Of a DNA stretch of 64,000 nucleotides, positions 1 to 64,000 are shown one piece after another (the first letter of the stretch is position 1; the number at the start of each line of letters is the position of its first letter). The position numbers were made by a program, and so were the translations under genes. The DNA comes from Alicyclobacillaceae bacterium I2511. GTDB taxonomy: Bacteria; Bacillota; Bacilli; Alicyclobacillales; Alicyclobacillaceae. The notes below the pieces were generated by a model that had not been told where the DNA came from, did no database searches, and saw only the letters and a list, made by a program, of their open reading frames with translations. Location: assembly GCA_003584005.1 (NCBI GenBank), contig QXHL01000007.1:1-64000 (forward strand). Reading direction: 5' to 3'.

Positions 1-467
1 TGATTCCAGAAGGCGGGTTTCACTCCATGCCAGCGCTAGCAGGCAATGGCTGGATGATTTGCGGGGACGCGGCGCAAATGGTCAATGCGGTGAATGGCGA
101 GGGCACCAACCTGGCCATTTTGTCTGGGCGGTTGGCTGGAGAAACAGCAATTTTAGCGCATGCACGAGGCGATTACAGTTTGGGGATGTTAGAACATTAT
201 AATGAAGGAATCCGCGCCTCCATTATTTACAAGGACCTGAAAAAGTATAGCGGTATTCACGGATTATTAAGTGGACCGGAGCGGCGGGTACTGTTTGGGA
301 AATTGCCTGGGGTGCTCAACGAGGCGGTGTCACAGTATATGTCTGTGGACGGAACTCCGAAACGGGACAAGCAGAAACAGTTAATTAAGCAAGTGCGAGA
401 CGCGGCTGGTGGCAATGTGGAGCTGTTGCGCCTCGGCTTAAAGGGATGGAGGGCGATTAACCGATGA
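1..467 (+). CDS. fixC: FixC-type flavoprotein, electron-transfer-flavoprotein:quinone oxidoreductase (5' truncated)
   Basis: The gene runs in from the left edge; the reading frame is open from base 3, so about 154 C-terminal residues are visible. The GDAAQMVNAVNGEGTNLA stretch is the C-terminal FAD-binding signature of the FixC/ETF-QO family, where GD-AA contacts the flavin. FixABCX complexes pass electrons from electron-transfer flavoprotein to quinone or ferredoxin at the cytoplasmic membrane. The stop overlaps the fixX start in an ATGA, so the two are translationally coupled. fixA and fixB presumably lie upstream, outside the window. Family assignment is firm; physiological role (bifurcation or beta-oxidation-linked transfer) cannot be read from this fragment. 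Confidence 0.9.
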   Translation, partial: IPEGGFHSMPALAGNGWMICGDAAQMVNAVNGEGTNLAILSGRLAGETAILAHARGDYSLGMLEHYNEGIRASIIYKDLKKYSGIHGLLSGPERRVLFGKLPGVLNEAVSQYMSVDGTPKRDKQKQLIKQVRDAAGGNVELLRLGLKGWRAINR

Positions 468-748
468 GTGCGAGCATTGAAGAGCGGCTATATACGATTC
501 GTTATAAGGCGGATGAGAAGTCACACCTTATTGTGAAGGATCAAGATGTGTGCGCGCGGTGTGAACTCAAGGAGTGCAATTACTTTTGCCCGTCCGATGT
601 GTATCTGTGGCATGATGATTTGAAACTGACTTCTGTGGCTTTTGAGAACTGTGTGGAGTGCGGAACTTGCCGATTGGCTTGTCCATACTATAACATCGAG
701 TGGAAATACCCTACGGGTGGGTATGGGGTTTCCTATAAATTGGGCTGA
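464..748 (+). CDS. fixX: FixX ferredoxin-like protein
   Basis: This 94-residue protein carries two cysteine clusters, one beginning VCARCELKEC with a further Cys in NYFCP, and one reading CVECGTCRLACP. The second is a classic 4Fe-4S binding loop; the first is the degenerate cluster typical of FixX. It is the iron-sulfur partner of FixC and relays electrons between flavoprotein and quinone or ferredoxin pools. Length and the C-terminal YNIEWKYP-GGYGV block match the family. The start ATG overlaps the fixC stop (ATGA). It is the last recognisable fix gene here. Confidence 0.93.
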   Translation: MSASIEERLYTIRYKADEKSHLIVKDQDVCARCELKECNYFCPSDVYLWHDDLKLTSVAFENCVECGTCRLACPYYNIEWKYPTGGYGVSYKLG

Positions 749-819
749 ATTGGGCTGACGGGTCTACAGAAAGAGGTGCGTTGCCGGGACTGGAGACTTA
801 CAGAACGGAAGGGAAACAC

Positions 820-1188
820 ATGGGACAGCAGCGCGGTTGGCCTAAGATGGTTGAATTCCCCACACTCTCACACTTTATTCAAGAAATTCGGAAATCCGGA
901 ATTTCTGAGGTCCGTGTGGACGTATTTGAACAGAGCCAGCAGAGCGAACTTTCATTTGTGTATTACGTAACCCTGACGCTGTATGTAACTGCCTCTGAAG
1001 AAGAGGGACGAGTACTGTATCAGTATATGGAAGCCCTCGACACAACAGCGAATACAGAACCTAAGTATTGTGGGGATGACGGGTTACATCGGGGCGCACA
1101 GCGGATGGTTGATGTTCGTGAAGAATTGTCCTTAGCGGGGTTGGAAGTGGGCAGTGGGCGCTATGTTTTACGCTATGCCGATCACTAG
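820..1188 (+). CDS. Hypothetical protein downstream of fixX
   Basis: I do not recognise this protein of about 122 residues. It is acidic and soluble-looking, with no membrane segment or signal peptide, and an aromatic strand-like stretch (FVYYVTLTLYV) in the middle. The ATG at 820 has a GGAAGGGA ribosome site six or so bases upstream; an in-frame TTG at 781 behind AGAGGTG would add 13 residues and cannot be excluded. It starts about 70 bases after fixX on the same strand and may belong to the same transcript. No function is proposed. Confidence 0.6.
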   Translation: MGQQRGWPKMVEFPTLSHFIQEIRKSGISEVRVDVFEQSQQSELSFVYYVTLTLYVTASEEEGRVLYQYMEALDTTANTEPKYCGDDGLHRGAQRMVDVREELSLAGLEVGSGRYVLRYADH

Positions 1189-1225
1189 ATATTTCTTTTT
1201 TAGGGAGTTGTTTAGTAGGACCTGT

Positions 1226-2299
1226 TCAGTCTAGTGGAAGTTCAACCTTAATACGGGTCCCCTTCCCTATTGAAGAAGATATCTCTAATGTGCCTCCAAT
1301 GAGTGTGCAGCGCTCCCGCATGGTGTTCATGCCGTAGTGCTGCCCCTCAAGTGGAGCAGACTCGTCAAACCCCTTGCCATCGTCTATAATGAGCAACTTT
1401 AAGCGGTGCGGAGATTGCTGTCCAATTAAAGAGACCCGTACGTGCTTTGCTTGCGAGTGTTTTACAATGTTTGCCAGTGCTTCCTGAACAATCTTTGCTA
1501 ACTGATTTGTCAAGTGTGGTTTAATATGCTCTGGAATATGGTGAGTTTGGTATTGAATATCCATCTGAGTGCGGGCAGTAAACTCAACGATACATTTTTT
1601 GAGAAACCCATTTAGGTCTTCGTCCACCTGAAAAGTCAAGTCGTAAATGGCCTCTCTCAACGTTCCTAAAGTTTTGTCTAACACCTGACTCAATCGGTTA
1701 AGATCTTTTGAAAGAGGCGAATCGGCCGTCACGGCATCTTCATACATGAGCTTAAGTTGCATATTTGCATAGGCCACGTCTTGTGCCACGGTGTCATGCA
1801 GGTCCCGGGCGAGCCGTTCTCGCTCTCGAAGCGTATAGCGCAGGGCTTCCCTCTCCTGATTTTCTTTTTCCAGTCGTTTTTTATCTGAAATATCTCTTAG
1901 GGACATGAGAAGGTATGGTTCCACACTGTTCCCAGGGATATAGGAATACGTTACCGAAACAGGAATAATGAGGCCATCGTGGTCCACAATATTCATTTCC
2001 ACATTAGTTTTTGAGACATGCTCATTCAAAACGCATAAACCAGAACAATTTTCACTGCGGAGCGACTGCTGATGGGCATCATGGCAGTGAAAGAGTGTGC
2101 CACAATGGGCCCCAAGGACCTGCGAGAGGCCGGTCATTTGTTGTGCGGTGCGATTCATGTACAGGATCCGCCGATGAGAGTCCATTAAGACCATTCCATC
2201 CGCAGAATGGTCAAAAATAGATTGAAATAGTTTGGACGACATCTCAATAGGCGAAGCCACTTGGGTGGACGCGTGGGATTTGACACTGGGGTTCACCAC
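1226..2299 (-). CDS. PAS-domain sensor histidine kinase, NarL/NreB-type (HisKA_3)
   Basis: A 357-residue cytoplasmic kinase. A PAS domain spans about residues 26-137, followed by a short coiled segment, a HisKA_3 dimerisation helix with the phosphoacceptor in RDLHDTVAQD (His168), and an ATPase domain with NIVKHS and DDGKGFD motifs. The PAS core holds a cysteine pattern Cys66-x5-Cys72-x12-Cys85-x3-Cys89 with neighbouring histidines, suggestive of a metal or Fe-S centre; that is inference. Start is GTG at 2299 behind GAGGTG. The NarL-type regulator at 2486 is divergent and is the likely partner. No transmembrane helix is visible, so the signal should be intracellular, for example redox or oxygen. 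Confidence 0.88.
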   Translation of the reverse strand: MVNPSVKSHASTQVASPIEMSSKLFQSIFDHSADGMVLMDSHRRILYMNRTAQQMTGLSQVLGAHCGTLFHCHDAHQQSLRSENCSGLCVLNEHVSKTNVEMNIVDHDGLIIPVSVTYSYIPGNSVEPYLLMSLRDISDKKRLEKENQEREALRYTLRERERLARDLHDTVAQDVAYANMQLKLMYEDAVTADSPLSKDLNRLSQVLDKTLGTLREAIYDLTFQVDEDLNGFLKKCIVEFTARTQMDIQYQTHHIPEHIKPHLTNQLAKIVQEALANIVKHSQAKHVRVSLIGQQSPHRLKLLIIDDGKGFDESAPLEGQHYGMNTMRERCTLIGGTLEISSSIGKGTRIKVELPLD

Positions 2300-2323
2300 A
2301 ACTGTACACCTCGTTTCTACAGA

Positions 2324-2342
2324 ACGACTGTAATTGAGTCGT
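2324..2342. promoter_or_regulatory. Inverted repeat in the divergent kinase/regulator promoter region
   Basis: ACGACT and AGTCGT form a perfect 6-bp inverted repeat separated by 7 bases, 25 bases upstream of the kinase start. The intergenic stretch 2300-2485 also holds a TATAAT at 2435-2440 on the plus strand, 46 bases ahead of the regulator gene, without a clear -35. A dyad here could be an autoregulatory site for the NarL-type regulator; there is no direct proof. Confidence 0.35.
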
Positions 2343-2485
2343 CAATTTTTGTAACGCAACACTTAATATATATGTTATAGTTCAATGGTACTATTTATAA
2401 AGGCAAGAAATGGGGATGTCAAAAGTACTTCCTGTATAATATTTTAATCATATCACACACTGGCCGCCAGAGGGGTGTAGTCCGA

Positions 2486-3178
2486 ATGAAGGAAAATCAG
2501 CCTATGGAGCGGAAAGTTCGCGTTTTTGTCGTAGATGATCATGAACTTTTTCGTCAAGGCGTATCCATGATCTTGAATCGAGATCCGAATATTGAAGTTG
2601 TGGGGGAGGCTGAAAACGGGAAAATCGCTCTGGAACTGTGTCAACAGATACAACCGGATGTTATCCTCATGGACATCAATATGCCCGTAATGAATGGGTT
2701 GGAAGCCACACGGCAAATTAAAAGTCAGTACCAGAATATCCGGATTTTGATTTTGACAGTTTCAGATACGGAGGAAGCCTTGTTTGAAGCTGTAAAAGCG
2801 GGTGCATCGGGGTATGTTTTGAAAAATGCTAGTCCTTCAGTGGTCATTGAAAGTGTCAAGCGTGTCAGTACTGGAGAACCCGTGATTCCTGGAAACTTGG
2901 CCATGCAAATCATTAGCGAATTTTCCGAACCCATGGAACGTCCTGCACGTAGGGGATTGGATCAGTTGACAGATAGAGAGTTAGAGGTATTGAGGCAACT
3001 GAGTACGGGTGCAACTAACAAGGACATTGCAAATACTCTGTATATTAGTGAAAATACAGTTCGCAATCACGTAAGAAATATTTTGGAAAAACTTCACTTA
3101 AGTAATCGTGTGCAGGCTGCAGCCTATGCTATGCGAGAAGGATATACGCTGGAAGATGGGTCGGATTCACACCGTTAA
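2486..3178 (+). CDS. NarL/FixJ-family response regulator
   Basis: The 230-residue protein has an N-terminal receiver domain (residues about 10-128) with the acidic pair VVDDHE, the phosphoacceptor in LMDINMP (Asp63) and the conserved Lys in GYVLKNASP. A LuxR-type helix-turn-helix follows at about 155-220 (LTDRELEVLRQL, NKDIANTLYISENTVRNHV). It should activate or repress genes when phosphorylated by the divergent kinase at 1226-2299. Two starts are possible: ATG 2486 behind AGAGGGG, or ATG 2504 behind AAGGA; both are similarly spaced. Target genes are not evident in the window. Confidence 0.9.
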   Translation: MKENQPMERKVRVFVVDDHELFRQGVSMILNRDPNIEVVGEAENGKIALELCQQIQPDVILMDINMPVMNGLEATRQIKSQYQNIRILILTVSDTEEALFEAVKAGASGYVLKNASPSVVIESVKRVSTGEPVIPGNLAMQIISEFSEPMERPARRGLDQLTDRELEVLRQLSTGATNKDIANTLYISENTVRNHVRNILEKLHLSNRVQAAAYAMREGYTLEDGSDSHR

Positions 3179-3298
3179 GGCTATATTACTGCAAACACAT
3201 TGGGGACACTCGTTTGGAGACCAGAATTGTTGAGCCACTGGACTATCTCATAAAGTGTTATGTAACAACAGGAACTGGGTCAGCCGAAAACCCACGCT

Positions 3299-3919
3299 TC
3301 ACCCTGATCTTCGAGGGTGTGTCGTGCGGTCTTCGTCGTGGATCTCTGTTCCTTTTTTTTCAATTTCAGTGAACAGACGCTCTAAACGAGACAACTCAGA
3401 TGTGGCCCGTTCCAGTTCTTGATAGTTAGTATCGTCGTGTAACGGGAATAGTAAAAAGCGAATGGCCGCTAAGGACGTTCTTACCTCATTAGCAACAGCC
3501 CAGGGCACCATTTGATTTTCGTGTGAACGCAAAATAGTTTGCTCGCTCTGTTGCAAAGCTTCTGCTTTATGTCGATGGCCCAGTAGTGAAACCAAAACAT
3601 ATCCTAAGAAATGAACCATTCCCACCGTAACGGTGATCTTCAAAGGGTATGGAGAAAGCAGAAATAGAATTCCTGACCACAGGATACCCGCGGTTAAGCT
3701 CAAAGTTACACCAAAAAAGTAACTGAATGCGCCAATCACAAGGATGCTTACGACAAACCAACTTTGATTTAGAGCAAAAGCCCACACACATAGTATAAGC
3801 GTAGCCAATGTCATAAAAAGACTGCTATGGATTTTCACTGACTGCAAGAACTTTTGATCCAAGCGACAGACTGCTTTATTGAGCCTGTCGCGCACGGATT
3901 GTAGGGTCAAGAAGATCAC
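3299..3919 (-). CDS. Four-helix membrane protein with degenerate histidine-kinase dimerisation helix
   Basis: A 206-residue protein with four predicted membrane helices at about residues 32-50, 53-70, 72-89 and 94-113, then a cytoplasmic coiled region. Residues 140-157 (AVANEVRTSLAAIRFLL) match the HisKA pattern around the phosphoacceptor, HELRTPLTAI, except that the His is Asn144. No ATPase domain follows; the protein ends about 60 residues later with a charged tail. It reads as a kinase remnant or a regulatory pseudo-kinase fragment. Start is uncertain: GTG 3919 has only a weak ribosome site. It lies between two signalling systems but is not clearly in either operon. Confidence 0.55.
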   Translation of the reverse strand: MIFLTLQSVRDRLNKAVCRLDQKFLQSVKIHSSLFMTLATLILCVWAFALNQSWFVVSILVIGAFSYFFGVTLSLTAGILWSGILFLLSPYPLKITVTVGMVHFLGYVLVSLLGHRHKAEALQQSEQTILRSHENQMVPWAVANEVRTSLAAIRFLLFPLHDDTNYQELERATSELSRLERLFTEIEKKGTEIHDEDRTTHPRRSG

Positions 3920-4035
3920 CTGTCTTAAGGCTAAATTTCAGACCTGAAATTGGACGAATGATATTACTTTTAGTGTAGACGGGGCAGGGAAAAATCAACA
4001 GACGCAAAACCACTATTCTGTCAGGTAAAATGAAA

Positions 4036-4062
4036 TAGTCCTTTTGAACTAGTAAAGGACTA
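4036..4062 (-). terminator. Likely terminator after the universal stress protein gene
   Basis: TAGTCCTTT and AAAGGACTA form a perfect 9-bp stem with a 9-base loop, and on the minus strand the stem is followed by a U-rich TTTCATTTT. It sits about 100 bases beyond the usp stop codon. Confidence 0.55.
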
Positions 4063-4159
4063 GACATAAGGGCGTTTCCTGTACTGTAAGCAAGTCTTGG
4101 AACAAGAAACACCACCAGCTATTTTCATTGCACAGTTTGCGAAATAGATTGAGCAAGTT

Positions 4160-4615
4160 TCAAGAACTGGATTTCGCTTTTGTTGCGGATCCACGTGCCA
4201 CCAAAACAGATACCGGGGAGCGGTGAAGGACCCCCTGGCTGACACTGCCGAGGATCATGCGATCAAAGGCACCCCGTCCATGGCTACCCATAATAATTAA
4301 GTCTACTTTATTGTCTTGCGCATAGTCACAAATGGCCTGCACAGGCAAGCCAGTGAGGTGTATGAACTCAACTCGATTGGACCAGTTGGAAAACCAAGTG
4401 GCCTCGACCTTCGTTTGAATTTCCCGCGATAGTTTTGCCTCATACTCATCCACTACATCAGGCACAAAATCATAAGCGTAGAGGGATTTTGAAGTGACAT
4501 ACAGTACCGTTACTTTAATATCGGGCATTAATTCTAAATAACTTTGCACAGTTTCTACCGCGGCGTCTGCAGATGGAGAACCGTCCGTAGGAAATAGTAC
4601 CTTTTGCAACTTCAT
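4160..4615 (-). CDS. Universal stress protein, UspA family
   Basis: A 151-residue UspA-fold protein. The N-terminal KVLFPTDGSPSA strand-loop and the C-terminal IMGSHGRGAFDRMILGSVS carry the G-x2-G-x9-G-S ATP-binding signature, so nucleotide binding is expected. Members help survival under starvation and other stresses through poorly defined nucleotide-dependent signalling. The start is ATG 4615, eight bases after GGGGAG; a longer reading to 4645 lacks a ribosome site. It stands alone and is followed by a hairpin terminator at 4036-4062. Confidence 0.9.
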   Translation of the reverse strand: MKLQKVLFPTDGSPSADAAVETVQSYLELMPDIKVTVLYVTSKSLYAYDFVPDVVDEYEAKLSREIQTKVEATWFSNWSNRVEFIHLTGLPVQAICDYAQDNKVDLIIMGSHGRGAFDRMILGSVSQGVLHRSPVSVLVARGSATKAKSSS

Positions 4616-4687
4616 GTCTTTCACTCCCCTCATATTTTGCACCACAACCTAGGGCAATCATTTTAACACAGGGGACGAATGAAATGG

Positions 4688-4900
4688 CTATACATACAGA
4701 CGATTCAAGAACAACTCAAAACTGTTGGCAAAATTCTCTCTCTCAATAAATTCTAGAAAATTATCGATTGTCCAACCAGGTGCAAGTGGACCCGAAAAAT
4801 CCAGTCTGTTTGGACTGGTCCAATAGTAGGTATGGGAACTATCCTGGGACAGAAGGTATTTAGGGGCTACACAAACATTCATCACAATGCTCGGGTACAA
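4688..4900 (-). CDS. Possible small protein of unknown function
   Basis: The reading frame encodes up to 70 residues with a protein-like composition (SGPLAPGWTIDNFLEF, ENFANSFELFL). It opens directly after a TAA with TTG at 4900, or with ATG at 4882, and neither has a convincing ribosome site. It is upstream of and parallel to the usp gene. It may be a real small gene or the decayed end of one. Apart from it I see nothing in the gap 4616-4973. Confidence 0.28.
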   Translation of the reverse strand: MYPSIVMNVCVAPKYLLSQDSSHTYYWTSPNRLDFSGPLAPGWTIDNFLEFIERENFANSFELFLNRLYV

Positions 4901-4973
4901 TTAAACAATGAGTTAAATCAATGATGAAATGGATTTAAATCAGTACCTCACTGAGAAAGGCAGATGATTCCGT

Positions 4974-5657
4974 GTGACTACAGTTCTGGTGGCAGATGAT
5001 GAGTCACCGATGCGCCGGTTACTTCGAATTTATTTAGAAAATGCAGGACTTCGCGTGGAGGAAGCGGACAGTGGGGATGCTGTGCTTACACGTCTACGTC
5101 GTCCTGGGGTAGATCTGTTGATACTAGATTTGATGATGCCTCGCACAGATGGCTGGCAAACTTGTGCAGAAGCACGCATGCTTATTCCGGATTTACCCAT
5201 TTTGATATTGTCCGCGCGCTCAGATGTGGTGGATCGCGTGACAGGTTTAAATATAGGAGCCGATGATTACCTAACCAAACCTTTTGACGGGAGGGAGTTA
5301 GTGGCTCGGGCACAGGCACTTTTGCGGCGGGCTAAACCAGAGGAAGGTGCAGCGGCATTTCCTGGGTTGGGGCTGGTGGTGGATGGGATGGGCCATAAGG
5401 TTACAGTTAAGGGTCAAATTGTGAGCCTAACCCCGAAGGAATTTGACCTGTTGGACCTTTTGACTCGCCACGTGGGGCGTTCTTTCACAAGAGAGGAACT
5501 GTTAGACCGGGTTTGGGGAATGGATTTTGAGGGTGGGACTCGAACGGTGGACAGTCACGTCAAAAACATTCGAGAAAAGCTACGCGCAGCGGGTGCTGGT
5601 GGTGAACTGATTGTTACGGTCTGGGGTGTAGGGTATCGGTTTGAGGAGCAATCATGA
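4974..5657 (+). CDS. OmpR/PhoB-family response regulator
   Basis: A 227-residue regulator with a receiver domain (acidic VADDE, phosphoacceptor Asp52 in ILDLMMP, Ser80 in the switch position, Lys102 in LTKPF) and a winged-helix DNA-binding domain at about 128-224 (SLTPKEFDLLDLL, RTVDSHVKNIREKL, VWGVGYRF). It starts at GTG 4974. Its stop overlaps the kinase start in ATGA, so the pair is co-translated. A copper or envelope-stress role would fit the third gene of the operon, but that is only inference. Confidence 0.93.
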   Translation: MTTVLVADDESPMRRLLRIYLENAGLRVEEADSGDAVLTRLRRPGVDLLILDLMMPRTDGWQTCAEARMLIPDLPILILSARSDVVDRVTGLNIGADDYLTKPFDGRELVARAQALLRRAKPEEGAAAFPGLGLVVDGMGHKVTVKGQIVSLTPKEFDLLDLLTRHVGRSFTREELLDRVWGMDFEGGTRTVDSHVKNIREKLRAAGAGGELIVTVWGVGYRFEEQS

Positions 5658-6757
5658 TTCGCAAAAGTCTGGTTGTGAAAACCACCTTGGCCATTGTTGG
5701 GCTAGTGCTTGTAGTGGTGGTTGCCATGAGTTTGTCTCTGGAGCCTTTGTTTCACAGTTCCCTATGGACTTCACGTAAAGGTTCCCGGGAGACCGCTCAA
5801 GTGGCAGCCTTGTTGACTGAAGCACAATGGTTACTCGTTGTTGCTGCTGCCGGGGCAGTGTTGCTGGCGGTTGGACTTGCAGTACTCCTGTCCTATCAAT
5901 CGGTGCGCCCCCTATACCATATGATGGGGGTAACTCGTCGTTTGACCAAGAAGGACTATTTGGCCCGAGTGCGGGTGGACCGTGAAGACGAACTGGGGCA
6001 GTTGGGGGATTCTATCAATCAATTGGCTGAAACACTGCAGTATTTGGAGGACTCTAGGAGTAAATTTTTGGCAGATATTGCTCATGAACTGAGAACACCA
6101 CTTAGCTATCTGCACGGCTATAGTCAAGTTCTTATTGAGGGCATGGTGCAAGATTCTGCTGAACGAGCGGACTACTTACAAATTATATTTGACGAATCGG
6201 AGCGATTGACAACATTGATTCACAACCTGTTTGAACTGGCACAGGCGGATGAAGGAAATTTGGTAATTCACCCGAAAAAAATAGACTTGTCCCAGTTATT
6301 GAAACAGGCGGTAGCTCGAATGGGTCCTTCTGCACAAAGCAAACAGGTTACTCTGAATTTTCAGGGCCCGGTTGTGTGCATGGTTTGGCTGGATGAAATG
6401 CGTATCTACCAAGTGGTTTTTAATTTGCTTGACAATGCCATTCGCTACACTAAAAGCAAAGGGTGCGTAGATGTGCGGTTGACAGATGAGGGTGAACAGG
6501 CCTGTCTACAGATTGCGGATACAGGCATTGGTATCTCCGCGGAAGACTTGCCTCATGTGTGGGATCGACTTTTTCGCACAGACCCGGCACGCAGTCGCGT
6601 ACAGGGGGGGAATGGGCTTGGCCTAACGATTGTGAAAAAAATTGTGGAACTGCATGGCGGTCAGGTGTGGATGACTAGTGTACAAGAGCAGGGCACAGTT
6701 GTGGAAATAAAGTTGCCCAGTGCAGGACCTCAACAGGGTAAGGAGGGTGTCAAATGA
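5654..6757 (+). CDS. Membrane sensor histidine kinase with HAMP domain
   Basis: This 367-residue kinase has two membrane helices (about 9-27 and 57-80) enclosing an unusually short extracytoplasmic loop of some 30 residues. A HAMP linker (81-133), a HisKA domain with phosphoacceptor His144 in DIAHELRTPLSYL, and an ATPase domain with NLLDNAIRYT, DTGIGIS and GLGLTIVKK follow. The short sensing loop suggests detection in or near the membrane rather than a periplasmic-type ligand domain. It is the partner of the regulator at 4974 and overlaps both neighbours by ATGA junctions. Confidence 0.93.
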   Translation: MIRKSLVVKTTLAIVGLVLVVVVAMSLSLEPLFHSSLWTSRKGSRETAQVAALLTEAQWLLVVAAAGAVLLAVGLAVLLSYQSVRPLYHMMGVTRRLTKKDYLARVRVDREDELGQLGDSINQLAETLQYLEDSRSKFLADIAHELRTPLSYLHGYSQVLIEGMVQDSAERADYLQIIFDESERLTTLIHNLFELAQADEGNLVIHPKKIDLSQLLKQAVARMGPSAQSKQVTLNFQGPVVCMVWLDEMRIYQVVFNLLDNAIRYTKSKGCVDVRLTDEGEQACLQIADTGIGISAEDLPHVWDRLFRTDPARSRVQGGNGLGLTIVKKIVELHGGQVWMTSVQEQGTVVEIKLPSAGPQQGKEGVK

Positions 6758-7110
6758 ATCGCTTTATCTGGGTCATTGTAGCAGGCTTTGTGATTTTGGG
6801 ACTTGGCATGTTGTCGATGGCCGGATTAGGTCTGGGGGACATGCCGATGATGGGTGGGAGGATGGGGATGCGAATGGTTATGGGGTTCGCATTTCTACTT
6901 CTGGTTGGGGCGCTGTTCGGCATTCTTGCCGCAGTGGTTCTTTGGTTATTACGGGGGCATCGAACGAAGTGTCCCATCTGTACTCGCCCCGTGCAGGTAG
7001 GCTGGTCTTATTGTCCATACTGTGGCACTGAATTACGGGTTTCCCCTGGACTTACCTCGAGCTTTGATAAGGATACCAAAACGGGGTGGTGGGGCAATCG
7101 ATTGAGGTAA
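6754..7110 (+). CDS. Small membrane protein with Met-rich loop and zinc ribbon
   Basis: 118 residues with two membrane helices (about 4-26 and 43-67). Between them lies a methionine-rich loop, with Met30, 32, 33, 37, 39, 41 and 43. A cytoplasmic zinc ribbon follows, with Cys73-x2-Cys76 and Cys87-x2-Cys90 (KCPICTRP, SYCPYCGTEL). The start ATG overlaps the kinase stop, so it is the third member of the two-component operon. Met clusters of this kind bind Cu(I) or Ag(I) in known copper proteins; here that is a suggestion from composition only. It could be an accessory sensor or the output of the system. Confidence 0.75.
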   Translation: MNRFIWVIVAGFVILGLGMLSMAGLGLGDMPMMGGRMGMRMVMGFAFLLLVGALFGILAAVVLWLLRGHRTKCPICTRPVQVGWSYCPYCGTELRVSPGLTSSFDKDTKTGWWGNRLR

Positions 7111-7208
7111 GCGATAAAATCCAGAAATCGCTGAATTAATTGAAAGACTGACTACCTATTAGTTTCAGAACTTTAAATAGACCATTTGAACTATTTTTGG
7201 GGGTCCAT

Positions 7209-7271
7209 ATGAGTAGTACGGATCACTCAGATGGGCCTGCCATGAAAGGCTTCATGGATTTACAATCTTAA
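7209..7271 (+). other. Leader region of the oxidoreductase operon: 20-codon ORF and hairpin
   Basis: A 20-codon frame (ATG 7209 to TAA) follows GGGGG with six-base spacing, and inside it CCATGAA (7240-7246) and TTCATGG (7251-7257) form a perfect 7-bp stem with a 4-base loop. This could be a leader peptide and hairpin controlling the oxidoreductase genes that start at 7341, or chance. No known riboswitch is recognised in 7111-7340. Confidence 0.25.
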
Positions 7272-7340
7272 TAGGTACAGTATCTCTCGATCAATTGATA
7301 CAGATTTTGTAACAGCGTTTCTGTACCTCCGAGGAGGGGA

Positions 7341-8360
7341 ATGACAGTGTCATCGGAATTGAAAACAGTGGCTGTGAGACATCAAAACAACGCTGAAATT
7401 CGGCTTGAGTCAATTGGTGGTCTGGGTGCCAATTTGGCAGGAAAAATGTTGGCAGAGGCCGGTGTACTCCGGATGGGCTTGAATGGTTGGAATGCTGCCT
7501 CCTATGGTTCAGAGAAAAAGGGCACACCAGTAAAGTCTTATGTGCGTTTGACACCGCCGGATGTACAGATTCGCGGGGCGAATCCGATTGAGGAACCAGA
7601 CGTAGTAGGGGTTTTCCATGAGGCCTTATTTAAGACACAAAATTGTATTGCTGGCTTAAAAACAGATGGAATACTTGTGGTCAATACTACCAAAACACCT
7701 GAGCAAATTCGCAAAGAAAGTGGGTTACACACGGGTACGGTGGTATGTGTGGATGCAATGGGAATTTCCGTCGAGGAAAAGACGCGTGTGAACACCGCCA
7801 TGTTGGGGGCACTGTGTCGGGTTGTGCCAATTCTAGATCCGGACAAGGTGCGGGATGTTATCCGGGACACCTTTCAGGGAAAGTATCCAGGTTTAACAGA
7901 GGCGAACATTCGCACCTTTGATAGGGGCTATGCCGAAGTGACGGTGCAGGAATTTCCACCTGAAGCAGGGGAAATACCGCAGCCGTTTGTGCGTCCGGTT
8001 TCTGATTTCGGATATCAGACACAGAACCCAGGGGGCATTATTAATACAGCTGGGAATTCTGTTCTTAAAGATATGAGCGCCTCCCGGCAGGGATTTTTGC
8101 CAGACCTCAACCTGGCAGAGTGCATTCATTGTGGCAATTGTGACCAAGTGTGTCCGGACATGTGTTTTGTGTGGGAGCCCAAAGAGAATGAAAAAGGGCG
8201 CACCTTTATGTTTCTACAGGGAATCGACTATCAATATTGTAAGGGTTGCCTTAAGTGTGTAGATGTTTGCCCGACGTCTGCGTTAACACAGTTGCGAGAG
8301 GAAGACCTGTACGCAGAAGAACATTCGGTAAAGCACGATTTCCCAATTATTGTGGGCTGA
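7341..8360 (+). CDS. 2-oxoacid:ferredoxin oxidoreductase, fused gamma-delta subunit
   Basis: 339 residues. The N-terminal part (to about 185) is the gamma domain: RLESIGGLGANLAGKMLAEAG and the YGSEKKGTPVKSYVR block are typical of pyruvate and 2-ketoisovalerate oxidoreductases. The C-terminal part is a delta domain with two 4Fe-4S motifs, CIHCGNCDQVCP near residue 260 and CKGCLKCVDVCP near 300. Together with the next gene it forms a complete enzyme that oxidatively decarboxylates a 2-oxoacid to acyl-CoA and reduces ferredoxin. The start follows AGGAGGGG directly. Substrate (pyruvate or branched-chain) cannot be fixed from sequence alone. Confidence 0.9.
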   Translation: MTVSSELKTVAVRHQNNAEIRLESIGGLGANLAGKMLAEAGVLRMGLNGWNAASYGSEKKGTPVKSYVRLTPPDVQIRGANPIEEPDVVGVFHEALFKTQNCIAGLKTDGILVVNTTKTPEQIRKESGLHTGTVVCVDAMGISVEEKTRVNTAMLGALCRVVPILDPDKVRDVIRDTFQGKYPGLTEANIRTFDRGYAEVTVQEFPPEAGEIPQPFVRPVSDFGYQTQNPGGIINTAGNSVLKDMSASRQGFLPDLNLAECIHCGNCDQVCPDMCFVWEPKENEKGRTFMFLQGIDYQYCKGCLKCVDVCPTSALTQLREEDLYAEEHSVKHDFPIIVG

Positions 8361-8381
8361 CATTTAACGGAGGTGAACGAG

Positions 8382-10697
8382 ATGGCAATCAGCGAGCAAA
8401 AAATTAAAACTACGGCGGATAACACCCTGCAAGAGCCGGTTATACCCTACGAACAAGTCATAGATTTTCGCTCGGGTAACGAAATGGCTGCTCGTGCAGC
8501 GGCTCAAATTAATTATCATGTGATGGGCTACTTTCCAATTACACCGTCCACAGAGATAGCTGAGTATCTAGACGAGATGAAAACGCACGGCGAACATGAT
8601 ATGGTGATGGTTCCGGCGGATGGAGAACATGGTGCGGCAGGTGTTTGTTTTGGTGCGGCAGCTGCCGGTGGCAGGGTATTTAACGCCACATCATCACAGG
8701 GATTTTTATACATGATGGAAGAAATGCCTGCACAATCGGGCACAAGATTGCCAATGGTGATGAATCTGGTAACGCGTACCGTATCGGGCCCCTTGGACAT
8801 TCGCGGGGACCACTCCGACTTGTATTCTGGGCTGAACATCGGTTGGCCAATTTTACTGGCCAGAGATCCACAGGCTGTATATGATATGAACGTGATGGCG
8901 TTGCGGATAGCAGAACATGCGGATGTGCGGTTGCCCGTGTTGGTGGCGTCAGATGGATTTTTCACTTCCCATACCAAACGGCGGGTGCAGTACTTTAAAA
9001 ATCGTGAAGTGGTACAGCAGTTTGTGGGTCCGGCACCGAAAAACTACCCACACGTATTGGATCCGAGTCATCCGGTGACAATTGGGCCGTACATGAATGA
9101 CCCTGATTTGATGAATAATAAGTATCAGCAGTCCTTGGCAATGTATCGGGCGGAAGCGATTTATGACCAAGTGGCGGAAGAATATGCCCAGATTTCTGGT
9201 CGTTCTTATCCTAAAGTGGACGCCTATCAAATGCAGAACGCAAAAGTAGTTATGTTCATTTTGAACTCTGCCGCAGAAACAGCCAAAGATGCCGCAGACA
9301 AACTGCGGAGCGAGGGGTTACAGGTAGGGGTGGTCTCACCCAATCTCCTGCGCCCATTTCCAAAGCAGGCGATTCAGAAGATCCTCGCCGATGCACAGGT
9401 TATTTTAGTCGCAGAGCGATCTGATGAATTTGGCGCTCACGGACCGAATTTGACCCAAGAAGTCAAGGCAGCGCTGCAGGAATTAGGGTCCCATGCACGT
9501 GTATTATCTCGTGTCTATGGTTTGGGAGGGCGCGAGTTCTATCCGGATGATGCGGAGAACTTGTTCCGGACCGCATGGACGGTGCTTGAGGGTGGAGAGT
9601 CTGCTAATTTTGACTACTATGGTGTGAACCCTGGGAATCCAGAGGCCAAAGCCGCCCATACCCGTCTGCAACCTTTGACGAAAGAGGAAACAACTGGATT
9701 TGTCAGTGTCACCCAGGATGCAAGTACAGGGGCACTAAAAGTTAAGGTTCCCTCTTTGCGGGCTTTGACGGGGAAGGCAAAACGTGTTACTCCTGGTCAT
9801 GGTGCATGTCCTGGCTGTGGCATTTTCCCTGGAATTGAAACATTTTTGAAGGGCATTGAAGGAGACGTTGTAGTTCTGTACCAAACAGGTTGTGCGATGG
9901 TTACTTCCACGGGATATCCTTACACTTCCCACCGGGTGAATTATTTACACAATCTGTTCCAAAATGGTGGGGCCACCTTGTCTGGCACGGTTGAGATGTT
10001 CTGGGAACGTAAGCGCCGGGGAGAAATAGAGGTTGGCGACGATCCGACGTTTATTATGGTATCCGGGGATGGCGGCATGGATATCGGTATGGGGTCCGCG
10101 TTGGGGGCAGCCATGCGTAACCATAAGATGATTATTCTTGAATACGATAATGAAGGATATATGAATACAGGTGCGCAGCTGTCTTATTCCACCCCCCTGG
10201 GTCACTTAACCTCAACATCTGGTGTGGGAAATGGCAGATACGGAAAGACATTTCAGCATAAAGACATGCCCCAGCTCATGGCTGCAGCCAATATTCCCTA
10301 TGTGTTTACTGGTGTGGAGGCGTTTGCTCTGGACTTGGTGCGCAAAGGGGCGAAGGCGCAATGGTATGCCCAGCATGAGGGCATGGCTTACGGTAAAATT
10401 CTTATCTCCTGTCCTTTAAACTGGAAGGCACCAGAAGATGCGGGTACGCGAATTGTCGGAGCGGCTGTCAAAAGCTGTTTCTTCCCCTTGTATGATGTGG
10501 AACACGGAATTACCACGCTCACATATAACCCGGAAGACAAAGGGGAGCGTGTCCCTGTTGAAGACTGGTTGAGCCAAATGGGTAAGACCAAGCATTTGCT
10601 GAAAGCGGAGAACGAACCAGTGCTACAGGAATTCAAAGACGAAGTGGAACGACGTTGGCAACGTTTGAAAGCAAAGAGTGAAAACCCATTGCTGTAA
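8382..10697 (+). CDS. 2-oxoacid:ferredoxin oxidoreductase, fused alpha-beta subunit
   Basis: About 771 residues starting at ATG 8382, six bases after GGAGGTG; an in-frame GTG at 8373 overlaps that site and is less likely. The alpha part (FRSGNEMAARAAAQINYHVMGYFPITPSTE) runs to about residue 430. The beta part has GACPGCG near 475 for the iron-sulfur cluster and the thiamine-diphosphate motif SGDGGMDIGMGSALGAA near 562, ending in YDNEGYMNTG. It catalyses the thiamine-dependent decarboxylation half-reaction and needs the gamma-delta protein encoded just upstream for CoA and electron transfer. A strong terminator follows at 10791. Confidence 0.9.
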   Translation: MAISEQKIKTTADNTLQEPVIPYEQVIDFRSGNEMAARAAAQINYHVMGYFPITPSTEIAEYLDEMKTHGEHDMVMVPADGEHGAAGVCFGAAAAGGRVFNATSSQGFLYMMEEMPAQSGTRLPMVMNLVTRTVSGPLDIRGDHSDLYSGLNIGWPILLARDPQAVYDMNVMALRIAEHADVRLPVLVASDGFFTSHTKRRVQYFKNREVVQQFVGPAPKNYPHVLDPSHPVTIGPYMNDPDLMNNKYQQSLAMYRAEAIYDQVAEEYAQISGRSYPKVDAYQMQNAKVVMFILNSAAETAKDAADKLRSEGLQVGVVSPNLLRPFPKQAIQKILADAQVILVAERSDEFGAHGPNLTQEVKAALQELGSHARVLSRVYGLGGREFYPDDAENLFRTAWTVLEGGESANFDYYGVNPGNPEAKAAHTRLQPLTKEETTGFVSVTQDASTGALKVKVPSLRALTGKAKRVTPGHGACPGCGIFPGIETFLKGIEGDVVVLYQTGCAMVTSTGYPYTSHRVNYLHNLFQNGGATLSGTVEMFWERKRRGEIEVGDDPTFIMVSGDGGMDIGMGSALGAAMRNHKMIILEYDNEGYMNTGAQLSYSTPLGHLTSTSGVGNGRYGKTFQHKDMPQLMAAANIPYVFTGVEAFALDLVRKGAKAQWYAQHEGMAYGKILISCPLNWKAPEDAGTRIVGAAVKSCFFPLYDVEHGITTLTYNPEDKGERVPVEDWLSQMGKTKHLLKAENEPVLQEFKDEVERRWQRLKAKSENPLL

Positions 10698-10790
10698 GAG
10701 CGTCCGAATTGTGTGTCCGAAACAATCTCGATAATTTCATTCAAGTGAAAACAATAATTTAAGGTTTGAAGATTTCACTGTAGTTTGTCT

Positions 10791-10837
10791 ACGACACTTG
10801 CTGGTCTGAAAAACAGGCTTTGCAAGTGTCGTTTTTT
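10791..10837 (+). terminator. Rho-independent terminator of the oxidoreductase operon
   Basis: ACGACACTTGC (10791-10801) and GCAAGTGTCGT (10822-10832) form a perfect 11-bp stem followed by a run of six T. Confidence 0.9.
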
Positions 10838-10914
10838 ATGCCTTTGCTAATGTAGTAAAATTGAGCCGATAGGCTCCATGCTTTTGACGTTTTCTTATGG
10901 GCGGAGGTGTCTTT

Positions 10915-11844
10915 GTGGGGATTGCGGAAATTGGATTTATTGGTACAGGGGTGATGGGGGGGAGCATGGCGATTCGTCTCCTTCAGCATGGGTACAAGGT
11001 ATCTATCTTTAATCGTTCTCGGCATAGGGCCACCCAAGTGGTGGCGGCCGGTGGGAATTGGGTATCCAGCATTGCTGAATTATCCAGTCGGTGCGAGGTT
11101 CTTATTACCATGGTGGGCATGCCCACCGATGTGGAGGAAGTTTACTTTGGCCCAACGGGAATTCTTGAACACGCCCGTGCCGACAGTTATTTAGTGGACA
11201 TGACCACATCTACCCCCACATTGGCTGTGGCCATAGCCAATGCGGCGAAAGCACGGGGACTCCACGCGTTGGATGCGCCCGTGTCAGGTGGAGATGTTGG
11301 CGCACGCGAAGGCCGATTGACCATTATGGTAGGCGGAAGTGAAGCAGACTTCGCTGCCGTGCAGCCGGTATTGGCGTGTCTGGGCGGGAATATTGTGCTT
11401 CAGGGTGGGGCAGGGGCTGGACAGCATACCAAGTTGTGTAATCAGATTGCCATCGCCTCCACCATGATGGGGGTGGCAGAGGCGGTAGTTTACGCACAGC
11501 AGGCTGGTCTGGACCCACAACGGGTGCTGTCCAGCATTGGCGCGGGAGCGGCTGGCAGTTGGTCTTTGAGCAATCTGGCACCGCGAATGATTGCGGCAGA
11601 CTTTGCTCCCGGATTCTATATTAAACACATGGTGAAAGACCTAGGAATTGCTGTGGATGAAGCGAAAAAATTGGGTGTGCCCACACCGGGGCTGTCTCTG
11701 TCTTACCGTTTATACAGCCATCTGCAGGAATTGGGAGAACAGGACAGCGGTACCCAGGCACTGGTGAAATTACTCGACGGGACACTTCCCTTTGCGGATG
11801 ATAAAAAGGCTTTTGCGGAAGGTAAAAAGACGACAGAGAGATAG
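10915..11844 (+). CDS. Beta-hydroxyacid dehydrogenase (3-hydroxyisobutyrate / tartronate-semialdehyde reductase family)
   Basis: About 309 residues from GTG 10915, eight bases after GGAGGT. The Rossmann motif GFIGTGVMGGSMA, the DAPVSGGDVGAREGRLTIMVGG signature and the catalytic Lys in HTKLCNQI identify the beta-hydroxyacid dehydrogenase family, which interconverts hydroxyacids and semialdehydes with NAD(P). The second beta strand ends in FNRSR, an Asn-Arg that in this family favours NADP(H). It begins a three-gene cluster with a lipoyl domain and a hydrolase. The exact substrate is open: methylmalonate semialdehyde, tartronate semialdehyde and succinate semialdehyde are all handled by relatives. 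Confidence 0.85.
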   Translation: MGIAEIGFIGTGVMGGSMAIRLLQHGYKVSIFNRSRHRATQVVAAGGNWVSSIAELSSRCEVLITMVGMPTDVEEVYFGPTGILEHARADSYLVDMTTSTPTLAVAIANAAKARGLHALDAPVSGGDVGAREGRLTIMVGGSEADFAAVQPVLACLGGNIVLQGGAGAGQHTKLCNQIAIASTMMGVAEAVVYAQQAGLDPQRVLSSIGAGAAGSWSLSNLAPRMIAADFAPGFYIKHMVKDLGIAVDEAKKLGVPTPGLSLSYRLYSHLQELGEQDSGTQALVKLLDGTLPFADDKKAFAEGKKTTER

Positions 11845-11852
11845 GTGAATCC

Positions 11853-12107
11853 ATGGCTGACATGAAACTACCCCAATTAGGGGAAAGCGTGACAGAGGGG
11901 ACTCTGACGGCTTGGTTAAAGCAATTGGGTGCAGTGGTTCAGGTGGATGAGCCCCTGCTGGAGGTGACGACAGACAAGGTCAATGTAGAGGTTTTGTCCG
12001 AGCAGGCAGGGGTATTGACGGCATTGTATGTGCAAGCGGGTGAAAAGGTAAGACCTGGCACCCTTATTTGTCACATCAATCCAGAAAAACTAGCGAACGA
12101 CGAGTGA
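11853..12107 (+). CDS. Free-standing lipoyl (biotinyl/lipoyl attachment) domain protein
   Basis: The protein is a single lipoyl domain of 84 residues and nothing else. KLPQLGESVTEGTL and EVTTDKVNVEV are those of the N-terminal domain of 2-oxoacid dehydrogenase E2 subunits, and the Lys in TDKVN is the expected lipoylation site. No E2 catalytic core, E1 or E3 gene is nearby. It begins 9 bases after the dehydrogenase stop and its own TGA overlaps the GTG start of the hydrolase. It might be an E2 remnant, or a detached swinging-arm carrier serving an enzyme encoded elsewhere. Confidence 0.85.
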   Translation: MADMKLPQLGESVTEGTLTAWLKQLGAVVQVDEPLLEVTTDKVNVEVLSEQAGVLTALYVQAGEKVRPGTLICHINPEKLANDE

Positions 12108-13054
12108 TCCGGTCGGAGTGGGCCTTCCAAGATGCCGCAGGTGTGTCCATACACGTCTATGGTTGGCAACCTAATCCTCCGAGAAACCCTTGGGCGGTTG
12201 TTCAAATTGCTCATGGAATGGTCGAAACAGCAAAGCGGTATGAGCGTTTTGCTAGTGCATTGACCGCAGCCGGAATTTCAGTCTATGCTAATGACCACCG
12301 TGGACATGGACGTACAACAGGAGAAACCGACAGGCTAGGGAAACTGGAGATGGAAGACTTTGACTGGATGCTGCGGGACCTTAAGGAATTGACGGCAGAC
12401 ATTCGAGTTCGTCACCCTAATGTACCTATTGTGTTGTTTGCACACAGTATGGGTTCATTTTTGGCACAACAATATATCACAGATCCGGACGCGCGGCTGG
12501 ATGCGGTGATTTTATCGGGCACCCATGGGAAGTTCGATTGGTCTACTCGGCTGGGGAGTTTAGTGGCAGCATGGGAAGTCCATCGACGCGGCGCACAGAC
12601 CCCCAGTCCATTATTGGACCGACTTATTTTTGGATCTTTCAATCGACGTATTGTCAGCCCGCGAACTTCCAAGGACTGGTTGACGCGGGATACCGATGAA
12701 GTGGACCGATACATTGCCAATCCGATGTGTGGGTTTATGCTTTCTGCGGGTTTTTACCGCGGTTTTTTTCGCGGACTCGCGGGAATGCACAAGCGTAAAC
12801 GTCTGCGTCGCATTCCTCGAGATCTGCCAGTGCTAATACTCGCCGGCACGGACGATCCCGTAGGCGAGTATGGCCGTAGCGTGCGCAAGTTAATGCGGAC
12901 ATACCAACGACTGCAGATGACAGAGGTCACTTGCCGCTGGTATTCGGGGGCACGGCACGAATTGCTTAATGAAACCTGCCGGGATGGGGTCACACAAGAC
13001 GTTTTAAATTGGGTCCAGGATTTCGCCAAGCGGCGAGTGGGTTCAATGCACTAA
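12104..13054 (+). CDS. Alpha/beta hydrolase, monoacylglycerol-lipase-like (serine aminopeptidase S33)
   Basis: 316 residues from GTG 12104, which overlaps the lipoyl-protein stop as GTGA; a TTG at 12068 would lie deep within the previous gene. IAHGMVETAKRYERFA, YANDHRGHGRT and the nucleophile elbow FAHSMGSF are the signature of monoglyceride-lipase-like hydrolases. The Asp in GTDDPVG and His in GARHELLNE complete a Ser-Asp-His triad. No signal peptide is present, so it acts in the cytoplasm on an ester or lysophospholipid; the substrate is unknown. It ends at a hairpin shared with folD. Confidence 0.88.
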   Translation: MIRSEWAFQDAAGVSIHVYGWQPNPPRNPWAVVQIAHGMVETAKRYERFASALTAAGISVYANDHRGHGRTTGETDRLGKLEMEDFDWMLRDLKELTADIRVRHPNVPIVLFAHSMGSFLAQQYITDPDARLDAVILSGTHGKFDWSTRLGSLVAAWEVHRRGAQTPSPLLDRLIFGSFNRRIVSPRTSKDWLTRDTDEVDRYIANPMCGFMLSAGFYRGFFRGLAGMHKRKRLRRIPRDLPVLILAGTDDPVGEYGRSVRKLMRTYQRLQMTEVTCRWYSGARHELLNETCRDGVTQDVLNWVQDFAKRRVGSMH

Positions 13055-13070
13055 CCGGGGTGTGACGTTG

Positions 13071-13105
13071 ATTGGCTGGTCAGGCACTGTGCATGGCCAG
13101 CCAAT
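13071..13105. terminator. Hairpin between convergent hydrolase and folD genes
   Basis: ATTGGCTGG (13071-13079) and CCAGCCAAT (13097-13105) form a perfect 9-bp stem between two converging genes. There is no strong T run in either direction, so it is called a bidirectional terminator with caution. Confidence 0.5.
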
Positions 13106-13119
13106 TTGCGGGAAACTGT

Positions 13120-13968
13120 CTACGCCTGTGATATCGACATCTCAGCTGCACGAACGGTGTGGTCCAATAGGGTGGCAATTGTCACTGGGCCGACACCGCC
13201 TGGAACGGGTGTGATGGCGGAAGCCTGTTCTAAGCAAGCGGAAAAGTCCACATCTCCCACATTTCCTGGGTTGTATCCGGCATCAATCACGACCGCCCCA
13301 GGTTTAATCCAGGACCCTTGTACATAGCGAGGTTTGCCTACGGCAGCCACCAGAAGGTCTGCAGTAGCCACTAGTGAAGGGACATCGCGGCTGTGCGAGT
13401 GGCAGACTGTGACGGTTGCGTCTCGATTTAATAACATGGCAGCCATGGGTTTGCCGAGAATGGCACTTCTCCCCAGGACCACGGCGTGCAGGCCGGACAA
13501 CGATATATGGTAGTAATCCAGCAAGTGTAAAATGCCTTGTGGGGTGCAGGCGCCGTAACCGGGATGGCCCAAAGCCAGTAATCCAAAACCAGCTGACGAA
13601 ACTCCGTCCACGTCTTTTTGCGGCAGGATGGCATCAAACGCAGTACCTTCGTCTATGTGACGAGGCACTGGGTGTTGAAGTAAGATACCGTGAATACTTG
13701 GATCTTCGTTCAATTCTTGAATGATGGCCAAAAGCTGAATGGTGGTAGTGGATTCTGGCAAGTGAATGCGCTTTGAGGTCAGTCCATTGCGTTTGCAGGC
13801 ATTTCCTTTCATGCGGACATAGGTGGTTGAGGCTGGATCTTCGCCGACTAAAATGGTGGCCAACTGGGGGGTAATGTTTTGGTTTGCCAGTACCAAAGCG
13901 CGTTGGCGAACATTTTGCTCAATTGCGTCTACAACGGGTTTTCCAAGCAACATCAGGGGTTCTGTCAT
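13120..13968 (-). CDS. folD: Methylenetetrahydrofolate dehydrogenase / methenyltetrahydrofolate cyclohydrolase
   Basis: 282 residues from ATG 13968, preceded by AGGAGGACTCGCC; an upstream in-frame extension has no ribosome site. The bifunctional enzyme converts 5,10-methylene- to 10-formyl-tetrahydrofolate with NADP, feeding purine and formyl-Met synthesis. Family marks are YVRMKGNACKRNG with the catalytic Lys, GILLQHPVP, DVDG, the VLGRSAILGKPMA nucleotide loop and the near-C-terminal PGGVGPVT. It stands alone and convergent to the hydrolase cluster. The serine operon with a ZTP-type switch about 2 kb away concerns the same one-carbon pool. Confidence 0.97.
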   Translation of the reverse strand: MTEPLMLLGKPVVDAIEQNVRQRALVLANQNITPQLATILVGEDPASTTYVRMKGNACKRNGLTSKRIHLPESTTTIQLLAIIQELNEDPSIHGILLQHPVPRHIDEGTAFDAILPQKDVDGVSSAGFGLLALGHPGYGACTPQGILHLLDYYHISLSGLHAVVLGRSAILGKPMAAMLLNRDATVTVCHSHSRDVPSLVATADLLVAAVGKPRYVQGSWIKPGAVVIDAGYNPGNVGDVDFSACLEQASAITPVPGGVGPVTIATLLDHTVRAAEMSISQA

Positions 13969-14130
13969 GGCGAGTCCTCCTGGCATAAAAACGTCAAAAC
14001 CATTATCATTATACCGCAGTGTCATAGTTTGCATGAAACTAAACAATGTTCATAAAATTGATCCAAATTCGTCACTTGTTATGCAATGTCTTGAGAGTAA
14101 AATGTGTAACAAAAGCAAGGAGGGGTGGGT

Positions 14131-14616
14131 GTGGCGTTAGCACAGTGGATGAGTAGCCTGATTGCTGTTGTGATGGCCCTAGCGGTCCTCTTCATTCGTC
14201 TTAAGGCTTCACAGAAGCCGACGAATGTAAAAAAGATTATGCTTCCCCCAATAGGGATGAGTACAGGATTTTTGATGTTTGTGGTCCCACAAACACATAT
14301 TCCCTGGTTGTATGCCTTGGCGGCATTTTTGGTCGGTGTGATGTTCTCCTATCCGCTTATTCTTTCTTCCAAGATGTTTATCCAAGAAGGGCTAGTTTAT
14401 TTGAAACGGTCCCCCGCATTTATAGTAGTCTTGCTGTCCCTTTTAGTGATTCGCATTGTTCTGCACAGCTATGTGGAAGCGTATGTGACGATTCCACAAA
14501 CGGGAGCGCTATTTTTCATTCTTGCTTTTGGCATGTTGTCCCCATGGCGCCTTGCAATGTTGCGTCGGTTTTCCACATTAAATAAGCTGGAACGGCAAGA
14601 TTTGGTGGTGGAATAG
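14131..14616 (+). CDS. ccdC: CcdC-like membrane protein (cytochrome c biogenesis locus family)
   Basis: About 161 residues with four to five membrane helices. RLKASQKPTNVKKIMLPPIGMSTGFLMFV is the conserved block of the CcdC family, known from the Bacillus cytochrome c maturation locus, where its function is not defined. GTG 14131 sits seven bases after AAGGAGG; GTG 14125 would be too close. ccdA and resA-type partners are not in the window, so the gene is isolated here. Confidence 0.78.
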   Translation: MALAQWMSSLIAVVMALAVLFIRLKASQKPTNVKKIMLPPIGMSTGFLMFVVPQTHIPWLYALAAFLVGVMFSYPLILSSKMFIQEGLVYLKRSPAFIVVLLSLLVIRIVLHSYVEAYVTIPQTGALFFILAFGMLSPWRLAMLRRFSTLNKLERQDLVVE

Positions 14617-14644
14617 CGGGATTTCTGTACTGTGTGGGTTTCTT

Positions 14645-15475
14645 TCATGTGGATAGTTCATCAATGCGCCAAGCGTGTGTGTAAACGTTAAACGTATCCC
14701 CACGGACAAAACCAATGGCGGTAATATTTAATTCGTCCGCTAATTGGATGGCCAGAGATGTGGGGGCAGACTTGGCTAACACAATACCGACGCCAATTTT
14801 CGCCACCTTGAGCAGTACTTCTGACGAGAGGCGTCCGCTGAAGGCAATGAGGGCATTGTCTAGGGGCTGCTTGTGTAACAGAGTGTAGCCATATAATTTA
14901 TCGAGTGCGTTATGTCTGCCGATGTCTGTCCGCGATACCTGCATTGCCGACGGTGTACACAGGGCGGCCACATGGACACCCCCCGTTTCGGCAAACAAGG
15001 GGGTACTGTGTTCCATTTCCTCCATGCAACTGAAAACGTCGGCTGCAACGATGTGAGCCTTACTTGTTACGGGGAGGGCAGTTTGCATATCATTGTAATA
15101 ATAAAACGAAGGACGGCTCTTTCCACAGCAAGACCCGAGAAAACGCTTGTTGTAAAATTCCTCGTTAAAGTTCACTTCTGATTGGGTTTTCACCCGGGCA
15201 ATCCCTTTAATAGTGGATAGCGTAAATTCTGTGAGTTGTTCAATACTACGGAGGATACCTTCAGAAGCTAAGAAACCAACCACCAACTCTGTCAAATGCT
15301 CAGGCGTACAGACAACGGTGGTCATTTCCTTGTTATTCACGAATATCGTGAGGGCATATTCAGTAGCCACGACATCTTGTCGTATCATCGCTTTGCCCTG
15401 ATGGTAGCGGACTACAGAAACTGGTCGAGTAGTAGGCAAATTGTGGTTGTCATTCAGGTTTCCAACTCCTGTCAA
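14645..15475 (-). CDS. fdhD: Formate dehydrogenase accessory sulfurtransferase
   Basis: 276 residues, full length for FdhD. The protein transfers sulfur from a cysteine desulfurase to the molybdenum cofactor of formate dehydrogenases; the reactive cysteines are Cys116-Cys117 in LGSCCGKSR. VVGFLASEGI, DIGRHNALDKLYG and the SGRLSSEVLLKVA block are characteristic. The start is taken as TTG 15475 behind GGGGTGAG; a CTG at 15457 spaced from an internal GGAG is an alternative. No formate dehydrogenase is in the window, so its client lies elsewhere. Confidence 0.93.
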   Translation of the reverse strand: MTGVGNLNDNHNLPTTRPVSVVRYHQGKAMIRQDVVATEYALTIFVNNKEMTTVVCTPEHLTELVVGFLASEGILRSIEQLTEFTLSTIKGIARVKTQSEVNFNEEFYNKRFLGSCCGKSRPSFYYYNDMQTALPVTSKAHIVAADVFSCMEEMEHSTPLFAETGGVHVAALCTPSAMQVSRTDIGRHNALDKLYGYTLLHKQPLDNALIAFSGRLSSEVLLKVAKIGVGIVLAKSAPTSLAIQLADELNITAIGFVRGDTFNVYTHAWRIDELST

Positions 15476-15660
15476 CCAAACTCACCCCACCCTCTATGTG
15501 CAGTTTACTTTACTGGACATTTCCTGCAAAAGTCTGCCTCACTTTTTTATTAATTCTATGGCAAAATCATGTATCTGTACAACCCTTTAATTTTTTGATA
15601 AAAAGAGAGGGGTTTCATTGTGAAATATGTTGAAAATTTGTGTACATTCGCAAAGATGTA

Positions 15661-15689
15661 TTGACAGAACTAGCCGCAATCTTTATGTT
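15661..15689 (+). promoter_or_regulatory. Sigma-A promoter of the serine operon
   Basis: TTGACA (15661-15666), a 17-base spacer and TATGTT (15684-15689) form a near-consensus promoter. Transcription would begin near 15696, about 35 bases before the riboswitch, leaving a leader of roughly 270 bases before serA. Confidence 0.75.
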
Positions 15690-15729
15690 ATTAAGCAGAC
15701 AACAGCATACTTAGTATTGAACCTGTGAA

Positions 15730-15800
15730 GGGTCGCACAACTGGCGGACAATGGGGAGTTCACCCCTGGGGAGTGCGATGGAAAGGCCGACCGCCTGGGC
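15730..15800 (+). ncRNA. ZTP/ZMP (pfl-type) riboswitch upstream of serA
   Basis: The leader contains the conserved pfl core: GGGTCGCAC at 15730, ACTGGCGG, a GGGG/CCCC hairpin (15753-15756 with 15763-15766), TGGGGAGTGCGA and the 3' domain CCGCCTGGGC (15791-15800). TCGCAC (15733-15738) pairs with GTGCGA (15773-15778), and GGCGG (15743-15747) can pair with CCGCC (15791-15795) as the family's pseudoknot. These RNAs sense the purine intermediate ZMP/ZTP, a signal of 10-formyl-folate shortage, and usually raise one-carbon or purine gene expression. Control of serA would raise serine as a one-carbon donor. Confidence 0.88.
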
Positions 15801-15839
15801 GCTCAGAGGATATTATGAGCGTTTGGGTGGTTATTTTTG
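15791..15839 (+). terminator. Intrinsic terminator forming the expression platform of the ZTP riboswitch
   Basis: Bases 15791-15805 pair with 15816-15830 over 15 positions with no mismatch, using several G-U pairs, and TTATTTTT follows. The 5' arm is the conserved 3' strand of the aptamer itself, so ligand-bound aptamer and terminator are mutually exclusive. The remaining leader to the serA start holds only a small GGGG-GGAA-CCCC hairpin (15901-15912). Confidence 0.8.
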
Positions 15840-15969
15840 TTGCTTCGAAACTTTTTTAAGGGATCAGACGTTCTGTACGGCGCCAGAAAATATGTGTGGT
15901 GGGGGGAACCCCCTGTCCGGCCGAGTGAATCAAAAGCCGGGTTGTCCACGCGAGGGAGGTTTGATTTTA

Positions 15970-17553
15970 TTGAAGATCTTAGTCGCAGATGACATTTCAT
16001 TGCTCGGATTGGAAAAGTTGCAGTCCATTCCAGACATGGAGGTAGTGGTTCGTACAGGCATGTCTGAAAGCGAAGTGATGCAGGCTATCAGCAATGCGGA
16101 TGCCCTACTTGTGCGGTCCCAAACGAAAGTGACAGAGCGTGTATTATCTGCTGCAAAGTCTTTGCAGGTAATTGGCCGCGCTGGGGTTGGAGTGGATAAC
16201 ATCGATGTGCTCAGCGCAACTCGACGCGGTGTAGTGGTCATCAATGCACCTGATGGCAATACCATTGCAGCAGCGGAACATACCCTAGCCATGATGTTAG
16301 GGATGTCGCGGTTAATTCCGCAGGCATTCCAGTCCATTCAGTCGGGCGCCTGGGACCGAAAGTCTTTTGTGGGTGTGGAGCTGTATGGGAAGACCTTGGC
16401 TGTTGTGGGGATGGGACATATTGGTGCAGAGGTTGCAAAACGGGCCAAGGCATTTGGCATGCGGGTAATTGGTTTTGACCCCTTTCTTTCGGAAGAGCGC
16501 GCCCGGTTGCTGGGAATTACGCGGGCGACATTGGACGAAGCTGTGAGTGAAGCAGACTTTATTACCGTTCACACGCCGCTCACCAAAGAGACTCATCATC
16601 TGTTGGGAAAAGCCCAGTTTGCCGCAATGAAAAAGGGTGTTCGCGTAATCAATTGTGCGCGCGGTGGCATAGTCGATGAGGTTGCACTGGCAGAGGGTCT
16701 GGAAAGTGGCCGGGTGGCTGGGGCGGCACTAGACGTTTACGAGACTGAACCGTTTGCACTGGACCATCCTTTGCGCCACTTTAAGAACGTGATTTTCACA
16801 CCACACCTGGGGGCATCCACTGTAGAAGCCCAAGTGAATGTGGCCATTTCCGTGGCGGAAGAAGTGGCGAATGTTTTGCAGGGGAAACCCTTTCAAAATG
16901 CAATAAACCTGCCCTCCCTTTCGGCAGAGCAAAAAGCATACTTGCAACCTTTTCTCACCTTGGGAGAGAGGCTGGGGTCCTTTCTTGGGCAGGCGGTTCC
17001 AGGTTCCCTGGAAGATTTGGAAATTACCTATGGAGGTGATTTGGCAGATCAGGATGTGAGTTTTATTGCGCGGACGGTACTGAAGGGACTACTGGGACAA
17101 CGCCATGGCGATGAAGTCAACTATGTAAATGCCCCATTTCTAGCCAAGGCTGCAGGTCTGGAAGTGCGGGAGGTGAAACAACCGAAGTCGAGAGTATACA
17201 CCAACTTGTTGACGGTGGGGGTTACCTCAGGTAAGACGAGGCACACGGTTTCAGGGACGCTGTATAACGGTTCTGGACCTCGCATCGTTGAGGTGGATGA
17301 CTATCTTATTGATGCCCAACCAGAAGGAGCCATGATTTTCACCCGCCATCAAGACCGTCCCGGCATGATTGGTCGAATTGGCATGATTTTGGGGGAGGCA
17401 GATATCAATATTGCGTCCATGCAAGTGGGCAGAAAAGAAACAGGGGGCGAAGCGGTCATGCTACTCACAGTAGACAAACCTGTACCAGAGTCGGCGATTG
17501 AAAAAGTCCAGACCCTCTCTGGAATTTTCGCGGTGCATAGGATTGAACTTTAG
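15970..17553 (+). CDS. serA: D-3-phosphoglycerate dehydrogenase
   Basis: 527 residues from TTG 15970, ten bases after GGGAGG; longer readings would translate through the riboswitch. SerA oxidises 3-phosphoglycerate to 3-phosphohydroxypyruvate, the first step of serine synthesis. Seen are the Rossmann motif VVGMGHIGAEVA, an Asp after the second strand (FDPF) indicating NAD, the NCARGGIVDE active-site segment, a middle substrate-regulatory domain, and a C-terminal ACT domain (FTRHQDRPGMIGRIGMIL) that binds serine in relatives. It leads an operon with serC and a HAD phosphatase, under ZTP-type control. Confidence 0.97.
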   Translation: MKILVADDISLLGLEKLQSIPDMEVVVRTGMSESEVMQAISNADALLVRSQTKVTERVLSAAKSLQVIGRAGVGVDNIDVLSATRRGVVVINAPDGNTIAAAEHTLAMMLGMSRLIPQAFQSIQSGAWDRKSFVGVELYGKTLAVVGMGHIGAEVAKRAKAFGMRVIGFDPFLSEERARLLGITRATLDEAVSEADFITVHTPLTKETHHLLGKAQFAAMKKGVRVINCARGGIVDEVALAEGLESGRVAGAALDVYETEPFALDHPLRHFKNVIFTPHLGASTVEAQVNVAISVAEEVANVLQGKPFQNAINLPSLSAEQKAYLQPFLTLGERLGSFLGQAVPGSLEDLEITYGGDLADQDVSFIARTVLKGLLGQRHGDEVNYVNAPFLAKAAGLEVREVKQPKSRVYTNLLTVGVTSGKTRHTVSGTLYNGSGPRIVEVDDYLIDAQPEGAMIFTRHQDRPGMIGRIGMILGEADINIASMQVGRKETGGEAVMLLTVDKPVPESAIEKVQTLSGIFAVHRIEL

Positions 17554-17648
17554 CAGCATGGTAAGGGGTCCCAAAATTTTTTCAGGATCTGTTGTGGGTG
17601 TACAGTCTGTCGATGTGCAGTAGATACAGTGAGTGGGAGGGTAAATCT

Positions 17649-18758
17649 ATGTACGAGGAAACGGAAGCAGTGCGGGCGGACAATTTTGGGGCTGGCCCAG
17701 CGGCATTGCCGGTGGCGGTGCTTCGACAGGTTCAAGAAGAATTTATAGCCTATCGGCAAACCGGGATGTCAGTGGTCGAATTGGGACATCGCACAGCAGA
17801 GTATTCCGAAATACAGAACCAGGCGAAACAGCGCTTACGGAGACTGCTTGGCATTTCAGAGGACTTTGAGGTGTTGTTTCTCCAGGGTGGAGCCAGTTTA
17901 CAGTTTGCCATGGTCCCATTGAATTTTCTTGACGATAATCAAACTGCGGCCTATGCATTGACTGGTTCTTGGGCGAAGAAGGCCTACCAGGAAGGGAAAC
18001 TGGTGGGACGGGTACGGGTTGCGTCCGATGGAGCAAATGAGGGATACAGGCACATTCCGAAGCTTGAGGAATTGCTGCTAGAGCCTGAGGATGCCTACTT
18101 GCATCTTACTTCAAACAACACGATTGTTGGCTCCCAGTGGGCCGATTTTCCAGTGGACACAGGGGTGCCTTTGGTGGCTGATATGTCCAGCGACATACTT
18201 TCTCGCCCGGTACCTGTCGAACGTTTTCAATTAATTTACGCCGGCGCTCAAAAAAATCTCGGCCCAGCAGGACTTACGATTGTAATTTTGCGCAAAAGTT
18301 GGCTGGAACAGGCGGTTGCAAAACGGGTGATTCCCAGCATGTTGCGGTATGATACGCATGTGAAGGGAGACTCTCGCTACAATACTCCACCTGTGTTTCC
18401 CATTTACGTGGCCGGACTGGTCCTGCAGTGGTTGGAGGAGCAGGGGGGGCTGGTGGCAATGGCTCGTCGCAATCAGGAAAAGGCAGCCGTGGTGTATCAG
18501 GCGATTGACGAGGGAGACAATTTCTACACAGGCGTGGTAGATGTGGACAGTCGGTCACCGATGAATATTACTTTTCGGCTGCCAACAGAAGAGCTAGAAA
18601 AACAATTTGTGCAGGAAGCAAAGGTAGCTGGAATGGTAGGATTAGGAGGGCATCGTTCTGTGGGTGGGTGCCGCGCTTCTCTGTACAATGCAGTGACATT
18701 GGAATCCTGTACTCGCTTGGCTGAGTTTATGGCTGACTTTCGCAAGATTCATGGGTAG
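17649..18758 (+). CDS. serC: Phosphoserine aminotransferase
   Basis: 369 residues from ATG 17649, eight bases after GGGAGGG. SerC transfers an amino group from glutamate to 3-phosphohydroxypyruvate using pyridoxal phosphate. NFGAGPAALP at the N-terminus, LFLQGGASLQFAM, and YAGAQKNLGPAGLT with the cofactor-binding Lys are the family signature, and HRSVGGCRASLYNA is the usual C-terminal substrate loop. It follows serA by about 95 bases with no terminator between, and is closely followed by the HAD phosphatase gene. Confidence 0.97.
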   Translation: MYEETEAVRADNFGAGPAALPVAVLRQVQEEFIAYRQTGMSVVELGHRTAEYSEIQNQAKQRLRRLLGISEDFEVLFLQGGASLQFAMVPLNFLDDNQTAAYALTGSWAKKAYQEGKLVGRVRVASDGANEGYRHIPKLEELLLEPEDAYLHLTSNNTIVGSQWADFPVDTGVPLVADMSSDILSRPVPVERFQLIYAGAQKNLGPAGLTIVILRKSWLEQAVAKRVIPSMLRYDTHVKGDSRYNTPPVFPIYVAGLVLQWLEEQGGLVAMARRNQEKAAVVYQAIDEGDNFYTGVVDVDSRSPMNITFRLPTEELEKQFVQEAKVAGMVGLGGHRSVGGCRASLYNAVTLESCTRLAEFMADFRKIHG

Positions 18759-18776
18759 CGTGGAAAGGAGTGAACC

Positions 18777-19904
18777 ATGTACCAGACCATACTTTTTGAC
18801 ATTGATGGTGTCATGCTAAGTGAAGAACGTTATTTTGATGCTTCGGCATTGACGGTCTATGAATTACTGTCCTCTCCGCGGGGCATGGGTCTTTGCTTGT
18901 CTGAACTGCCACCCTTTCGGGTCCAGCCTGTAGAAACAGAGATGAGGGTAATTCGACAAGGTGTGTTTGCGGACGATGCGGTCTTATACTTTATGAAAAG
19001 TCTTGGCGTCAATGCGAACTGGGACATGGTGTATCTTCAGTTTGCTACACAACTCTTATACTTGCTGGAAAGTGTGCCTGCAGAGGTGTCTGCTGCCGTG
19101 TTGCCGACAGATTGGACAGGGGACAGCTTGAGGCAAGTCGGCATGGCTTTGAAGGATGCGGGACATTTTCGTAATGAACCTGTCCCCCTACCCTTTCGAG
19201 GCTTCATAGAGGAGTTTTCGGGCTGTAAAAACCGTGCGGATTTGTTTGCCCACATTGAAGCAAAATTTGCATCCTATCGAGGTCGCGTGGGACTAGCACA
19301 GTATTGTCGAGGGCTGTGGGAATTGGGTCAAACTTGGTTTCAAGAGTGGTACTTAGGGGATGAGTATTTACAATCCACAGTGACTTCTGGTAAAGAGGGA
19401 TTCCTGCATCACGAAATTCCGTTGGTGAGTCCCGATGAATTTGCTGGATTGTTGCAAGTATGCCGTGGTCGCGGCATCACGCTTGGGGTTGCCACAGGCC
19501 GACCCGATGTAGAAACTCGAGTACCTTTAGGTGAACTCGGGTGGTTGCGTCACTTTGACCCGGACCGAATTACCACAGCTTCTGACGTACTGCGGGCCCA
19601 AGGGGAAGGGACTTCAAATCGTTCCCTGTCGAAGCCAGATCCATTTTCTTACTTGCGTAGCTATTTAGGGACGCAGGATGTGACACAAGTGTTGTCCACA
19701 GCCCTGCCCTTACCGGAGACTGAAGCCAATCAGGTGTTGGTGGTGGGGGACTCGGTGGCGGATTGGATGGCGGCACGCCATATGGGCGTTCACTTTGCTG
19801 CTGTTTTAACTGGATTGGCTGGTGTCGCGGCTCGGCCAGAGTTTGAAAATCTGGGTTGCGACTACATTTGGGAGAATGCGCTTGGCCTACAGCAAATCTT
19901 GTAA
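18777..19904 (+). CDS. HAD-superfamily hydrolase, candidate phosphoserine phosphatase
   Basis: 375 residues with all four HAD motifs: nucleophile Asp8 and Asp10 in FDIDGV, Thr240 in VATGRP, Lys286 in LSKPDPF, and Asp325/Asp329 in VVGDSVADW. A helical insertion of some 200 residues separates motifs I and II, much longer than in SerB. It begins 18 bases after serC behind GGAAAGGAG and ends at a strong terminator, so it is the third serine-operon gene. No serB is present; the position suggests it removes phosphate from phosphoserine, but sequence alone only supports a phosphatase. Confidence 0.82.
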   Translation: MYQTILFDIDGVMLSEERYFDASALTVYELLSSPRGMGLCLSELPPFRVQPVETEMRVIRQGVFADDAVLYFMKSLGVNANWDMVYLQFATQLLYLLESVPAEVSAAVLPTDWTGDSLRQVGMALKDAGHFRNEPVPLPFRGFIEEFSGCKNRADLFAHIEAKFASYRGRVGLAQYCRGLWELGQTWFQEWYLGDEYLQSTVTSGKEGFLHHEIPLVSPDEFAGLLQVCRGRGITLGVATGRPDVETRVPLGELGWLRHFDPDRITTASDVLRAQGEGTSNRSLSKPDPFSYLRSYLGTQDVTQVLSTALPLPETEANQVLVVGDSVADWMAARHMGVHFAAVLTGLAGVAARPEFENLGCDYIWENALGLQQIL

Positions 19905-19915
19905 GAGTTATTTGT

Positions 19916-19951
19916 ACAAAAACCCCGCGTTGTTCAATGCGGGGTTTTTGT
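19916..19951 (+). terminator. Rho-independent terminator of the serine operon
   Basis: ACAAAAACCCCGC (19916-19928) and GCGGGGTTTTTGT (19939-19951) form a perfect 13-bp stem with the T tract inside its 3' arm. Confidence 0.93.
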
Positions 19952-19989
19952 GTATTGTGAAACAGAAAGGACAAATTCATTGGGAATTC

Positions 19990-20026
19990 TAGATCTATTT
20001 ACAATGGAGATGTCAATAGATCTAAT
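19990..20026 (+). promoter_or_regulatory. hemQ promoter embedded in a long palindrome
   Basis: TTTACA (19998-20003), 17 bases, then TCTAAT (20021-20026) make a promoter. The same bases form an inverted repeat: 19990-20003 against 20011-20024, 14 pairs with one mismatch, the outer ten being perfect (TAGATCTATT/AATAGATCTA). The arms cover both promoter elements, as expected of a repressor operator. The predicted transcript would start near 20033, almost at the ribosome site. Confidence 0.6.
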
Positions 20027-20047
20027 ATTGAATTAGGAGGAGAAGGC

Positions 20048-20797
20048 GTGATGGGCGAGGCAGTGACAACACTGGATGGATGGTACACGTATCATGATTT
20101 TCGTACCTTGAATTGGCAGGCATGGCGTGCTGCACAGCCATCGGCTCGGCACGAGGCGTTAGCACAGTTGCTGGCCTTTGCGGAAAATAACCAACGGGCC
20201 CAACGGGATCGTCAAGGGGCCTATGGCCAGTATGCGATTGCTGGTCATAAGGCGGACCTGTTGTTTTTGCATATGCGACCGACTTTGGCAGCGTTAAACC
20301 AGGTGAAATCTGAGTTTCAAAAAACTCAGTTTGCGGATTTTACGCTTCCCAGTTACAGTTATATTTCCTGTGTGGAATTGAGTTCTTATTTGGCGAAACC
20401 AGGGGTATCTGTGGATCTGGACCCGTATTTGCAATCTCGTCTGAAACCTATGTTGCCAGAGATGCAGAGTATTTGTTTTTACCCTATGAATAAACGCCGA
20501 ACAGGAACGGACAACTGGTATATGCTGTCTGTTGAAGAACGGCGAGAGTTGATGAAAAGTCATGGCTTGATTGGGCGCAAGTACGGGGACGTGGTGACTC
20601 AAATTATCACTGGGTCACAGGGATTGGATGACTGGGAGTGGGGAGTCACCCTGTTTGCGGAAGATCCTTTGCAGTTTAAAAAGCTTGTTTATGAGATGCG
20701 CTTTGATGAGGTTAGCGCTCGTTTTGCTGAATTTGGTGCATTCTATGTGGGGACTCGCTTGAGTAAACTTCAGTGGAACCGTTATTTGCAGGTTTAA
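20048..20797 (+). CDS. hemQ: Coproheme decarboxylase HemQ (chlorite-dismutase family)
   Basis: 249 residues. HemQ completes haem synthesis in Gram-positives by oxidatively decarboxylating two propionates of coproheme. The catalytic Tyr145 (ICFYPMNKRR) and haem-ligand His172 (KSHGLIGRKY) fall at the usual positions, and WEWGVTLFAEDPLQFKKLVYEMRFDE is the conserved C-terminal block. Start is GTG 20048 or the adjacent ATG 20051, both within range of AGGAGG. It stands alone between a terminator and the convergent maf gene, with its own palindromic promoter. Confidence 0.96.
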   Translation: MMGEAVTTLDGWYTYHDFRTLNWQAWRAAQPSARHEALAQLLAFAENNQRAQRDRQGAYGQYAIAGHKADLLFLHMRPTLAALNQVKSEFQKTQFADFTLPSYSYISCVELSSYLAKPGVSVDLDPYLQSRLKPMLPEMQSICFYPMNKRRTGTDNWYMLSVEERRELMKSHGLIGRKYGDVVTQIITGSQGLDDWEWGVTLFAEDPLQFKKLVYEMRFDEVSARFAEFGAFYVGTRLSKLQWNRYLQV

Positions 20798-20810
20798 CCA
20801 GCGGGCCCCT

Positions 20811-21485
20811 TTACCTATGGAGAGGTGCAAACAAGGGGCGGCCGCAACGAGCAAATAGGTCTGCGACAAGGCGGACTGGTAGGCCCATCACGGTATAAAA
20901 ATCACCGTGGATGGATTCCACAAGGGTGGCACCCAGGCCTTGAATGCCATAGGCTCCCGCTTTGTCCATGGGTTCACCTGTGGCTACATAGCGGGCGATG
21001 GTGTCAGAACTGAGCGTGCGGAAGGTTACCTCGGTGCGGTCACTGACCACTTCCTGTCTGCCCTCAGGGGAGGTCATTAAACATACGCCGGTGACAACCT
21101 CGTGACTTCTGCCCTGTAACCGCATCAGCATTTCTTCTGCTTCTGCAGGTGTGTTTGGTTTGCCGAGCAGTTGTCCGTCTAAGACAACCAGGGTATCTGC
21201 TGCTAAGACCCAGTAAGCTCGCTTGTCATCCTTGATTCGGATTTCCGTCAAAGCTGCGAGAGCTTTTTGTTTGGCAAGAAATGCGACATGATCTAGCGGG
21301 GGCAACTGTATTGCAACCTGCTCACACAGGGATGTAGGGTGGATGGAAAACGCAATGCCGAGTTGTTCAAGCAACTGTCGTCTGCGTGGCGACGCTGAGG
21401 CGAGAATCACAGACAGTTCTGTGCTGTCTGTGACACTTAGGACAGGCGTCGTTGCAGAAATGGTCAATGGAGGGTTGGTTTGCAT
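20811..21485 (-). CDS. maf: Maf-family nucleotide pyrophosphatase
   Basis: 224 residues from ATG 21485 behind GGAAG; the frame is open further upstream but lacks a ribosome site. LASASPRRRQLLEQLG, LAADTLVVLDGQLLGKP and KAGAYGIQGLGATLVESIHGDFYTVMGLP are diagnostic of Maf house-cleaning enzymes, which hydrolyse dTTP, UTP or modified nucleotides to monophosphates. About 35 N-terminal residues precede the usual start of the fold, which is somewhat long. It converges with hemQ, with only 13 bases between stops. Confidence 0.93.
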   Translation of the reverse strand: MQTNPPLTISATTPVLSVTDSTELSVILASASPRRRQLLEQLGIAFSIHPTSLCEQVAIQLPPLDHVAFLAKQKALAALTEIRIKDDKRAYWVLAADTLVVLDGQLLGKPNTPAEAEEMLMRLQGRSHEVVTGVCLMTSPEGRQEVVSDRTEVTFRTLSSDTIARYVATGEPMDKAGAYGIQGLGATLVESIHGDFYTVMGLPVRLVADLFARCGRPLFAPLHR

Positions 21486-21645
21486 GGGATGAGCAACTTC
21501 CTTTCCAGTCTTTCCTCCATCATACGGATATGGGAGTATGGGTGCAATCAATCTCTAATGGCGGGGATATGTGAACCATACATACATTCTGTGTCCATAG
21601 GATATAGTATGGACTAGTTTCAACCCAGGGTGGAGGTGCTGTCAA

Positions 21646-21816
21646 ATGTCATCCAGACGAAAATCCATAGGGCGGGGTGATGAAGCTTCTGGGCCAGTAT
21701 TCTCCTCTACTGCTAGTGCAAGTATGGCCAGGGGAGAGTCGGTTGAGAAGATGGAGCACCGCCAGGTTCGGTCGCCAAGTCATGGCAAATACGTTCGCAA
21801 ACTTGGAGGACGGTAG
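21646..21816 (+). CDS. Small basic protein of unknown function (56 residues)
   Basis: ATG 21646 lies seven bases after a strong GGAGGTG, and TATAGT at 21603-21608 could be a -10 element. The protein is 56 residues, rich in Ser, Arg and Lys, without hydrophobic segments, and ends YVRKLGGR. Low complexity (SSTASASMARGES) and charge suggest a disordered nucleic-acid- or ribosome-binding peptide, but I do not recognise a family. The strong ribosome site and isolation between two minus-strand genes argue it is real. Confidence 0.55.
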   Translation: MSSRRKSIGRGDEASGPVFSSTASASMARGESVEKMEHRQVRSPSHGKYVRKLGGR

Positions 21817-21900
21817 GACGCTTTCGTGAGTTCCCCTGCAGCAGTCCTGTAGGGGACAATTAGGAATTGGCGTGGTTCAACACATCAACCTGGGTGGAAC

Positions 21901-21939
21901 TTCGGGGTCTGGCGCAGAATCATGTGCTCAGACCCCGAA
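21901..21939. terminator. Long hairpin at the end of the BaiN-like gene
   Basis: TTCGGGGTCTG (21901-21911) and CAGACCCCGAA (21929-21939) form a perfect 11-bp stem straddling the stop codon of the minus-strand flavoprotein and downstream of the small plus-strand gene. No T run is present on either side, so termination efficiency is uncertain. Confidence 0.5.
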
Positions 21940-23326
21940 ATTGTGTGTCGGACCCGGTATCCCTACAGTTGTTTTCCGGCACAGGTGTGGCCAGTGCCAT
22001 TAAGGCTGCTTGTTGGCCTGCCAAGTGCCCAGTGGAAAAAGCCAGGGTAATGTTATATCCGCCAGTGTGTGCGTGAATGTCCATGACCTCACCAGCGAAA
22101 AATAGGCCTTCACAGCGCTTTGATTCCATTGTACGTGGATTGATATCCTGTGTCGCAATGCCACCCCCTGTAACCGTAGCCTTAGCCAAGGGCAGGGTAC
22201 CCACAATATGAACCTGTAGTTGCTTACAGGCCTGACACACTGTAGAAATAATCCGGTCACTTATTTGCAAAATGGGCTGATGTCCATTGCATTGGGCTTG
22301 TTCCAGTACCACGTCCACAAGTCTTTCAGGCAGGCGTTGTGTGAGCAAGGTGGACAGGTAGCGGCGGGAAGAGGTGAACTTTTCAGCCAATAGCCACGCC
22401 TCCAGTTCACTCACAGAAGTATTCGGAAGGGTGTCAATGATGGCCCACAAGGAATGGCTGGCGTCCTTTCGCAACGCGGTGGAGATGTAATGGCTGCAGC
22501 GCAATGCCACCGGGCCACTTAATCCAAAATGTGTGAACAAAAGGTCCCCTCTTTCAGTTGTAAGAACTTTCTTTTTATCTTGGCGAACTTGTATCGTAAC
22601 ATCCCGTAGGGAAATCCCTTGCAAAAGTTTTTCAGTAATCCAACGAGTATCTGAGGTTATAGGCACTTCTGTGGGGTATGGTTCTACCACACGGTGACCC
22701 AATTGACGGGCCCAAGGGTATGCATCCCCTGAACTCCCGGTTTGGGGAACACTGCAGCCCCCTGTAGCAACTACAACGGTGCGTGCCCAAATCGGCCCAT
22801 CGCGGGTCTGTACACCACACACTTGGCTTTTTCGGCTGAGAATTTCAGTGACTGGGGTTTCCAATAAAAAGGTAACACCCGATGATTGGGCATAATCGAC
22901 CAAGGCGTGTACGACAGTGGCAGCCTTATCGGAAACGGGAAATACGCGTCCCCTGTCTTCTTCTTTCAGTTGGATGCCCAAGACCTCGAAAAAACTTTGC
23001 ACATCTTGGTTTGAGAAACGATGTAAAGCAGAAAATGTAAATCGGGGATTGCCCAGGACATTCTCCATGAATTCCGGGAGGGGTTTGGCATTGGTCACAT
23101 TACAACGCCCCCCACCGGAAATCGCCAATTTGCGTCCCAGTCGCAGTCCTTTTTCCACCAGTATGGTGTGGGCACCTGTTTCTTGAGCTGAAATACTGGC
23201 CATTAATCCAGCCGGTCCACCGCCAATGATGAGGACATCCCATGGATTCTGTGGGGATGTGCCCATGTGCGTGCGGGCAGGCGGATTTCTTGGGTCTATG
23301 GGATTAGAAGTATGTGGTGATGACAC
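21920..23326 (-). CDS. NAD(P)/FAD-dependent oxidoreductase, YhiN/HI0933 (BaiN-like) family
   Basis: 468 residues. VLIIGGGPAGLMASISA binds FAD; KLAISGGGRCNVTNAKP and VATGGCSVPQTGSSGDAY are signature blocks of the HI0933 family, and GLFFAGEVMDIHAHTGGYNITLAFSTGHLAG is its C-terminal flavin contact. The physiological substrate of most members is unknown; one clostridial member reduces bile-acid intermediates. GTG 23326 behind GGAAAGGGG is chosen; ATG 23266 lacks a ribosome site, and the frame stays open to 23395. It lies downstream of acnA, separated by a terminator. Confidence 0.88.
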   Translation of the reverse strand: MSSPHTSNPIDPRNPPARTHMGTSPQNPWDVLIIGGGPAGLMASISAQETGAHTILVEKGLRLGRKLAISGGGRCNVTNAKPLPEFMENVLGNPRFTFSALHRFSNQDVQSFFEVLGIQLKEEDRGRVFPVSDKAATVVHALVDYAQSSGVTFLLETPVTEILSRKSQVCGVQTRDGPIWARTVVVATGGCSVPQTGSSGDAYPWARQLGHRVVEPYPTEVPITSDTRWITEKLLQGISLRDVTIQVRQDKKKVLTTERGDLLFTHFGLSGPVALRCSHYISTALRKDASHSLWAIIDTLPNTSVSELEAWLLAEKFTSSRRYLSTLLTQRLPERLVDVVLEQAQCNGHQPILQISDRIISTVCQACKQLQVHIVGTLPLAKATVTGGGIATQDINPRTMESKRCEGLFFAGEVMDIHAHTGGYNITLAFSTGHLAGQQAALMALATPVPENNCRDTGSDTQFRGLST

Positions 23327-23442
23327 AACGCAAGGGTCCCCTTTCCAAATGGTTGTGATTTTATGGGTGAAAGTAGCCGCCGGGTGAGGATACACGGCGG
23401 CTACAGGATGTACGTGTTACAGTTGGCGTGTGTAGAGGGCCC

Positions 23443-23464
23443 AAAAAAGGGTTTTTCTGAACCC
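23443..23464 (-). terminator. Rho-independent terminator of acnA
   Basis: Read on the minus strand, GGGTT and AACCC form a short stem followed by six U. It lies just beyond the acnA stop at 23487. Confidence 0.8.
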
Positions 23465-23486
23465 GCTTTTGGAATACGTACGTTTA

Positions 23487-26204
23487 TTACTGGCCACGAA
23501 TAATATTACGCAACACCGTTTGTAGAATTCCACCATTGTGATAGTATTCAATTTCTACCGGGCTGTCTAGACGGAGCGTGGCAGGGATGTGGATAACACT
23601 TCCGTTTTCCCGCGTCACTTGCACTGTTACGTCCTGACCTGGTTGAAGGTCCTTCGTGAGTCCGGTAATGGTAAAGTCTTCTCGTCCTGTCAGACCCAAC
23701 GAGCGCCAGCTATCCCCTGCCTTAAATTGCATGGGTAAGATACCCATGCCAACCAAATTGCTGCGATGAATTCGCTCATAACTTTCAGCGAGGACAGCGG
23801 AAACCCCCAGCAAATTGGTCCCCTTCGCTGCCCAATCTCGGGAACTGCCCGTCCCGTATTCTTTTCCTGCAACAACGACAAGGGGATGTCCCTGTGCCTG
23901 GTACTTCATGGCTGCATCGTAGATAGACATGACCTCATCTGTAGGAAGGTAGGTCGTAACTCCCCCCTCTGTACCGGGTGCCACTTGATTGCGAATTCGG
24001 ATATTGGCGAAGGTCCCACGCATCATTACCTCGTGATTGCCACGACGGGAACCGTAGGAATTAAAGTCGACAGGATTCACGCCATGTTCGGTTAAGTATT
24101 GGCCTGCAGGCCCATTAAACGCAATATTCCCCGCTGGGGAAATGTGGTCTGTGGTAACAGAGTCACCGAGTAGTGCCAACACCTTCGCAGATTCAATGTC
24201 TTTTGCAATTGGCAAATCTGCAGTCAATCCAACAAAGAAGGGGGGTTCTTGGATGTAAGTGGAGGCTTCATCCCATTCATACAACTGTCCTTCTGGTGTG
24301 GCCAATGCATTCCAACGTTCATTGGCGGAGAATACACTAGAGTAACGGTCCTTAAACAGGTTTGCTGTCAATACGGAATGAATGGTTTCCTGGATTTCCA
24401 AGGATGACGGCCATAAATCCTTCAAATAAACAGCGCGGCCGTTCTTGTCAGACCCTATGGGGTCGTTCACTAGATCAATATCGACGGTACCCGCCAAGGC
24501 GTAAGCCACCACCAAGGGGGGGGAGGCCAAATAGTTGGCCTTTACGAGCGAGTGAATGCGGCCTTCAAAGTTGCGGTTACCCGACAACACGGCGGCGACC
24601 AAAAAGTCATTTTCTTTGACTGCATCCGCCACTTCATCGGGCAACGGGCCACTGTTGCCGATGCAGGTGGTGCAGCCAAAGCCAACGATGTCGAAGCCCA
24701 ATTGTGCAAGGGAGTCGAGCAGGCCCGCTTTTTTCAGGTAGTCTTCCACCACTCGGGATCCGGGAGCCAAACTAGTTTTTACATAGGCGGGTGGTTTTAA
24801 ACCGAGTTCTACAGCTTTTTTGGCAAGTAGGCCAGCACCAATTAATACAGACGGATTGGAGGTATTGGTGCAACTGGTAATTGCTGCAATGACCACTGCC
24901 CCTGGTTTCATTGTTGAAGACTGTCCGTTTTCATGTTGAACGGGAGCCACTTTTTCTTTGTCTTGTTCAGAAACGCCAAAGCCACCTTGGTCCACAGGTT
25001 TGGACAGGGCGGACTGGAAGGTTTGTTTCATTTCTGACAAGAGCACCTTGTCTTGTGGACGTCTGGGTCCGGCGAGGGTTGGTACTACATCTGCCAAATT
25101 TAGTTCTAAGGAATCGCTAAACACCGGGTCCACCGTTTCATCCGTGCGGAAGAGGCCTTGTGCCTTGGCGTAAGCCGAAACCAATGCAATCTGTTTCTCA
25201 CTGCGGCCTGTGTTGCGGAGATAATTCAGAGATTCTGCATCCACGGGGAAGAAGCCCATAGTAGCCCCGTATTCTGGAGCCATATTGGCCACTGTAGCCC
25301 GATCGGCTAAACCGATATTGCTCAAACCAGGGCCGTAGAATTCCACAAACTTTCCGACTACTCCTTTTTTACGCAACATGTTGGTGACAGTGAGGGCTAA
25401 ATCTGTGGCGGTAGCTCCTTCGGGCAGGCGCCCTGTAAACTTGAAGCCGACAACTTGAGGGGGCAGCATGTATAGGGGCTGACCGAGCATGCCTGCTTCA
25501 GCCTCAATTCCTCCGACACCCCATCCCAAAACCCCAATGCCGTTAATCATTGTAGTATGGGAATCGGTTCCAACGAGCGTGTCTGGGAAAGCTACAAGAT
25601 CTCCGTCCACATCTTTGGTTTGCACCACTTTAGCCAGATACTCCAGGTTCACTTGATGAACAATACCTGTCCCGGGGGGGACAACATGAAAATTATCAAA
25701 GGATTTTTGTGCCCAGCGTAAGAATTTATAGCGCTCATCGTTCCTTTCAAACTCACGGGAAATGTTGAACTCCAGGGCTTCTTTGGAACCATAGGCATCA
25801 ACCTGTACGGAGTGGTCGATGACAAGGTCCACCGGAATGAGAGGATTGATGCGGTTTGGGTTGCCACCTAACCGATGCATAGCCGCGCGCAGTGCAGCCA
25901 GGTCGACGACTGCAGGGACACCTGTGAAGTCTTGTAGCAAGATGCGCGCTGGTTTGAAGGGGATTTCTTGATGGGCTGGAGCGGCTGGGTTCCAAGCGGC
26001 CAGTTGCCGTACGTGGTCTTCCAGTACCGTTTTGTCATCCACCTGGCGCAAGACGGCTTCCAGCAGGACCTTAATTGAAAACGGTAACTGGGACACCTTC
26101 CCGACACCCTGTTCTTCCAAGGCTTGCAGACGGTAGTAAGTATAGGTTTGTTTGCCAGCGGACAGTGATGCGCGGGCGCCAAACGGATCCTTGCGGTTGA
26201 TCAT
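23487..26204 (-). CDS. acnA: Aconitate hydratase A
   Basis: 905 residues from ATG 26204, six bases after GGGGA; the open frame upstream is not used. The enzyme isomerises citrate to isocitrate in the TCA cycle using a 4Fe-4S cluster. The cluster cysteines appear in [13 protein letters not shown] and [35 protein letters not shown] and [24 protein letters not shown] are active-site segments. Relatives act as iron-responsive RNA-binding proteins when the cluster is lost. It is divergent from ctaB across a 410-base region. Confidence 0.98.
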
Positions 26205-26393
26205 ACTTATCCCCACTCTCCATTTACTTTTTCGATGATACCGTCTTCTATTTTCGCAAAAATTCAACCGGATGTCGACTTTACTGTCAGATTGTTGCCA
26301 GGGCAGGGGGCTAATCAACCTACCGATGTTAATGAAGTGTTAAAATTCTGTGACGAACAATCAATTGGACGGGGTGGAACAAGGGGGGCGTAC

Positions 26394-26480
26394 TTGACTC
26401 TGCGGTGTCAACCTATGATACACTGAATTCAAGCAATATAGCACATATGTACCATATTAAATAGCATATCTGTGCTATAT
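26394..26480 (+). promoter_or_regulatory. acnA/ctaB divergent control region with promoter and inverted repeat
   Basis: The gap 26205-26614 contains a possible plus-strand promoter, TTGACT (26394-26399) with GATACA 17 bases later, and ATATAGCACA (26436-26445) facing TGTGCTATAT (26471-26480), a perfect 10-bp inverted repeat with 25 bases between. The dyad could be an operator or an mRNA stem in the ctaB leader. I found no clear match to known aconitase regulators such as CcpC boxes. Confidence 0.4.
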
Positions 26481-26614
26481 GAGAAAGCGTTTAAATTAAC
26501 ATTTGGATGTGATGTTCTAGCGTGTCGCTATAAAAAATTTGCGTGTATGGATAGGTATTGTACCGAGTGCTAGGGGATGTTAGGCGCTAAAAGATGAGGG
26601 GGGGTAGGTAAAAA

Positions 26615-27538
26615 ATGGCCGCTGAGGGTATCGTGGTGAACAGTGTTGCAACTGGAACGATTGATATTGGTCATCAAGGGACAAGAGTAAGTGACCTGTT
26701 TTCCTTAATTAAACCAGAAATTACCTTTGCAAACTTAATGGCGGCTGCGGCAGGTCTGTGGGTCGGAGCTCATGGCAGACCAGATTTGTGGTCTGCTGTG
26801 TTTACATTGCTCGGCAGTGCACTGGTGGTTGGGGGAGGTGCGGCGTTAAACAATTTTGTTGATCGAGATATTGATGACAAAATGCAACGTACACAGAATC
26901 GGCCGTTGGTCGCCGGTCGGCTGGAGCCACATGTGGCTTTACGATTAGGGATTGGACTGTCTGTTTCCGGACTGACAGTGTTACTTTTTTTAGTAAATTT
27001 TACCGCGGCGGCGTGTGCTTTTGCCGGGCTGGTAGTGTATTCCTATTTCTACACGGTGTGGTTAAAGCGAACTACTTCATTAAACACTGTATTAGGCGGT
27101 ATTTCTGGAGCGTTGCCACCGCTGATTGGGTATGCGGGTGGGAATGGCGGGCACCTTGGTTGGACGGCATGGTCTCTGTTTTTGATTTTTTTGCTCTGGC
27201 AACCGCCCCACTTTTTTCCTCTCGCCATGAAGCGGGTAGAGGAGTATCGTGCCGCGGGGATTCCAATGCTTCCGGTTGTGCGGGGATTTGCGGTTACCAA
27301 GTGGCACATTCTATTTTATACGGTTCTCATTCTGCCGGTCTCATTTCTACCTTATGTGTTGCACGCGGAGAATCTTATCTATCTCGTCGTGAGTATGGTG
27401 CTCGGCCTTGGCTTTTTGGCAAAAGCTTTACAGGGCTTGTTTGCAAAGGACGATGTAGTTTGGGCAAAGGGAATGTTCAGCTATTCTTTGATTTATTTAA
27501 CTACTTTGTGCATTGCCTTTGTCGTTGGAACTTTGTAA
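26615..27538 (+). CDS. ctaB: Protoheme IX farnesyltransferase (haem O synthase)
   Basis: 307 residues with about nine membrane helices. It transfers a farnesyl group to haem B, giving haem O for haem-copper oxidases. NNFVDRDIDDKMQRTQNRPLV holds the Asp-rich prenyl-diphosphate site, and LLWQPPHFFPLAMKRVEEYRAAGIPMLPVV is the family's second signature. The start ATG follows a GGGGGGGTAGGT tract. hemQ lies 6 kb away, but no oxidase genes are in the window. A 16-bp hairpin follows the stop. Confidence 0.96.
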   Translation: MAAEGIVVNSVATGTIDIGHQGTRVSDLFSLIKPEITFANLMAAAAGLWVGAHGRPDLWSAVFTLLGSALVVGGGAALNNFVDRDIDDKMQRTQNRPLVAGRLEPHVALRLGIGLSVSGLTVLLFLVNFTAAACAFAGLVVYSYFYTVWLKRTTSLNTVLGGISGALPPLIGYAGGNGGHLGWTAWSLFLIFLLWQPPHFFPLAMKRVEEYRAAGIPMLPVVRGFAVTKWHILFYTVLILPVSFLPYVLHAENLIYLVVSMVLGLGFLAKALQGLFAKDDVVWAKGMFSYSLIYLTTLCIAFVVGTL

Positions 27539-27556
27539 TAAACGGGGCGCAATTCT

Positions 27557-27598
27557 CCATACAGGGTGCCTCCACTTGCGCAGAGGCACCCTGTATGG
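27557..27598. terminator. Bidirectional hairpin between ctaB and the YjzC-like gene
   Basis: CCATACAGGGTGCCTC (27557-27572) and GAGGCACCCTGTATGG (27583-27598) form a perfect 16-bp stem with a 10-base loop. It lies between converging genes. T runs are weak, but the stem is very stable. Confidence 0.75.
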
Positions 27599-27602
27599 GA
27601 AG

Positions 27603-27788
27603 TCAACGATTGCGATTACGGGTCCACTTGCGGTCTTGGTTTCCAACAGAAGGAAATTTACTGCCCCTCTGCAGCCGGACCTTCCGGGGTTTGAGCAGAT
27701 TGCCACTGTCTGGGTGCTCCCCTACCTCAACATACTCCCCATCGTTAGGCACTTCCCAGCCGGGTTTAAACTGATTGTGTTGTCCCAT
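27603..27788 (-). CDS. YjzC-like small conserved protein
   Basis: 61 residues from ATG 27788, six bases after GAGGTGAAGG. The pattern MGQHNQFKPGWEVPNDGEYVEVGE, then VRLQRGSKFP and NQDRKWT, closely matches the YjzC family of small Bacillus proteins as I remember it. Function is unknown; the beta-rich, basic sequence looks soluble. A longer frame extends to 27869 but has no ribosome site. It ends at the shared hairpin with ctaB. Confidence 0.75.
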   Translation of the reverse strand: MGQHNQFKPGWEVPNDGEYVEVGEHPDSGNLLKPRKVRLQRGSKFPSVGNQDRKWTRNRNR

Positions 27789-27913
27789 GACCTTCACCTC
27801 AGATTGTGGTGCCAGGATGTGTTCCTGTGTCCGCCCCTGTTTTGTGAAGTTGGGCTTTTTGGGGGGCAATCTTATAGTTCCCCACGACTATCTCCGTCAT
27901 GCGAGATCCCATC

Positions 27914-28981
27914 TCAGGCTAGGGTTATCAACTCGGAAAGATATACATCCTGGATGGCTTGTAATAACTTGACTCCCTCTTCCATAGGCCGTTGAAACGA
28001 TTTGCGGCCAGAAATCAGGCCCATTCCCCCGGCCCGCTTGTTGATGACAGCTGTGCGGACCGCTTCAGCGAAGTCATTTGATCCCGAGGCACCACCGGAG
28101 TTGATGAGCCCTACTTTACCCATATAGCAGTTGGCCACTTGATAGCGCGCTAAGTCGATTGGGTGATTGCTAGCCAATTCCGTATACATTCGCTCATCGA
28201 GTTTGCCATAAGAACTGTTCCCCATGTTTAAGGCTTTGAAACCACCATTCACATCGGGAAGTTTTTGCTTGATGATATCGGCCTGGATGGTCACACCTAA
28301 GTGATTCGCTTGACCAGTGAGGTCGGCGGCTGTGTGGTAATCAATGCCACCTGTCTTGAAGGCAGGGTTGCGTAGGTAGGTCCAAAGAACGGTGAATAAA
28401 CCCAATTCGTGGGCTTCTTCAAAGGCCTCGCTGACCTCTTGGAGCTGCCGGGTAGACTCTGGAGAACCAAAATAAATCGTCGCACCAATGCCAGCGGCAC
28501 CCATTTCCCAGGCTTCACGTACGCTACCAAACATTACTTGATCAAATTTATTTGGAAAGGTCATGAGTTCATTATGGTTGATTTTAACGATGTAGGGAAT
28601 CTTGTGCGCGTACTTGCGAGCGGTCATTGCCAACACCCCAAAGGTGGAGGCAACACCGTTGCAGCCTCCCTCAATGGCCAACTTAACGATGTTTTCCGGG
28701 TCGAAATAGGCTGGGTTTTTCGCGAAGGAAGCCCCTGCGGAGTGCTCAATACCTTGATCAACTGGTAGAATAGAGACATACCCCGTCTTGGACAGTCGAC
28801 CGTGGTCCAGCAGGGATTGTAGATTACGCAAGACTTGGCTGTTGCGATTGGTGTGTGAAAACACCTCACTCACGGATTCGGGTGAAGGACTGGTAAGGAC
28901 AGACTTGGGGATGGTCTGACAGGTGTGGTTGAGCAGGTCCTCAGCGTCATTACCGAGATAACGGGTGATTTGGTCAATCAT
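27914..28981 (-). CDS. fbaB: Class I fructose-bisphosphate aldolase, FbaB/DhnA type
   Basis: 355 residues from ATG 28981 behind AAAGGAG. The sequence follows Escherichia coli FbaB closely ([49 protein letters not shown]). The Schiff-base Lys is expected in the [12 protein letters not shown] region. The enzyme cleaves fructose-1,6-bisphosphate without metal and often serves gluconeogenesis. Many Bacilli rely on a metal-dependent class II enzyme, so this type is notable here. It is divergent from ispG. Confidence 0.95.
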
Positions 28982-29174
28982 CTGCGACACTCCTTTGTTT
29001 TCGTTCATCACTGTACCTGTGAGTCCTCATTCACTGTATCAGATTGACGGTAAAATAGAAATTCATCCTTCGTAATAATGAACCTACCGGATAAGAAACT
29101 TACTGGCTTAGATTCAATTTCTCGTCACACCAGGAGCATAGGACTAAGTCCATGACGATTGTGAGGGGTAGCCC

Positions 29175-30266
29175 ATGTATGCACGTACTGAGACGCGCCC
29201 AGTGAGGGTGGGAAAATTGACAATTGGCGGCAACCCACAGGTTGTCGTTCAGAGCATGACCACTACCAAAACGGCGGACGTGGGTGCGACTGTGGCTGAG
29301 ATTCATCGGCTTGAAGAGGTAGGCTGCCAATTGGTTCGAGTGACCGTAAATACTCCGGAGGCCGCTATGGCAGTCAAAGAAATCAAACGACAAATTCAAA
29401 TTCCGCTGGTGGCTGATATTCACTTCGACTATCGATTGGCATTACAGGCGATTGCCAACGGGGTGGACAAAGTTCGCATTAATCCTGGAAATATTGGTAA
29501 ACGGGAGCGTGTGGAGGCGGTTGTGAAAGCCTGTAAGGAAAGGGGCATCCCAATTCGAATTGGGGTGAATGCAGGTTCTTTAGAGAAACACATTTTAGAA
29601 AAACACGGGTATCCCACCGCTGAAGGAATGCTGGAGAGCGCGCTGTATCACATACACATTTTAGAAGAAATGGACTTCAACGACATCATTGTGTCCATGA
29701 AGGCATCTGATTTGCCCCTAGCGATTCGCGCCTATCGCTTGGCCGCAGAATCCTTTTCCTATCCCCTGCATCTAGGAATTACGGAGTCTGGGACCCTATT
29801 TGGCGGCACTATTAAAAGCGCGGCTGGGCTGGGAACCCTGTTGTCAATGGGAATTGGCAACACTATGCGGGTTTCTTTGAGTGCTGATCCAGTGGAAGAG
29901 GTGAGACTGGCAAGGGAATTGTTGAAAGACTTCCACTTGATTTCTAATGCGGCGACGCTGGTGTCCTGTCCAACCTGTGGTCGCATTGATATAGACTTGA
30001 TTTCGGTGGCCAATGAGGTAGAACAGTATTTGCAGCACATCAAGGTCCCCATTAAGGTGTCTGTTCTGGGTTGTGCGGTGAACGGTCCTGGAGAGGCTCG
30101 CGAGGCGGACATTGGAATTGCCGGGGCGCGCGGTGAGGGGTTGTTGTTTCGCAAAGGAAAGGTCATACGCAAAGTGCCTGAGCGCGATTTGGTGGTTGAA
30201 TTGAAAAAAGAAATAGACAACATGGCCGCCGCCTATGCGCGTGACGGTGCTCTGCCAGAGGCTTGA
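29175..30266 (+). CDS. ispG: 4-hydroxy-3-methylbut-2-en-1-yl diphosphate synthase
   Basis: 363 residues from ATG 29175 behind GAGGGG. IspG converts methylerythritol cyclodiphosphate to HMBPP in the MEP isoprenoid route, using a 4Fe-4S cluster. [27 protein letters not shown] and NPGNIG form the barrel active site; the cluster cysteines are in VSCPTCGR and [11 protein letters not shown]. It shows that this organism uses the MEP pathway. The metallo-hydrolase gene follows 47 bases on, possibly co-transcribed. Confidence 0.98.
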
Positions 30267-30313
30267 GGTGAAAAGCCAAAGGCTAAAGGCTTGAGTCTAA
30301 AGGAAGTGGAAAG

Positions 30314-30943
30314 ATGGAAATCACAAAGAATGTGCACCTATTAACCGCTACGAAAGGGAGTTATAGTTACCTCGTTTTGGGCAATGAACCTGTGCTTGTG
30401 GACACCAGTTTCCCTGGGCGTACTGCAGCAATTTTGCATGCATTGAAGGATTTGGGAATGGAGCCCAAAGACTTGGCCCACATTGTATTGACACATCATG
30501 ATGTGGATCACGTTGGCAATGCCAAGGCCCTTGCGGCGATTACCGGGGCGGACTTATGGGCCTCTGCGGAAGAAGTCCCTTTTATTGAAGGACGTGTCAA
30601 GGAACGTGGTGCACGCAAGTTGCTTAAAGTACTCGTGCGTGTCGACAGACCGCAGGGGATGCGAACTTATGAGGCAGGGAAACAAATAGGTGGGTTGGAG
30701 GTCATTCCCACCCCTGGCCACACGCCTGGGCACGTCAGTTTATTGTTTGGCGATGTGTTGTTAGCGGGGGACTTAGTGCAGACAAAAAAGGGACTTTTGA
30801 GGCTGGCACCAGGGCTGTTCACATGGGATAAAGAGACTTTACGAAGGTCTCTGCGAAAGGTGGGGAAACTTCAATTTCATTGGGTTTGTCCGGCACATGG
30901 AGAGCCCGTACAGAGGGGTTCTCAGTGGGAAACACTGGCTTAA
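30314..30943 (+). CDS. Metallo-beta-lactamase-fold hydrolase
   Basis: 209 residues. The LTHHDVDHVGN motif near residue 60 is the HxHxDH metal site; a further His in TPGHTPGHVS, Asp in LLAGDLVQ and His in CPAHGEP complete a binuclear zinc (or iron) centre. Members hydrolyse thioesters, lactones or phosphodiesters; nothing here fixes the substrate. It is cytoplasmic. GGAAGTGGAAAG precedes the ATG. It follows ispG and precedes the histidine operon, from which it is separated by a promoter. Confidence 0.85.
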   Translation: MEITKNVHLLTATKGSYSYLVLGNEPVLVDTSFPGRTAAILHALKDLGMEPKDLAHIVLTHHDVDHVGNAKALAAITGADLWASAEEVPFIEGRVKERGARKLLKVLVRVDRPQGMRTYEAGKQIGGLEVIPTPGHTPGHVSLLFGDVLLAGDLVQTKKGLLRLAPGLFTWDKETLRRSLRKVGKLQFHWVCPAHGEPVQRGSQWETLA

Positions 30944-31031
30944 TTTACAGTTTCTAAAATTAGATCGACCCATGGCGACTATTGTTTGAGACTTTCCTGC
31001 GTTCGTTGACATAAAACAGGGGGACGGACGA

Positions 31032-31097
31032 TTGACGGAGTTGAGGAGAGTCAGTACAATAGGCGTGGGATGCTTTAGCTTGGTAGCATACTAAAGC
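31032..31097 (+). promoter_or_regulatory. Promoter and leader hairpin of the histidine operon
   Basis: TTGACG (31032-31037), 17 bases, then TACAAT (31055-31060) form a good sigma-A promoter. The leader then holds a GCTTTAG/CTAAAGC stem (31072-31078 with 31091-31097). I see no T-box AGGGTGGAACCGCG element and no run of His codons, so the control mechanism is unclear. Confidence 0.7.
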
Positions 31098-31190
31098 AAA
31101 TGCTTTGCAGGACTCACAGATGGAAAACATTCTGGGTGCACGCCCCGGAAAACTTCACACAAAATTTACGGGAGCAAAGGGGTGCCCAAA

Positions 31191-32249
31191 ATGTCGCTGG
31201 ATATGCAGGGAAAGTGGGCGGACAGGCCTTTGGGAATGCGGGACGTTTTTCCCCAACAGGCAAAGTTGCGCTGGCAGGTGGAATCTAGGCTGGTTCGTCT
31301 ATTCGATGCCCAAAAGTTTGAATTGGTTTCCTGCGGAACTTTTGAATATGTGGATACACTTTTGCGGGGCAGAGCCGAGGAGGAATCTAGAGACTGGGTC
31401 CGCTTGTTAGACAGCTCGGGGAGAATGATGGCCTTGCGTCCGGAGATGACCCCGTCGATTGCGCGGATGGCGGCTCCCTTACTAGCGGCGGGGATGCCGG
31501 AGGTGCGGTGGTGCTATGGGGAACGGGTTTATCGACGCACAGATGACCCAGCCTCTCTGTCTTGGGCCAGTGGTCGGGCTGCAGAGTCTACGCAAGTGGG
31601 GATTGAATGGATTGGTGGATCCGGGGATGCTGTGGATGCACAGGTGGTCTCACTTTGTCAATCTGGATTGCAGGAGCTACATCTGGCCGAGTGGCAAATG
31701 GTGGTGAGTCATGCCGCTTTTGCACCTGAGTTTTTCCAAGCCCTTGAACTTCCCAAAGAAACTATTCAGGATTTGCTGCGAGATTTGTCCCGCGGAGATT
31801 ACGTTAATTTTCGTTCTCTTGCAACAGCCAGTGGAATTCACCAAGACTTACTACAGGTCCTGGCAGATTTAAATCCATTGCATGCGGGTTCGTTACCCCT
31901 TTGGTTGACAGAACGGTGGCAACAGACGGAAGCAGGCCACCGGGTTCAAACTGTATGGAATAAATTAGTAGATTTTGGCCAGGTATTGCAGCAAAAAAAT
32001 TTGGCGAATCACCTGGCGTTTGACCTTACTTTGGTGAGGGATGTGAGTTACTACACAGGGATTGTATTTGAGGTATTTGCTCCGGGTGCGGGCGCTCCAG
32101 TCGCACTTGGCGGACGTTATGATGACCTGTTAGGTCAATTTGGGGCACCCGCACCCGCTGTAGGTTTTGCCTATGAGGTGGAACGTTTGTTGACAGCCTT
32201 GACGGCTGGTGAATGGCTGGCCGAATCAGACCAGAACGGGGGGGTATGA
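31191..32249 (+). CDS. hisZ: ATP phosphoribosyltransferase regulatory subunit
   Basis: 352 residues from ATG 31191 behind AAGGGG; an upstream GTG overlaps that site. HisZ is a histidyl-tRNA-synthetase-like protein that lacks the anticodon domain and forms a hetero-octamer with short HisG. LRPEMTPSIARMAA is class II motif 2-like, and VRDVSYYTGIVFEVFAPG and LGGRYDDLLGQFG are the histidine-site segments. It opens the histidine operon and overlaps hisG by four bases. Confidence 0.93.
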   Translation: MSLDMQGKWADRPLGMRDVFPQQAKLRWQVESRLVRLFDAQKFELVSCGTFEYVDTLLRGRAEEESRDWVRLLDSSGRMMALRPEMTPSIARMAAPLLAAGMPEVRWCYGERVYRRTDDPASLSWASGRAAESTQVGIEWIGGSGDAVDAQVVSLCQSGLQELHLAEWQMVVSHAAFAPEFFQALELPKETIQDLLRDLSRGDYVNFRSLATASGIHQDLLQVLADLNPLHAGSLPLWLTERWQQTEAGHRVQTVWNKLVDFGQVLQQKNLANHLAFDLTLVRDVSYYTGIVFEVFAPGAGAPVALGGRYDDLLGQFGAPAPAVGFAYEVERLLTALTAGEWLAESDQNGGV

Positions 32250-32890
32250 TGCTCACCATCGCGTTGGCGAAAGGGCGAACTGCAGAGGGTGTGATGCCCT
32301 TGTGGCAGGAGGCAGGACTGCCTATTCCGGCAGATCTGGATGATAGTCGCGCCCTGGTATTTGAAATGGCAGACACGGAATTTGGCTGGTTGCGCTTCTT
32401 ATTGGCGAAGCCGGCCGATGTCCCTACCTATGTGTCTTTTGGTGTGGCGGATTTGGGCGTTGTAGGGAAGGATGTATTACTGGAAAACCATCGAGATGTG
32501 TTTGAATTGCTGGACCTTGAGGCCGCCCGCTGTACCCTGTGTGTCGCAGGGTTACCAGCCCATCGAGATACTTGGGCACGCAAAGTGGCGACAAAGTATC
32601 CCAGATTGGCGGATCAGTACTTTCGCAGCCGAGGAATGGCTGTAGAAACTATTGTGTTGAGCGGATCGATTGAATTGGCTGCAGTGATTGGTCTGGCAGA
32701 CAGAATATTTGATTTGGTACAGACGGGTTCTACCCTGAAAGCCAACGGCTTGGTGGTGTATGACCGCGTACTAGAGGTATCGGCACGACTCATTGCAAAT
32801 GGCAGTAGTTACAGAACCCAGCGTTCCCGGATGGAATCTCTGTTGGATAGGTTGCGCCAGACTGTGGCTATTCATCATCGGATGGATTGA
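32246..32890 (+). CDS. hisG: ATP phosphoribosyltransferase, short catalytic form
   Basis: 214 residues from ATG 32246, overlapping the hisZ stop (ATGA; an adjacent ATG at 32249 is equally placed). HisG condenses ATP with PRPP, the first committed step. TIALAKGRTAEG, YVSFGVADLGVVGKD and the DLVQTGSTLKANGL phosphate loop are conserved. It lacks the C-terminal ACT-like domain of long HisG, which explains the need for HisZ. The next gene starts about 100 bases on. Confidence 0.95.
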   Translation: MMLTIALAKGRTAEGVMPLWQEAGLPIPADLDDSRALVFEMADTEFGWLRFLLAKPADVPTYVSFGVADLGVVGKDVLLENHRDVFELLDLEAARCTLCVAGLPAHRDTWARKVATKYPRLADQYFRSRGMAVETIVLSGSIELAAVIGLADRIFDLVQTGSTLKANGLVVYDRVLEVSARLIANGSSYRTQRSRMESLLDRLRQTVAIHHRMD

Positions 32891-32993
32891 CAATCCGTGG
32901 CGGAGGTGCTGTGACGGAGGCTGGACCTTGTGGACCATGGACCTTGTGAACTTTAGGGGACACCTAGAAGTGTGTTGAAGGAGGTAGCAAAGT

Positions 32994-34913
32994 TTGAAAC
33001 TGCCAAGAATTCAGGCTGCACAGTTTCACTGGCAACGGACCCAGGACAGCAATCCACAGGCCTGGCGACAAGTCCAAGACTTGGTAGCCGGAGTACGTCA
33101 GGGCCAGGATGGGGCTTTGCGGGAGTACACGCAGCAATTTGACGGGGTAACCGTGGGGGACGGGGGATTTCGCGTTACTGAAAGTCAACTACAAGCGGCT
33201 TGGGACAACCTCCCACCCCATCTGGCAGAAGCGCTGCAGCGGGCAGCTAACCGCATCCGTCGCTTTCATGTCCAACAGAGTCCAAAGGATTTTACGATTC
33301 GCGGTGAAATGGGGGAACTGTTGGGCATGACTTGGCGTCCTCTCCGCCGTGTGGGGGTGTATGCTCCCGGCGGTCGGGCGGCATATCCTTCAACGGTGTT
33401 GATGAACGTGATTCCTGCACAGGTGGCAGGGGTGACAGAAATTGTCCTGTGTTCGCCGCCCCAGAGGGACACAGGTTGGCCGCACCCGCTGGTCTTGGCG
33501 GCAGCGCACCTGACGGGAGTGACAGAAGTGTATCGCCTGGGGGGAGCTCAGGCGGTGGCCGCATTGGCCTATGGAACACCTTCTGTACCGCGTGTGGACA
33601 AGGTGGTGGGCCCGGGAAATTTGTACGTGGCCCTGGCAAAAAAAGTTGTGATGGGGGATGTGGGTATTGACAGTATTGCGGGGCCCAGTGAGATTTTTAT
33701 TGTCGCCGATCAAACGGCAGACCCCCGATACATTGCTGCGGACATGCTGGCCCAAGCAGAGCACGATCCGGAGGCGGGCGCGGTCTGTGTCTTGCTTGAA
33801 CCGAGTTTGGCGGACGCGGTGGAGGCAGAACTAAACACTCAGTTGGCAGCGTTGCCGCGACGGGAAACGGCTACTGCCGCTTTGACTCGTTGGGGGGCTT
33901 TGGTGATTGCTGAGACTTTGGCTGAGGCTTTGGCGGTGGTCAATGAAAGTGCCCCTGAACACCTGGAACTATTGGTGGCCGATCCGCAAGCGGCACTAAG
34001 CGGGGTGTACTGTGCGGGCGCAGTCTTCTTGGGTCCGGAGGCGCCGGAGCCAGTGGGGGACTATTATGCCGGACCCAATCACGTTTTACCGACACACGGA
34101 AGCGCCCGTTTTGCTTCCGGCCTGGGTGTGTTAGATTTTCTGCGGCGCATGACACATGTGTCCTATACGACCCAAGCGTTGCAAGCGCACGCGACAGACA
34201 TCATCGCTTTGGCGGAGGCGGAAGGCTTGGCCGCACACGCACAATCTGTCCGTGTTCGTTTGCAAACCGCTGTGTTGCCATGGATTTCAGTGGTGGAGCC
34301 ACCAGTGTCCACTGTGGGGACGGGCGAACCCGCTTTTTACGCCCATGTGGAACGCCAAACGGGGGAAACGTCAGTTTCACTTTCCTTGAACTTGCATGGC
34401 GAGGGAAAGGCGGACTTACAGTTTCCGGTGCCCTTTTTACGTCACATGCTACACCTGTTTGCGGTACATGGGCAGTTTAATTTGACGGTGCAAGCGGATG
34501 GTGATGTGGATGTGGATGACCATCACCTTGTGGAGGATATCGGCCTGTGTCTCGGGCAGGCTTTGCTCCTAGCCTTGGGCAACAAGCGGGGCATTGCTCG
34601 CTATGGGGAGCGACATACCCCGATGGATGAAACCCTGGCGCGGGCGGTGATTGACCTGTCTGGTAGACCCGCATTTGTGTGGTTGGGGGATATTCCTGAC
34701 TTGCGGATAGGTAGCTTTCCTACTGAATTAGTGCAGGAATTTTTCAAATCCTTTGCCAATGAGGGCAAACTTGCGCTGCATTTGGCTATTTTGTACGGGG
34801 ACAACAGCCATCATATGGCGGAGGCCTTGTTCAAGGCTACGGGGGCTGCCTTGCGTGAGGCGGTTGTGGTGGTTGGCAATCAGGTGCCAAGCAGTAAGGG
34901 GGTATTGGCGTGA
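32994..34913 (+). CDS. hisDB: Fused histidinol dehydrogenase / imidazoleglycerol-phosphate dehydratase
   Basis: 639 residues in a single frame from TTG 32994 behind AAGGAGGT. Residues 1 to about 428 are HisD: RVGVYAPGGRAAYPSTVLMN, VDKVVGPGNLYVA, the zinc-binding AQAEHDP and catalytic SAPEHLEL. After a linker of roughly 20 residues, HisB begins near 446 (VERQTGETSVSLSLNLHGEG) and keeps both manganese motifs, DDHHLVED and NSHHMAEALFK. One protein thus makes imidazole acetol phosphate from IGP and oxidises histidinol to histidine. The stop overlaps the hisH start. The linker shows no leftover start or ribosome site. Confidence 0.93.
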   Translation: MKLPRIQAAQFHWQRTQDSNPQAWRQVQDLVAGVRQGQDGALREYTQQFDGVTVGDGGFRVTESQLQAAWDNLPPHLAEALQRAANRIRRFHVQQSPKDFTIRGEMGELLGMTWRPLRRVGVYAPGGRAAYPSTVLMNVIPAQVAGVTEIVLCSPPQRDTGWPHPLVLAAAHLTGVTEVYRLGGAQAVAALAYGTPSVPRVDKVVGPGNLYVALAKKVVMGDVGIDSIAGPSEIFIVADQTADPRYIAADMLAQAEHDPEAGAVCVLLEPSLADAVEAELNTQLAALPRRETATAALTRWGALVIAETLAEALAVVNESAPEHLELLVADPQAALSGVYCAGAVFLGPEAPEPVGDYYAGPNHVLPTHGSARFASGLGVLDFLRRMTHVSYTTQALQAHATDIIALAEAEGLAAHAQSVRVRLQTAVLPWISVVEPPVSTVGTGEPAFYAHVERQTGETSVSLSLNLHGEGKADLQFPVPFLRHMLHLFAVHGQFNLTVQADGDVDVDDHHLVEDIGLCLGQALLLALGNKRGIARYGERHTPMDETLARAVIDLSGRPAFVWLGDIPDLRIGSFPTELVQEFFKSFANEGKLALHLAILYGDNSHHMAEALFKATGAALREAVVVVGNQVPSSKGVLA

Positions 34914-35578
34914 TTGCTTTGTTGGACCTGGGTATTGGCAATCTTTCCAGTGTTAAGAGTGCACTGGCCCGTGCCGGTGAGGACGCGATTGTGGTGACTG
35001 ATGGGGTGGCCTGGTCGCGGCTGATGATGGAAAATCCCGCAGTTGCTGGGATGATTTTACCGGGTGTGGGTGCTTTTGGGGATGCCATGATACAGTTGAA
35101 AACAAGTGGATTGCTCGGTGTAGTGCGCGGGGCAGTGGCAGAAAACCGTCCCCTATTGGGCATTTGTTTGGGGATGCAGATGCTATTTGCTTACAGTGAA
35201 GAACACGGCAATCACCTAGGCTTGGGGATGTTGCCGGGGAAGGTTGTGCGTTTTACAAATCAGCAAAAGGTACCACACATGGGGTGGAACGACTTGACTT
35301 TGGTACATCCGCACCCATTGTTGGAGGGGGTGTACAAGGGGGATTTTGTGTATTTTGTGCACTCTTACTACGTTCAACTGGCTGCGGAATCCCCACTGCT
35401 GATGGCTGCAGCACAGTACGGGGACACCCTGGTGCCTGCGGTGGTGGCGCAGAATAGGGTCTACGGGACACAGTTTCATCCGGAAAAAAGTGGTGAGGTA
35501 GGAGCAAAAATTTTGCGCAACTTCGTGAGCATCAGCAGGCAATGGGAGACATCCCGAAAGGAGATTTCACATGTCTAA
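34910..35578 (+). CDS. hisH: Imidazole glycerol phosphate synthase, glutaminase subunit
   Basis: 222 residues from GTG 34910, overlapping the fusion stop as GTGA. HisH is a class I glutamine amidotransferase that supplies ammonia to HisF. IALLDLGIGNLSSV is its N-terminus, the nucleophile is Cys near 85 in GICLGMQMLF, and QFHPEKSG supplies the catalytic His and Glu. It overlaps hisA by eight bases. Confidence 0.96.
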   Translation: MIALLDLGIGNLSSVKSALARAGEDAIVVTDGVAWSRLMMENPAVAGMILPGVGAFGDAMIQLKTSGLLGVVRGAVAENRPLLGICLGMQMLFAYSEEHGNHLGLGMLPGKVVRFTNQQKVPHMGWNDLTLVHPHPLLEGVYKGDFVYFVHSYYVQLAAESPLLMAAAQYGDTLVPAVVAQNRVYGTQFHPEKSGEVGAKILRNFVSISRQWETSRKEISHV

Positions 35579-36392
35579 CGGGGGTGCGGGGGTGTGGCCA
35601 GAGGTAAAACGAGAATTCATCCTATTTCCTGCTGTGGACGTGTTGGACGGGGAGTGCGTACGTCTGCGCCGTGGGGACTACGAAACAAAGACCGTTTTCG
35701 CACAACGACCGCGAGATGCCGCAGTGCGCTGGCTGACAGCGGGCGCACACTACCTGCATGTGGTAGATCTGAATGGGGCCCGTGATGGAGTATCCCTGAA
35801 TCAGGCAGCCATTGCAGATGTGGTGCAAGTGGCCGCAGAAAAAGGAGCCAGCGTGCAGGTGGGGGGCGGGATTCGCCAGCTGGACACGGTGGCCCGTTGG
35901 CTGGATATGGGGGTTTCCCGCTGTGTCATTGGCACAGCGGCACTGATACCAGGGTGGCTGGAACAGGCGTTACGGCGGTTTGGCTCTGAGGCGCTGGTGG
36001 TGGGGTTGGATGGAAGGGACGAAAAACTGGCAGTCCGGGGTTGGTTGGAACAAACACAAGTTGCGATAACGGACCTGGCTAAGCAGTGGTCTCAATTGGG
36101 TGTCCGTCATGCCCTGGTTACAGATGTGGGGAGAGACGGCATGTTGGCTGGCGCAAACTTAGATTTGGCATGCCAGGTGCAAGACCAGGGATTGCAAGCC
36201 ATCGCTTCTGGCGGCATTCGCCACTTAAACGATGTTTTGGCTGCACAGCGGGCTGGTCTAGCTGGTGCCGTGGCAGGACGGGCCCTGTATGACGGTAGTT
36301 TAGACCTTACCCAAGCCCTAGCCGCATTGCAGCATTCGTTGGACAAGGAGGATGGCAATCGTGTTGACGAAACGAATTATCCCCTGTTTTGA
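35571..36392 (+). CDS. hisA: Phosphoribosylformimino-5-aminoimidazole carboxamide ribotide isomerase
   Basis: 273 residues, slightly long because of about 12 extra N-terminal residues before FILFPAVDVLDGECVRLRRGDY. HisA is the Amadori isomerase of the pathway, a TIM barrel with catalytic Asp in PAVD and VTDVGRDGML. VQVGGGIR and IASGGIR are the two phosphate-binding loops. ATG 35571 is seven bases after AAAGGAG. It overlaps hisH upstream and hisF downstream. Confidence 0.95.
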   Translation: MSNGGAGVWPEVKREFILFPAVDVLDGECVRLRRGDYETKTVFAQRPRDAAVRWLTAGAHYLHVVDLNGARDGVSLNQAAIADVVQVAAEKGASVQVGGGIRQLDTVARWLDMGVSRCVIGTAALIPGWLEQALRRFGSEALVVGLDGRDEKLAVRGWLEQTQVAITDLAKQWSQLGVRHALVTDVGRDGMLAGANLDLACQVQDQGLQAIASGGIRHLNDVLAAQRAGLAGAVAGRALYDGSLDLTQALAALQHSLDKEDGNRVDETNYPLF

Positions 36393-37140
36393 TGTTTTGG
36401 AGGGTCGAGTGGTCAAACATGTAGGCTTCCTGCAAAATCGACGGGATGCGGGGGACCCCATTGCGCTTGCACAGCAATATACTCGTGACGGGGCTGACGA
36501 ACTAGTGTTACTGGATATCTCGGCGTCTGAACAGGGGCGTTTGGCGACACGGCGGGTGGTGGAGGAGGTGGCCGCAGAGGTCAATATTCCATTGACGGTT
36601 GGCGGCGGTGTGTCCACCCTGGAAGATGTTCGGTCTTTGTTGTTGGCTGGAGCTGACAAGGTTTCGATGAATACGGGTGCCGTGCGAGACCCACAACTTA
36701 TTCATCAAGCAGCCCTGCGGTTTGGCGATCAATGCGTAGTCCTTGCCATCGATGCCCGGCACAATCCCACTATGGGGACCTATGAGGTGATGGTCAAAGG
36801 GGGCAAAGTAGGGACAGGCATGGACGTGCTGGCCTGGGCAGAGAGAGCCGTCCGTCTGGGAGCTGGTGAGGTGTTGCTAACGAGCTTTAACCAGGATGGC
36901 ACGCGGGAAGGGTATGATTGTACCTTGACCCGCTTGGTGGCCAATGCGGTCCCAGTTCCGGTGATTGCCAGTGGGGGGGCGGGCAAGAAGGAACACTTTG
37001 CCGAGGTATTGACAGAGGGTCAGGCTGATGCAGCGTTGGCAGCCAGTGTGTTTCACTTTGCAGAGACCTCCATTCCCCAGGTCAAGGCTTATCTGCGCAA
37101 ACGGGGGGTGCCTGTGCGATGGCAGAATCAAGTCAGTTGA
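36361..37140 (+). CDS. hisF: Imidazole glycerol phosphate synthase, cyclase subunit
   Basis: 259 residues. The start is taken as GTG 36361, giving the canonical MLTKRIIPCFDV; it is nine bases from AAGGAGG, whereas ATG 36352 would touch that site. HisF uses ammonia from HisH to make IGP and AICAR. Catalytic Asp residues lie in PCFDV and TSFNQDGTREGYD; VGGGVS and IASGGAG bind phosphate. It overlaps hisA by 32 bases and hisIE by 22. Confidence 0.96.
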   Translation: MLTKRIIPCFDVLEGRVVKHVGFLQNRRDAGDPIALAQQYTRDGADELVLLDISASEQGRLATRRVVEEVAAEVNIPLTVGGGVSTLEDVRSLLLAGADKVSMNTGAVRDPQLIHQAALRFGDQCVVLAIDARHNPTMGTYEVMVKGGKVGTGMDVLAWAERAVRLGAGEVLLTSFNQDGTREGYDCTLTRLVANAVPVPVIASGGAGKKEHFAEVLTEGQADAALAASVFHFAETSIPQVKAYLRKRGVPVRWQNQVS

Positions 37141-37916
37141 CAGGGGAGCCTTTGGAAGGGGTACGCTATGATACCCAAACAGGGCTGGTACCGGTGGTGG
37201 TTCAAGATGTAAACACGCGGGAGGTACTCACCCTAGCCTACGCCAACCGTGAGGCTCTCAAACGCACCTTTGGCACAGGTTTTGCTTGGTTTTGGAGTCG
37301 CACCCGCCAGGATTACTGGCGTAAGGGGGAGACCAGTGGTCATGTACAACGGGTGCGGGAGGTGCGGCTGGACTGCGACGGAGACGCCGTTCTTTACCTT
37401 GTAGATCCGGCTGGTCCAGCTTGTCACACCGGTCATCGTTCTTGCTTTTATCGGGGGTTAACCTATCAAGGTCAGGGACCGATAGAGGCAGTGTGTGAAC
37501 CCAAAACGGCAATGGCGAGTGAACCCAAAAAAGTAGAGGTAGCCGCCCTTGCAGTAGATGGGCAGCAAACTGTGGGAGAACAGGATGGGGATGTGGCCCG
37601 CAACAGCTTTGACTGGACGGTCCTGTCACAACTGTGGCAGGTGGTGGATGGGCGATACAGACAGCGCCCTGCAGGCTCTTACACCACGTATTTGTTTGCC
37701 CATGGTGTGGATAAGGCAGCCAAAAAGCTAGGGGAAGAGGCAGTGGAAGTGGTGATTGCCGCGAAAAATGCCGAATCAAACGTAAGCGGCAGGCAGGAAC
37801 TTGCAGCGGAAAGCGCCGATTTGTTATATCACTTGCTGGTGCTGTGGCGGAGCGTGCAGGTGGAACCAAGCGCGGTGTTGGAGGTGCTTGGGAGCCGCAA
37901 TCATGGAACCAGATGA
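37119..37916 (+). CDS. hisIE: Bifunctional phosphoribosyl-AMP cyclohydrolase / phosphoribosyl-ATP pyrophosphatase
   Basis: 265 residues. The N-terminal HisI domain (to about 125) has FWSRTRQDYWRKGETSGH, LDCDGDAVLYLV and ACHTGHRSCFYR, which carry the zinc and magnesium ligands. A roughly 40-residue linker leads to the HisE domain, with SYTTYLFAHGVDKAAKKLGEEAVEVVIAAK and ESADLLYHLLVLW. It performs steps 2 and 3 of histidine synthesis and is the last gene of the cluster. hisC and a histidinol-phosphatase are missing from the operon. Confidence 0.96.
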   Translation: MAESSQLTGEPLEGVRYDTQTGLVPVVVQDVNTREVLTLAYANREALKRTFGTGFAWFWSRTRQDYWRKGETSGHVQRVREVRLDCDGDAVLYLVDPAGPACHTGHRSCFYRGLTYQGQGPIEAVCEPKTAMASEPKKVEVAALAVDGQQTVGEQDGDVARNSFDWTVLSQLWQVVDGRYRQRPAGSYTTYLFAHGVDKAAKKLGEEAVEVVIAAKNAESNVSGRQELAAESADLLYHLLVLWRSVQVEPSAVLEVLGSRNHGTR

Positions 37917-37967
37917 TTTACAACCGGGCAATGGGTGTGCTATATTCGTCCTGGTAATTGTATAGGA

Positions 37968-38054
37968 GCAAGGCGCTAGGGGTGCCAAATAGGCTGAGAG
38001 ACGGAAACGTCGACCCTGGAACTCGATCTGGGTAATGCCAGCGGGAGGAAGTGC
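37968..38054 (+). ncRNA. TPP riboswitch (THI element)
   Basis: The leader of the transporter operon contains GCGCTAGGGGTGCC, AGGCTGAGAGAC, ACCCTGGAACTCGATCTGG and GTAATGCCAGCGGGAGGAAGTG in the order of the conserved thi-box. Thiamine diphosphate binding should favour the terminator 20 bases downstream and switch off thiamine-precursor uptake. Confidence 0.96.
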
Positions 38055-38072
38055 CATCGACAAAGGGTCCAG

Positions 38073-38113
38073 AATCCTCAGCGATGCACTTTCGTGCATC
38101 GCTGAGGATTTTT
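38073..38113 (+). terminator. Terminator of the TPP riboswitch
   Basis: Bases 38073-38089 and 38094-38110 form a perfect 17-bp stem (AATCCTCAGCGATGCAC on the 5' side) with a TTTC loop and a T run. It is the regulated off-state hairpin ahead of ykoE. Confidence 0.93.
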
Positions 38114-38175
38114 GCTTTTTGGCGTCGTGGGTTTGCACGGTGTAAGTCAATATTTTATAGCAGGGGGTTAGAAAA

Positions 38176-38748
38176 GTGAAGTGGAAGTTGCGGGACATTG
38201 TTTTGGCTGTGATTTTTTCTGTGGCTTGTGGGGCTATCTACATGGGATGGGATTGGCTAGATAATTTAGTATTTGGGACCTGGTCTCCTGCATTGCAAGG
38301 AATTGTCAACGGCATGTGGTGGATTGCCTCTGGTCTGGTGGCTTATATCATTCGTCGTCCGGGTGCGGCTTTATTTGCTGGTGTGGCCAGTGCCTTTTTT
38401 GAGTTTGCTTTCGGAAGTCCTTATGGTGCCGGGGCTTTGATTTCTGGACTGGTGCAGGGTGCAGGGGCAGAAGCGGGACTTATGATGGGTGGCTGGCGCC
38501 GCTACAACGTCTGGATGATGATGCTGTCAGGTGCTGTGGGCGGCGTGGGCAACACTTTGCAGTGGCTGTTTCAGTATCAGGGGATTCACTACACTTTCTC
38601 CACTCAGATGGGTTACTTTGTGCTGACGGTGATTAGCGGGGCACTGTTGGCTGGCTTGCTGGCCAAGGCGGTGGCGGATGCCTTGTACCGGAGCGGAACT
38701 CTGAACAACTTTGCCATAGCGAAACAAAGGCGGGTTCAAGGGCAATGA
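38176..38748 (+). CDS. ykoE: ECF transporter S component for a thiamine precursor (YkoE)
   Basis: 190 residues with five to six membrane helices, starting with MKWKLRDIVLAVIFSVACGAIYMGWDWL, and an EFAFGSPYGAGALISGLVQGAGAE block typical of YkoE. It captures hydroxymethylpyrimidine or thiamine and works with the energy-coupling module encoded next. GTG 38176 follows GGGGG. The TPP riboswitch upstream confirms the thiamine link. No ykoF gene, a soluble partner in Bacillus, is seen. Confidence 0.92.
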   Translation: MKWKLRDIVLAVIFSVACGAIYMGWDWLDNLVFGTWSPALQGIVNGMWWIASGLVAYIIRRPGAALFAGVASAFFEFAFGSPYGAGALISGLVQGAGAEAGLMMGGWRRYNVWMMMLSGAVGGVGNTLQWLFQYQGIHYTFSTQMGYFVLTVISGALLAGLLAKAVADALYRSGTLNNFAIAKQRRVQGQ

Positions 38749-41270
38749 GGACGAGCGGGGTAAATCAGAAGGGAAGGGGCAGCCAGCAATTTTCTGTGCT
38801 GGCTGGCCCTGCTGCCCCGCCGTCTACATCCGTTGCTCCACGGACCAGACCCGCCGCTCCACGGACCAGACCCGCTGCATCGCCGTCCACACCTCCCCAG
38901 TCTACACCGCTGATTCGTCTTGAAGATGTCGCCATTACGTATGAAGGGGCAGAACAGCCAGTGTTGTCTGGTGTCAATCTGGACATTTTTCGTGGCGAGG
39001 CTGTTCTGTTTCTCGGGCCCAGCGGATGTGGCAAGAGTACTCTGGCCCTGTTGTGCGCGGGGCTGATTCCCCGTGCCGTGGAAGGCCAAGTCACAGGTCA
39101 GGTTTGGCGTCATGCAGAGTTGGAGCGCTCTGGCGGGATTGGCTACGTGTTTCAGGATCCGGACACGCAGTTTTGCATGCTTCAGGTGGACGATGAACTG
39201 GCATTTGGTCTAGAAAACCTGTGCATTCCCAATCCAGACATGGGAATGCACATGGATGCAGCTTTGGCGAGGGTGGAACTTTCCTCTTATAAGCAGGCCA
39301 GGCATGAGCACTTTTCTGGCGGCATGAAACAAAAATTAGCGATTGCAACCGCTCTGGCCATGTCTCCCGGGATGTTGGTGTTGGATGAACCTACAGCCAA
39401 CCTAGATCCCCTTTCAACACAGCAAGTGTTTCAACAGATTGTTCGGCTGCGCCAGCAGGGTCAGACCCTGTTGGTGATTGAGCACAAATTTGAAGCTTTG
39501 GTGCCTTGGATGGATAGGGTCGTACTATTTAATCGTGAGGGTCAGGTGGTGTTTAGCGGACCCATTCGGGAAACACTTGCCGCACATTGGTCTTGGCTGG
39601 TGGCGCAAGGTGTGGTATCCCCTTGGCAGGAATGGACAGATGTGGACAAGGTGGACCAGAAAACTGTATCCCTGCAAGGTCCATCCTTGTCTGGCAGATT
39701 ACCAGAGGAGGCATTGGCCGCTTTTTCCTTGCGCAATGGAGAGCTACGTTATGGCTTACAGGCGGTGTGGACAGGTGTGTCCCTCGACATCCCTAAGGGA
39801 TCCTTTACGGCGATTGTGGGTCCTAACGGATCTGGAAAGTCATCTTTGCTACAAGTGTTGTCCGGTTTGCAGCGTTTAACTTCTGGTACGGTTGAAGCCT
39901 ATGGAAGGACGCTCAAGGACTGGAAAACCAATGAACGGGCTCAGCTGCTGTCTTACTGTTTTCAGAATCCAGAGTATCAGTTTATTTATGAGCGAGTGGG
40001 AGATGAATTGGCCAATCGGGTGGTGGGTAAGGAGATTCCGGCAGACGTTACACAGCTATTGATAGAGTTTGGCTTGGAAAAGCTCAGCCAGCAGAGTCCC
40101 TTTTCCCTTAGCCAGGGAGAAAAACGTCGGTTGAGTGTGGCTGCGATGTTGCGGGAGTCTCATCAGGCCTATGTATTGGATGAACCTACCTTTGGTCAGG
40201 ATGCCCGAACCCAGCAAACAATCATGGATAAAATGAAATCTCTGAATGAAGCAGGTAGCACAATTGTGATGAGTACCCATGATATGGACTTAGTGCGCCA
40301 ATTTGCGAGTCATGTGCTGGTTCTTATTCCGGGAAAACTGAGGTTTGCCGGAACTCCGCAAGAACTGTTTGCGCAACCAGAAGTGATGAGAGAGGCTCAT
40401 CTGTTGGCTGAAAAAACATTGACGCAGGACTTTGAGCAATTTCCTAGTTCCCATGGCCTGGAGCAGATTGCACAACAGGAGACATCTTCTGGCGAATGGG
40501 GGACTGTGGCTACACAGGTCAGACGGGGGTTTACCCAACGCTTAAATCCGCCTTGGCATCTGCTGTTTACTTTGGGGGCCATCGGTGTGGCACTGGGGGC
40601 CCATACTTTGCCCCAAGCCTTGGCGGTTTTTTTGCTGCCCGTGGGATTGATGTTTACTGCGGCGCGTCTAGGTCCCATACAAGTTGTGAAACGGCTGTCC
40701 CCCTTTCTTGGTTTTTATATTCTGTATGTGTGGACGATGACCGCCTATGCAAAGGTCTCTCCGGGCACACCTGTGTTTCGTATTCTATGGATGCACCTGA
40801 GTTTTCCTGGCTTAATCCTGGGACTAATTCTCGCTCTACGTATGTTGGCAACTGTTTCCTTTGGACTATTGCTGATTTCTTCCACAGATATTACAAAACT
40901 GGTGGTTGGGCTTTCACAAAACTTTCATGTACCCCCTAAATTTGCTTATGGAACCCTGGCCGGCATTCGTTTTGCTCCCCTGTTTCAATCAGAGTGGGGT
41001 AAGCTCCGCCAGGCACGGCAGTTGCGGGGCAAAGATTCTCGTTGGCGGGTGATGCGCCCCATCACTTATGCCTTGCCGTTGCTAACCCAGGCGGTGCGCA
41101 TGAGTGAGCGGGTGGCTTGTGCCATGGAGGCTCGGGGGTTTTTTGGTCGTCCGGCAGACTTGTCCCAGGGCCGTACTTACTACCGTATAGTCCGCATTCA
41201 TTGGTGGGATTTTGCCTATGGTATCGGACTGATGGCCACTGTGACAGGATTGCTTTTGTGGATTCATTGA
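38745..41270 (+). CDS. Complete ECF energy-coupling module in one chain: two ABC ATPases fused to the T component (YkoD-YkoC)
   Basis: 841 residues. A Pro/Ala-rich N-terminal extension (1-55) precedes ATPase 1 (Walker A GPSGCGKS at 91-98, SGGMKQKLA, VLDEPTANLD), then ATPase 2 (Walker A GPNGSGKS near 358, SQGEKRRLS, VLDEPTFGQD), and from about 600 an EcfT/CbiQ-type membrane domain with five to six helices ending in AMEARGFFGRP. In Bacillus YkoD (two ATPases) and YkoC (T component) are separate proteins. The start ATG overlaps the ykoE stop. It powers thiamine-precursor uptake. Confidence 0.9.
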   Translation: MRTSGVNQKGRGSQQFSVLAGPAAPPSTSVAPRTRPAAPRTRPAASPSTPPQSTPLIRLEDVAITYEGAEQPVLSGVNLDIFRGEAVLFLGPSGCGKSTLALLCAGLIPRAVEGQVTGQVWRHAELERSGGIGYVFQDPDTQFCMLQVDDELAFGLENLCIPNPDMGMHMDAALARVELSSYKQARHEHFSGGMKQKLAIATALAMSPGMLVLDEPTANLDPLSTQQVFQQIVRLRQQGQTLLVIEHKFEALVPWMDRVVLFNREGQVVFSGPIRETLAAHWSWLVAQGVVSPWQEWTDVDKVDQKTVSLQGPSLSGRLPEEALAAFSLRNGELRYGLQAVWTGVSLDIPKGSFTAIVGPNGSGKSSLLQVLSGLQRLTSGTVEAYGRTLKDWKTNERAQLLSYCFQNPEYQFIYERVGDELANRVVGKEIPADVTQLLIEFGLEKLSQQSPFSLSQGEKRRLSVAAMLRESHQAYVLDEPTFGQDARTQQTIMDKMKSLNEAGSTIVMSTHDMDLVRQFASHVLVLIPGKLRFAGTPQELFAQPEVMREAHLLAEKTLTQDFEQFPSSHGLEQIAQQETSSGEWGTVATQVRRGFTQRLNPPWHLLFTLGAIGVALGAHTLPQALAVFLLPVGLMFTAARLGPIQVVKRLSPFLGFYILYVWTMTAYAKVSPGTPVFRILWMHLSFPGLILGLILALRMLATVSFGLLLISSTDITKLVVGLSQNFHVPPKFAYGTLAGIRFAPLFQSEWGKLRQARQLRGKDSRWRVMRPITYALPLLTQAVRMSERVACAMEARGFFGRPADLSQGRTYYRIVRIHWWDFAYGIGLMATVTGLLLWIH
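38835..38876 (+). repeat. Two-copy 21-bp tandem repeat in the N-terminal extension
   Basis: A 21-bp unit beginning GCTCCACGGACC occurs twice in a row, differing only at its last base, and encodes APRTRPA twice. It lies in the low-complexity extension ahead of ATPase 1 and keeps the reading frame. Confidence 0.85.
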
Positions 41271-41320
41271 GAGATGAGGCCCTGTCCTATTTTTCCCCGC
41301 ATGGGTATGTTCGGAAGAAC

Positions 41321-41348
41321 TTGTGAAAACCCAGAGGAGTGCTATCAT
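41321..41348 (+). promoter_or_regulatory. Promoter of the transketolase gene
   Basis: TTGTGA (41321-41326), a 16-base spacer and TATCAT (41343-41348) precede the start by about 30 bases. Confidence 0.5.
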
Positions 41349-41379
41349 ACACACAGACAAAGGGGATATGGAGTGATGA

Positions 41380-43368
41380 ATGATGGGATTTGACGAAACA
41401 GACAGGTTGGCCGTGGAGACCATCCGCGCCCTGTCTATTGACGCCATTGAAAAAGCCAACTCTGGGCATCCTGGATTGCCTATGGGTGCAGCCCCCATGG
41501 CCTATGTGCTGTGGTCTCGATTTTTGCGCTACAACCCGCAGGACCCCCACTGGGTAAATCGGGATCGCTTTGTGCTGTCGGCAGGACACGGTTCCATGTT
41601 ATTGTATAGCCTTCTGCATCTGGCTGGCTATGACTTATCCATGGAAGAGATTCGAGAGTTTCGCCAGTGGGGTTCTAAAACTCCCGGACATCCGGAGTAC
41701 GGGCATACTCCAGGGGTAGATGCAACGACAGGTCCCTTAGGTCAAGGGATAGGCATGGCTGTTGGGATGGCGATGGCAGAGGCGTTTCTCGCGGCCACAT
41801 TTAATCAGGCAGAACATCGCTTGATGGATCACTACACCTATGTGCTGTGCGGAGATGGGGACCTCATGGAAGGTGTTTCCGCAGAGGCTGCATCCCTTGC
41901 GGGTCATCTGGGTCTACATAAACTCGTGGTTCTTTATGACTCGAATAACGTCTCCTTGGACGGACCCACTGATTGGATTTTTACGGAAGATGTGGCTGCC
42001 CGTTTCCGTGCTTACGGGTGGAATGTTCTGCGGGTAGAGGATGGCAACGATTTGACTAGTATTGAGCAGGCGATTGGACAGGCACAGCAGGAACTTAAAC
42101 GGCCCACCTTAATTGAAGTCAAAACGGTGATTGGCTATGGCGCGCCGAAAAAGCAGGGCACTAGCGCCGCACATGGCGCGCCCCTGGGTCTCGAAGAAGC
42201 GGCTGCGGCGAAAAAAGCATACGGGTGGCATCATGACCCGTTTTATGTTCCACAAGAGGTTTATGAACGGTTTGCACAGCGGTCTGCCTTGGGACGGGAA
42301 CTGCAGACTCGTTGGGAAACAAATTTTGAGGTCTACAGCCACGCACACCCCAATTTGGCCCAACAGTGGGGGGATGCGGTACAGGGAAGCATTCATGTGG
42401 ATTGGGAAGCCGTGTTGCCCCAGTTCACGGGCGCAGTGGCTACCAGGGATGCGTTTGCCAAAATTGTGAATGCTGTGGCACCCCATGTTCCCACGTTGAT
42501 TGGCGGGTCTGCGGACCTTTCGGGATCCAATAAGACCATTCTCCAGGATACCCCACACTTTCAACAGGACAGCTATGTGGGACGAAACTTCTTCTATGGG
42601 GTAAGGGAACATGCCATGGGTGCAATTCTCAATGGCCTATCTCTGCATGGGGGTGTGATGCCCTATGCAGGCACATTTTTAGTGTTTAGCGATTACCTGC
42701 GACCAGCCTTACGGGTCTCTGCTTTAATGAAGCAGCCTGTTTTACATGTATTCACACACGACAGCATCGCTGTTGGGGAAGACGGTCCTACACACGAACC
42801 TGTGGAACAGCTGGCTGCACTACGGCTGATTCCTGGCTTTACAGTGTTTCGTCCCGCAGATGCCACGGAAACGGGTCAGGCCTTGCGCTGGGCATTGGAG
42901 CACCGCGAGGGACCTGTGGCCATTGCCCTGAGCCGACAAAAACTGCCGGTTCTAACCGAGGTGCAGGCCCATGCGGCAGATTTTGCCAGGGGAGGCTATG
43001 TGCTGTATCAGCAAGGGGACGGCATGCAATTAGCCATTTTGGCCACAGGGTCTGAGGTGCATCTGGTACTTGCGGCAGCAAAACAATTGGCAACTGAGGG
43101 TGTCCGGGTGCGAGTGATAAACTTAACCAGTATGGAACTGTTTGATGCTCAGCCAGACAGTTACCGGAATGGGGTCTTGCCGCCACAATTGAGCAGCCGT
43201 TTAGCAGTGGAAATGGCTCATCCAATGCCTTGGTATAAATATGTGGGTAGGGTGGGTCAGGTACTGGGAATTGACGTTTTTGGCGCATCTGCTCCTGGCG
43301 AAGTGGTTATGGAAAAGTACGGATTTACTGTAGAAAATGTGGTACGTAAGGCACGAACCCTGTTCTAA
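41380..43368 (+). CDS. tkt: Transketolase
   Basis: 662 residues from ATG 41380 behind GGAG. It transfers two-carbon units between sugar phosphates using thiamine diphosphate. [34 protein letters not shown] and [10 protein letters not shown] are N-terminal signatures; [20 protein letters not shown] with DSNN is the cofactor site; [17 protein letters not shown] and RPADATET lie in the pyrimidine domain. With zwf and gnd nearby it completes much of the pentose phosphate pathway. Its stop codon overlaps that of a small minus-strand ORF. Confidence 0.98.
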
Positions 43369-43541
43369 GAGGAAAAATTGTCTAACGTCTCATAGTAGCG
43401 TTCACCTGTCTGTGGATGGTACCAAATTCGCTGGTGCACTCCGGTTGTGGGGTCGATATTCACTTCCTCGGTACGAATAAATCCAGGGGGTACGCTGGAT
43501 TTATTCGTACCGAGGCGCTTTTTTCGCCGCCAAGTTGCCAC
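43365..43541 (-). other. 58-codon minus-strand ORF, protein-like, possibly chimeric remnant
   Basis: GTG 43541 follows a TAG directly and has no ribosome site, yet the second half reads like genuine protein: GFIRTEEVNIDPTTGVHQRI, then WYHPQTGERYYETLDNF. Its TAG overlaps the tkt stop codon. The N-terminal part runs through a 21-bp inverted repeat and overlaps a truncated YbjQ-like frame. The simplest reading is the 3' end of an older gene joined to foreign sequence by deletion. I do not recognise the family. Confidence 0.4.
43466..43524 (+). terminator. Very long terminator hairpin downstream of tkt
   Basis: Bases 43466-43486 and 43495-43515 pair perfectly over 21 bp (5' arm begins CCTCGGTACG), with an 8-base loop and then CGCTTTTTT. 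It is the likely tkt terminator, though it sits inside two minus-strand frames. Confidence 0.85.
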
Positions 43542-43635
43542 CTATGCCGCGACTGCGTACCACCACACCAAACACTTGACCAAGGACTGCTTTGACCTCA
43601 TAGCCGGGAATGCGTTCCGTTGTGACAACTAACAT
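43501..43635 (-). pseudogene. Truncated YbjQ-like (UPF0145, heavy-metal-binding family) gene
   Basis: ATG 43635, about eight bases after AAGGGCGG, opens a 44-codon frame. Residues 1-36 (MLVVTTERIPGYEVKAVLGQ, then VFGVVVRSRGIGGNLAA) match the N-terminus of the YbjQ family, whose members run to about 105 residues. Here the frame changes after Ala36 and stops within the 21-bp hairpin at 43466-43515; no other frame continues the family sequence. The rest has been lost by deletion or rearrangement. I see nothing in 43636-43845. Confidence 0.65.
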
Positions 43636-43845
43636 TTAGCAAACCGCCCTTCTTTGGAGATTTTCACCGCTGTAGGTTCAACATACCATGAGATGTGTAA
43701 CCTGTCGATACGATGGCAGTACACACGGACGCCTGCCAAAGCAAGAGTAACTTTCCTAACCAAGGAATTAGAACCAAGTTGTCGAATAAACTGGAGGCAG
43801 ACACAGAGGCACTACAAATTTTCTCGAAATGGAGGGTGGCCACAC

Positions 43846-45657
43846 ATGAAGGGGAACCCATCGCTTGTGCCAACCACGTGGAATCTCGATTCGATTTTTA
43901 GCGGGGGCAGTCGATCCACCCAGTTTGCAAAATTTTTAACTCGTTGGGAACGAGATGCGCAGGTACTTGCAGAACAGATTGCCATGTATTTGCAACCACA
44001 AGGTTCACAAGACTTTGCTCAGTTGTGGCTTGATGCGCAACAATTGGCTGCACGACAACGGGAGGCGGGGGCTTTTGTGTCCTGTTTGGGTGCGCAGAAT
44101 ACAAAGGACATTGCAGTGAAGCCCTTACGTACCCGCGTGGCACAAAACAGTGCAATGTTGGCGACACTGATGACAGATTTAGAGGCTGGGTTAGCCGCCA
44201 TGAGCGAAGCAACATGGCAACGCCTATTTGATAACCCACAATTGAAGGAAATTCGCTTTTCGTTAGAAGAACGTCGGGCATGGATGCAAGATAGATTACC
44301 CGCAGATCTGGAAAAGCTGAACGTCGACTTAGCGGTGGATGGATATCACGCCTGGGGGCAACTATACGATACTCTTGTTGGCCGCATGACGGTGCCCGTG
44401 GAGGAAAATGGGCAGGTACATCGAGTGTCTCCTGGACAGGCTGCCAATTTTTTGACAGTGCCAGACCACAAACAGCGAGTAAAGGCATTTTATAACTGGG
44501 AACAATCTTGGTCTGAGGTGGCCGACTTGTGTGCAGAGTCTCTCAATCACTTGGCAGGCTATCGCTTGGCGTTATACCGTCAGCGAGGATGGACTACTGT
44601 GTTACATGAACCATTGCGGGTCAACCGCATGAAGGCTGAAACGCTGGATACTCTCTGGGGTGTCGTTGCAGACCACAAGGGGGTCTTTGTGGAATACTTG
44701 CAGCGCAAGGCTCGTCTGTTCAATGTCGAGCGGTTAGATTGGTCTGATGTGGGGGCACCTTTGGCGGACATGGGTAAAACATTTACGTTTGAGCAAGCCA
44801 GAGACTTCATTGTCAGCCAGTTTTCTCACTTTAGTGCACCAATGGCTGATTTTGCTAACCAGTGTTTCGAACAACGCTGGATTGAAGCGGAGAATCGACC
44901 AAACAAGCGCCCGGGAGGATTCTGCACCACTTTTCCCTTGCGAGAACAGTCCCGGATATTTGTCACCTTTTCTGGTTCACCGGGTAATGTGGCCACATTG
45001 GCCCATGAGTTGGGACACGCTTACCACCAACATGTGATGCATGGACTGCCACAGTTTGCTAGTAACTATGCCATGAACGTGGCTGAGACGGCTTCCACTT
45101 TTGCTGAGATGATTGTCGCCAATGCGGCTTTGGGACAGGCGGCGAACACAAAAGAGCGCCTTGTATTGCTGGAAGACAAAGTACAGCACAGTGTCACCAT
45201 GTTCATGAACATTCACGCTCGTTTTCTGTTTGAAACTCGTTTTTACGAGGCACGTAAACAAGGCTGGGTTGGGGTACAGGAACTCAACCACCTGATGGCA
45301 GAGGCACAAAAAGAGGCATTTGTCGATTCTCTGGCCAGTTACCATCCCTATTTCTGGGCTTCTAAACTGCATTTCTATTCCACTGGAGTCCCTTTCTACA
45401 ATTTTCCTTACACATTTGGTTACTTGTTTTCCACTGGACTGTATGTACGCTTTCTGGAACAGGGTCCTGGTTTTGCAGATCGATACGTAAACCTGCTGCG
45501 GGACACAGGGAGCATGACTGTGGAGAACTTGGCCTTAACACACCTGGGAGTGGACTTGACGAAACCTGTGTTCTGGGAGCAAGCCATGGAATACTTGGTG
45601 TCTGATGCAACCAGGTTTCTGCAAGAAACTGAGCAGTGGACATCTTGGCAAGAGTAG
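43846..45657 (+). CDS. pepF: M3-family oligoendopeptidase F
   Basis: 603 residues from ATG 43846, ten bases after GGAGG; the frame extends 64 codons upstream without a ribosome site. The zinc motif is in TLAHELGHAYHQH (near residue 387), with the third ligand Glu in NVAETASTFAE. The enzyme degrades short peptides in the cytoplasm. NLDSIFSGGS at the N-terminus and the C-terminal YYSTGVPFYNFPYTFGYLF-type block (seen as FYSTGVPFYNFPYTFGYL) are typical. It appears monocistronic. Confidence 0.95.
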   Translation: MKGNPSLVPTTWNLDSIFSGGSRSTQFAKFLTRWERDAQVLAEQIAMYLQPQGSQDFAQLWLDAQQLAARQREAGAFVSCLGAQNTKDIAVKPLRTRVAQNSAMLATLMTDLEAGLAAMSEATWQRLFDNPQLKEIRFSLEERRAWMQDRLPADLEKLNVDLAVDGYHAWGQLYDTLVGRMTVPVEENGQVHRVSPGQAANFLTVPDHKQRVKAFYNWEQSWSEVADLCAESLNHLAGYRLALYRQRGWTTVLHEPLRVNRMKAETLDTLWGVVADHKGVFVEYLQRKARLFNVERLDWSDVGAPLADMGKTFTFEQARDFIVSQFSHFSAPMADFANQCFEQRWIEAENRPNKRPGGFCTTFPLREQSRIFVTFSGSPGNVATLAHELGHAYHQHVMHGLPQFASNYAMNVAETASTFAEMIVANAALGQAANTKERLVLLEDKVQHSVTMFMNIHARFLFETRFYEARKQGWVGVQELNHLMAEAQKEAFVDSLASYHPYFWASKLHFYSTGVPFYNFPYTFGYLFSTGLYVRFLEQGPGFADRYVNLLRDTGSMTVENLALTHLGVDLTKPVFWEQAMEYLVSDATRFLQETEQWTSWQE

Positions 45658-45757
45658 TGAACGGATTCATCATAATTATCTGAATTAAACTATTGATGTG
45701 TGTGCAAACTTGGAATAAAATAAAGTTCAAATCCTAATGGAAGGGGTGAAAGAATAA

Positions 45758-45889
45758 ATGTCGAGATTTGATGATAAATCAGAAAAATGCGTTATTTGTG
45801 GAGAGGATCTGAACCCTAATCAATCGGACCATGATTTGTGCAACCGCTGTGAGGACGATTGGAGGAGGGATGAAGAGGCTACTTGGTGA
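45758..45889 (+). CDS. 43-residue zinc-finger-like protein
   Basis: ATG 45758 follows GGAAGGGGTGAAAG at somewhat long spacing. The peptide has Cys11-x2-Cys14 and Cys28-x2-Cys31 (KCVICGEDL and DLCNRCEDDW), the layout of a treble-clef or zinc ribbon, within a strongly acidic chain. A 13-bp terminator follows within 40 bases, which supports a real short transcript. Function is unknown; small acidic zinc fingers often bind partner proteins. Confidence 0.62.
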   Translation: MSRFDDKSEKCVICGEDLNPNQSDHDLCNRCEDDWRRDEEATW

Positions 45890-45925
45890 TTTTCCGAGCG
45901 GGACGTCCCTCCAAATAGAAGCGGG

Positions 45926-45976
45926 TAGGCATGGTGTGAAGTCGGTAAAACGGCTGCACACCATGCCTATTGTTTT
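45926..45976 (+). terminator. Rho-independent terminator of the small zinc-finger gene
   Basis: TAGGCATGGTGTG (45926-45938) pairs with CACACCATGCCTA (45957-45969), followed by TTGTTTT. It also separates this gene from the convergent tenI-like gene. Confidence 0.8.
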
Positions 45977-45979
45977 ACC

Positions 45980-46624
45980 CTAGAGTGGGCTTCTATCAAG
46001 AGGTTGCAACTTCTCAATCAAGTGCCTGGCGGCTCCCTCAGGGTCTGCATGGAGTAGCACAGCGCCAATAACAGCTACACCGTCACAACCAGTGGCCAAG
46101 ACTGGTTTCAAATTGCTGATTTCAATGCCACCAATGGCAACTACAGGAATGGAAATAGACTCCACAATCTTTTGCAGGGCATGTAGACCTCGCGGGGGCT
46201 GGCCGAGGTGTGTGCCACTGGCATAGATAGGTCCAAATGTGACATAATCGGCACCCTCCAGCTCAGCTTCCAGGGCTTCATCAAGGGTGTGGACAGAACA
46301 ACCAATTTGACCCTGCCAGCCAGATTGTGCCCGAATGGTTACGGCGGCTCTCACCGGTATGGATTTTGCAGGCAGATGAACCCCATCTGCCCCAGTAGCT
46401 AAGGCGACGTCCATGCGGTCGTTGACAAAAACCTGGGTGGGTAGTTCCAGTTCCCGCAGGCGCCACTGAATTTTTTGCACCAGATCAAAGGTTTCCTTGG
46501 CTGGCAACTCTTTTTCACGGATTTGTAGAACATCAGCGCCCCCCCGTGCGGCAGCCAACAAGGCAACCTCTAGGGGTAGGGTGTGACGTTGACGGTCACT
46601 GAGGACATGCAGAACTGGAGACAA
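45980..46624 (-). CDS. tenI: TenI-type thiazole tautomerase (ThiE paralogue)
   Basis: 214 residues from TTG 46624 behind AAGGGGGGG. It is a TIM barrel of the ThiE/TenI family: DVLQIREKEL, VFVNDRMDVALATGADGVHLPA, GCSVHTLDEALEAELEGADYVTFGPIY, VVAIGGI. After GPIY the ThiE Thr-x-Ser/Thr-Lys loop is missing, and the HLPAKS and SVHT segments resemble Bacillus TenI, whose His in SVH promotes aromatisation of the thiazole. I therefore favour thiazole tautomerase over thiamine-phosphate synthase. A ThiF-like gene is 1.2 kb away. Confidence 0.75.
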   Translation of the reverse strand: MSPVLHVLSDRQRHTLPLEVALLAAARGGADVLQIREKELPAKETFDLVQKIQWRLRELELPTQVFVNDRMDVALATGADGVHLPAKSIPVRAAVTIRAQSGWQGQIGCSVHTLDEALEAELEGADYVTFGPIYASGTHLGQPPRGLHALQKIVESISIPVVAIGGIEISNLKPVLATGCDGVAVIGAVLLHADPEGAARHLIEKLQPLDRSPL

Positions 46625-46715
46625 TTTTACCCCCCCTTAAAGACTTTTGACCTCGCATCGCTTGGATAATCAAAATAAATATTTCGAATAGGCAAATTCG
46701 CAAACTAAATTTAAA

Positions 46716-46741
46716 GCCGTACCTGTCTTGACAGGTACGGC
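46716..46741 (-). terminator. Rho-independent terminator of panC
   Basis: GCCGTACCTGTC (46716-46727) and GACAGGTACGGC (46730-46741) form a 12-bp inverted repeat; read on the minus strand it ends in TTTAAATTT. It lies 51 bases past the panC stop. Confidence 0.8.
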
Positions 46742-46792
46742 GGACTTCCAGTTCGAGTTCCGCAAATGTTACCAGACAATGAAATCAGGCTA

Positions 46793-47665
46793 TCATGGGA
46801 TGTCGGGCGAGTCAATCGGTGGCAGGGGCAGGACAATGTTATCGATGAGCCGAGTCTTCCCCACATAGGCTGCTACGGCAAGCATGACAGTACCGGACAA
46901 GACACTAAGCGGCTGCAAGGTGCGCGCGTCCACTGCTTCAGCATAATCCAAACGTACCGTAGGTTCGGCAGAAATCAGCGCCGCCATGTGAGCCATAACT
47001 TCAGCTGCAAAACGTTGTCCGGCTTCAATGTCATCTCTGGCTACCTGTAGGGCGCGGTAGAGTACGGTGGCATGGGGACGGTCTTGTACGGAAAGAAAGA
47101 TATTGCGGGAACTTTTCGCCAATCCATCCGATTCTCGAACCGTCGGAACTCCGACGATGGCCAACGGAAGATTGAGGTCTTGCACCATGCGCAAAATGAT
47201 GGCCAGTTGCTGTCCATCTTTTTGTCCAAAGTAGGCCTTATCCGGTTGCACAATGTGGAGTAATTTGCTGACCACTGTGGCCACACCACGAAAGTGAATG
47301 GGACGCGTACGTCCGCATAACACCTGCCCCATTTCGGGTAGGTCCACTACTGTGACTGCGGGCTCGGGGTACATTTCGTTTACCGAGGGAGCAAAAATGA
47401 AGTCACACCCCAGGGCTGTCAGCATTTGTTCGTCGTGGTGCAGGTCCCGCGGGTACTGTGCAAAATCCTCATTCGGCCCAAACTGGAGAGGGTTCACAAA
47501 AATACTAACGACCACCACATCGTTCTGTTCTCTTGCGGTGGAAACCAAACGGGCGTGCCCCTCGTGCAAATAGCCCATGGTTGGAACTAAGCCAATACTG
47601 CGGCCCGCGTTGCGCAAGGGGCTCAACGCGTTGCGCAGTAGTCGAATACTGGTTATCGTTTGCAA
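46793..47665 (-). CDS. panC: Pantothenate synthetase
   Basis: 290 residues from TTG 47665 behind AAGGGGG. PanC joins pantoate and beta-alanine with ATP. LVPTMGYLHEGHARLV holds the HxGH nucleotide motif, VVSIFVNPLQFGPNEDF the pantoate site, and SDGLAKSSRNIFLS the KMSKS-like loop. panB and panD are not adjacent; the gene is alone on its strand with its own terminator. Confidence 0.96.
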   Translation of the reverse strand: MQTITSIRLLRNALSPLRNAGRSIGLVPTMGYLHEGHARLVSTAREQNDVVVVSIFVNPLQFGPNEDFAQYPRDLHHDEQMLTALGCDFIFAPSVNEMYPEPAVTVVDLPEMGQVLCGRTRPIHFRGVATVVSKLLHIVQPDKAYFGQKDGQQLAIILRMVQDLNLPLAIVGVPTVRESDGLAKSSRNIFLSVQDRPHATVLYRALQVARDDIEAGQRFAAEVMAHMAALISAEPTVRLDYAEAVDARTLQPLSVLSGTVMLAVAAYVGKTRLIDNIVLPLPPIDSPDIP

Positions 47666-47825
47666 GCAAAATAGCCCCCTTTTAGATCCATCCGTATTCT
47701 AACAGTTTGCGTCTTCCTCATCCAGTTTCTGTTCTGGACTGTGTGCATTTGCAACCCGTGATACGATGATGTCAGCACACTTCCGGGGGTTGGCAAACCG
47801 CTGGGAGGAAGAACAGGACGGAGGG

Positions 47826-48878
47826 ATGGAATTGCAACAGGAACACCCATTGGAGGATGTTTTGTACCATCGTTACTCACGCCAGGTGCTGTTTCGTCCG
47901 ATTGGCCAGACAGGCCAGGAGAAACTTTGGCACAGCAGGGTAGCGGTGGTGGGGCTGGGGGCTTTGGGCACGGTTCAAGCAAATCAACTGGTGCGCGGCG
48001 GTGTGGGCTTTGTGCGGCTGATTGACCGAGACATCGTGGATGCGTCCAACTTACAGCGGCAAAGTTTGTATGACGAACAAGATGCTCGGCTTGGTCGAGC
48101 GAAGGCGGATGCGGCCGCGGAAAAACTGCACCTGTGTAACAGTAGTGTGGCTTTGGAGGCAAAGGTCACAGATCTGACTTGGCGTAATGCAGAGGCGTTG
48201 CTGGCAGATGTGGATGTGATAGTAGATGGCACGGACAATTTTGAGGTTCGTTACCTCATTAACGATGTAGCTGTCAAGCACGGTATGCCATGGTCCTACG
48301 GCGGGGCCGTCAGTTCCTATGGCACAACAGCTTTTTTCCAGCCAGGCGCCACCGCTTGTCTGGCCTGCCTTTTTGGCGATTCGCCGCCAGCACATCAGGA
48401 TACCTGTGACACTCTTGGGGTCCTTGCACCTGTGGTGTCTGTGATTGCCTCTTTACAAGTGGCAGAGGTATTAAAGTTTTTAACCGGAAACAATGCAAGT
48501 TTGTCTCGACAATTGGCGCAAGTGGACGTTTGGAACAACGACTTTACCCACGTCCAGATGGGCCCACCCAAGGCCGGATGTCGCTGTTGTCAGGCCCATG
48601 AGTTCTCTTGGTTAAAGGCTCGGGGGGGTGGCACGACGGTTTCCTTGTGTGGCCGTCAAACCGTTCAGGTGCGGCCGGAGGGAAAAGGGACGCTCTCGTT
48701 GGATGAAATAGCGGTTCGCCTTGCTGGGTTGGGCCAGGTGCGTCAGAACGGGTCTTTGCTGCGGTTTGAGCTAGACGGATTAACCCTGACCCTATTTCAA
48801 GATGGACGAGCCCTGATACACGGTACGGAGGATCCGGCTGTGGCCCGCAATTTATATGCCCGCTACATTGGCATGTAG
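47826..48878 (+). CDS. thiF: ThiF/MoeB-family adenylyltransferase
   Basis: 350 residues from ATG 47826; the GGAGGG abuts this ATG, so TTG 47832 (seven-base spacing) may be the true start. RYSRQVLF, VVGLGALGTVQANQLVRGG and DRDIVDASNLQRQ bind ATP; YGGAVSSYGTTAFF is the adenylation loop; CLAC and CRCC hold a structural zinc. It activates the C-terminal Gly-Gly of ThiS or MoaD for sulfur transfer. A C-terminal domain of about 70 residues follows the zinc site, as in Bacillus ThiF. ThiF versus MoeB cannot be settled without the partner gene. Confidence 0.85.
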   Translation: MELQQEHPLEDVLYHRYSRQVLFRPIGQTGQEKLWHSRVAVVGLGALGTVQANQLVRGGVGFVRLIDRDIVDASNLQRQSLYDEQDARLGRAKADAAAEKLHLCNSSVALEAKVTDLTWRNAEALLADVDVIVDGTDNFEVRYLINDVAVKHGMPWSYGGAVSSYGTTAFFQPGATACLACLFGDSPPAHQDTCDTLGVLAPVVSVIASLQVAEVLKFLTGNNASLSRQLAQVDVWNNDFTHVQMGPPKAGCRCCQAHEFSWLKARGGGTTVSLCGRQTVQVRPEGKGTLSLDEIAVRLAGLGQVRQNGSLLRFELDGLTLTLFQDGRALIHGTEDPAVARNLYARYIGM

Positions 48879-48885
48879 TGGGCAT
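48856..48885. terminator. Hairpin across the thiF stop codon
   Basis: ATGCCCGCTAC (48856-48866) and GTAGTGGGCAT (48875-48885) pair over 11 positions with one G-U. It lies between convergent thiF and mnmA but has no T run. Confidence 0.35.
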
Positions 48886-48921
48886 TCGGAACAAGGCTGT
48901 CGACAGACATATCCTTTTTGC

Positions 48922-50088
<1,167 letters not shown>

Positions 50089-50276
50089 TTACACTGCATA
50101 GTGTGGTCTCCAGATAGCGACACGTCAAGGTGGGCCCTGCAACAGCAGTTTCAAATCCCCAACCCAGGGGACGGTTGTCCGTGGATGTGCTATGCTAAAC
50201 GTGTCTGTGCGCCTGTCACGTCGGGCTTGTTTAAGGATATTTTGGGGCACAAATTTGTGTGGAAGGAAGAAAATTC

Positions 50277-51194
50277 ATGTTTCGATTGGATACAGAGAGC
50301 ATTTTACATCATCCTCGGTTACGCTTTTTGACAGATTTGGTTCCAATCGTGGAACACCTAGATCATTTAGAGAAATTTATTAACTTGTGCTATGCACAAG
50401 AGGGATATAAGGTGACACAGCAGCAACGGGTAATTGCTTTGCGAGCCACTGATGAGAGTCGATTGAGTTCTGCTTTCAAATCCAGTTTGTATTTGGGGAA
50501 GTACACGGACATGTCCAACACGGATCGGTTTCTCAAAAATATGGTAGCCGCAGGTCACAGCTATGAACCCATCCGTGGGGAGACAGTTTTATTCCTGTTT
50601 ATCGGGGTAGCAAAGCCAGTGTATGACCATTTGGTGACTTACACGGTCGGGCGACCGACGCGTATTGCGGGTGGACAGAGAGCCAATGTACCCTGGGGAT
50701 TTGAACTGCCTGTAGAGGCAAAAAATCCTGCGGAGTATGACCCTGAGCTGGAGCGCATACGAGAAGTCATTCGATTGGCTAAGCAGGAACACACGGAGCA
50801 GATGCAGGCAGCCCGGTCTAAATTACCGGTGGGCTACATTATGCCCCCTTTTCTCATGGAATTTTCAGAAGAGGCTTTAATTAAGGACGTTTTTCCACAG
50901 CGGTTATTCGCAAAGGGTGCCCAAGGTGCGACCGTGGAGGTAGTATCCAATATGCTAGAAACATGTATGAAAATGGATGAAGAAAAGTGGACATTTTTGC
51001 TGGACTATCATGGCCCACACTTAGCACAGTGGGAAAAGGCCATGCGTACCCTGCGCAAAGAGCACTATACGCTGGTGGAACTCGCCGCTGTGGCGGGGAT
51101 TTCTACAGAACAGGCAACCCAGGCAGACTTATACGATTTGCTCATTCAGACACTGGGCAAGCTACCCCCATCGATGTGGGAAAAGATGTCCTGA
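50277..51194 (+). CDS. ThyX-fold protein lacking the thymidylate-synthase signature
   Basis: 305 residues from ATG 50277 behind GGAAGG. Residues 83-145 track the ThyX core (DRFLKNMVAAGHSYEPIRGE, then VLFLFIGVAKPVYDHL), and ARSKLPVGYIMPPFLMEFS (about 179-197) matches the C-terminal AR-x3-LP segment. The diagnostic RHR-x2-S motif is replaced by TYTVGRPTRI at 121-130. The flavin/dUMP chemistry of ThyX is therefore doubtful. An N-terminal 45-residue extension and a C-terminal helical region are additional. It lies between mnmA and a HAD gene with no operon partner. Homology is by eye; function unknown. Confidence 0.6.
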   Translation: MFRLDTESILHHPRLRFLTDLVPIVEHLDHLEKFINLCYAQEGYKVTQQQRVIALRATDESRLSSAFKSSLYLGKYTDMSNTDRFLKNMVAAGHSYEPIRGETVLFLFIGVAKPVYDHLVTYTVGRPTRIAGGQRANVPWGFELPVEAKNPAEYDPELERIREVIRLAKQEHTEQMQAARSKLPVGYIMPPFLMEFSEEALIKDVFPQRLFAKGAQGATVEVVSNMLETCMKMDEEKWTFLLDYHGPHLAQWEKAMRTLRKEHYTLVELAAVAGISTEQATQADLYDLLIQTLGKLPPSMWEKMS

Positions 51195-51206
51195 GCTCCC
51201 CCTGGC

Positions 51207-51830
51207 CTAATACAGGTCTAATAATTGCGACAGACGGTGAATGACCACATTGGCACCAGCAACCTCTTGGGGATTGCCAAAGCCAAAGGCACAACCCACC
51301 ACAGGTAACCCAGTGGCTTTTGCGGCCTCTACGTCTGAAAGTCGATCGCCAACCATGACGAGGGGGTCCGTTCCGAAATATGCCTGGTGTGCAGCCAAAA
51401 TGTCTGCCTTGCAGTGACCTCCGACGCTTTCCAGGCACAGGGGGTGTGTCAACAGGGGTCCCAATCCCTGGGAGCTGACCACCGCTTCTAGGTAGGCGCT
51501 ACTACAATTGCTGGCCACGCTGAGCGTATGTCCCCGTAGGTAAAGCTTTTGTAGGACCGTCAGGGTCTCAGGCAACAAAACCCGTGTTCTACGAATGCCG
51601 GCGCAGATCTCTGCCTGTGCTCGCACATAAGCCACTTGGCGTAAGGCCTTGTCGCCCTCTGGCAGCAGTTGTTTCCAGATCTCTTCATCTGGAACTCCAA
51701 AGGTGGCGCGCAACACCTCTGTGTCAGGAATTTTTGTCCCCAAAAATTTCAGGGTGGCCGTAAAGGCGGGAAGGACCACGGATGATGTGTCAATTAATGT
51801 GCCATCTAAATCGAATAGGAGAGTTGTCAT
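51207..51830 (-). CDS. HAD-superfamily phosphatase, phosphoglycolate-phosphatase-like
   Basis: 207 residues with motif I LLFDLDGTLID at the extreme N-terminus, motif II in SVASNCSSAY, the Lys in GHCKADIL and motif IV in VMVGDRLSDVEAAK. A helical cap domain (about 15-85) fits the Gph/PpaX subfamily, which acts on phosphoglycolate, pyrophosphate or small phosphosugars. No ribosome site precedes the ATG; instead a -10 box ends seven bases upstream, so the mRNA may be leaderless. It converges with the ThyX-like gene and diverges from gnd. Confidence 0.88.
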   Translation of the reverse strand: MTTLLFDLDGTLIDTSSVVLPAFTATLKFLGTKIPDTEVLRATFGVPDEEIWKQLLPEGDKALRQVAYVRAQAEICAGIRRTRVLLPETLTVLQKLYLRGHTLSVASNCSSAYLEAVVSSQGLGPLLTHPLCLESVGGHCKADILAAHQAYFGTDPLVMVGDRLSDVEAAKATGLPVVGCAFGFGNPQEVAGANVVIHRLSQLLDLY

Positions 51831-51837
51831 AAGTTAA

Positions 51838-51845
51838 AGTATAAT
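51838..51845. promoter_or_regulatory. Overlapping divergent -10 elements between the HAD gene and gnd
   Basis: AGTATAAT reads TATAAT on the plus strand (51840-51845) and TATACT on the minus strand (51843-51838). Seven bases separate the minus-strand box from the HAD ATG. A weak minus-strand -35 (TTGCAT) lies 17 bases upstream; no plus-strand -35 is clear. The gap between the two genes is only 55 bases. Confidence 0.55.
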
Positions 51846-51885
51846 AGTAGGGCTAGAGGGATGCAAAAATAATGGAGTGGTGAAG

Positions 51886-52782
51886 ATGAAAGTCGGACTG
51901 ATTGGGCTTGGCAAGATGGGGTACAATCTGGGATTAAACTTATTGACACACAGCCACGAGGTGGTGGTGTACGATGTCCTAGCAGATTCTGTCCACCGTT
52001 TTGCCAAGGAAGGTGGCCAGGGTGTGTCCTCTGTCGCACAACTGGTAAAGGCTTTGCCGAAACCCCGGATTGTTTGGTTGATGGTGCCGCAGGGAAATCC
52101 GGTGGATGTGCTGTTGGAACAACTGAAGCCACTCATGGAAAAGGACGATATTTTGTTGGATGGTGGCAACTCACACTATAAGGACAGCCTGCGTCGAGCA
52201 CAGGACTGGGCAGAGTTAGGTGTGCACTACTTCGATGTAGGGACATCTGGCGGCATGTCAGGTGCGCGGGAGGGGGCCTGTTACATGGTTGGCGGGGACC
52301 CGGATGTATTCCAGACGATTGAGCCCTTATTTCGGGACACTGCGGTGGCAGGTGGCTATTTGTATACGGGCCCGTCTGGGAGCGGTCACTTTTCAAAAAT
52401 GGTGCACAATGGCATTGAGTACGGCATGATGGCGGCCATTGGCGAGGGTTTTGAAGTCCTCGAGCACAGTCCTTTCCACTATGATTTTGAGGCTTTGGCC
52501 CGTCTTTGGACACATGGCTCTGTCATCCGGGGATGGCTGATGGAACTGACAGAGGAGGCCTTTCGAAAGGATCCTCAATTGGAAAAAATTCGTGGCGTTA
52601 TGCACTCCTCGGGGGAGGGTAAATGGACCGTCATGGAGGCTCTGGACCAAGAAACTCCAGTGCCAACGATTGCCCTGTCTTTGCTTATGCGCTACCGTTC
52701 GCGGGAAGATGATACATTCACAGGTAAGGTTGTGGCGGCATTGCGGAACGAGTTTGGCGGGCATGCTGTGGATCCGAAGTAG
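51886..52782 (+). CDS. gnd: 6-phosphogluconate dehydrogenase, short (GndA/YqeC-like) type
   Basis: 298 residues from ATG 51886 behind GGAG, against about 470 in the long form. It oxidatively decarboxylates 6-phosphogluconate to ribulose 5-phosphate. GLIGLGKMGYNLGLNLL binds the cofactor; the second strand ends VVVYDV with an acidic residue, which in this family suggests NAD rather than NADP. DGGNSHYKDSLRRA, GTSGGMSGAREGACYMVGG and KMVHNGIEYGMM carry the substrate and catalytic residues. zwf lies 0.7 kb away on the other strand. Confidence 0.93.
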   Translation: MKVGLIGLGKMGYNLGLNLLTHSHEVVVYDVLADSVHRFAKEGGQGVSSVAQLVKALPKPRIVWLMVPQGNPVDVLLEQLKPLMEKDDILLDGGNSHYKDSLRRAQDWAELGVHYFDVGTSGGMSGAREGACYMVGGDPDVFQTIEPLFRDTAVAGGYLYTGPSGSGHFSKMVHNGIEYGMMAAIGEGFEVLEHSPFHYDFEALARLWTHGSVIRGWLMELTEEAFRKDPQLEKIRGVMHSSGEGKWTVMEALDQETPVPTIALSLLMRYRSREDDTFTGKVVAALRNEFGGHAVDPK

Positions 52783-52843
52783 CCGTCGACAGTAAATCTC
52801 TGAGGAGAACCTCCTAGTTGTCGCTTTGACTTGCAGGCTTAGG

Positions 52844-52888
52844 GCGCCAAAATGCCCCAGGAGACGGATTCCTGGAGCATTTTGGCGC
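52844..52888. terminator. Long hairpin between gnd and the cyclase-family gene
   Basis: Bases 52844-52861 and 52871-52888 pair over 18 positions with one mismatch (5' arm begins GCGCCAAAATGC). It directly abuts the minus-strand stop and lies between convergent genes, so it probably terminates both. Confidence 0.65.
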
Positions 52889-53521
52889 TCAATTGGCGTT
52901 GCTCATTGACGTTAAAACAACCCGTGCCGGGGCTGCATCCGACCCGTGAAGGGCCAGCGGTAAGGCAATCATCTGGTAGGTTCCGGGTGGAACATCGCGC
53001 AGGCGCAGGCCTTCAATGATGTAGGCACCCTGCTGGAACAAGATTTTGTGTGTGGGATGGTCTGGTTGACTGCGTTCAATTCCCAAAGCATCTATTCCTA
53101 CACCTGAAACTCCGATATTAGCCAAATAGCGGGCTCCATCCTCAGTTAAGTAGACAAAATCTGAATTGAACTTTTCGTCCCAGGAATTGCGTGTTTTAAA
53201 CAACAAAAACTCTCCTGTTTGAATAGCCTGTAAAAGCAGGTCGTCTGTCTGAATGCCACCGGATACCCCGGTTAAGTCCAAGACCCGACAGTGTCTCATC
53301 AGTTGGTTTGGGGCTAACGTTTCTGAAGCTTTTCCGCCTGGCAGCATGTGCAGTGGCGCATCAATGTGGGTTCCGCAGTGGGCATCCATACAGATGCGGG
53401 TCTCGTGCACGTGTTGAGTGGCAAAGTCGGAGGTCACCTCTAACCTAGGGAGTTTTTCCGGTTTGTTTTTATATACGGTCATGCCCACGTGTATGGGCAT
53501 GCTGACATCAAATAGGTTCAT
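52889..53521 (-). CDS. Cyclase-family metal-dependent hydrolase (kynurenine-formamidase-like)
   Basis: 210 residues. DAHCGTHIDAPLHM is the HxGTHxD(A/T)P motif that binds divalent metal in KynB and related isatin hydrolases and cyclases; VGIDALGIERS and YIIEGLRLRDVPPGTY are further family blocks. Members hydrolyse N-formylkynurenine or other amides; no tryptophan-catabolic genes are near. The ATG is eight bases from GGAGGGG and overlaps the zwf stop by 14 bases, so it is in the zwf transcript. Confidence 0.85.
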   Translation of the reverse strand: MNLFDVSMPIHVGMTVYKNKPEKLPRLEVTSDFATQHVHETRICMDAHCGTHIDAPLHMLPGGKASETLAPNQLMRHCRVLDLTGVSGGIQTDDLLLQAIQTGEFLLFKTRNSWDEKFNSDFVYLTEDGARYLANIGVSGVGIDALGIERSQPDHPTHKILFQQGAYIIEGLRLRDVPPGTYQMIALPLALHGSDAAPARVVLTSMSNAN

Positions 53522-55109
53522 GTAACAACCCCTCCTCGTGTGTTTGTGTACTCAGGGGCCACCACTGATAGCCTTCTGCCACAGGCAGCTGCGTAGCCAC
53601 CGCTGGGCCCCAGGTGCCTGCCGCGTAGGGTTCCAGGGGCAGACGGTGGTCTGTAAAGGCATCGGCAATCGGATCGACAAATTTCCAGGCCAATTGAACC
53701 TCGTCCCAACGGGTGAAAAATGTGGCATCCCCATGCATGGCGTCCAAGAGCAAGCGTTCATAGGCCTCTGGGGACTCGGTCTGCTGACAAAAGTCCATCA
53801 CCACTGGCACTACCACAGCGTCTGTGCCCGGCTGCTTAGCATTGATGCGAATGGAAATACCCTCCTTTGGACTGACTTGGATGCTTAACAGGTTAGGCTG
53901 TAGTTGTCCTTCTGGATTAAAATATAGATGGTTTGGCATGTTGTGGAATTGAACCACAATTTCAGTGGCTTTGGTGGCCATGCGTTTACCCGTTCGGAGG
54001 TAAAAGGGGACCCCTGTCCAGCGAAAGTTGTCAATAAAAAGGCGGGCGGCGACAAACGTTTCTGTACTTGATTGTGGCTGAACCCCAGGTTCTTTCCGAT
54101 AGCTTTGGACGGCTTGTCCCCACATAGACCCCCCACGGTACTGACCGCGCACCACGTGTTGGTACACTTCCTCTTCTTTCAGTGTGCGTAAGGAGCGCAA
54201 AACCTTGACCTTTTCGTCACGAATGGCTTCCACCTTGAGGCGGCTGGGGGGCTCCATGGCCATCATCATGACCATTTGGAGGACATGGTTTTGCACCATA
54301 TCTCGCAGGGCGCCGGCTTTGTCATAGTAGGCGGCACGTTCTTCGACGCCAACGGTTTCACTGGAAGTAATTTGCACGCTAGCGATGTTTCGATGGTTCC
54401 AAATGGGCTCAAAGAGGGCGTTGGCAAAGCGAAGCACCTCAATGTTTTGGACCATTTCCTTGCCCAAGTAGTGGTCAATGCGAAAAATTTCAGTTTCTGC
54501 AAACACCCGTCTTAGCGCCTGATTGAGTATTTCTGCAGAAGTTCTATCCCGACCAAATGGTTTTTCAATAATCAATCGTTTCCATGGCGCCTGCCTGTCA
54601 TTTTCGACGGGCGCATCGCCAAGGTCCGTCAGACCGCTTGCTTGTAGCTGGTCTGCCACGGGTGCAAATAATTCCGGGGCCATGGCCAGGTAAAACAGGC
54701 GATGGGTGGGAATGCCTTGCTCGGCCTCTAATTTTTTCACGAGGCTGGCCACCGCCGGAAAGTCCTCTGGCTTTGTGGCGTCGGCCGAGCAGTAGTACGC
54801 TCGTTCTAAAAAAGCTTGCCAGTCACCTGCTACGGGCATTGCAGAAGGAGCAAATTCCTCAATGGCTTGACGAATTTGTTCGCGAAAGCTGTCGTGATGA
54901 TAGGGCCGACGAGCGATGCCAAGGAGGGCAAATTTATTGGGCAGTCGTTTTTCATTCCACAGCCGCAACAGGGCTGGATACAATTTGCGGCGTGCCAAAT
55001 CCCCAGTGGCACCAAATAAAATAAAGAGGTGTTCCGGGGCTTGCTGCATTCCGGTTTGTGGGGTCGAGTTGAAGGTTGACTGGATGGGTCCTGTCCTTAC
55101 ATCCGTCAC
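53508..55109 (-). CDS. zwf: Glucose-6-phosphate 1-dehydrogenase
   Basis: 533 residues from GTG 55109, eight bases after AAGGGGG; ATG 55049 is a less supported internal alternative and the frame stays open to 55223. LFGATGDLARRKLYPAL binds NADP, and FRIDHYLGKEMVQN is the substrate-binding active-site segment. It feeds the oxidative pentose phosphate pathway with the gnd gene that converges on this cluster. Upstream on the same strand is an unknown protein; downstream the cyclase-family gene overlaps. Confidence 0.96.
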   Translation of the reverse strand: MTDVRTGPIQSTFNSTPQTGMQQAPEHLFILFGATGDLARRKLYPALLRLWNEKRLPNKFALLGIARRPYHHDSFREQIRQAIEEFAPSAMPVAGDWQAFLERAYYCSADATKPEDFPAVASLVKKLEAEQGIPTHRLFYLAMAPELFAPVADQLQASGLTDLGDAPVENDRQAPWKRLIIEKPFGRDRTSAEILNQALRRVFAETEIFRIDHYLGKEMVQNIEVLRFANALFEPIWNHRNIASVQITSSETVGVEERAAYYDKAGALRDMVQNHVLQMVMMMAMEPPSRLKVEAIRDEKVKVLRSLRTLKEEEVYQHVVRGQYRGGSMWGQAVQSYRKEPGVQPQSSTETFVAARLFIDNFRWTGVPFYLRTGKRMATKATEIVVQFHNMPNHLYFNPEGQLQPNLLSIQVSPKEGISIRINAKQPGTDAVVVPVVMDFCQQTESPEAYERLLLDAMHGDATFFTRWDEVQLAWKFVDPIADAFTDHRLPLEPYAAGTWGPAVATQLPVAEGYQWWPLSTQTHEEGLLHEPI

Positions 55110-55219
55110 TTGTATGTCCCCCTTTTTCCATCTCTGTTCCCCCTTATTGTAGCCATTGTCCGTCTGTTCTACCAAGCATGTGTGGTGAAATGGACTATTA
55201 TATAGAAGGACGGGAGTGT

Positions 55220-55558
55220 TCAATGGGGAGGGTCACGCAGTTCGGTTACCTCAGAGACCACCCAGATGCCACGAGGTCCTTGCCGTCGAGGCTGGTACAA
55301 CTGCACCAGATATACACAAGTGTCATGACGCACCCGCACGACGGCGTTTTGCAGTCCGGATCCGGGTTCTACGTATTGTTCGACAAAAGAATAAACGTCT
55401 TTTGGACGTAGTCCTAAGTGTTCTGTGCCCACCACCTGAGCGGTTCGAACTGGACTGAGGCGCCACTGATTGTGGCCACTATCCACAGACTGCTGAATGT
55501 GACCATAATCTTCATTAGGGAGTACCACGCTCCCCTCGAAAACATCCGGACATGGCAT
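55220..55558 (-). CDS. Hypothetical protein upstream of zwf
   Basis: 112 residues from ATG 55558, eight bases after a strong GGAGGGG. No signal peptide or membrane helix. The second half, LRPKDVYSFVEQYVEPGSGL, then VRVRHDTCVYLVQLYQP and GIWVVSEVTEL, looks like a compact alpha-beta fold. I do not recognise the family. It is 110 bases ahead of zwf on the same strand and may be the first gene of that transcript. Confidence 0.6.
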   Translation of the reverse strand: MPCPDVFEGSVVLPNEDYGHIQQSVDSGHNQWRLSPVRTAQVVGTEHLGLRPKDVYSFVEQYVEPGSGLQNAVVRVRHDTCVYLVQLYQPRRQGPRGIWVVSEVTELRDPPH

Positions 55559-55762
55559 TGGGATGACCCCTCCATGATGAATAAGTTTTATCTTTTGTTG
55601 AACAAGTTCACTGCAGGAGAAACTACAAATCGGAAATAGGACTGGAGTTTCTGACTTGCGGTTTGCGTGATATAGTATGTGCAGCGGTCAAAAGCCGTGA
55701 AGGTTTGCTCGAACTGTGTTGTAGAGGGTTGCAGAAATTCCTGAATTATCCCGTTAATCAAA

Positions 55763-55791
55763 TTGTGGACAAGTCTCGGTAGACTTAGAAT
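55763..55791 (+). promoter_or_regulatory. Promoter of the acyl-CoA synthetase gene
   Basis: TTGTGG (55763-55768), a 17-base spacer and TAGAAT (55786-55791) lie 14 bases upstream of the start, implying a very short untranslated leader. Nothing else is seen in 55559-55762. Confidence 0.6.
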
Positions 55792-55805
55792 GGGGGAATC
55801 GAATA

Positions 55806-57374
55806 ATGGGCTATAATTTTGGGGCACAGATTAACCATTTAGCAGTGGAGTCACCCCACCGATTGGCGGTTTTGTGTGTCCATCCTGACTCATCGGAAGA
55901 ACAGTTGACCTATCAAGAGTTGCGACTGCAAAGCAATCGTGTGGCCCATGGACTGGCTCGTCTGGGCGTGAATCGGCAAGAACGGGTGTTAGTTCTGTTG
56001 CCGCGAGGGATTGAGGCCTATGTGACCTACTTGGCGCTGTTAAAGCTAGGGGCCACCATTTTGCCTGGTTCTGAGATGTTGCGTGCCGGAGACCTTCGCT
56101 ATCGAGTGGAGCATGCGGGTGTTCAGACGGTTATCGCACACCACACGCTGGTACAGGAGGTGGACAAAGCTCGCGCAGACTGTCCTGGTTTGGTGCGCTT
56201 TCTCAGTGTGGGTGTGGAGGTTACTGGGTGGACCAGTCTACTGGCTGCGTCGGCAAGCGAATCTGAGTCGGACATAGCGGCAGTCACGGATGAACAGGAT
56301 ATTGCTTTTTTGTCTTATACCAGTGGCACCACTGGTGGACCTAAAGGAGTTATTCACAGTTATTTATGGCCTCGGGAGCACCTCAAAATTGCGGGTACGT
56401 ACTGGTTTGATGCACAGCCGGGAGAGTTGTGCTGGGCGACTGCAGGACCCGGGTGGGCAAAGTGGGTGTGGAGTCCCTTTACCTCAATTTTAGGCAACGG
56501 CGCCACCGCTTTTGTTTACACTGGTCGGTTTGATCCGCAAACTTATCTGTCCTTGTTGGCAAAATACCAGGTTTCTCTCCTGTGCGCAACCCCTACAGAG
56601 TATCGACTGATGGCGAAGGTGGACGCACTCTCGAATTATGCAGTTCATCTGCGGTCTGCCGTTTCTGCGGGGGAACCTTTGAATCGGGAAGTCATCGAAA
56701 CCTTTCGCCGCGAGTTTCAAGTGGCGGTGAGGGACGGCTATGGACAGACCGAAAACAGCTTGTTGGTGGGGACGCTACAAGATATGGAGGTGAAGCCTGG
56801 TTCAATGGGAAAACCCTTTCCTGGCATGCGTGTGACAATTGTAGACGAACAGGGAAAAGAAGTGCCCCTGGGGGAAACAGGGAACATCGCTGTCCACCGC
56901 AGTTTTCCGGCCCTTTTCAAGGGGTACTTGGCAGACCCGGAGCGGACGAAGCAGGCCTTCCGCGGGGACTGGTACATCACAGGGGACCAGGGACGCATGG
57001 ATGAGGATGGGTACATCTGGTTTGAAGGTCGGGCGGACGACATCATTATTTCTGCAGGGTACACAATTGGTCCTTTTGAGGTGGAAGATGCCTTAGTCAA
57101 ACACCCTAAGGTGGCTGAGTGCGCTGTGGTGGCCAGCCCAGACCCAGAACGGGGCCGGATTGTCAAAGCCTTTGTCATTCTTCGAAACCCACAGGATGCA
57201 CTGGACCCCGAGTTAATTTCTGAACTACAAGACCATGTGAAACGGGTGACGGCCCCTTATAAATATCCACGGGCCATTGAGTTTGTCGAAACATTACCAA
57301 AAACAAGCAGTGGCAAAATTAGGCGAATTGAACTACGCCAGCAGGAGGAAACTCGTCCGGAAAACGGCCAGTAG
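55806..57374 (+). CDS. Acyl-CoA synthetase, acetyl/medium-chain (AcsA/MACS) type
   Basis: 522 residues. The adenylation P-loop SYTSGTTGGPKGVIHS, the DGYGQTEN motif, WYITGDQGRMDEDGY and the C-terminal Lys in LPKTSSGKIRR define an acyl-adenylate-forming enzyme that makes acyl-CoA from a carboxylate, ATP and CoA. WATAGPGWAKWVWSPF resembles medium-chain and propionyl/acetyl relatives. The ATG follows GGGGGAA. It stands alone and converges with the glycosyltransferase operon. Acyl chain length cannot be inferred reliably. Confidence 0.88.
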   Translation: MGYNFGAQINHLAVESPHRLAVLCVHPDSSEEQLTYQELRLQSNRVAHGLARLGVNRQERVLVLLPRGIEAYVTYLALLKLGATILPGSEMLRAGDLRYRVEHAGVQTVIAHHTLVQEVDKARADCPGLVRFLSVGVEVTGWTSLLAASASESESDIAAVTDEQDIAFLSYTSGTTGGPKGVIHSYLWPREHLKIAGTYWFDAQPGELCWATAGPGWAKWVWSPFTSILGNGATAFVYTGRFDPQTYLSLLAKYQVSLLCATPTEYRLMAKVDALSNYAVHLRSAVSAGEPLNREVIETFRREFQVAVRDGYGQTENSLLVGTLQDMEVKPGSMGKPFPGMRVTIVDEQGKEVPLGETGNIAVHRSFPALFKGYLADPERTKQAFRGDWYITGDQGRMDEDGYIWFEGRADDIIISAGYTIGPFEVEDALVKHPKVAECAVVASPDPERGRIVKAFVILRNPQDALDPELISELQDHVKRVTAPYKYPRAIEFVETLPKTSSGKIRRIELRQQEETRPENGQ

Positions 57375-57403
57375 AGTCAATTTTAAAGTGCGTTATCCAT
57401 ACC

Positions 57404-57435
57404 AGCCCGGGGATTGCTATGCATCGGCCCGGGCT
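57404..57435. terminator. Hairpin between convergent acyl-CoA synthetase and glycosyltransferase genes
   Basis: AGCCCGGG (57404-57411) and CCCGGGCT (57428-57435) form a perfect GC-rich stem overlapping the glycosyltransferase stop. No T run; probable shared terminator. Confidence 0.4.
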
Positions 57436-58604
57436 TGGTCGCGTAATGAGGTGGGTAGCACCGCAAGCAACGCGGATTCAATTTGGTCTACCCGTGCCGA
57501 CCAGGACTGTCTGGATACATACTCTGCCTGCGCTGCTGCACTCGTTCTCGTTTCGCCAGTGAGGATTCTGTCCAAGGCTGCAACGGCTTCCTCTGAGGAG
57601 TTTACCAGCCACAATACTTCGTCAAGTCGTTTCAATTCCTCGCTGGTTGTGGCAATTACCTGTTTGCCAGCGGCCAGGTATTCATAGATTTTGATGGGAT
57701 TGACGCTCTGAGTGAGTTCGTTGCGTACAAAAGCATGTAGAGTGACATCAAATCCACGCAAAAATTGAGGAAGTTCCTGGTAAGGTTGGAGCCCCAGCAG
57801 GTGAACGTTGTGTAAAGAGTTTAGGGCACTTACATCAGCATGCTGGGGTCCCACCAATACAAACTGAATTTGGGGACGTTGTTTGGCCATGTCGGCAATC
57901 AATGCATAGTCCACCCATGCTCCCAATCCTCCCACAAAGCCTACCCTTGGTTCGGGGATATCTCGCAGTAAAGGGTGCAGGTTGACCGTCTTTGCAGTAC
58001 GAAAATGTTCAATTTCTGCGGCATTAGGAACCAGACGGACATCGCTGTGGTAGGGATTCATGTGCTCCTGCAAAGCGATGGCGGTGACAAATACCACTCG
58101 ACTGGCATAAGCTAAGTTGCGCTCCATGTCCTCCACAAGGGTTGTGTTCACAAACCCTGAAAAGTGACTGTGGAGGTCTACACAGTCATAAAGTGTGGCG
58201 ACAGGGGTGAGGTGGGGAATCAGGTCCACCGCACCAGGAAGCATTGGCAAGAGCAGCAAGGGTTTGTCTGTTGCGAAACGGATTTGAGACGCTAACAGGC
58301 GTTGATTGAAGCGGTTGATCCAACGATGCATATTACCGAAAGGTAAGCTGGCCACGGGTGCCAATATGCGCAAACGTCCACTGCCAGTAGCCAGTGGGGG
58401 GGTTTGTATAGGTAGGCGGGGCAGTAGTAAGTTGCGGGATAGCAAGTCTGGATTTTTCAGCGGACTGAGCCAGGTGATGGGGCCATTGACATACAGCACA
58501 TCCCATCCTCGGCGTGCCAGTTCTTTTGCAAAGTGATGGGGGCGAGCGGTGGCCCCCTGCCAAGGTACGGCAGAAGTGACCACCAAGGTTACAGATTGTG
58601 CCAT
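57417..58604 (-). CDS. Glycosyltransferase, GT-B fold
   Basis: 395 residues from ATG 58604 behind AAAGGAG. It resembles family 1/4-type transferases: N-terminal VPWQGATARPHHFAKELARRGWDVLYVNGP, central YDCVDLHSHFSGF, GFVGGLGAWVDYALI, and the C-terminal nucleotide-sugar segment VNPIKIYEYLAAGKQVIAT. It lacks a signal peptide and should act at the cytoplasmic membrane face. It begins two bases after the phosphotransferase stop, so the two probably modify the same acceptor. Confidence 0.85.
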   Translation of the reverse strand: MAQSVTLVVTSAVPWQGATARPHHFAKELARRGWDVLYVNGPITWLSPLKNPDLLSRNLLLPRLPIQTPPLATGSGRLRILAPVASLPFGNMHRWINRFNQRLLASQIRFATDKPLLLLPMLPGAVDLIPHLTPVATLYDCVDLHSHFSGFVNTTLVEDMERNLAYASRVVFVTAIALQEHMNPYHSDVRLVPNAAEIEHFRTAKTVNLHPLLRDIPEPRVGFVGGLGAWVDYALIADMAKQRPQIQFVLVGPQHADVSALNSLHNVHLLGLQPYQELPQFLRGFDVTLHAFVRNELTQSVNPIKIYEYLAAGKQVIATTSEELKRLDEVLWLVNSSEEAVAALDRILTGETRTSAAAQAEYVSRQSWSARVDQIESALLAVLPTSLRDQARADA

Positions 58605-58606
58605 TC

Positions 58607-59434
58607 TCAAAAACTCCTTTTGGGGGGTTGTCCAGCGGTCTGTCGGCGGAACTTGAGATAATCGATGATGGGGCGATAGATGGCCATGGCCAGCCCAAGT
58701 AAGGAAACAAACACAAACAGCGGATAAATCCAATTGAAAGCCACAAAGATGAGCATAGTGAAATACTGCTCGCCAATGATAAATGCACGAAATGGAATGA
58801 GGGAGCGCCAGCGCTGAATGCGTTCAAATAATCTCGAGTCTGCTTCAATATTGGGTTTTGTGCCCTCAAAGGACTGTGGGACAGAGCTCTCAGTAGCGGG
58901 AGATGGATGGGCCTGATTCGCAGCCGCAGCTGCCCAACGGTCTGCCGCAGGTCCGCGAATCAGTTTGATTTGACCGAAGTACTCTAATAAATAGAGACTG
59001 AAAAGGGCAAACATAGCCCACATCCAGATATGGGTATCACCAGGGTGAAATCGGGTGTAGCCATAAGCAAGACTGAAATACATGACAAATTCTTTGATTC
59101 GGTCTGCAGTTTGGTCTAGCCACCCACCCAGGGCGGAAAAGTGTTGTCGGTAGCGGGCCAATTGCCCATCTGCACAATCGAATACGTAAGAAACTTGGAC
59201 CAGGATGAGTCCAATGAGAACCACGGAGCGAACACCCGTGGCATAACACAAAGACCCTAGCAAAACCAGCGCTAAGGCGGCCAGGGTGAGAATATTGGGG
59301 GTCACCCAGGTATTACGGACGAGGTACACAAGTCGCAAAGAAAAGCTGTAGTACAAATGATTGGTCCAGATATCCGTGGGTCTTTTGGCAGATGCGTGTA
59401 TCTTAGCAAAGTCGCTGTTCATTGTTGCTTTCAC
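58607..59434 (-). CDS. CDP-alcohol phosphotransferase family membrane enzyme
   Basis: 275 residues with about six membrane helices. The catalytic motif D-x2-DG-x2-AR-x8-G-x3-D-x3-D is intact in FDCADGQLARYRQHFSALGG followed by WLDQTAD. Such enzymes move a phosphoalcohol from a CDP-alcohol to an acceptor alcohol, as in phosphatidylinositol-phosphate or di-inositol-phosphate synthesis. A loop of about 50 polar residues lies between late helices. The GTG start overlaps the nucleotidyltransferase stop (GTGA); ATG 59422 is an alternative. The preceding gene probably makes its CDP-activated donor. Confidence 0.88.
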   Translation of the reverse strand: MKATMNSDFAKIHASAKRPTDIWTNHLYYSFSLRLVYLVRNTWVTPNILTLAALALVLLGSLCYATGVRSVVLIGLILVQVSYVFDCADGQLARYRQHFSALGGWLDQTADRIKEFVMYFSLAYGYTRFHPGDTHIWMWAMFALFSLYLLEYFGQIKLIRGPAADRWAAAAANQAHPSPATESSVPQSFEGTKPNIEADSRLFERIQRWRSLIPFRAFIIGEQYFTMLIFVAFNWIYPLFVFVSLLGLAMAIYRPIIDYLKFRRQTAGQPPKRSF

Positions 59435-60177
59435 CTCTGCTCCTTGATTCCTGCAAAGGTTGTTAAAACCTGTTGCACAGCGTATTCGTAGTCTTCCGGG
59501 AAATCCACTTCCACACAGGGTAAGCCAGTAATATCGACAGCGGTTAAACCAGTTTTGTGGGGCATGACGTCGAGGGCATGCTCAAAAAAACGCATCTCAT
59601 TTCCTGACACAGCGTGTGCCAACACGGCCTTACGAAAACGTCCAGCGAACTCGCCTGCAAATTTTGCGACCCCAATAAACTCTCCGTAGCACAGCTTTGG
59701 GTCCAGATGTTTGCCAATTTGCAGCACTTGCTGATCTTGAACCAGCACCTTAACCTCTTCTTCCCGGCACTGTTTGCGGTCTACTGCGAGAAATCCACCG
59801 TTTTGCAGCTTGGCCAAACGTCTCAGTATGGCATCGTCAAAAACCACGTCTGCGTTCAGGTAATAAAAGTCACCCTGATACTGTTGCAAGGCCAGGCTTA
59901 GGGAGAACAGAGTGTTGGTTGTCGCAAAATTGGAATTGGTGACATAGGTCACAGATAAATTTGGATAGTGTGTGGCAATATGGTCTTCAATAGATTCCTT
60001 GCGGTATCCCACAACTAAGATAATATTGGTAACTCCCACGGCGATTAATGACTGCAACTGCCAATCTAAAATAGTCTTAGGCCCCATTGGTAAAAGGCAC
60101 TTTGGTTTGTGATTCGTCAACGGGCGCAAGCGAGCAGATTGCCCAGCCGCCAGAATGACGGCGCAAATCGGTTGCAT
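59431..60177 (-). CDS. LicC-like sugar/alcohol-phosphate nucleotidyltransferase
   Basis: 248 residues from ATG 60177 behind AAGGAG. AVILAAGQSARLRPLTNHKP is the nucleotide-binding signature; YYLNADVVFDD carries the metal Asp. VTNSNFATTNTLFSL and the EEEVKVLV segment recall choline- and phosphonate-type cytidylyltransferases. Because the next gene is a CDP-alcohol phosphotransferase, CTP is the likely substrate, making a CDP-polyol or CDP-aminoalcohol. Identity of the alcohol phosphate (inositol, glycerol, choline, other) is unknown. Confidence 0.83.
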   Translation of the reverse strand: MQPICAVILAAGQSARLRPLTNHKPKCLLPMGPKTILDWQLQSLIAVGVTNIILVVGYRKESIEDHIATHYPNLSVTYVTNSNFATTNTLFSLSLALQQYQGDFYYLNADVVFDDAILRRLAKLQNGGFLAVDRKQCREEEVKVLVQDQQVLQIGKHLDPKLCYGEFIGVAKFAGEFAGRFRKAVLAHAVSGNEMRFFEHALDVMPHKTGLTAVDITGLPCVEVDFPEDYEYAVQQVLTTFAGIKEQR

Positions 60178-60306
60178 TTATGCCAACTCCTTCGTTGTCT
60201 TCCAAAATGCACAGCGGCAAAAGCTTGTCCACAAAACCTACAGAAGGTAAAGTTTGTCCCACTGGGGTCTGCATCTCTCTTATTTAATCAGCCAGTCCAT
60301 GGGCAG

Positions 60307-61620
60307 TCAAGGGGCAGCAGGCTCGGCAAATGGACCGTCTTCCTCTTCCAGGTAAAGAACTCGGGAGGATTCATCATAGGCAAATAGTTCAGAATATCGC
60401 CCCCAGTCTATGACAATATCCAGTTGTGCGTCGGCAGCTTCACTACCGACGTTTTTGCGAATTACCTCAAGAAAGAATTCCCTAGGCATGCGTCGATTGC
60501 GTTTGGAGTCTAAAACCCACCGAATTCGCTCGAAAATTGGAATTCGTTCTAGCAAGCGAGCGCGAAATAGCTCTTTGCGTTCCAATAAAGTAGCGCTGGC
60601 AAACTGTTTGCCTATTGGGGTCAAGGAAATGTCTCCCTGGCTGACCTCGGCAAATTCTAGCAATCCGCAAGCTTCCACAATAGGTAAAAGGTCATCCAAC
60701 TCAAACATAATTTGGTCTGCAAGTTTGTATAGGTCTGATTTAACCGCTAAGTCATCCAACAGTTCCAAAAACCCGGTCAGAGCACCCGAGGGGACCTGGG
60801 GCAGGGGGATGTATTTGCGCCCCCCTGTGGCCGTGTCTTCGGCTTCTGGCTGGATGTCACGGGAGTGTGTCAAAATCATGTAGATTCGGTCCACGACATG
60901 TGTGAAGGATTCCTCCTTGCGATCTCGCCAGTGGGGGAGACCAATGTGGATGTCGGCAATTACGGTGGCAGGGTCTCGCGAAAGAACCACAGCCCGGTCT
61001 GCCATATAGACCGCTTCTTCAATTCCATGCGTGACCATGACAATAGATTTTGTCGGAATTTTGTGTTCCAACCATAACTCCAACAGGTCTCGACGCAGAT
61101 TCTCCGCCGTCAGCACATCCAAGGCGGAAAATGGTTCATCCATGAGGAGAATGTCCGGTTCAGCCACCAGTGCCCGACCCAAGCCCACCCGTTGCCGCAT
61201 GCCCCCGGACAATTCCTTCGGGTAAGCCCCTTCAAACCCGTCTAATCCCACCATATCGATGACAGCCAAGGCGCGACGGCGTTTTTCGGGGTTGGGAAAG
61301 TCCTTGTAGCGCAGTCCTAACTCCACGTTTTGTAGCACTGTTAACCAGGGAAACAGGGCAAAGGATTGAAACACCATGCTGACACCTGGATTGGTCCCCA
61401 GAATGGGGTGGTCGAGGAATTTCACAGTACCTGTGGTGGGGTGTATCAATCCGGCAATAATGCGCAGTAGGGTGGACTTTCCAGACCCCGAAGGGCCTAG
61501 GATGGCCACAAATTCTCCAGTCGTAATGCGGAGGTCAATATCTTTTAAAACGGTCACCTTGTGCTCCCCAGGGGAGTCGTAGCGTTGGTTGATTTGCTTG
61601 AGTTCCAGTAAGTCTGTCAT
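60307..61620 (-). CDS. NitT/TauT-type ABC ATPase with C-terminal AAA-associated domain
   Basis: 437 residues from ATG 61620, seven bases after GAGGTG; an ATG six bases earlier is too close. Walker A GPSGSGKS, signature LSGGMRQRVGLGRAL and Walker B ILLMDEPFSALD are typical of nitrate/sulfonate importers. From about residue 290 a helical regulatory domain follows (FLELLDDLAVKSDLYKLADQ, LGRAL-distal winged region), matching the AAA-associated extension found in some nitrate-type ATPases. It pairs with the double permease 11 bases upstream. No dedicated binding protein is in the run. Confidence 0.88.
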   Translation of the reverse strand: MTDLLELKQINQRYDSPGEHKVTVLKDIDLRITTGEFVAILGPSGSGKSTLLRIIAGLIHPTTGTVKFLDHPILGTNPGVSMVFQSFALFPWLTVLQNVELGLRYKDFPNPEKRRRALAVIDMVGLDGFEGAYPKELSGGMRQRVGLGRALVAEPDILLMDEPFSALDVLTAENLRRDLLELWLEHKIPTKSIVMVTHGIEEAVYMADRAVVLSRDPATVIADIHIGLPHWRDRKEESFTHVVDRIYMILTHSRDIQPEAEDTATGGRKYIPLPQVPSGALTGFLELLDDLAVKSDLYKLADQIMFELDDLLPIVEACGLLEFAEVSQGDISLTPIGKQFASATLLERKELFRARLLERIPIFERIRWVLDSKRNRRMPREFFLEVIRKNVGSEAADAQLDIVIDWGRYSELFAYDESSRVLYLEEEDGPFAEPAAP

Positions 61621-61631
61621 ATCCATTCACC

Positions 61632-63374
61632 TCAGATAATTCGAAAACGTTTTTCTGCAACTTTTTGCAAGGGACGCCAGACAATTCGGTTCACAGTGGT
61701 GACAAAGGCAGCCATGACCACAATGCTCAAGACGATGGCTGGCCAATCTCCAAGTGTGGTCACTTGTGTGATGTAGGCGCCTAAACCGGTAGCCACCAGG
61801 GTCTGCTGTTTCCAGGTCACCAATTCGGCAATGATACTAGCGTTCCAGGCACCGCCGCTGGCGGTGATGCAGCCCGTAACTATATAGGGGAAAAGCGCTG
61901 GCAGCAAAAGTCGTCGCCAGCGCTCCCAACCGCGTAACCCGAGTACTCGGGTGGCTTCTTTAAGGTCACTGGGAATGGCCTGTGCTCCAGCAATCACATT
62001 AAATAAAATATACCATTGAGTGCCCAGCATCATCAGAAAAAGGGAACCAATTTGAAAGTTAACGTGCAGCTCCAAATACACCAAGGTCACCAGGGGAAAG
62101 ACCATGTTTGCTGGAAAGGAGGCCGCAATTTGGACCAATGGCTGAGTAATGCGGGATGCCCGTGGATGCAGTCCTATCGCTACCCCCACTGGAACGGTCC
62201 ACAACAGCGCCAGCACTGTGGAAGACATCACTCTAGTTAAGGTAAACACACCGAGGATTATGACATGGAATATTTGTGGCCAGCCCAGTTTTGCAATTTC
62301 GACGGTTCCTTGGAATCCATAGTAGAAAACGAGCAGTATCCCCAAAAGAGCAACCCCCCGCGACAGCCAAGGTTTCCAAGCTGAAGAGTGTGGGGTGATA
62401 GAAGAATGGGTTTGTTTATGTCGACTAGATTTGACAAAGTTTACGACGGTGGAGTCGATGGCTCGAAGCATTGAACCAAAAATGTGTTCAGAAATCCATA
62501 AAGCCAAGCGGGATCTGTGGAGAAATTTGAGAAACCAAGACTCAATTGGATCATCCGCATGGGTATCCAGCTTAAAGCGTTGGGCCCAAACTACTAGCGG
62601 TCGCCAGAATAACTGGTCCACCACCACAATCATCACAACCATGGTAGACATGGCTTCCAACAGGGCAGGAATGTTACCTTGTTGCATAGCTGTGGCCATA
62701 TAAGACCCAATTCCAGGAAGTTGAATGTGATGATTGAGTACGGAAATGGATTCGCTGGCAGCTAAAAAAAACCAACCCCCCCCAAAGGACATCATGCTGT
62801 TCCATACCAGTCCGATGGCCGCATAGGGCAATTCTAGGTGTGTGAAGCGGGAATAGGAGTCAAGCCGTGATATGGCAGCGGCATCCTGTAACTCCCGGGG
62901 TAAATTGGTGATGGAGTAATAAAGACTGAAGGTCATGTTCCACACTTGGCCTGTAAAAATGGCAAAAATAGAGGCTAATTCTAAGCCCAACAACCGATGC
63001 GGAAAGAGGCCCATAAATGCGGTCACCGTGACAGAGAGAAAGCCTAGAACAGGGACAGATTGGAGAATATCTAGCAGTGGAATCATGATTTTTTCTGCGC
63101 GTCGGTGGATTGCAGCAAACCGAGCGTACACAAAGGTAAACAATAAAGAAAAGAAAAACGCGATAAACATGCGCAACAGGGAACGACCGGCATAATAAGG
63201 CAGAAGCCACCAGTCCAGGTGAATAACTGGCTGGTCCACGTCTGAAAAGTGCACATCCATGCCGGAACCCAGGGTGACAAGGGCGTACAACAGAGCAAAC
63301 ACCAGCAGCGCAATGATGGCATCAACCCAAGTGAACTTTGTGGTCAAGGGAAACCGTTGCCGCGGCCACTTCAT
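61632..63374 (-). CDS. ABC transporter permease with two fused transmembrane domains
   Basis: 580 residues from ATG 63374, seven bases after AGGAGG. Two binding-protein-dependent permease domains lie in tandem, each with an EAA-like loop: LPRELQDAAAISRLDSYSRF in the first half and IPSDLKEATRVLGLRGWERW in the second. About 12 membrane helices are expected. The fusion supplies both membrane halves of an importer with the NitT/TauT-type ATPase encoded next. Substrate is unknown. It is the first gene of the minus-strand run. Confidence 0.88.
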   Translation of the reverse strand: MKWPRQRFPLTTKFTWVDAIIALLVFALLYALVTLGSGMDVHFSDVDQPVIHLDWWLLPYYAGRSLLRMFIAFFFSLLFTFVYARFAAIHRRAEKIMIPLLDILQSVPVLGFLSVTVTAFMGLFPHRLLGLELASIFAIFTGQVWNMTFSLYYSITNLPRELQDAAAISRLDSYSRFTHLELPYAAIGLVWNSMMSFGGGWFFLAASESISVLNHHIQLPGIGSYMATAMQQGNIPALLEAMSTMVVMIVVVDQLFWRPLVVWAQRFKLDTHADDPIESWFLKFLHRSRLALWISEHIFGSMLRAIDSTVVNFVKSSRHKQTHSSITPHSSAWKPWLSRGVALLGILLVFYYGFQGTVEIAKLGWPQIFHVIILGVFTLTRVMSSTVLALLWTVPVGVAIGLHPRASRITQPLVQIAASFPANMVFPLVTLVYLELHVNFQIGSLFLMMLGTQWYILFNVIAGAQAIPSDLKEATRVLGLRGWERWRRLLLPALFPYIVTGCITASGGAWNASIIAELVTWKQQTLVATGLGAYITQVTTLGDWPAIVLSIVVMAAFVTTVNRIVWRPLQKVAEKRFRII

Positions 63375-63442
63375 TGGACCCCCTCCTAACGGCACCGCTG
63401 TGGTGTACAAATTCGTCCGTAATGGTGGGGCAATAGGGCACT

Positions 63443-63462
63443 GGTACTACAGGGTACTACAG
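63443..63462. repeat. Tandem 10-bp direct repeat upstream of the ABC transporter operon
   Basis: GGTACTACAG occurs twice head to tail (63443-63452, 63453-63462), one helical turn apart, with a related GGTACTGTAAC at 63476. TGTAACA (63481-63487) and TGTTACA (63521-63527) form a wider inverted pair. These could be protein-binding sites between the divergent transporter operon and lipoprotein gene. Apart from them and the promoter at 63659 I see nothing in the gap 63375-63735. Confidence 0.4.
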
Positions 63463-63658
63463 TCCTGCCCACTCTGGTACTGTAACATCCGAATCTTGGT
63501 GAAACAAGCAAGCTTTTGTCTGTTACAAAAGTAATTCAGGGAACCGCAGGCGGGTGTGGCGCAAAAGTAGTGTCATGGTAAAAAAAGGAGCAGTGGGATG
63601 GGATAGTGGGAAATGATCGGAAAAAATCCACACTATTTCATAAATTATACATTCCATA

Positions 63659-63687
63659 TTGATTTGCTTTTTCTTTTTTGCTATCAT
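63659..63687 (+). promoter_or_regulatory. Promoter of the lipoprotein binding-protein gene
   Basis: TTGATT (63659-63664), 17 T-rich bases and TATCAT (63682-63687) form a sigma-A-type promoter about 48 bases before the GTG start. Confidence 0.6.
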
Positions 63688-63735
63688 ATTTCTGATTCGA
63701 TTCCAAATAATAAGACAAATAAGGGGGCATTCCAT

Positions 63736-64000
63736 GTGAAAAAGTTAAAAAAGACACTTGTGGCCACGACAGCCGTCGCCACTACATTGGCGCTGATTGC
63801 TGGCTGTGGCACCAGCGGTAGCAGCAATACCAGCAACACGAGCGGGCCAAGTGGGACAGGATCAGCAACACCGGCAAGCAACGAGATTACGGTGGGTACG
63901 TTGTATGCAAGTTCCGGTGCTTACGCAACTTCATCTATGCCAGAGTACGCGGGCCTGAAGTTGTGGGTGGATCAGGTAAACGCGGCTGGCGGGGTTCAAG
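63736..64000 (+). CDS. Lipoprotein substrate-binding protein of an ABC transporter (3' truncated)
   Basis: GTG 63736 follows AAGGGGG by eight bases; an overlapping ATG is followed at once by TGA. The first 24 residues form a lipoprotein signal peptide (MKKLKKTLVATTAVATT, lipobox LIAGC, lipidated Cys24). A Ser/Thr/Gly linker follows, then ITVGTLYASSGAYATSSMPE and AGLKLWVDQVNAAGGVQ, the opening of a branched-chain amino-acid-type (LivJ/Peripla_BP_6) domain. It is cut by the window edge. This family does not normally work with NitT-type transporters, so it is probably unrelated to the divergent operon. Confidence 0.85.
   Translation, partial: MKKLKKTLVATTAVATTLALIAGCGTSGSSNTSNTSGPSGTGSATPASNEITVGTLYASSGAYATSSMPEYAGLKLWVDQVNAAGGVQ

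Follow-up and report, generated by a model that had tools for sequence, protein, structure and literature searches.

In the pfl riboswitch of Clostridium beijerinckii, the aptamer loses P3 and its pseudoknot to an invader strand, which thereby completes a terminator, a process that bound ligand blocks (PMC10085676). The same work considered wobble pairs within the pfl invader as kinetic barriers by which the response is tuned, G-U pairs slowing strand displacement (PMC10085676). Overlapping terminators and an ON direction of control were predicted when the motif was discovered (PMC2864571), and the literature already describes ZTP switches, paired in tandem with glycine switches, ahead of the gene for the first step of serine synthesis (PMC9481103).

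Here we analyze the leader of a serA gene in a 64,000-nucleotide stretch of DNA (hereafter the window, meaning the whole of that stretch). An RF01750 element lies on the same strand as, and upstream of, the one-carbon genes serA-serC (Table 1). We take the first of the two reading frames to encode SerA, a name given by recognition of its translated sequence, and the second presumably encodes a SerC-like protein, named in the same manner.

Table 1. Features of the serA leader and operon (window positions)
Feature	Position	Strand	Basis
Sigma-A-like promoter, TTGACA-17-TATGTT	15661..15689	+	10/12 matches; sits 5' of the aptamer
ZMP/ZTP riboswitch aptamer (RF01750)	15727..15807	+	54.6 bits, gathering cut-off 39, full model length
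Aptamer pseudoknot 5' strand, GGCGG	15743..15747	+	Partner CCGCC at 15791-15795; sequence and known ZTP aptamer architecture (PMC10085676)
Aptamer 3' strand, also terminator 5' arm, ACCGCCTGGGCGCTCA	15790..15805	+	Pairing and shuffles
Terminator 3' arm ("invader"), TGAGCGTTTGGGTGGT	15816..15831	+	Pairing; sister species G001 has TGAGCGTTCGGGCGGT, all pairs kept
U-rich tract, TATTTTTGTTG	15832..15842	+	Sequence
Conserved 3' leader element	15885..15972	+	Two hairpins and Shine-Dalgarno GAGGGAGG at 15952-15959; sister-species comparison
Loop GAAUCAAA	15927..15934	+	Complementary to UUUGAUUU at 15960-15967, adjoining the Shine-Dalgarno; possible pseudoknot
serA, presumed phosphoglycerate dehydrogenase, TTG start at 15970	15970..17553	+	ORF; aligned homologues begin at the same residue
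serC-like, presumed phosphoserine aminotransferase, next operon gene	17592..18758	+	ORF; also 3' of serA in relatives

Identification of the serA riboswitch

A covariance-model search of the whole window aligned model positions 1-86 of RF01750 in full at 15727-15807 (E 4e-6), with the serA start codon 162 bases 3' of the aptamer. The earlier note on this DNA had called the element a ZTP-type riboswitch, and this comparison with the Rfam ZMP-ZTP family gave a significant match (54.6 vs. 39 bits). In the RF01750 alignment, every base of the pseudoknot GGCGG/3' CCGCC and of the GCCGNCCGCCTGGGC motif is there. Upstream, a block that includes the promoter (15626-15700) is approximately 90% identical between the window and the sister species. 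The part of it upstream of the -35 box, 15626-15660 (TTTGTGNACATTNGCAAA), shows about the same conservation (~90%) in the sister species, with all DNA further upstream unrelated; it is possibly a regulator site.

The conserved aptamer segment CCGCCTGGGC doubles as the 5' arm of a terminator, and TATTTTTG comes after the terminator helix. The helix (15790-15805/15816-15831) has 16 uninterrupted pairs, including 5 G-U, and a loop of 10, and is followed by TATTTTTGTT; a 17th pair, also G-U, is possible. The 15 pairs with many G-U given by the earlier note thus come within one pair of this count. When the downstream DNA was shuffled 300 times with its dinucleotide content preserved, no shuffle gave the aptamer strand a helix of this length. 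In the sister species (G001, locus L105), the 3' arm carries two U-to-C changes, both opposite G, such that 16 of 16 pairs are retained. The terminator arm does overlap the pseudoknot/P3 strand, in the sister species as in the window. The exclusion of aptamer and terminator by one another, also proposed earlier, holds at the level of pairing, as both use the 15790-15805 strand. Predicted step-wise folds, from an energy model without the pseudoknot, are aptamer-like at first and change to the terminator when the 3' arm has been transcribed. A simple terminator scan did not list this terminator because the loop limit of the scanner is 8, whereas the loop here is 10.

Distribution among relatives

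We searched 59 genomes of the window's order with RF01750 and identified the downstream genes by tblastn, using proteins encoded in the window as queries. The placement of a ZTP switch at serA proved to hold family-wide: of the 41 genomes in the family to which Alicyclobacillus belongs, 40 carry a ZTP aptamer directly before serA, the exception being a genome that is 72% complete. In the neighboring family, the linkage was found in 0 of 18 genomes. An uninterrupted helix of 9-16 bp on the aptamer strand is present at 22 of the 41 serA loci, the others having mismatches, and a clear overlapping terminator at serA is absent in most members of genus g2. The output of the switch may accordingly differ from termination in some relatives of the window's genome. 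In the ZMP/ZTP class as a whole, a terminator that overlaps the 3' end of the aptamer is frequent but not general.

A folD homologue is also preceded by a ZTP aptamer in most genomes of the Alicyclobacillus family. The only other ZTP switch in the window's genome precedes such a homologue (contig C181), which fits a one-carbon regulon. The window itself holds a second FolD (13120-14046, - strand) that shares only 35% identity with the ZTP-controlled FolD of the same genome (C181), and in G034 and G040 a folD of the window's type (61-62% identity) is also preceded by a ZTP switch. At L001 and L003, the DNA between the ZTP terminator and folD contains a conserved GCCTCC block, for which the folD Shine-Dalgarno AAAGGAGG is a possible pairing partner. 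Separately, the window contains a TPP riboswitch (RF00059; 37968-38066, + strand, 63.4 bits).

Leader between the terminator and serA

The distance from the U-rich tract to the serA start agrees with the approximately 130 further leader bases reported earlier, and the small GC hairpin reported with them is GGGGG-GAA-CCCCC at 15901-15913. Within this leader, 15841-15880 can hardly be aligned between the window and the sister species, while 15885-15972 is ~80% identical. Third codon positions of serA are 48% identical between the two, and unconstrained sites are therefore close to saturated.

The conserved element may be a translational regulator or a constrained ribosome-binding region, and we lean to the latter. 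An ordinary conserved ribosome-binding region that holds serA translation at a fixed level receives slightly better than even weight in our judgment: the block contains the Shine-Dalgarno and the start, and it is without family-wide conservation. Searches beyond the sister species bear on the latter point. Covariance model R1, built from the 3' element, recovered only its two source genus members among the 59 genomes of the order and none in the other 57. A BLAST search of the order with the 3' leader returned chance matches only; it missed the sister species as well, probably for want of a long enough shared seed word. The exact pattern of the element was not found in viral contigs, and a plasmid search found nothing. 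Against a plain ribosome-binding region, conservation extends 80 bases 5' of the start, and the block includes a compensatory pair as well as a loop that hardly varies.

An alternative is tandem control, in which the ZTP terminator switch would be followed by translational control through 15885-15972, a loop-to-leader pseudoknot hiding or exposing the ribosome-binding site in response to a ligand or protein of its own. The ~80% identity of the block, against 48% at serA third codon positions, speaks for it. Hairpin 15916-15941 keeps all six aligned pairs despite one double-sided (compensatory) and two single-sided changes, and its conserved loop, GUGAAUYAAA, is complementary to the bases after the Shine-Dalgarno both in the window (8 of 8 pairs, one G-U) and in the sister species (7 of 8). 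A tandem of ZTP and glycine switches at a serine-synthesis gene has been published, moreover (PMC9481103). We nevertheless regard tandem control as unlikely. The comparison involves two sequences, from which covariation proves little; the folding energy of 15885-15972 does not stand out from that of shuffled sequences (z 0.10 and -1.42); and the optimal single-strand folds predicted for the two species disagree around the Shine-Dalgarno. An Rfam comparison of 15843-15972 produced nothing significant, its best hit (E 8.6) falling far short of its cut-off, the other 57 genomes of the order hold no copy, and the folD leader likewise has a conserved block, so such conservation may be common. The more specific proposal, that 15885-15972 is an undescribed genus-level RNA regulator gating serA translation via the loop pseudoknot beside the Shine-Dalgarno, seems to us quite unlikely. 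If true, it would make serA a two-input gate, with ZTP acting at transcription and another signal at translation.

Three other features of these leaders were considered and rejected. GTG at 15925 is not an in-frame serA start, since the sister species reads GTG AAT TAA. In the window, 15863-15869 (ATCAGAC) is predicted to pair with GTTTGAT at the Shine-Dalgarno, but the sister species has no partner. The serA leader of the sister species runs for 304 bases beyond the aptamer; this length does not represent extra regulation, as the insert is a dispersed repeat with at least 40 copies. This repeat, of ~68 bp and REP/BIME-like, occurs in tandem pairs and lies between terminator and serA at L105/L004; at least 40 copies are present in the sister genome and about seven in that of the window, and it is also found on G000 contigs C161, C204, C221, and C232.

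Discussion

By analogy with its class, from which ligand, direction, and kinetics are taken, the serA leader is very probably a transcriptional ON-type ZTP riboswitch. Without ZMP or ZTP, 15816-15831 would pair with aptamer strand 15790-15805 by strand displacement, which would dissolve the pseudoknot and P3, and RNA polymerase would stop at the U-tract. In a shortage of 10-formyl-THF, AICAR phosphates would accumulate and lock the aptamer; transcription would then continue into serA-serC, and more serine, the one-carbon donor, would be made. The aptamer match, the mutually exclusive pairing, and the family-wide linkage are shown by this analysis itself. That the element is degenerate and has lost switching is highly improbable: its score is below that of most relatives and in the lower range for the family (54.6 vs. 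up to 72.1 bits in the RF01750 search), but its pseudoknot strands and P3 motif are intact and the element is nearly unchanged in the sister species, against 48% identity at serA third codon positions.

In the Alicyclobacillus family, serine synthesis is as a rule under ZTP control (40 of 41 genomes), beside ZTP control of a folD homologue, and this supports serA as a core folate-alarmone target in this lineage. Neither the ZTP-serA linkage nor the mechanism is new, because both match published work (PMC10085676; PMC2864571; PMC9481103); the serA element is very probably an ordinary ZTP switch of the ON type, and it leaves the current understanding of such switches as it was. In all parts that could be checked, the earlier note was right; it mentions neither these precedents nor the conservation of the 3' part of the leader.

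Like the pfl switch of Clostridium beijerinckii (pfl motif, RF01750), the serA switch combines the aptamer, P3/pseudoknot strands reused as a terminator arm, and invader wobbles (PMC10085676; PMC2864571); unlike it, the window's switch controls serA-serC, has a 16-pair terminator with five G-U pairs, and is followed by a long leader 3' of the terminator. With the tandem ZTP/glycine riboswitches of Bacillus and Oceanobacillus it has in common that a ZTP ON switch precedes a gene of serine synthesis (PMC9481103), whereas the window leader has no glycine riboswitch and no other Rfam match. The serA linkage of the ZTP riboswitch is common to Alicyclobacillus and its relatives, while the 3' leader element sets the window's genus, in which alone it is found, apart from them.
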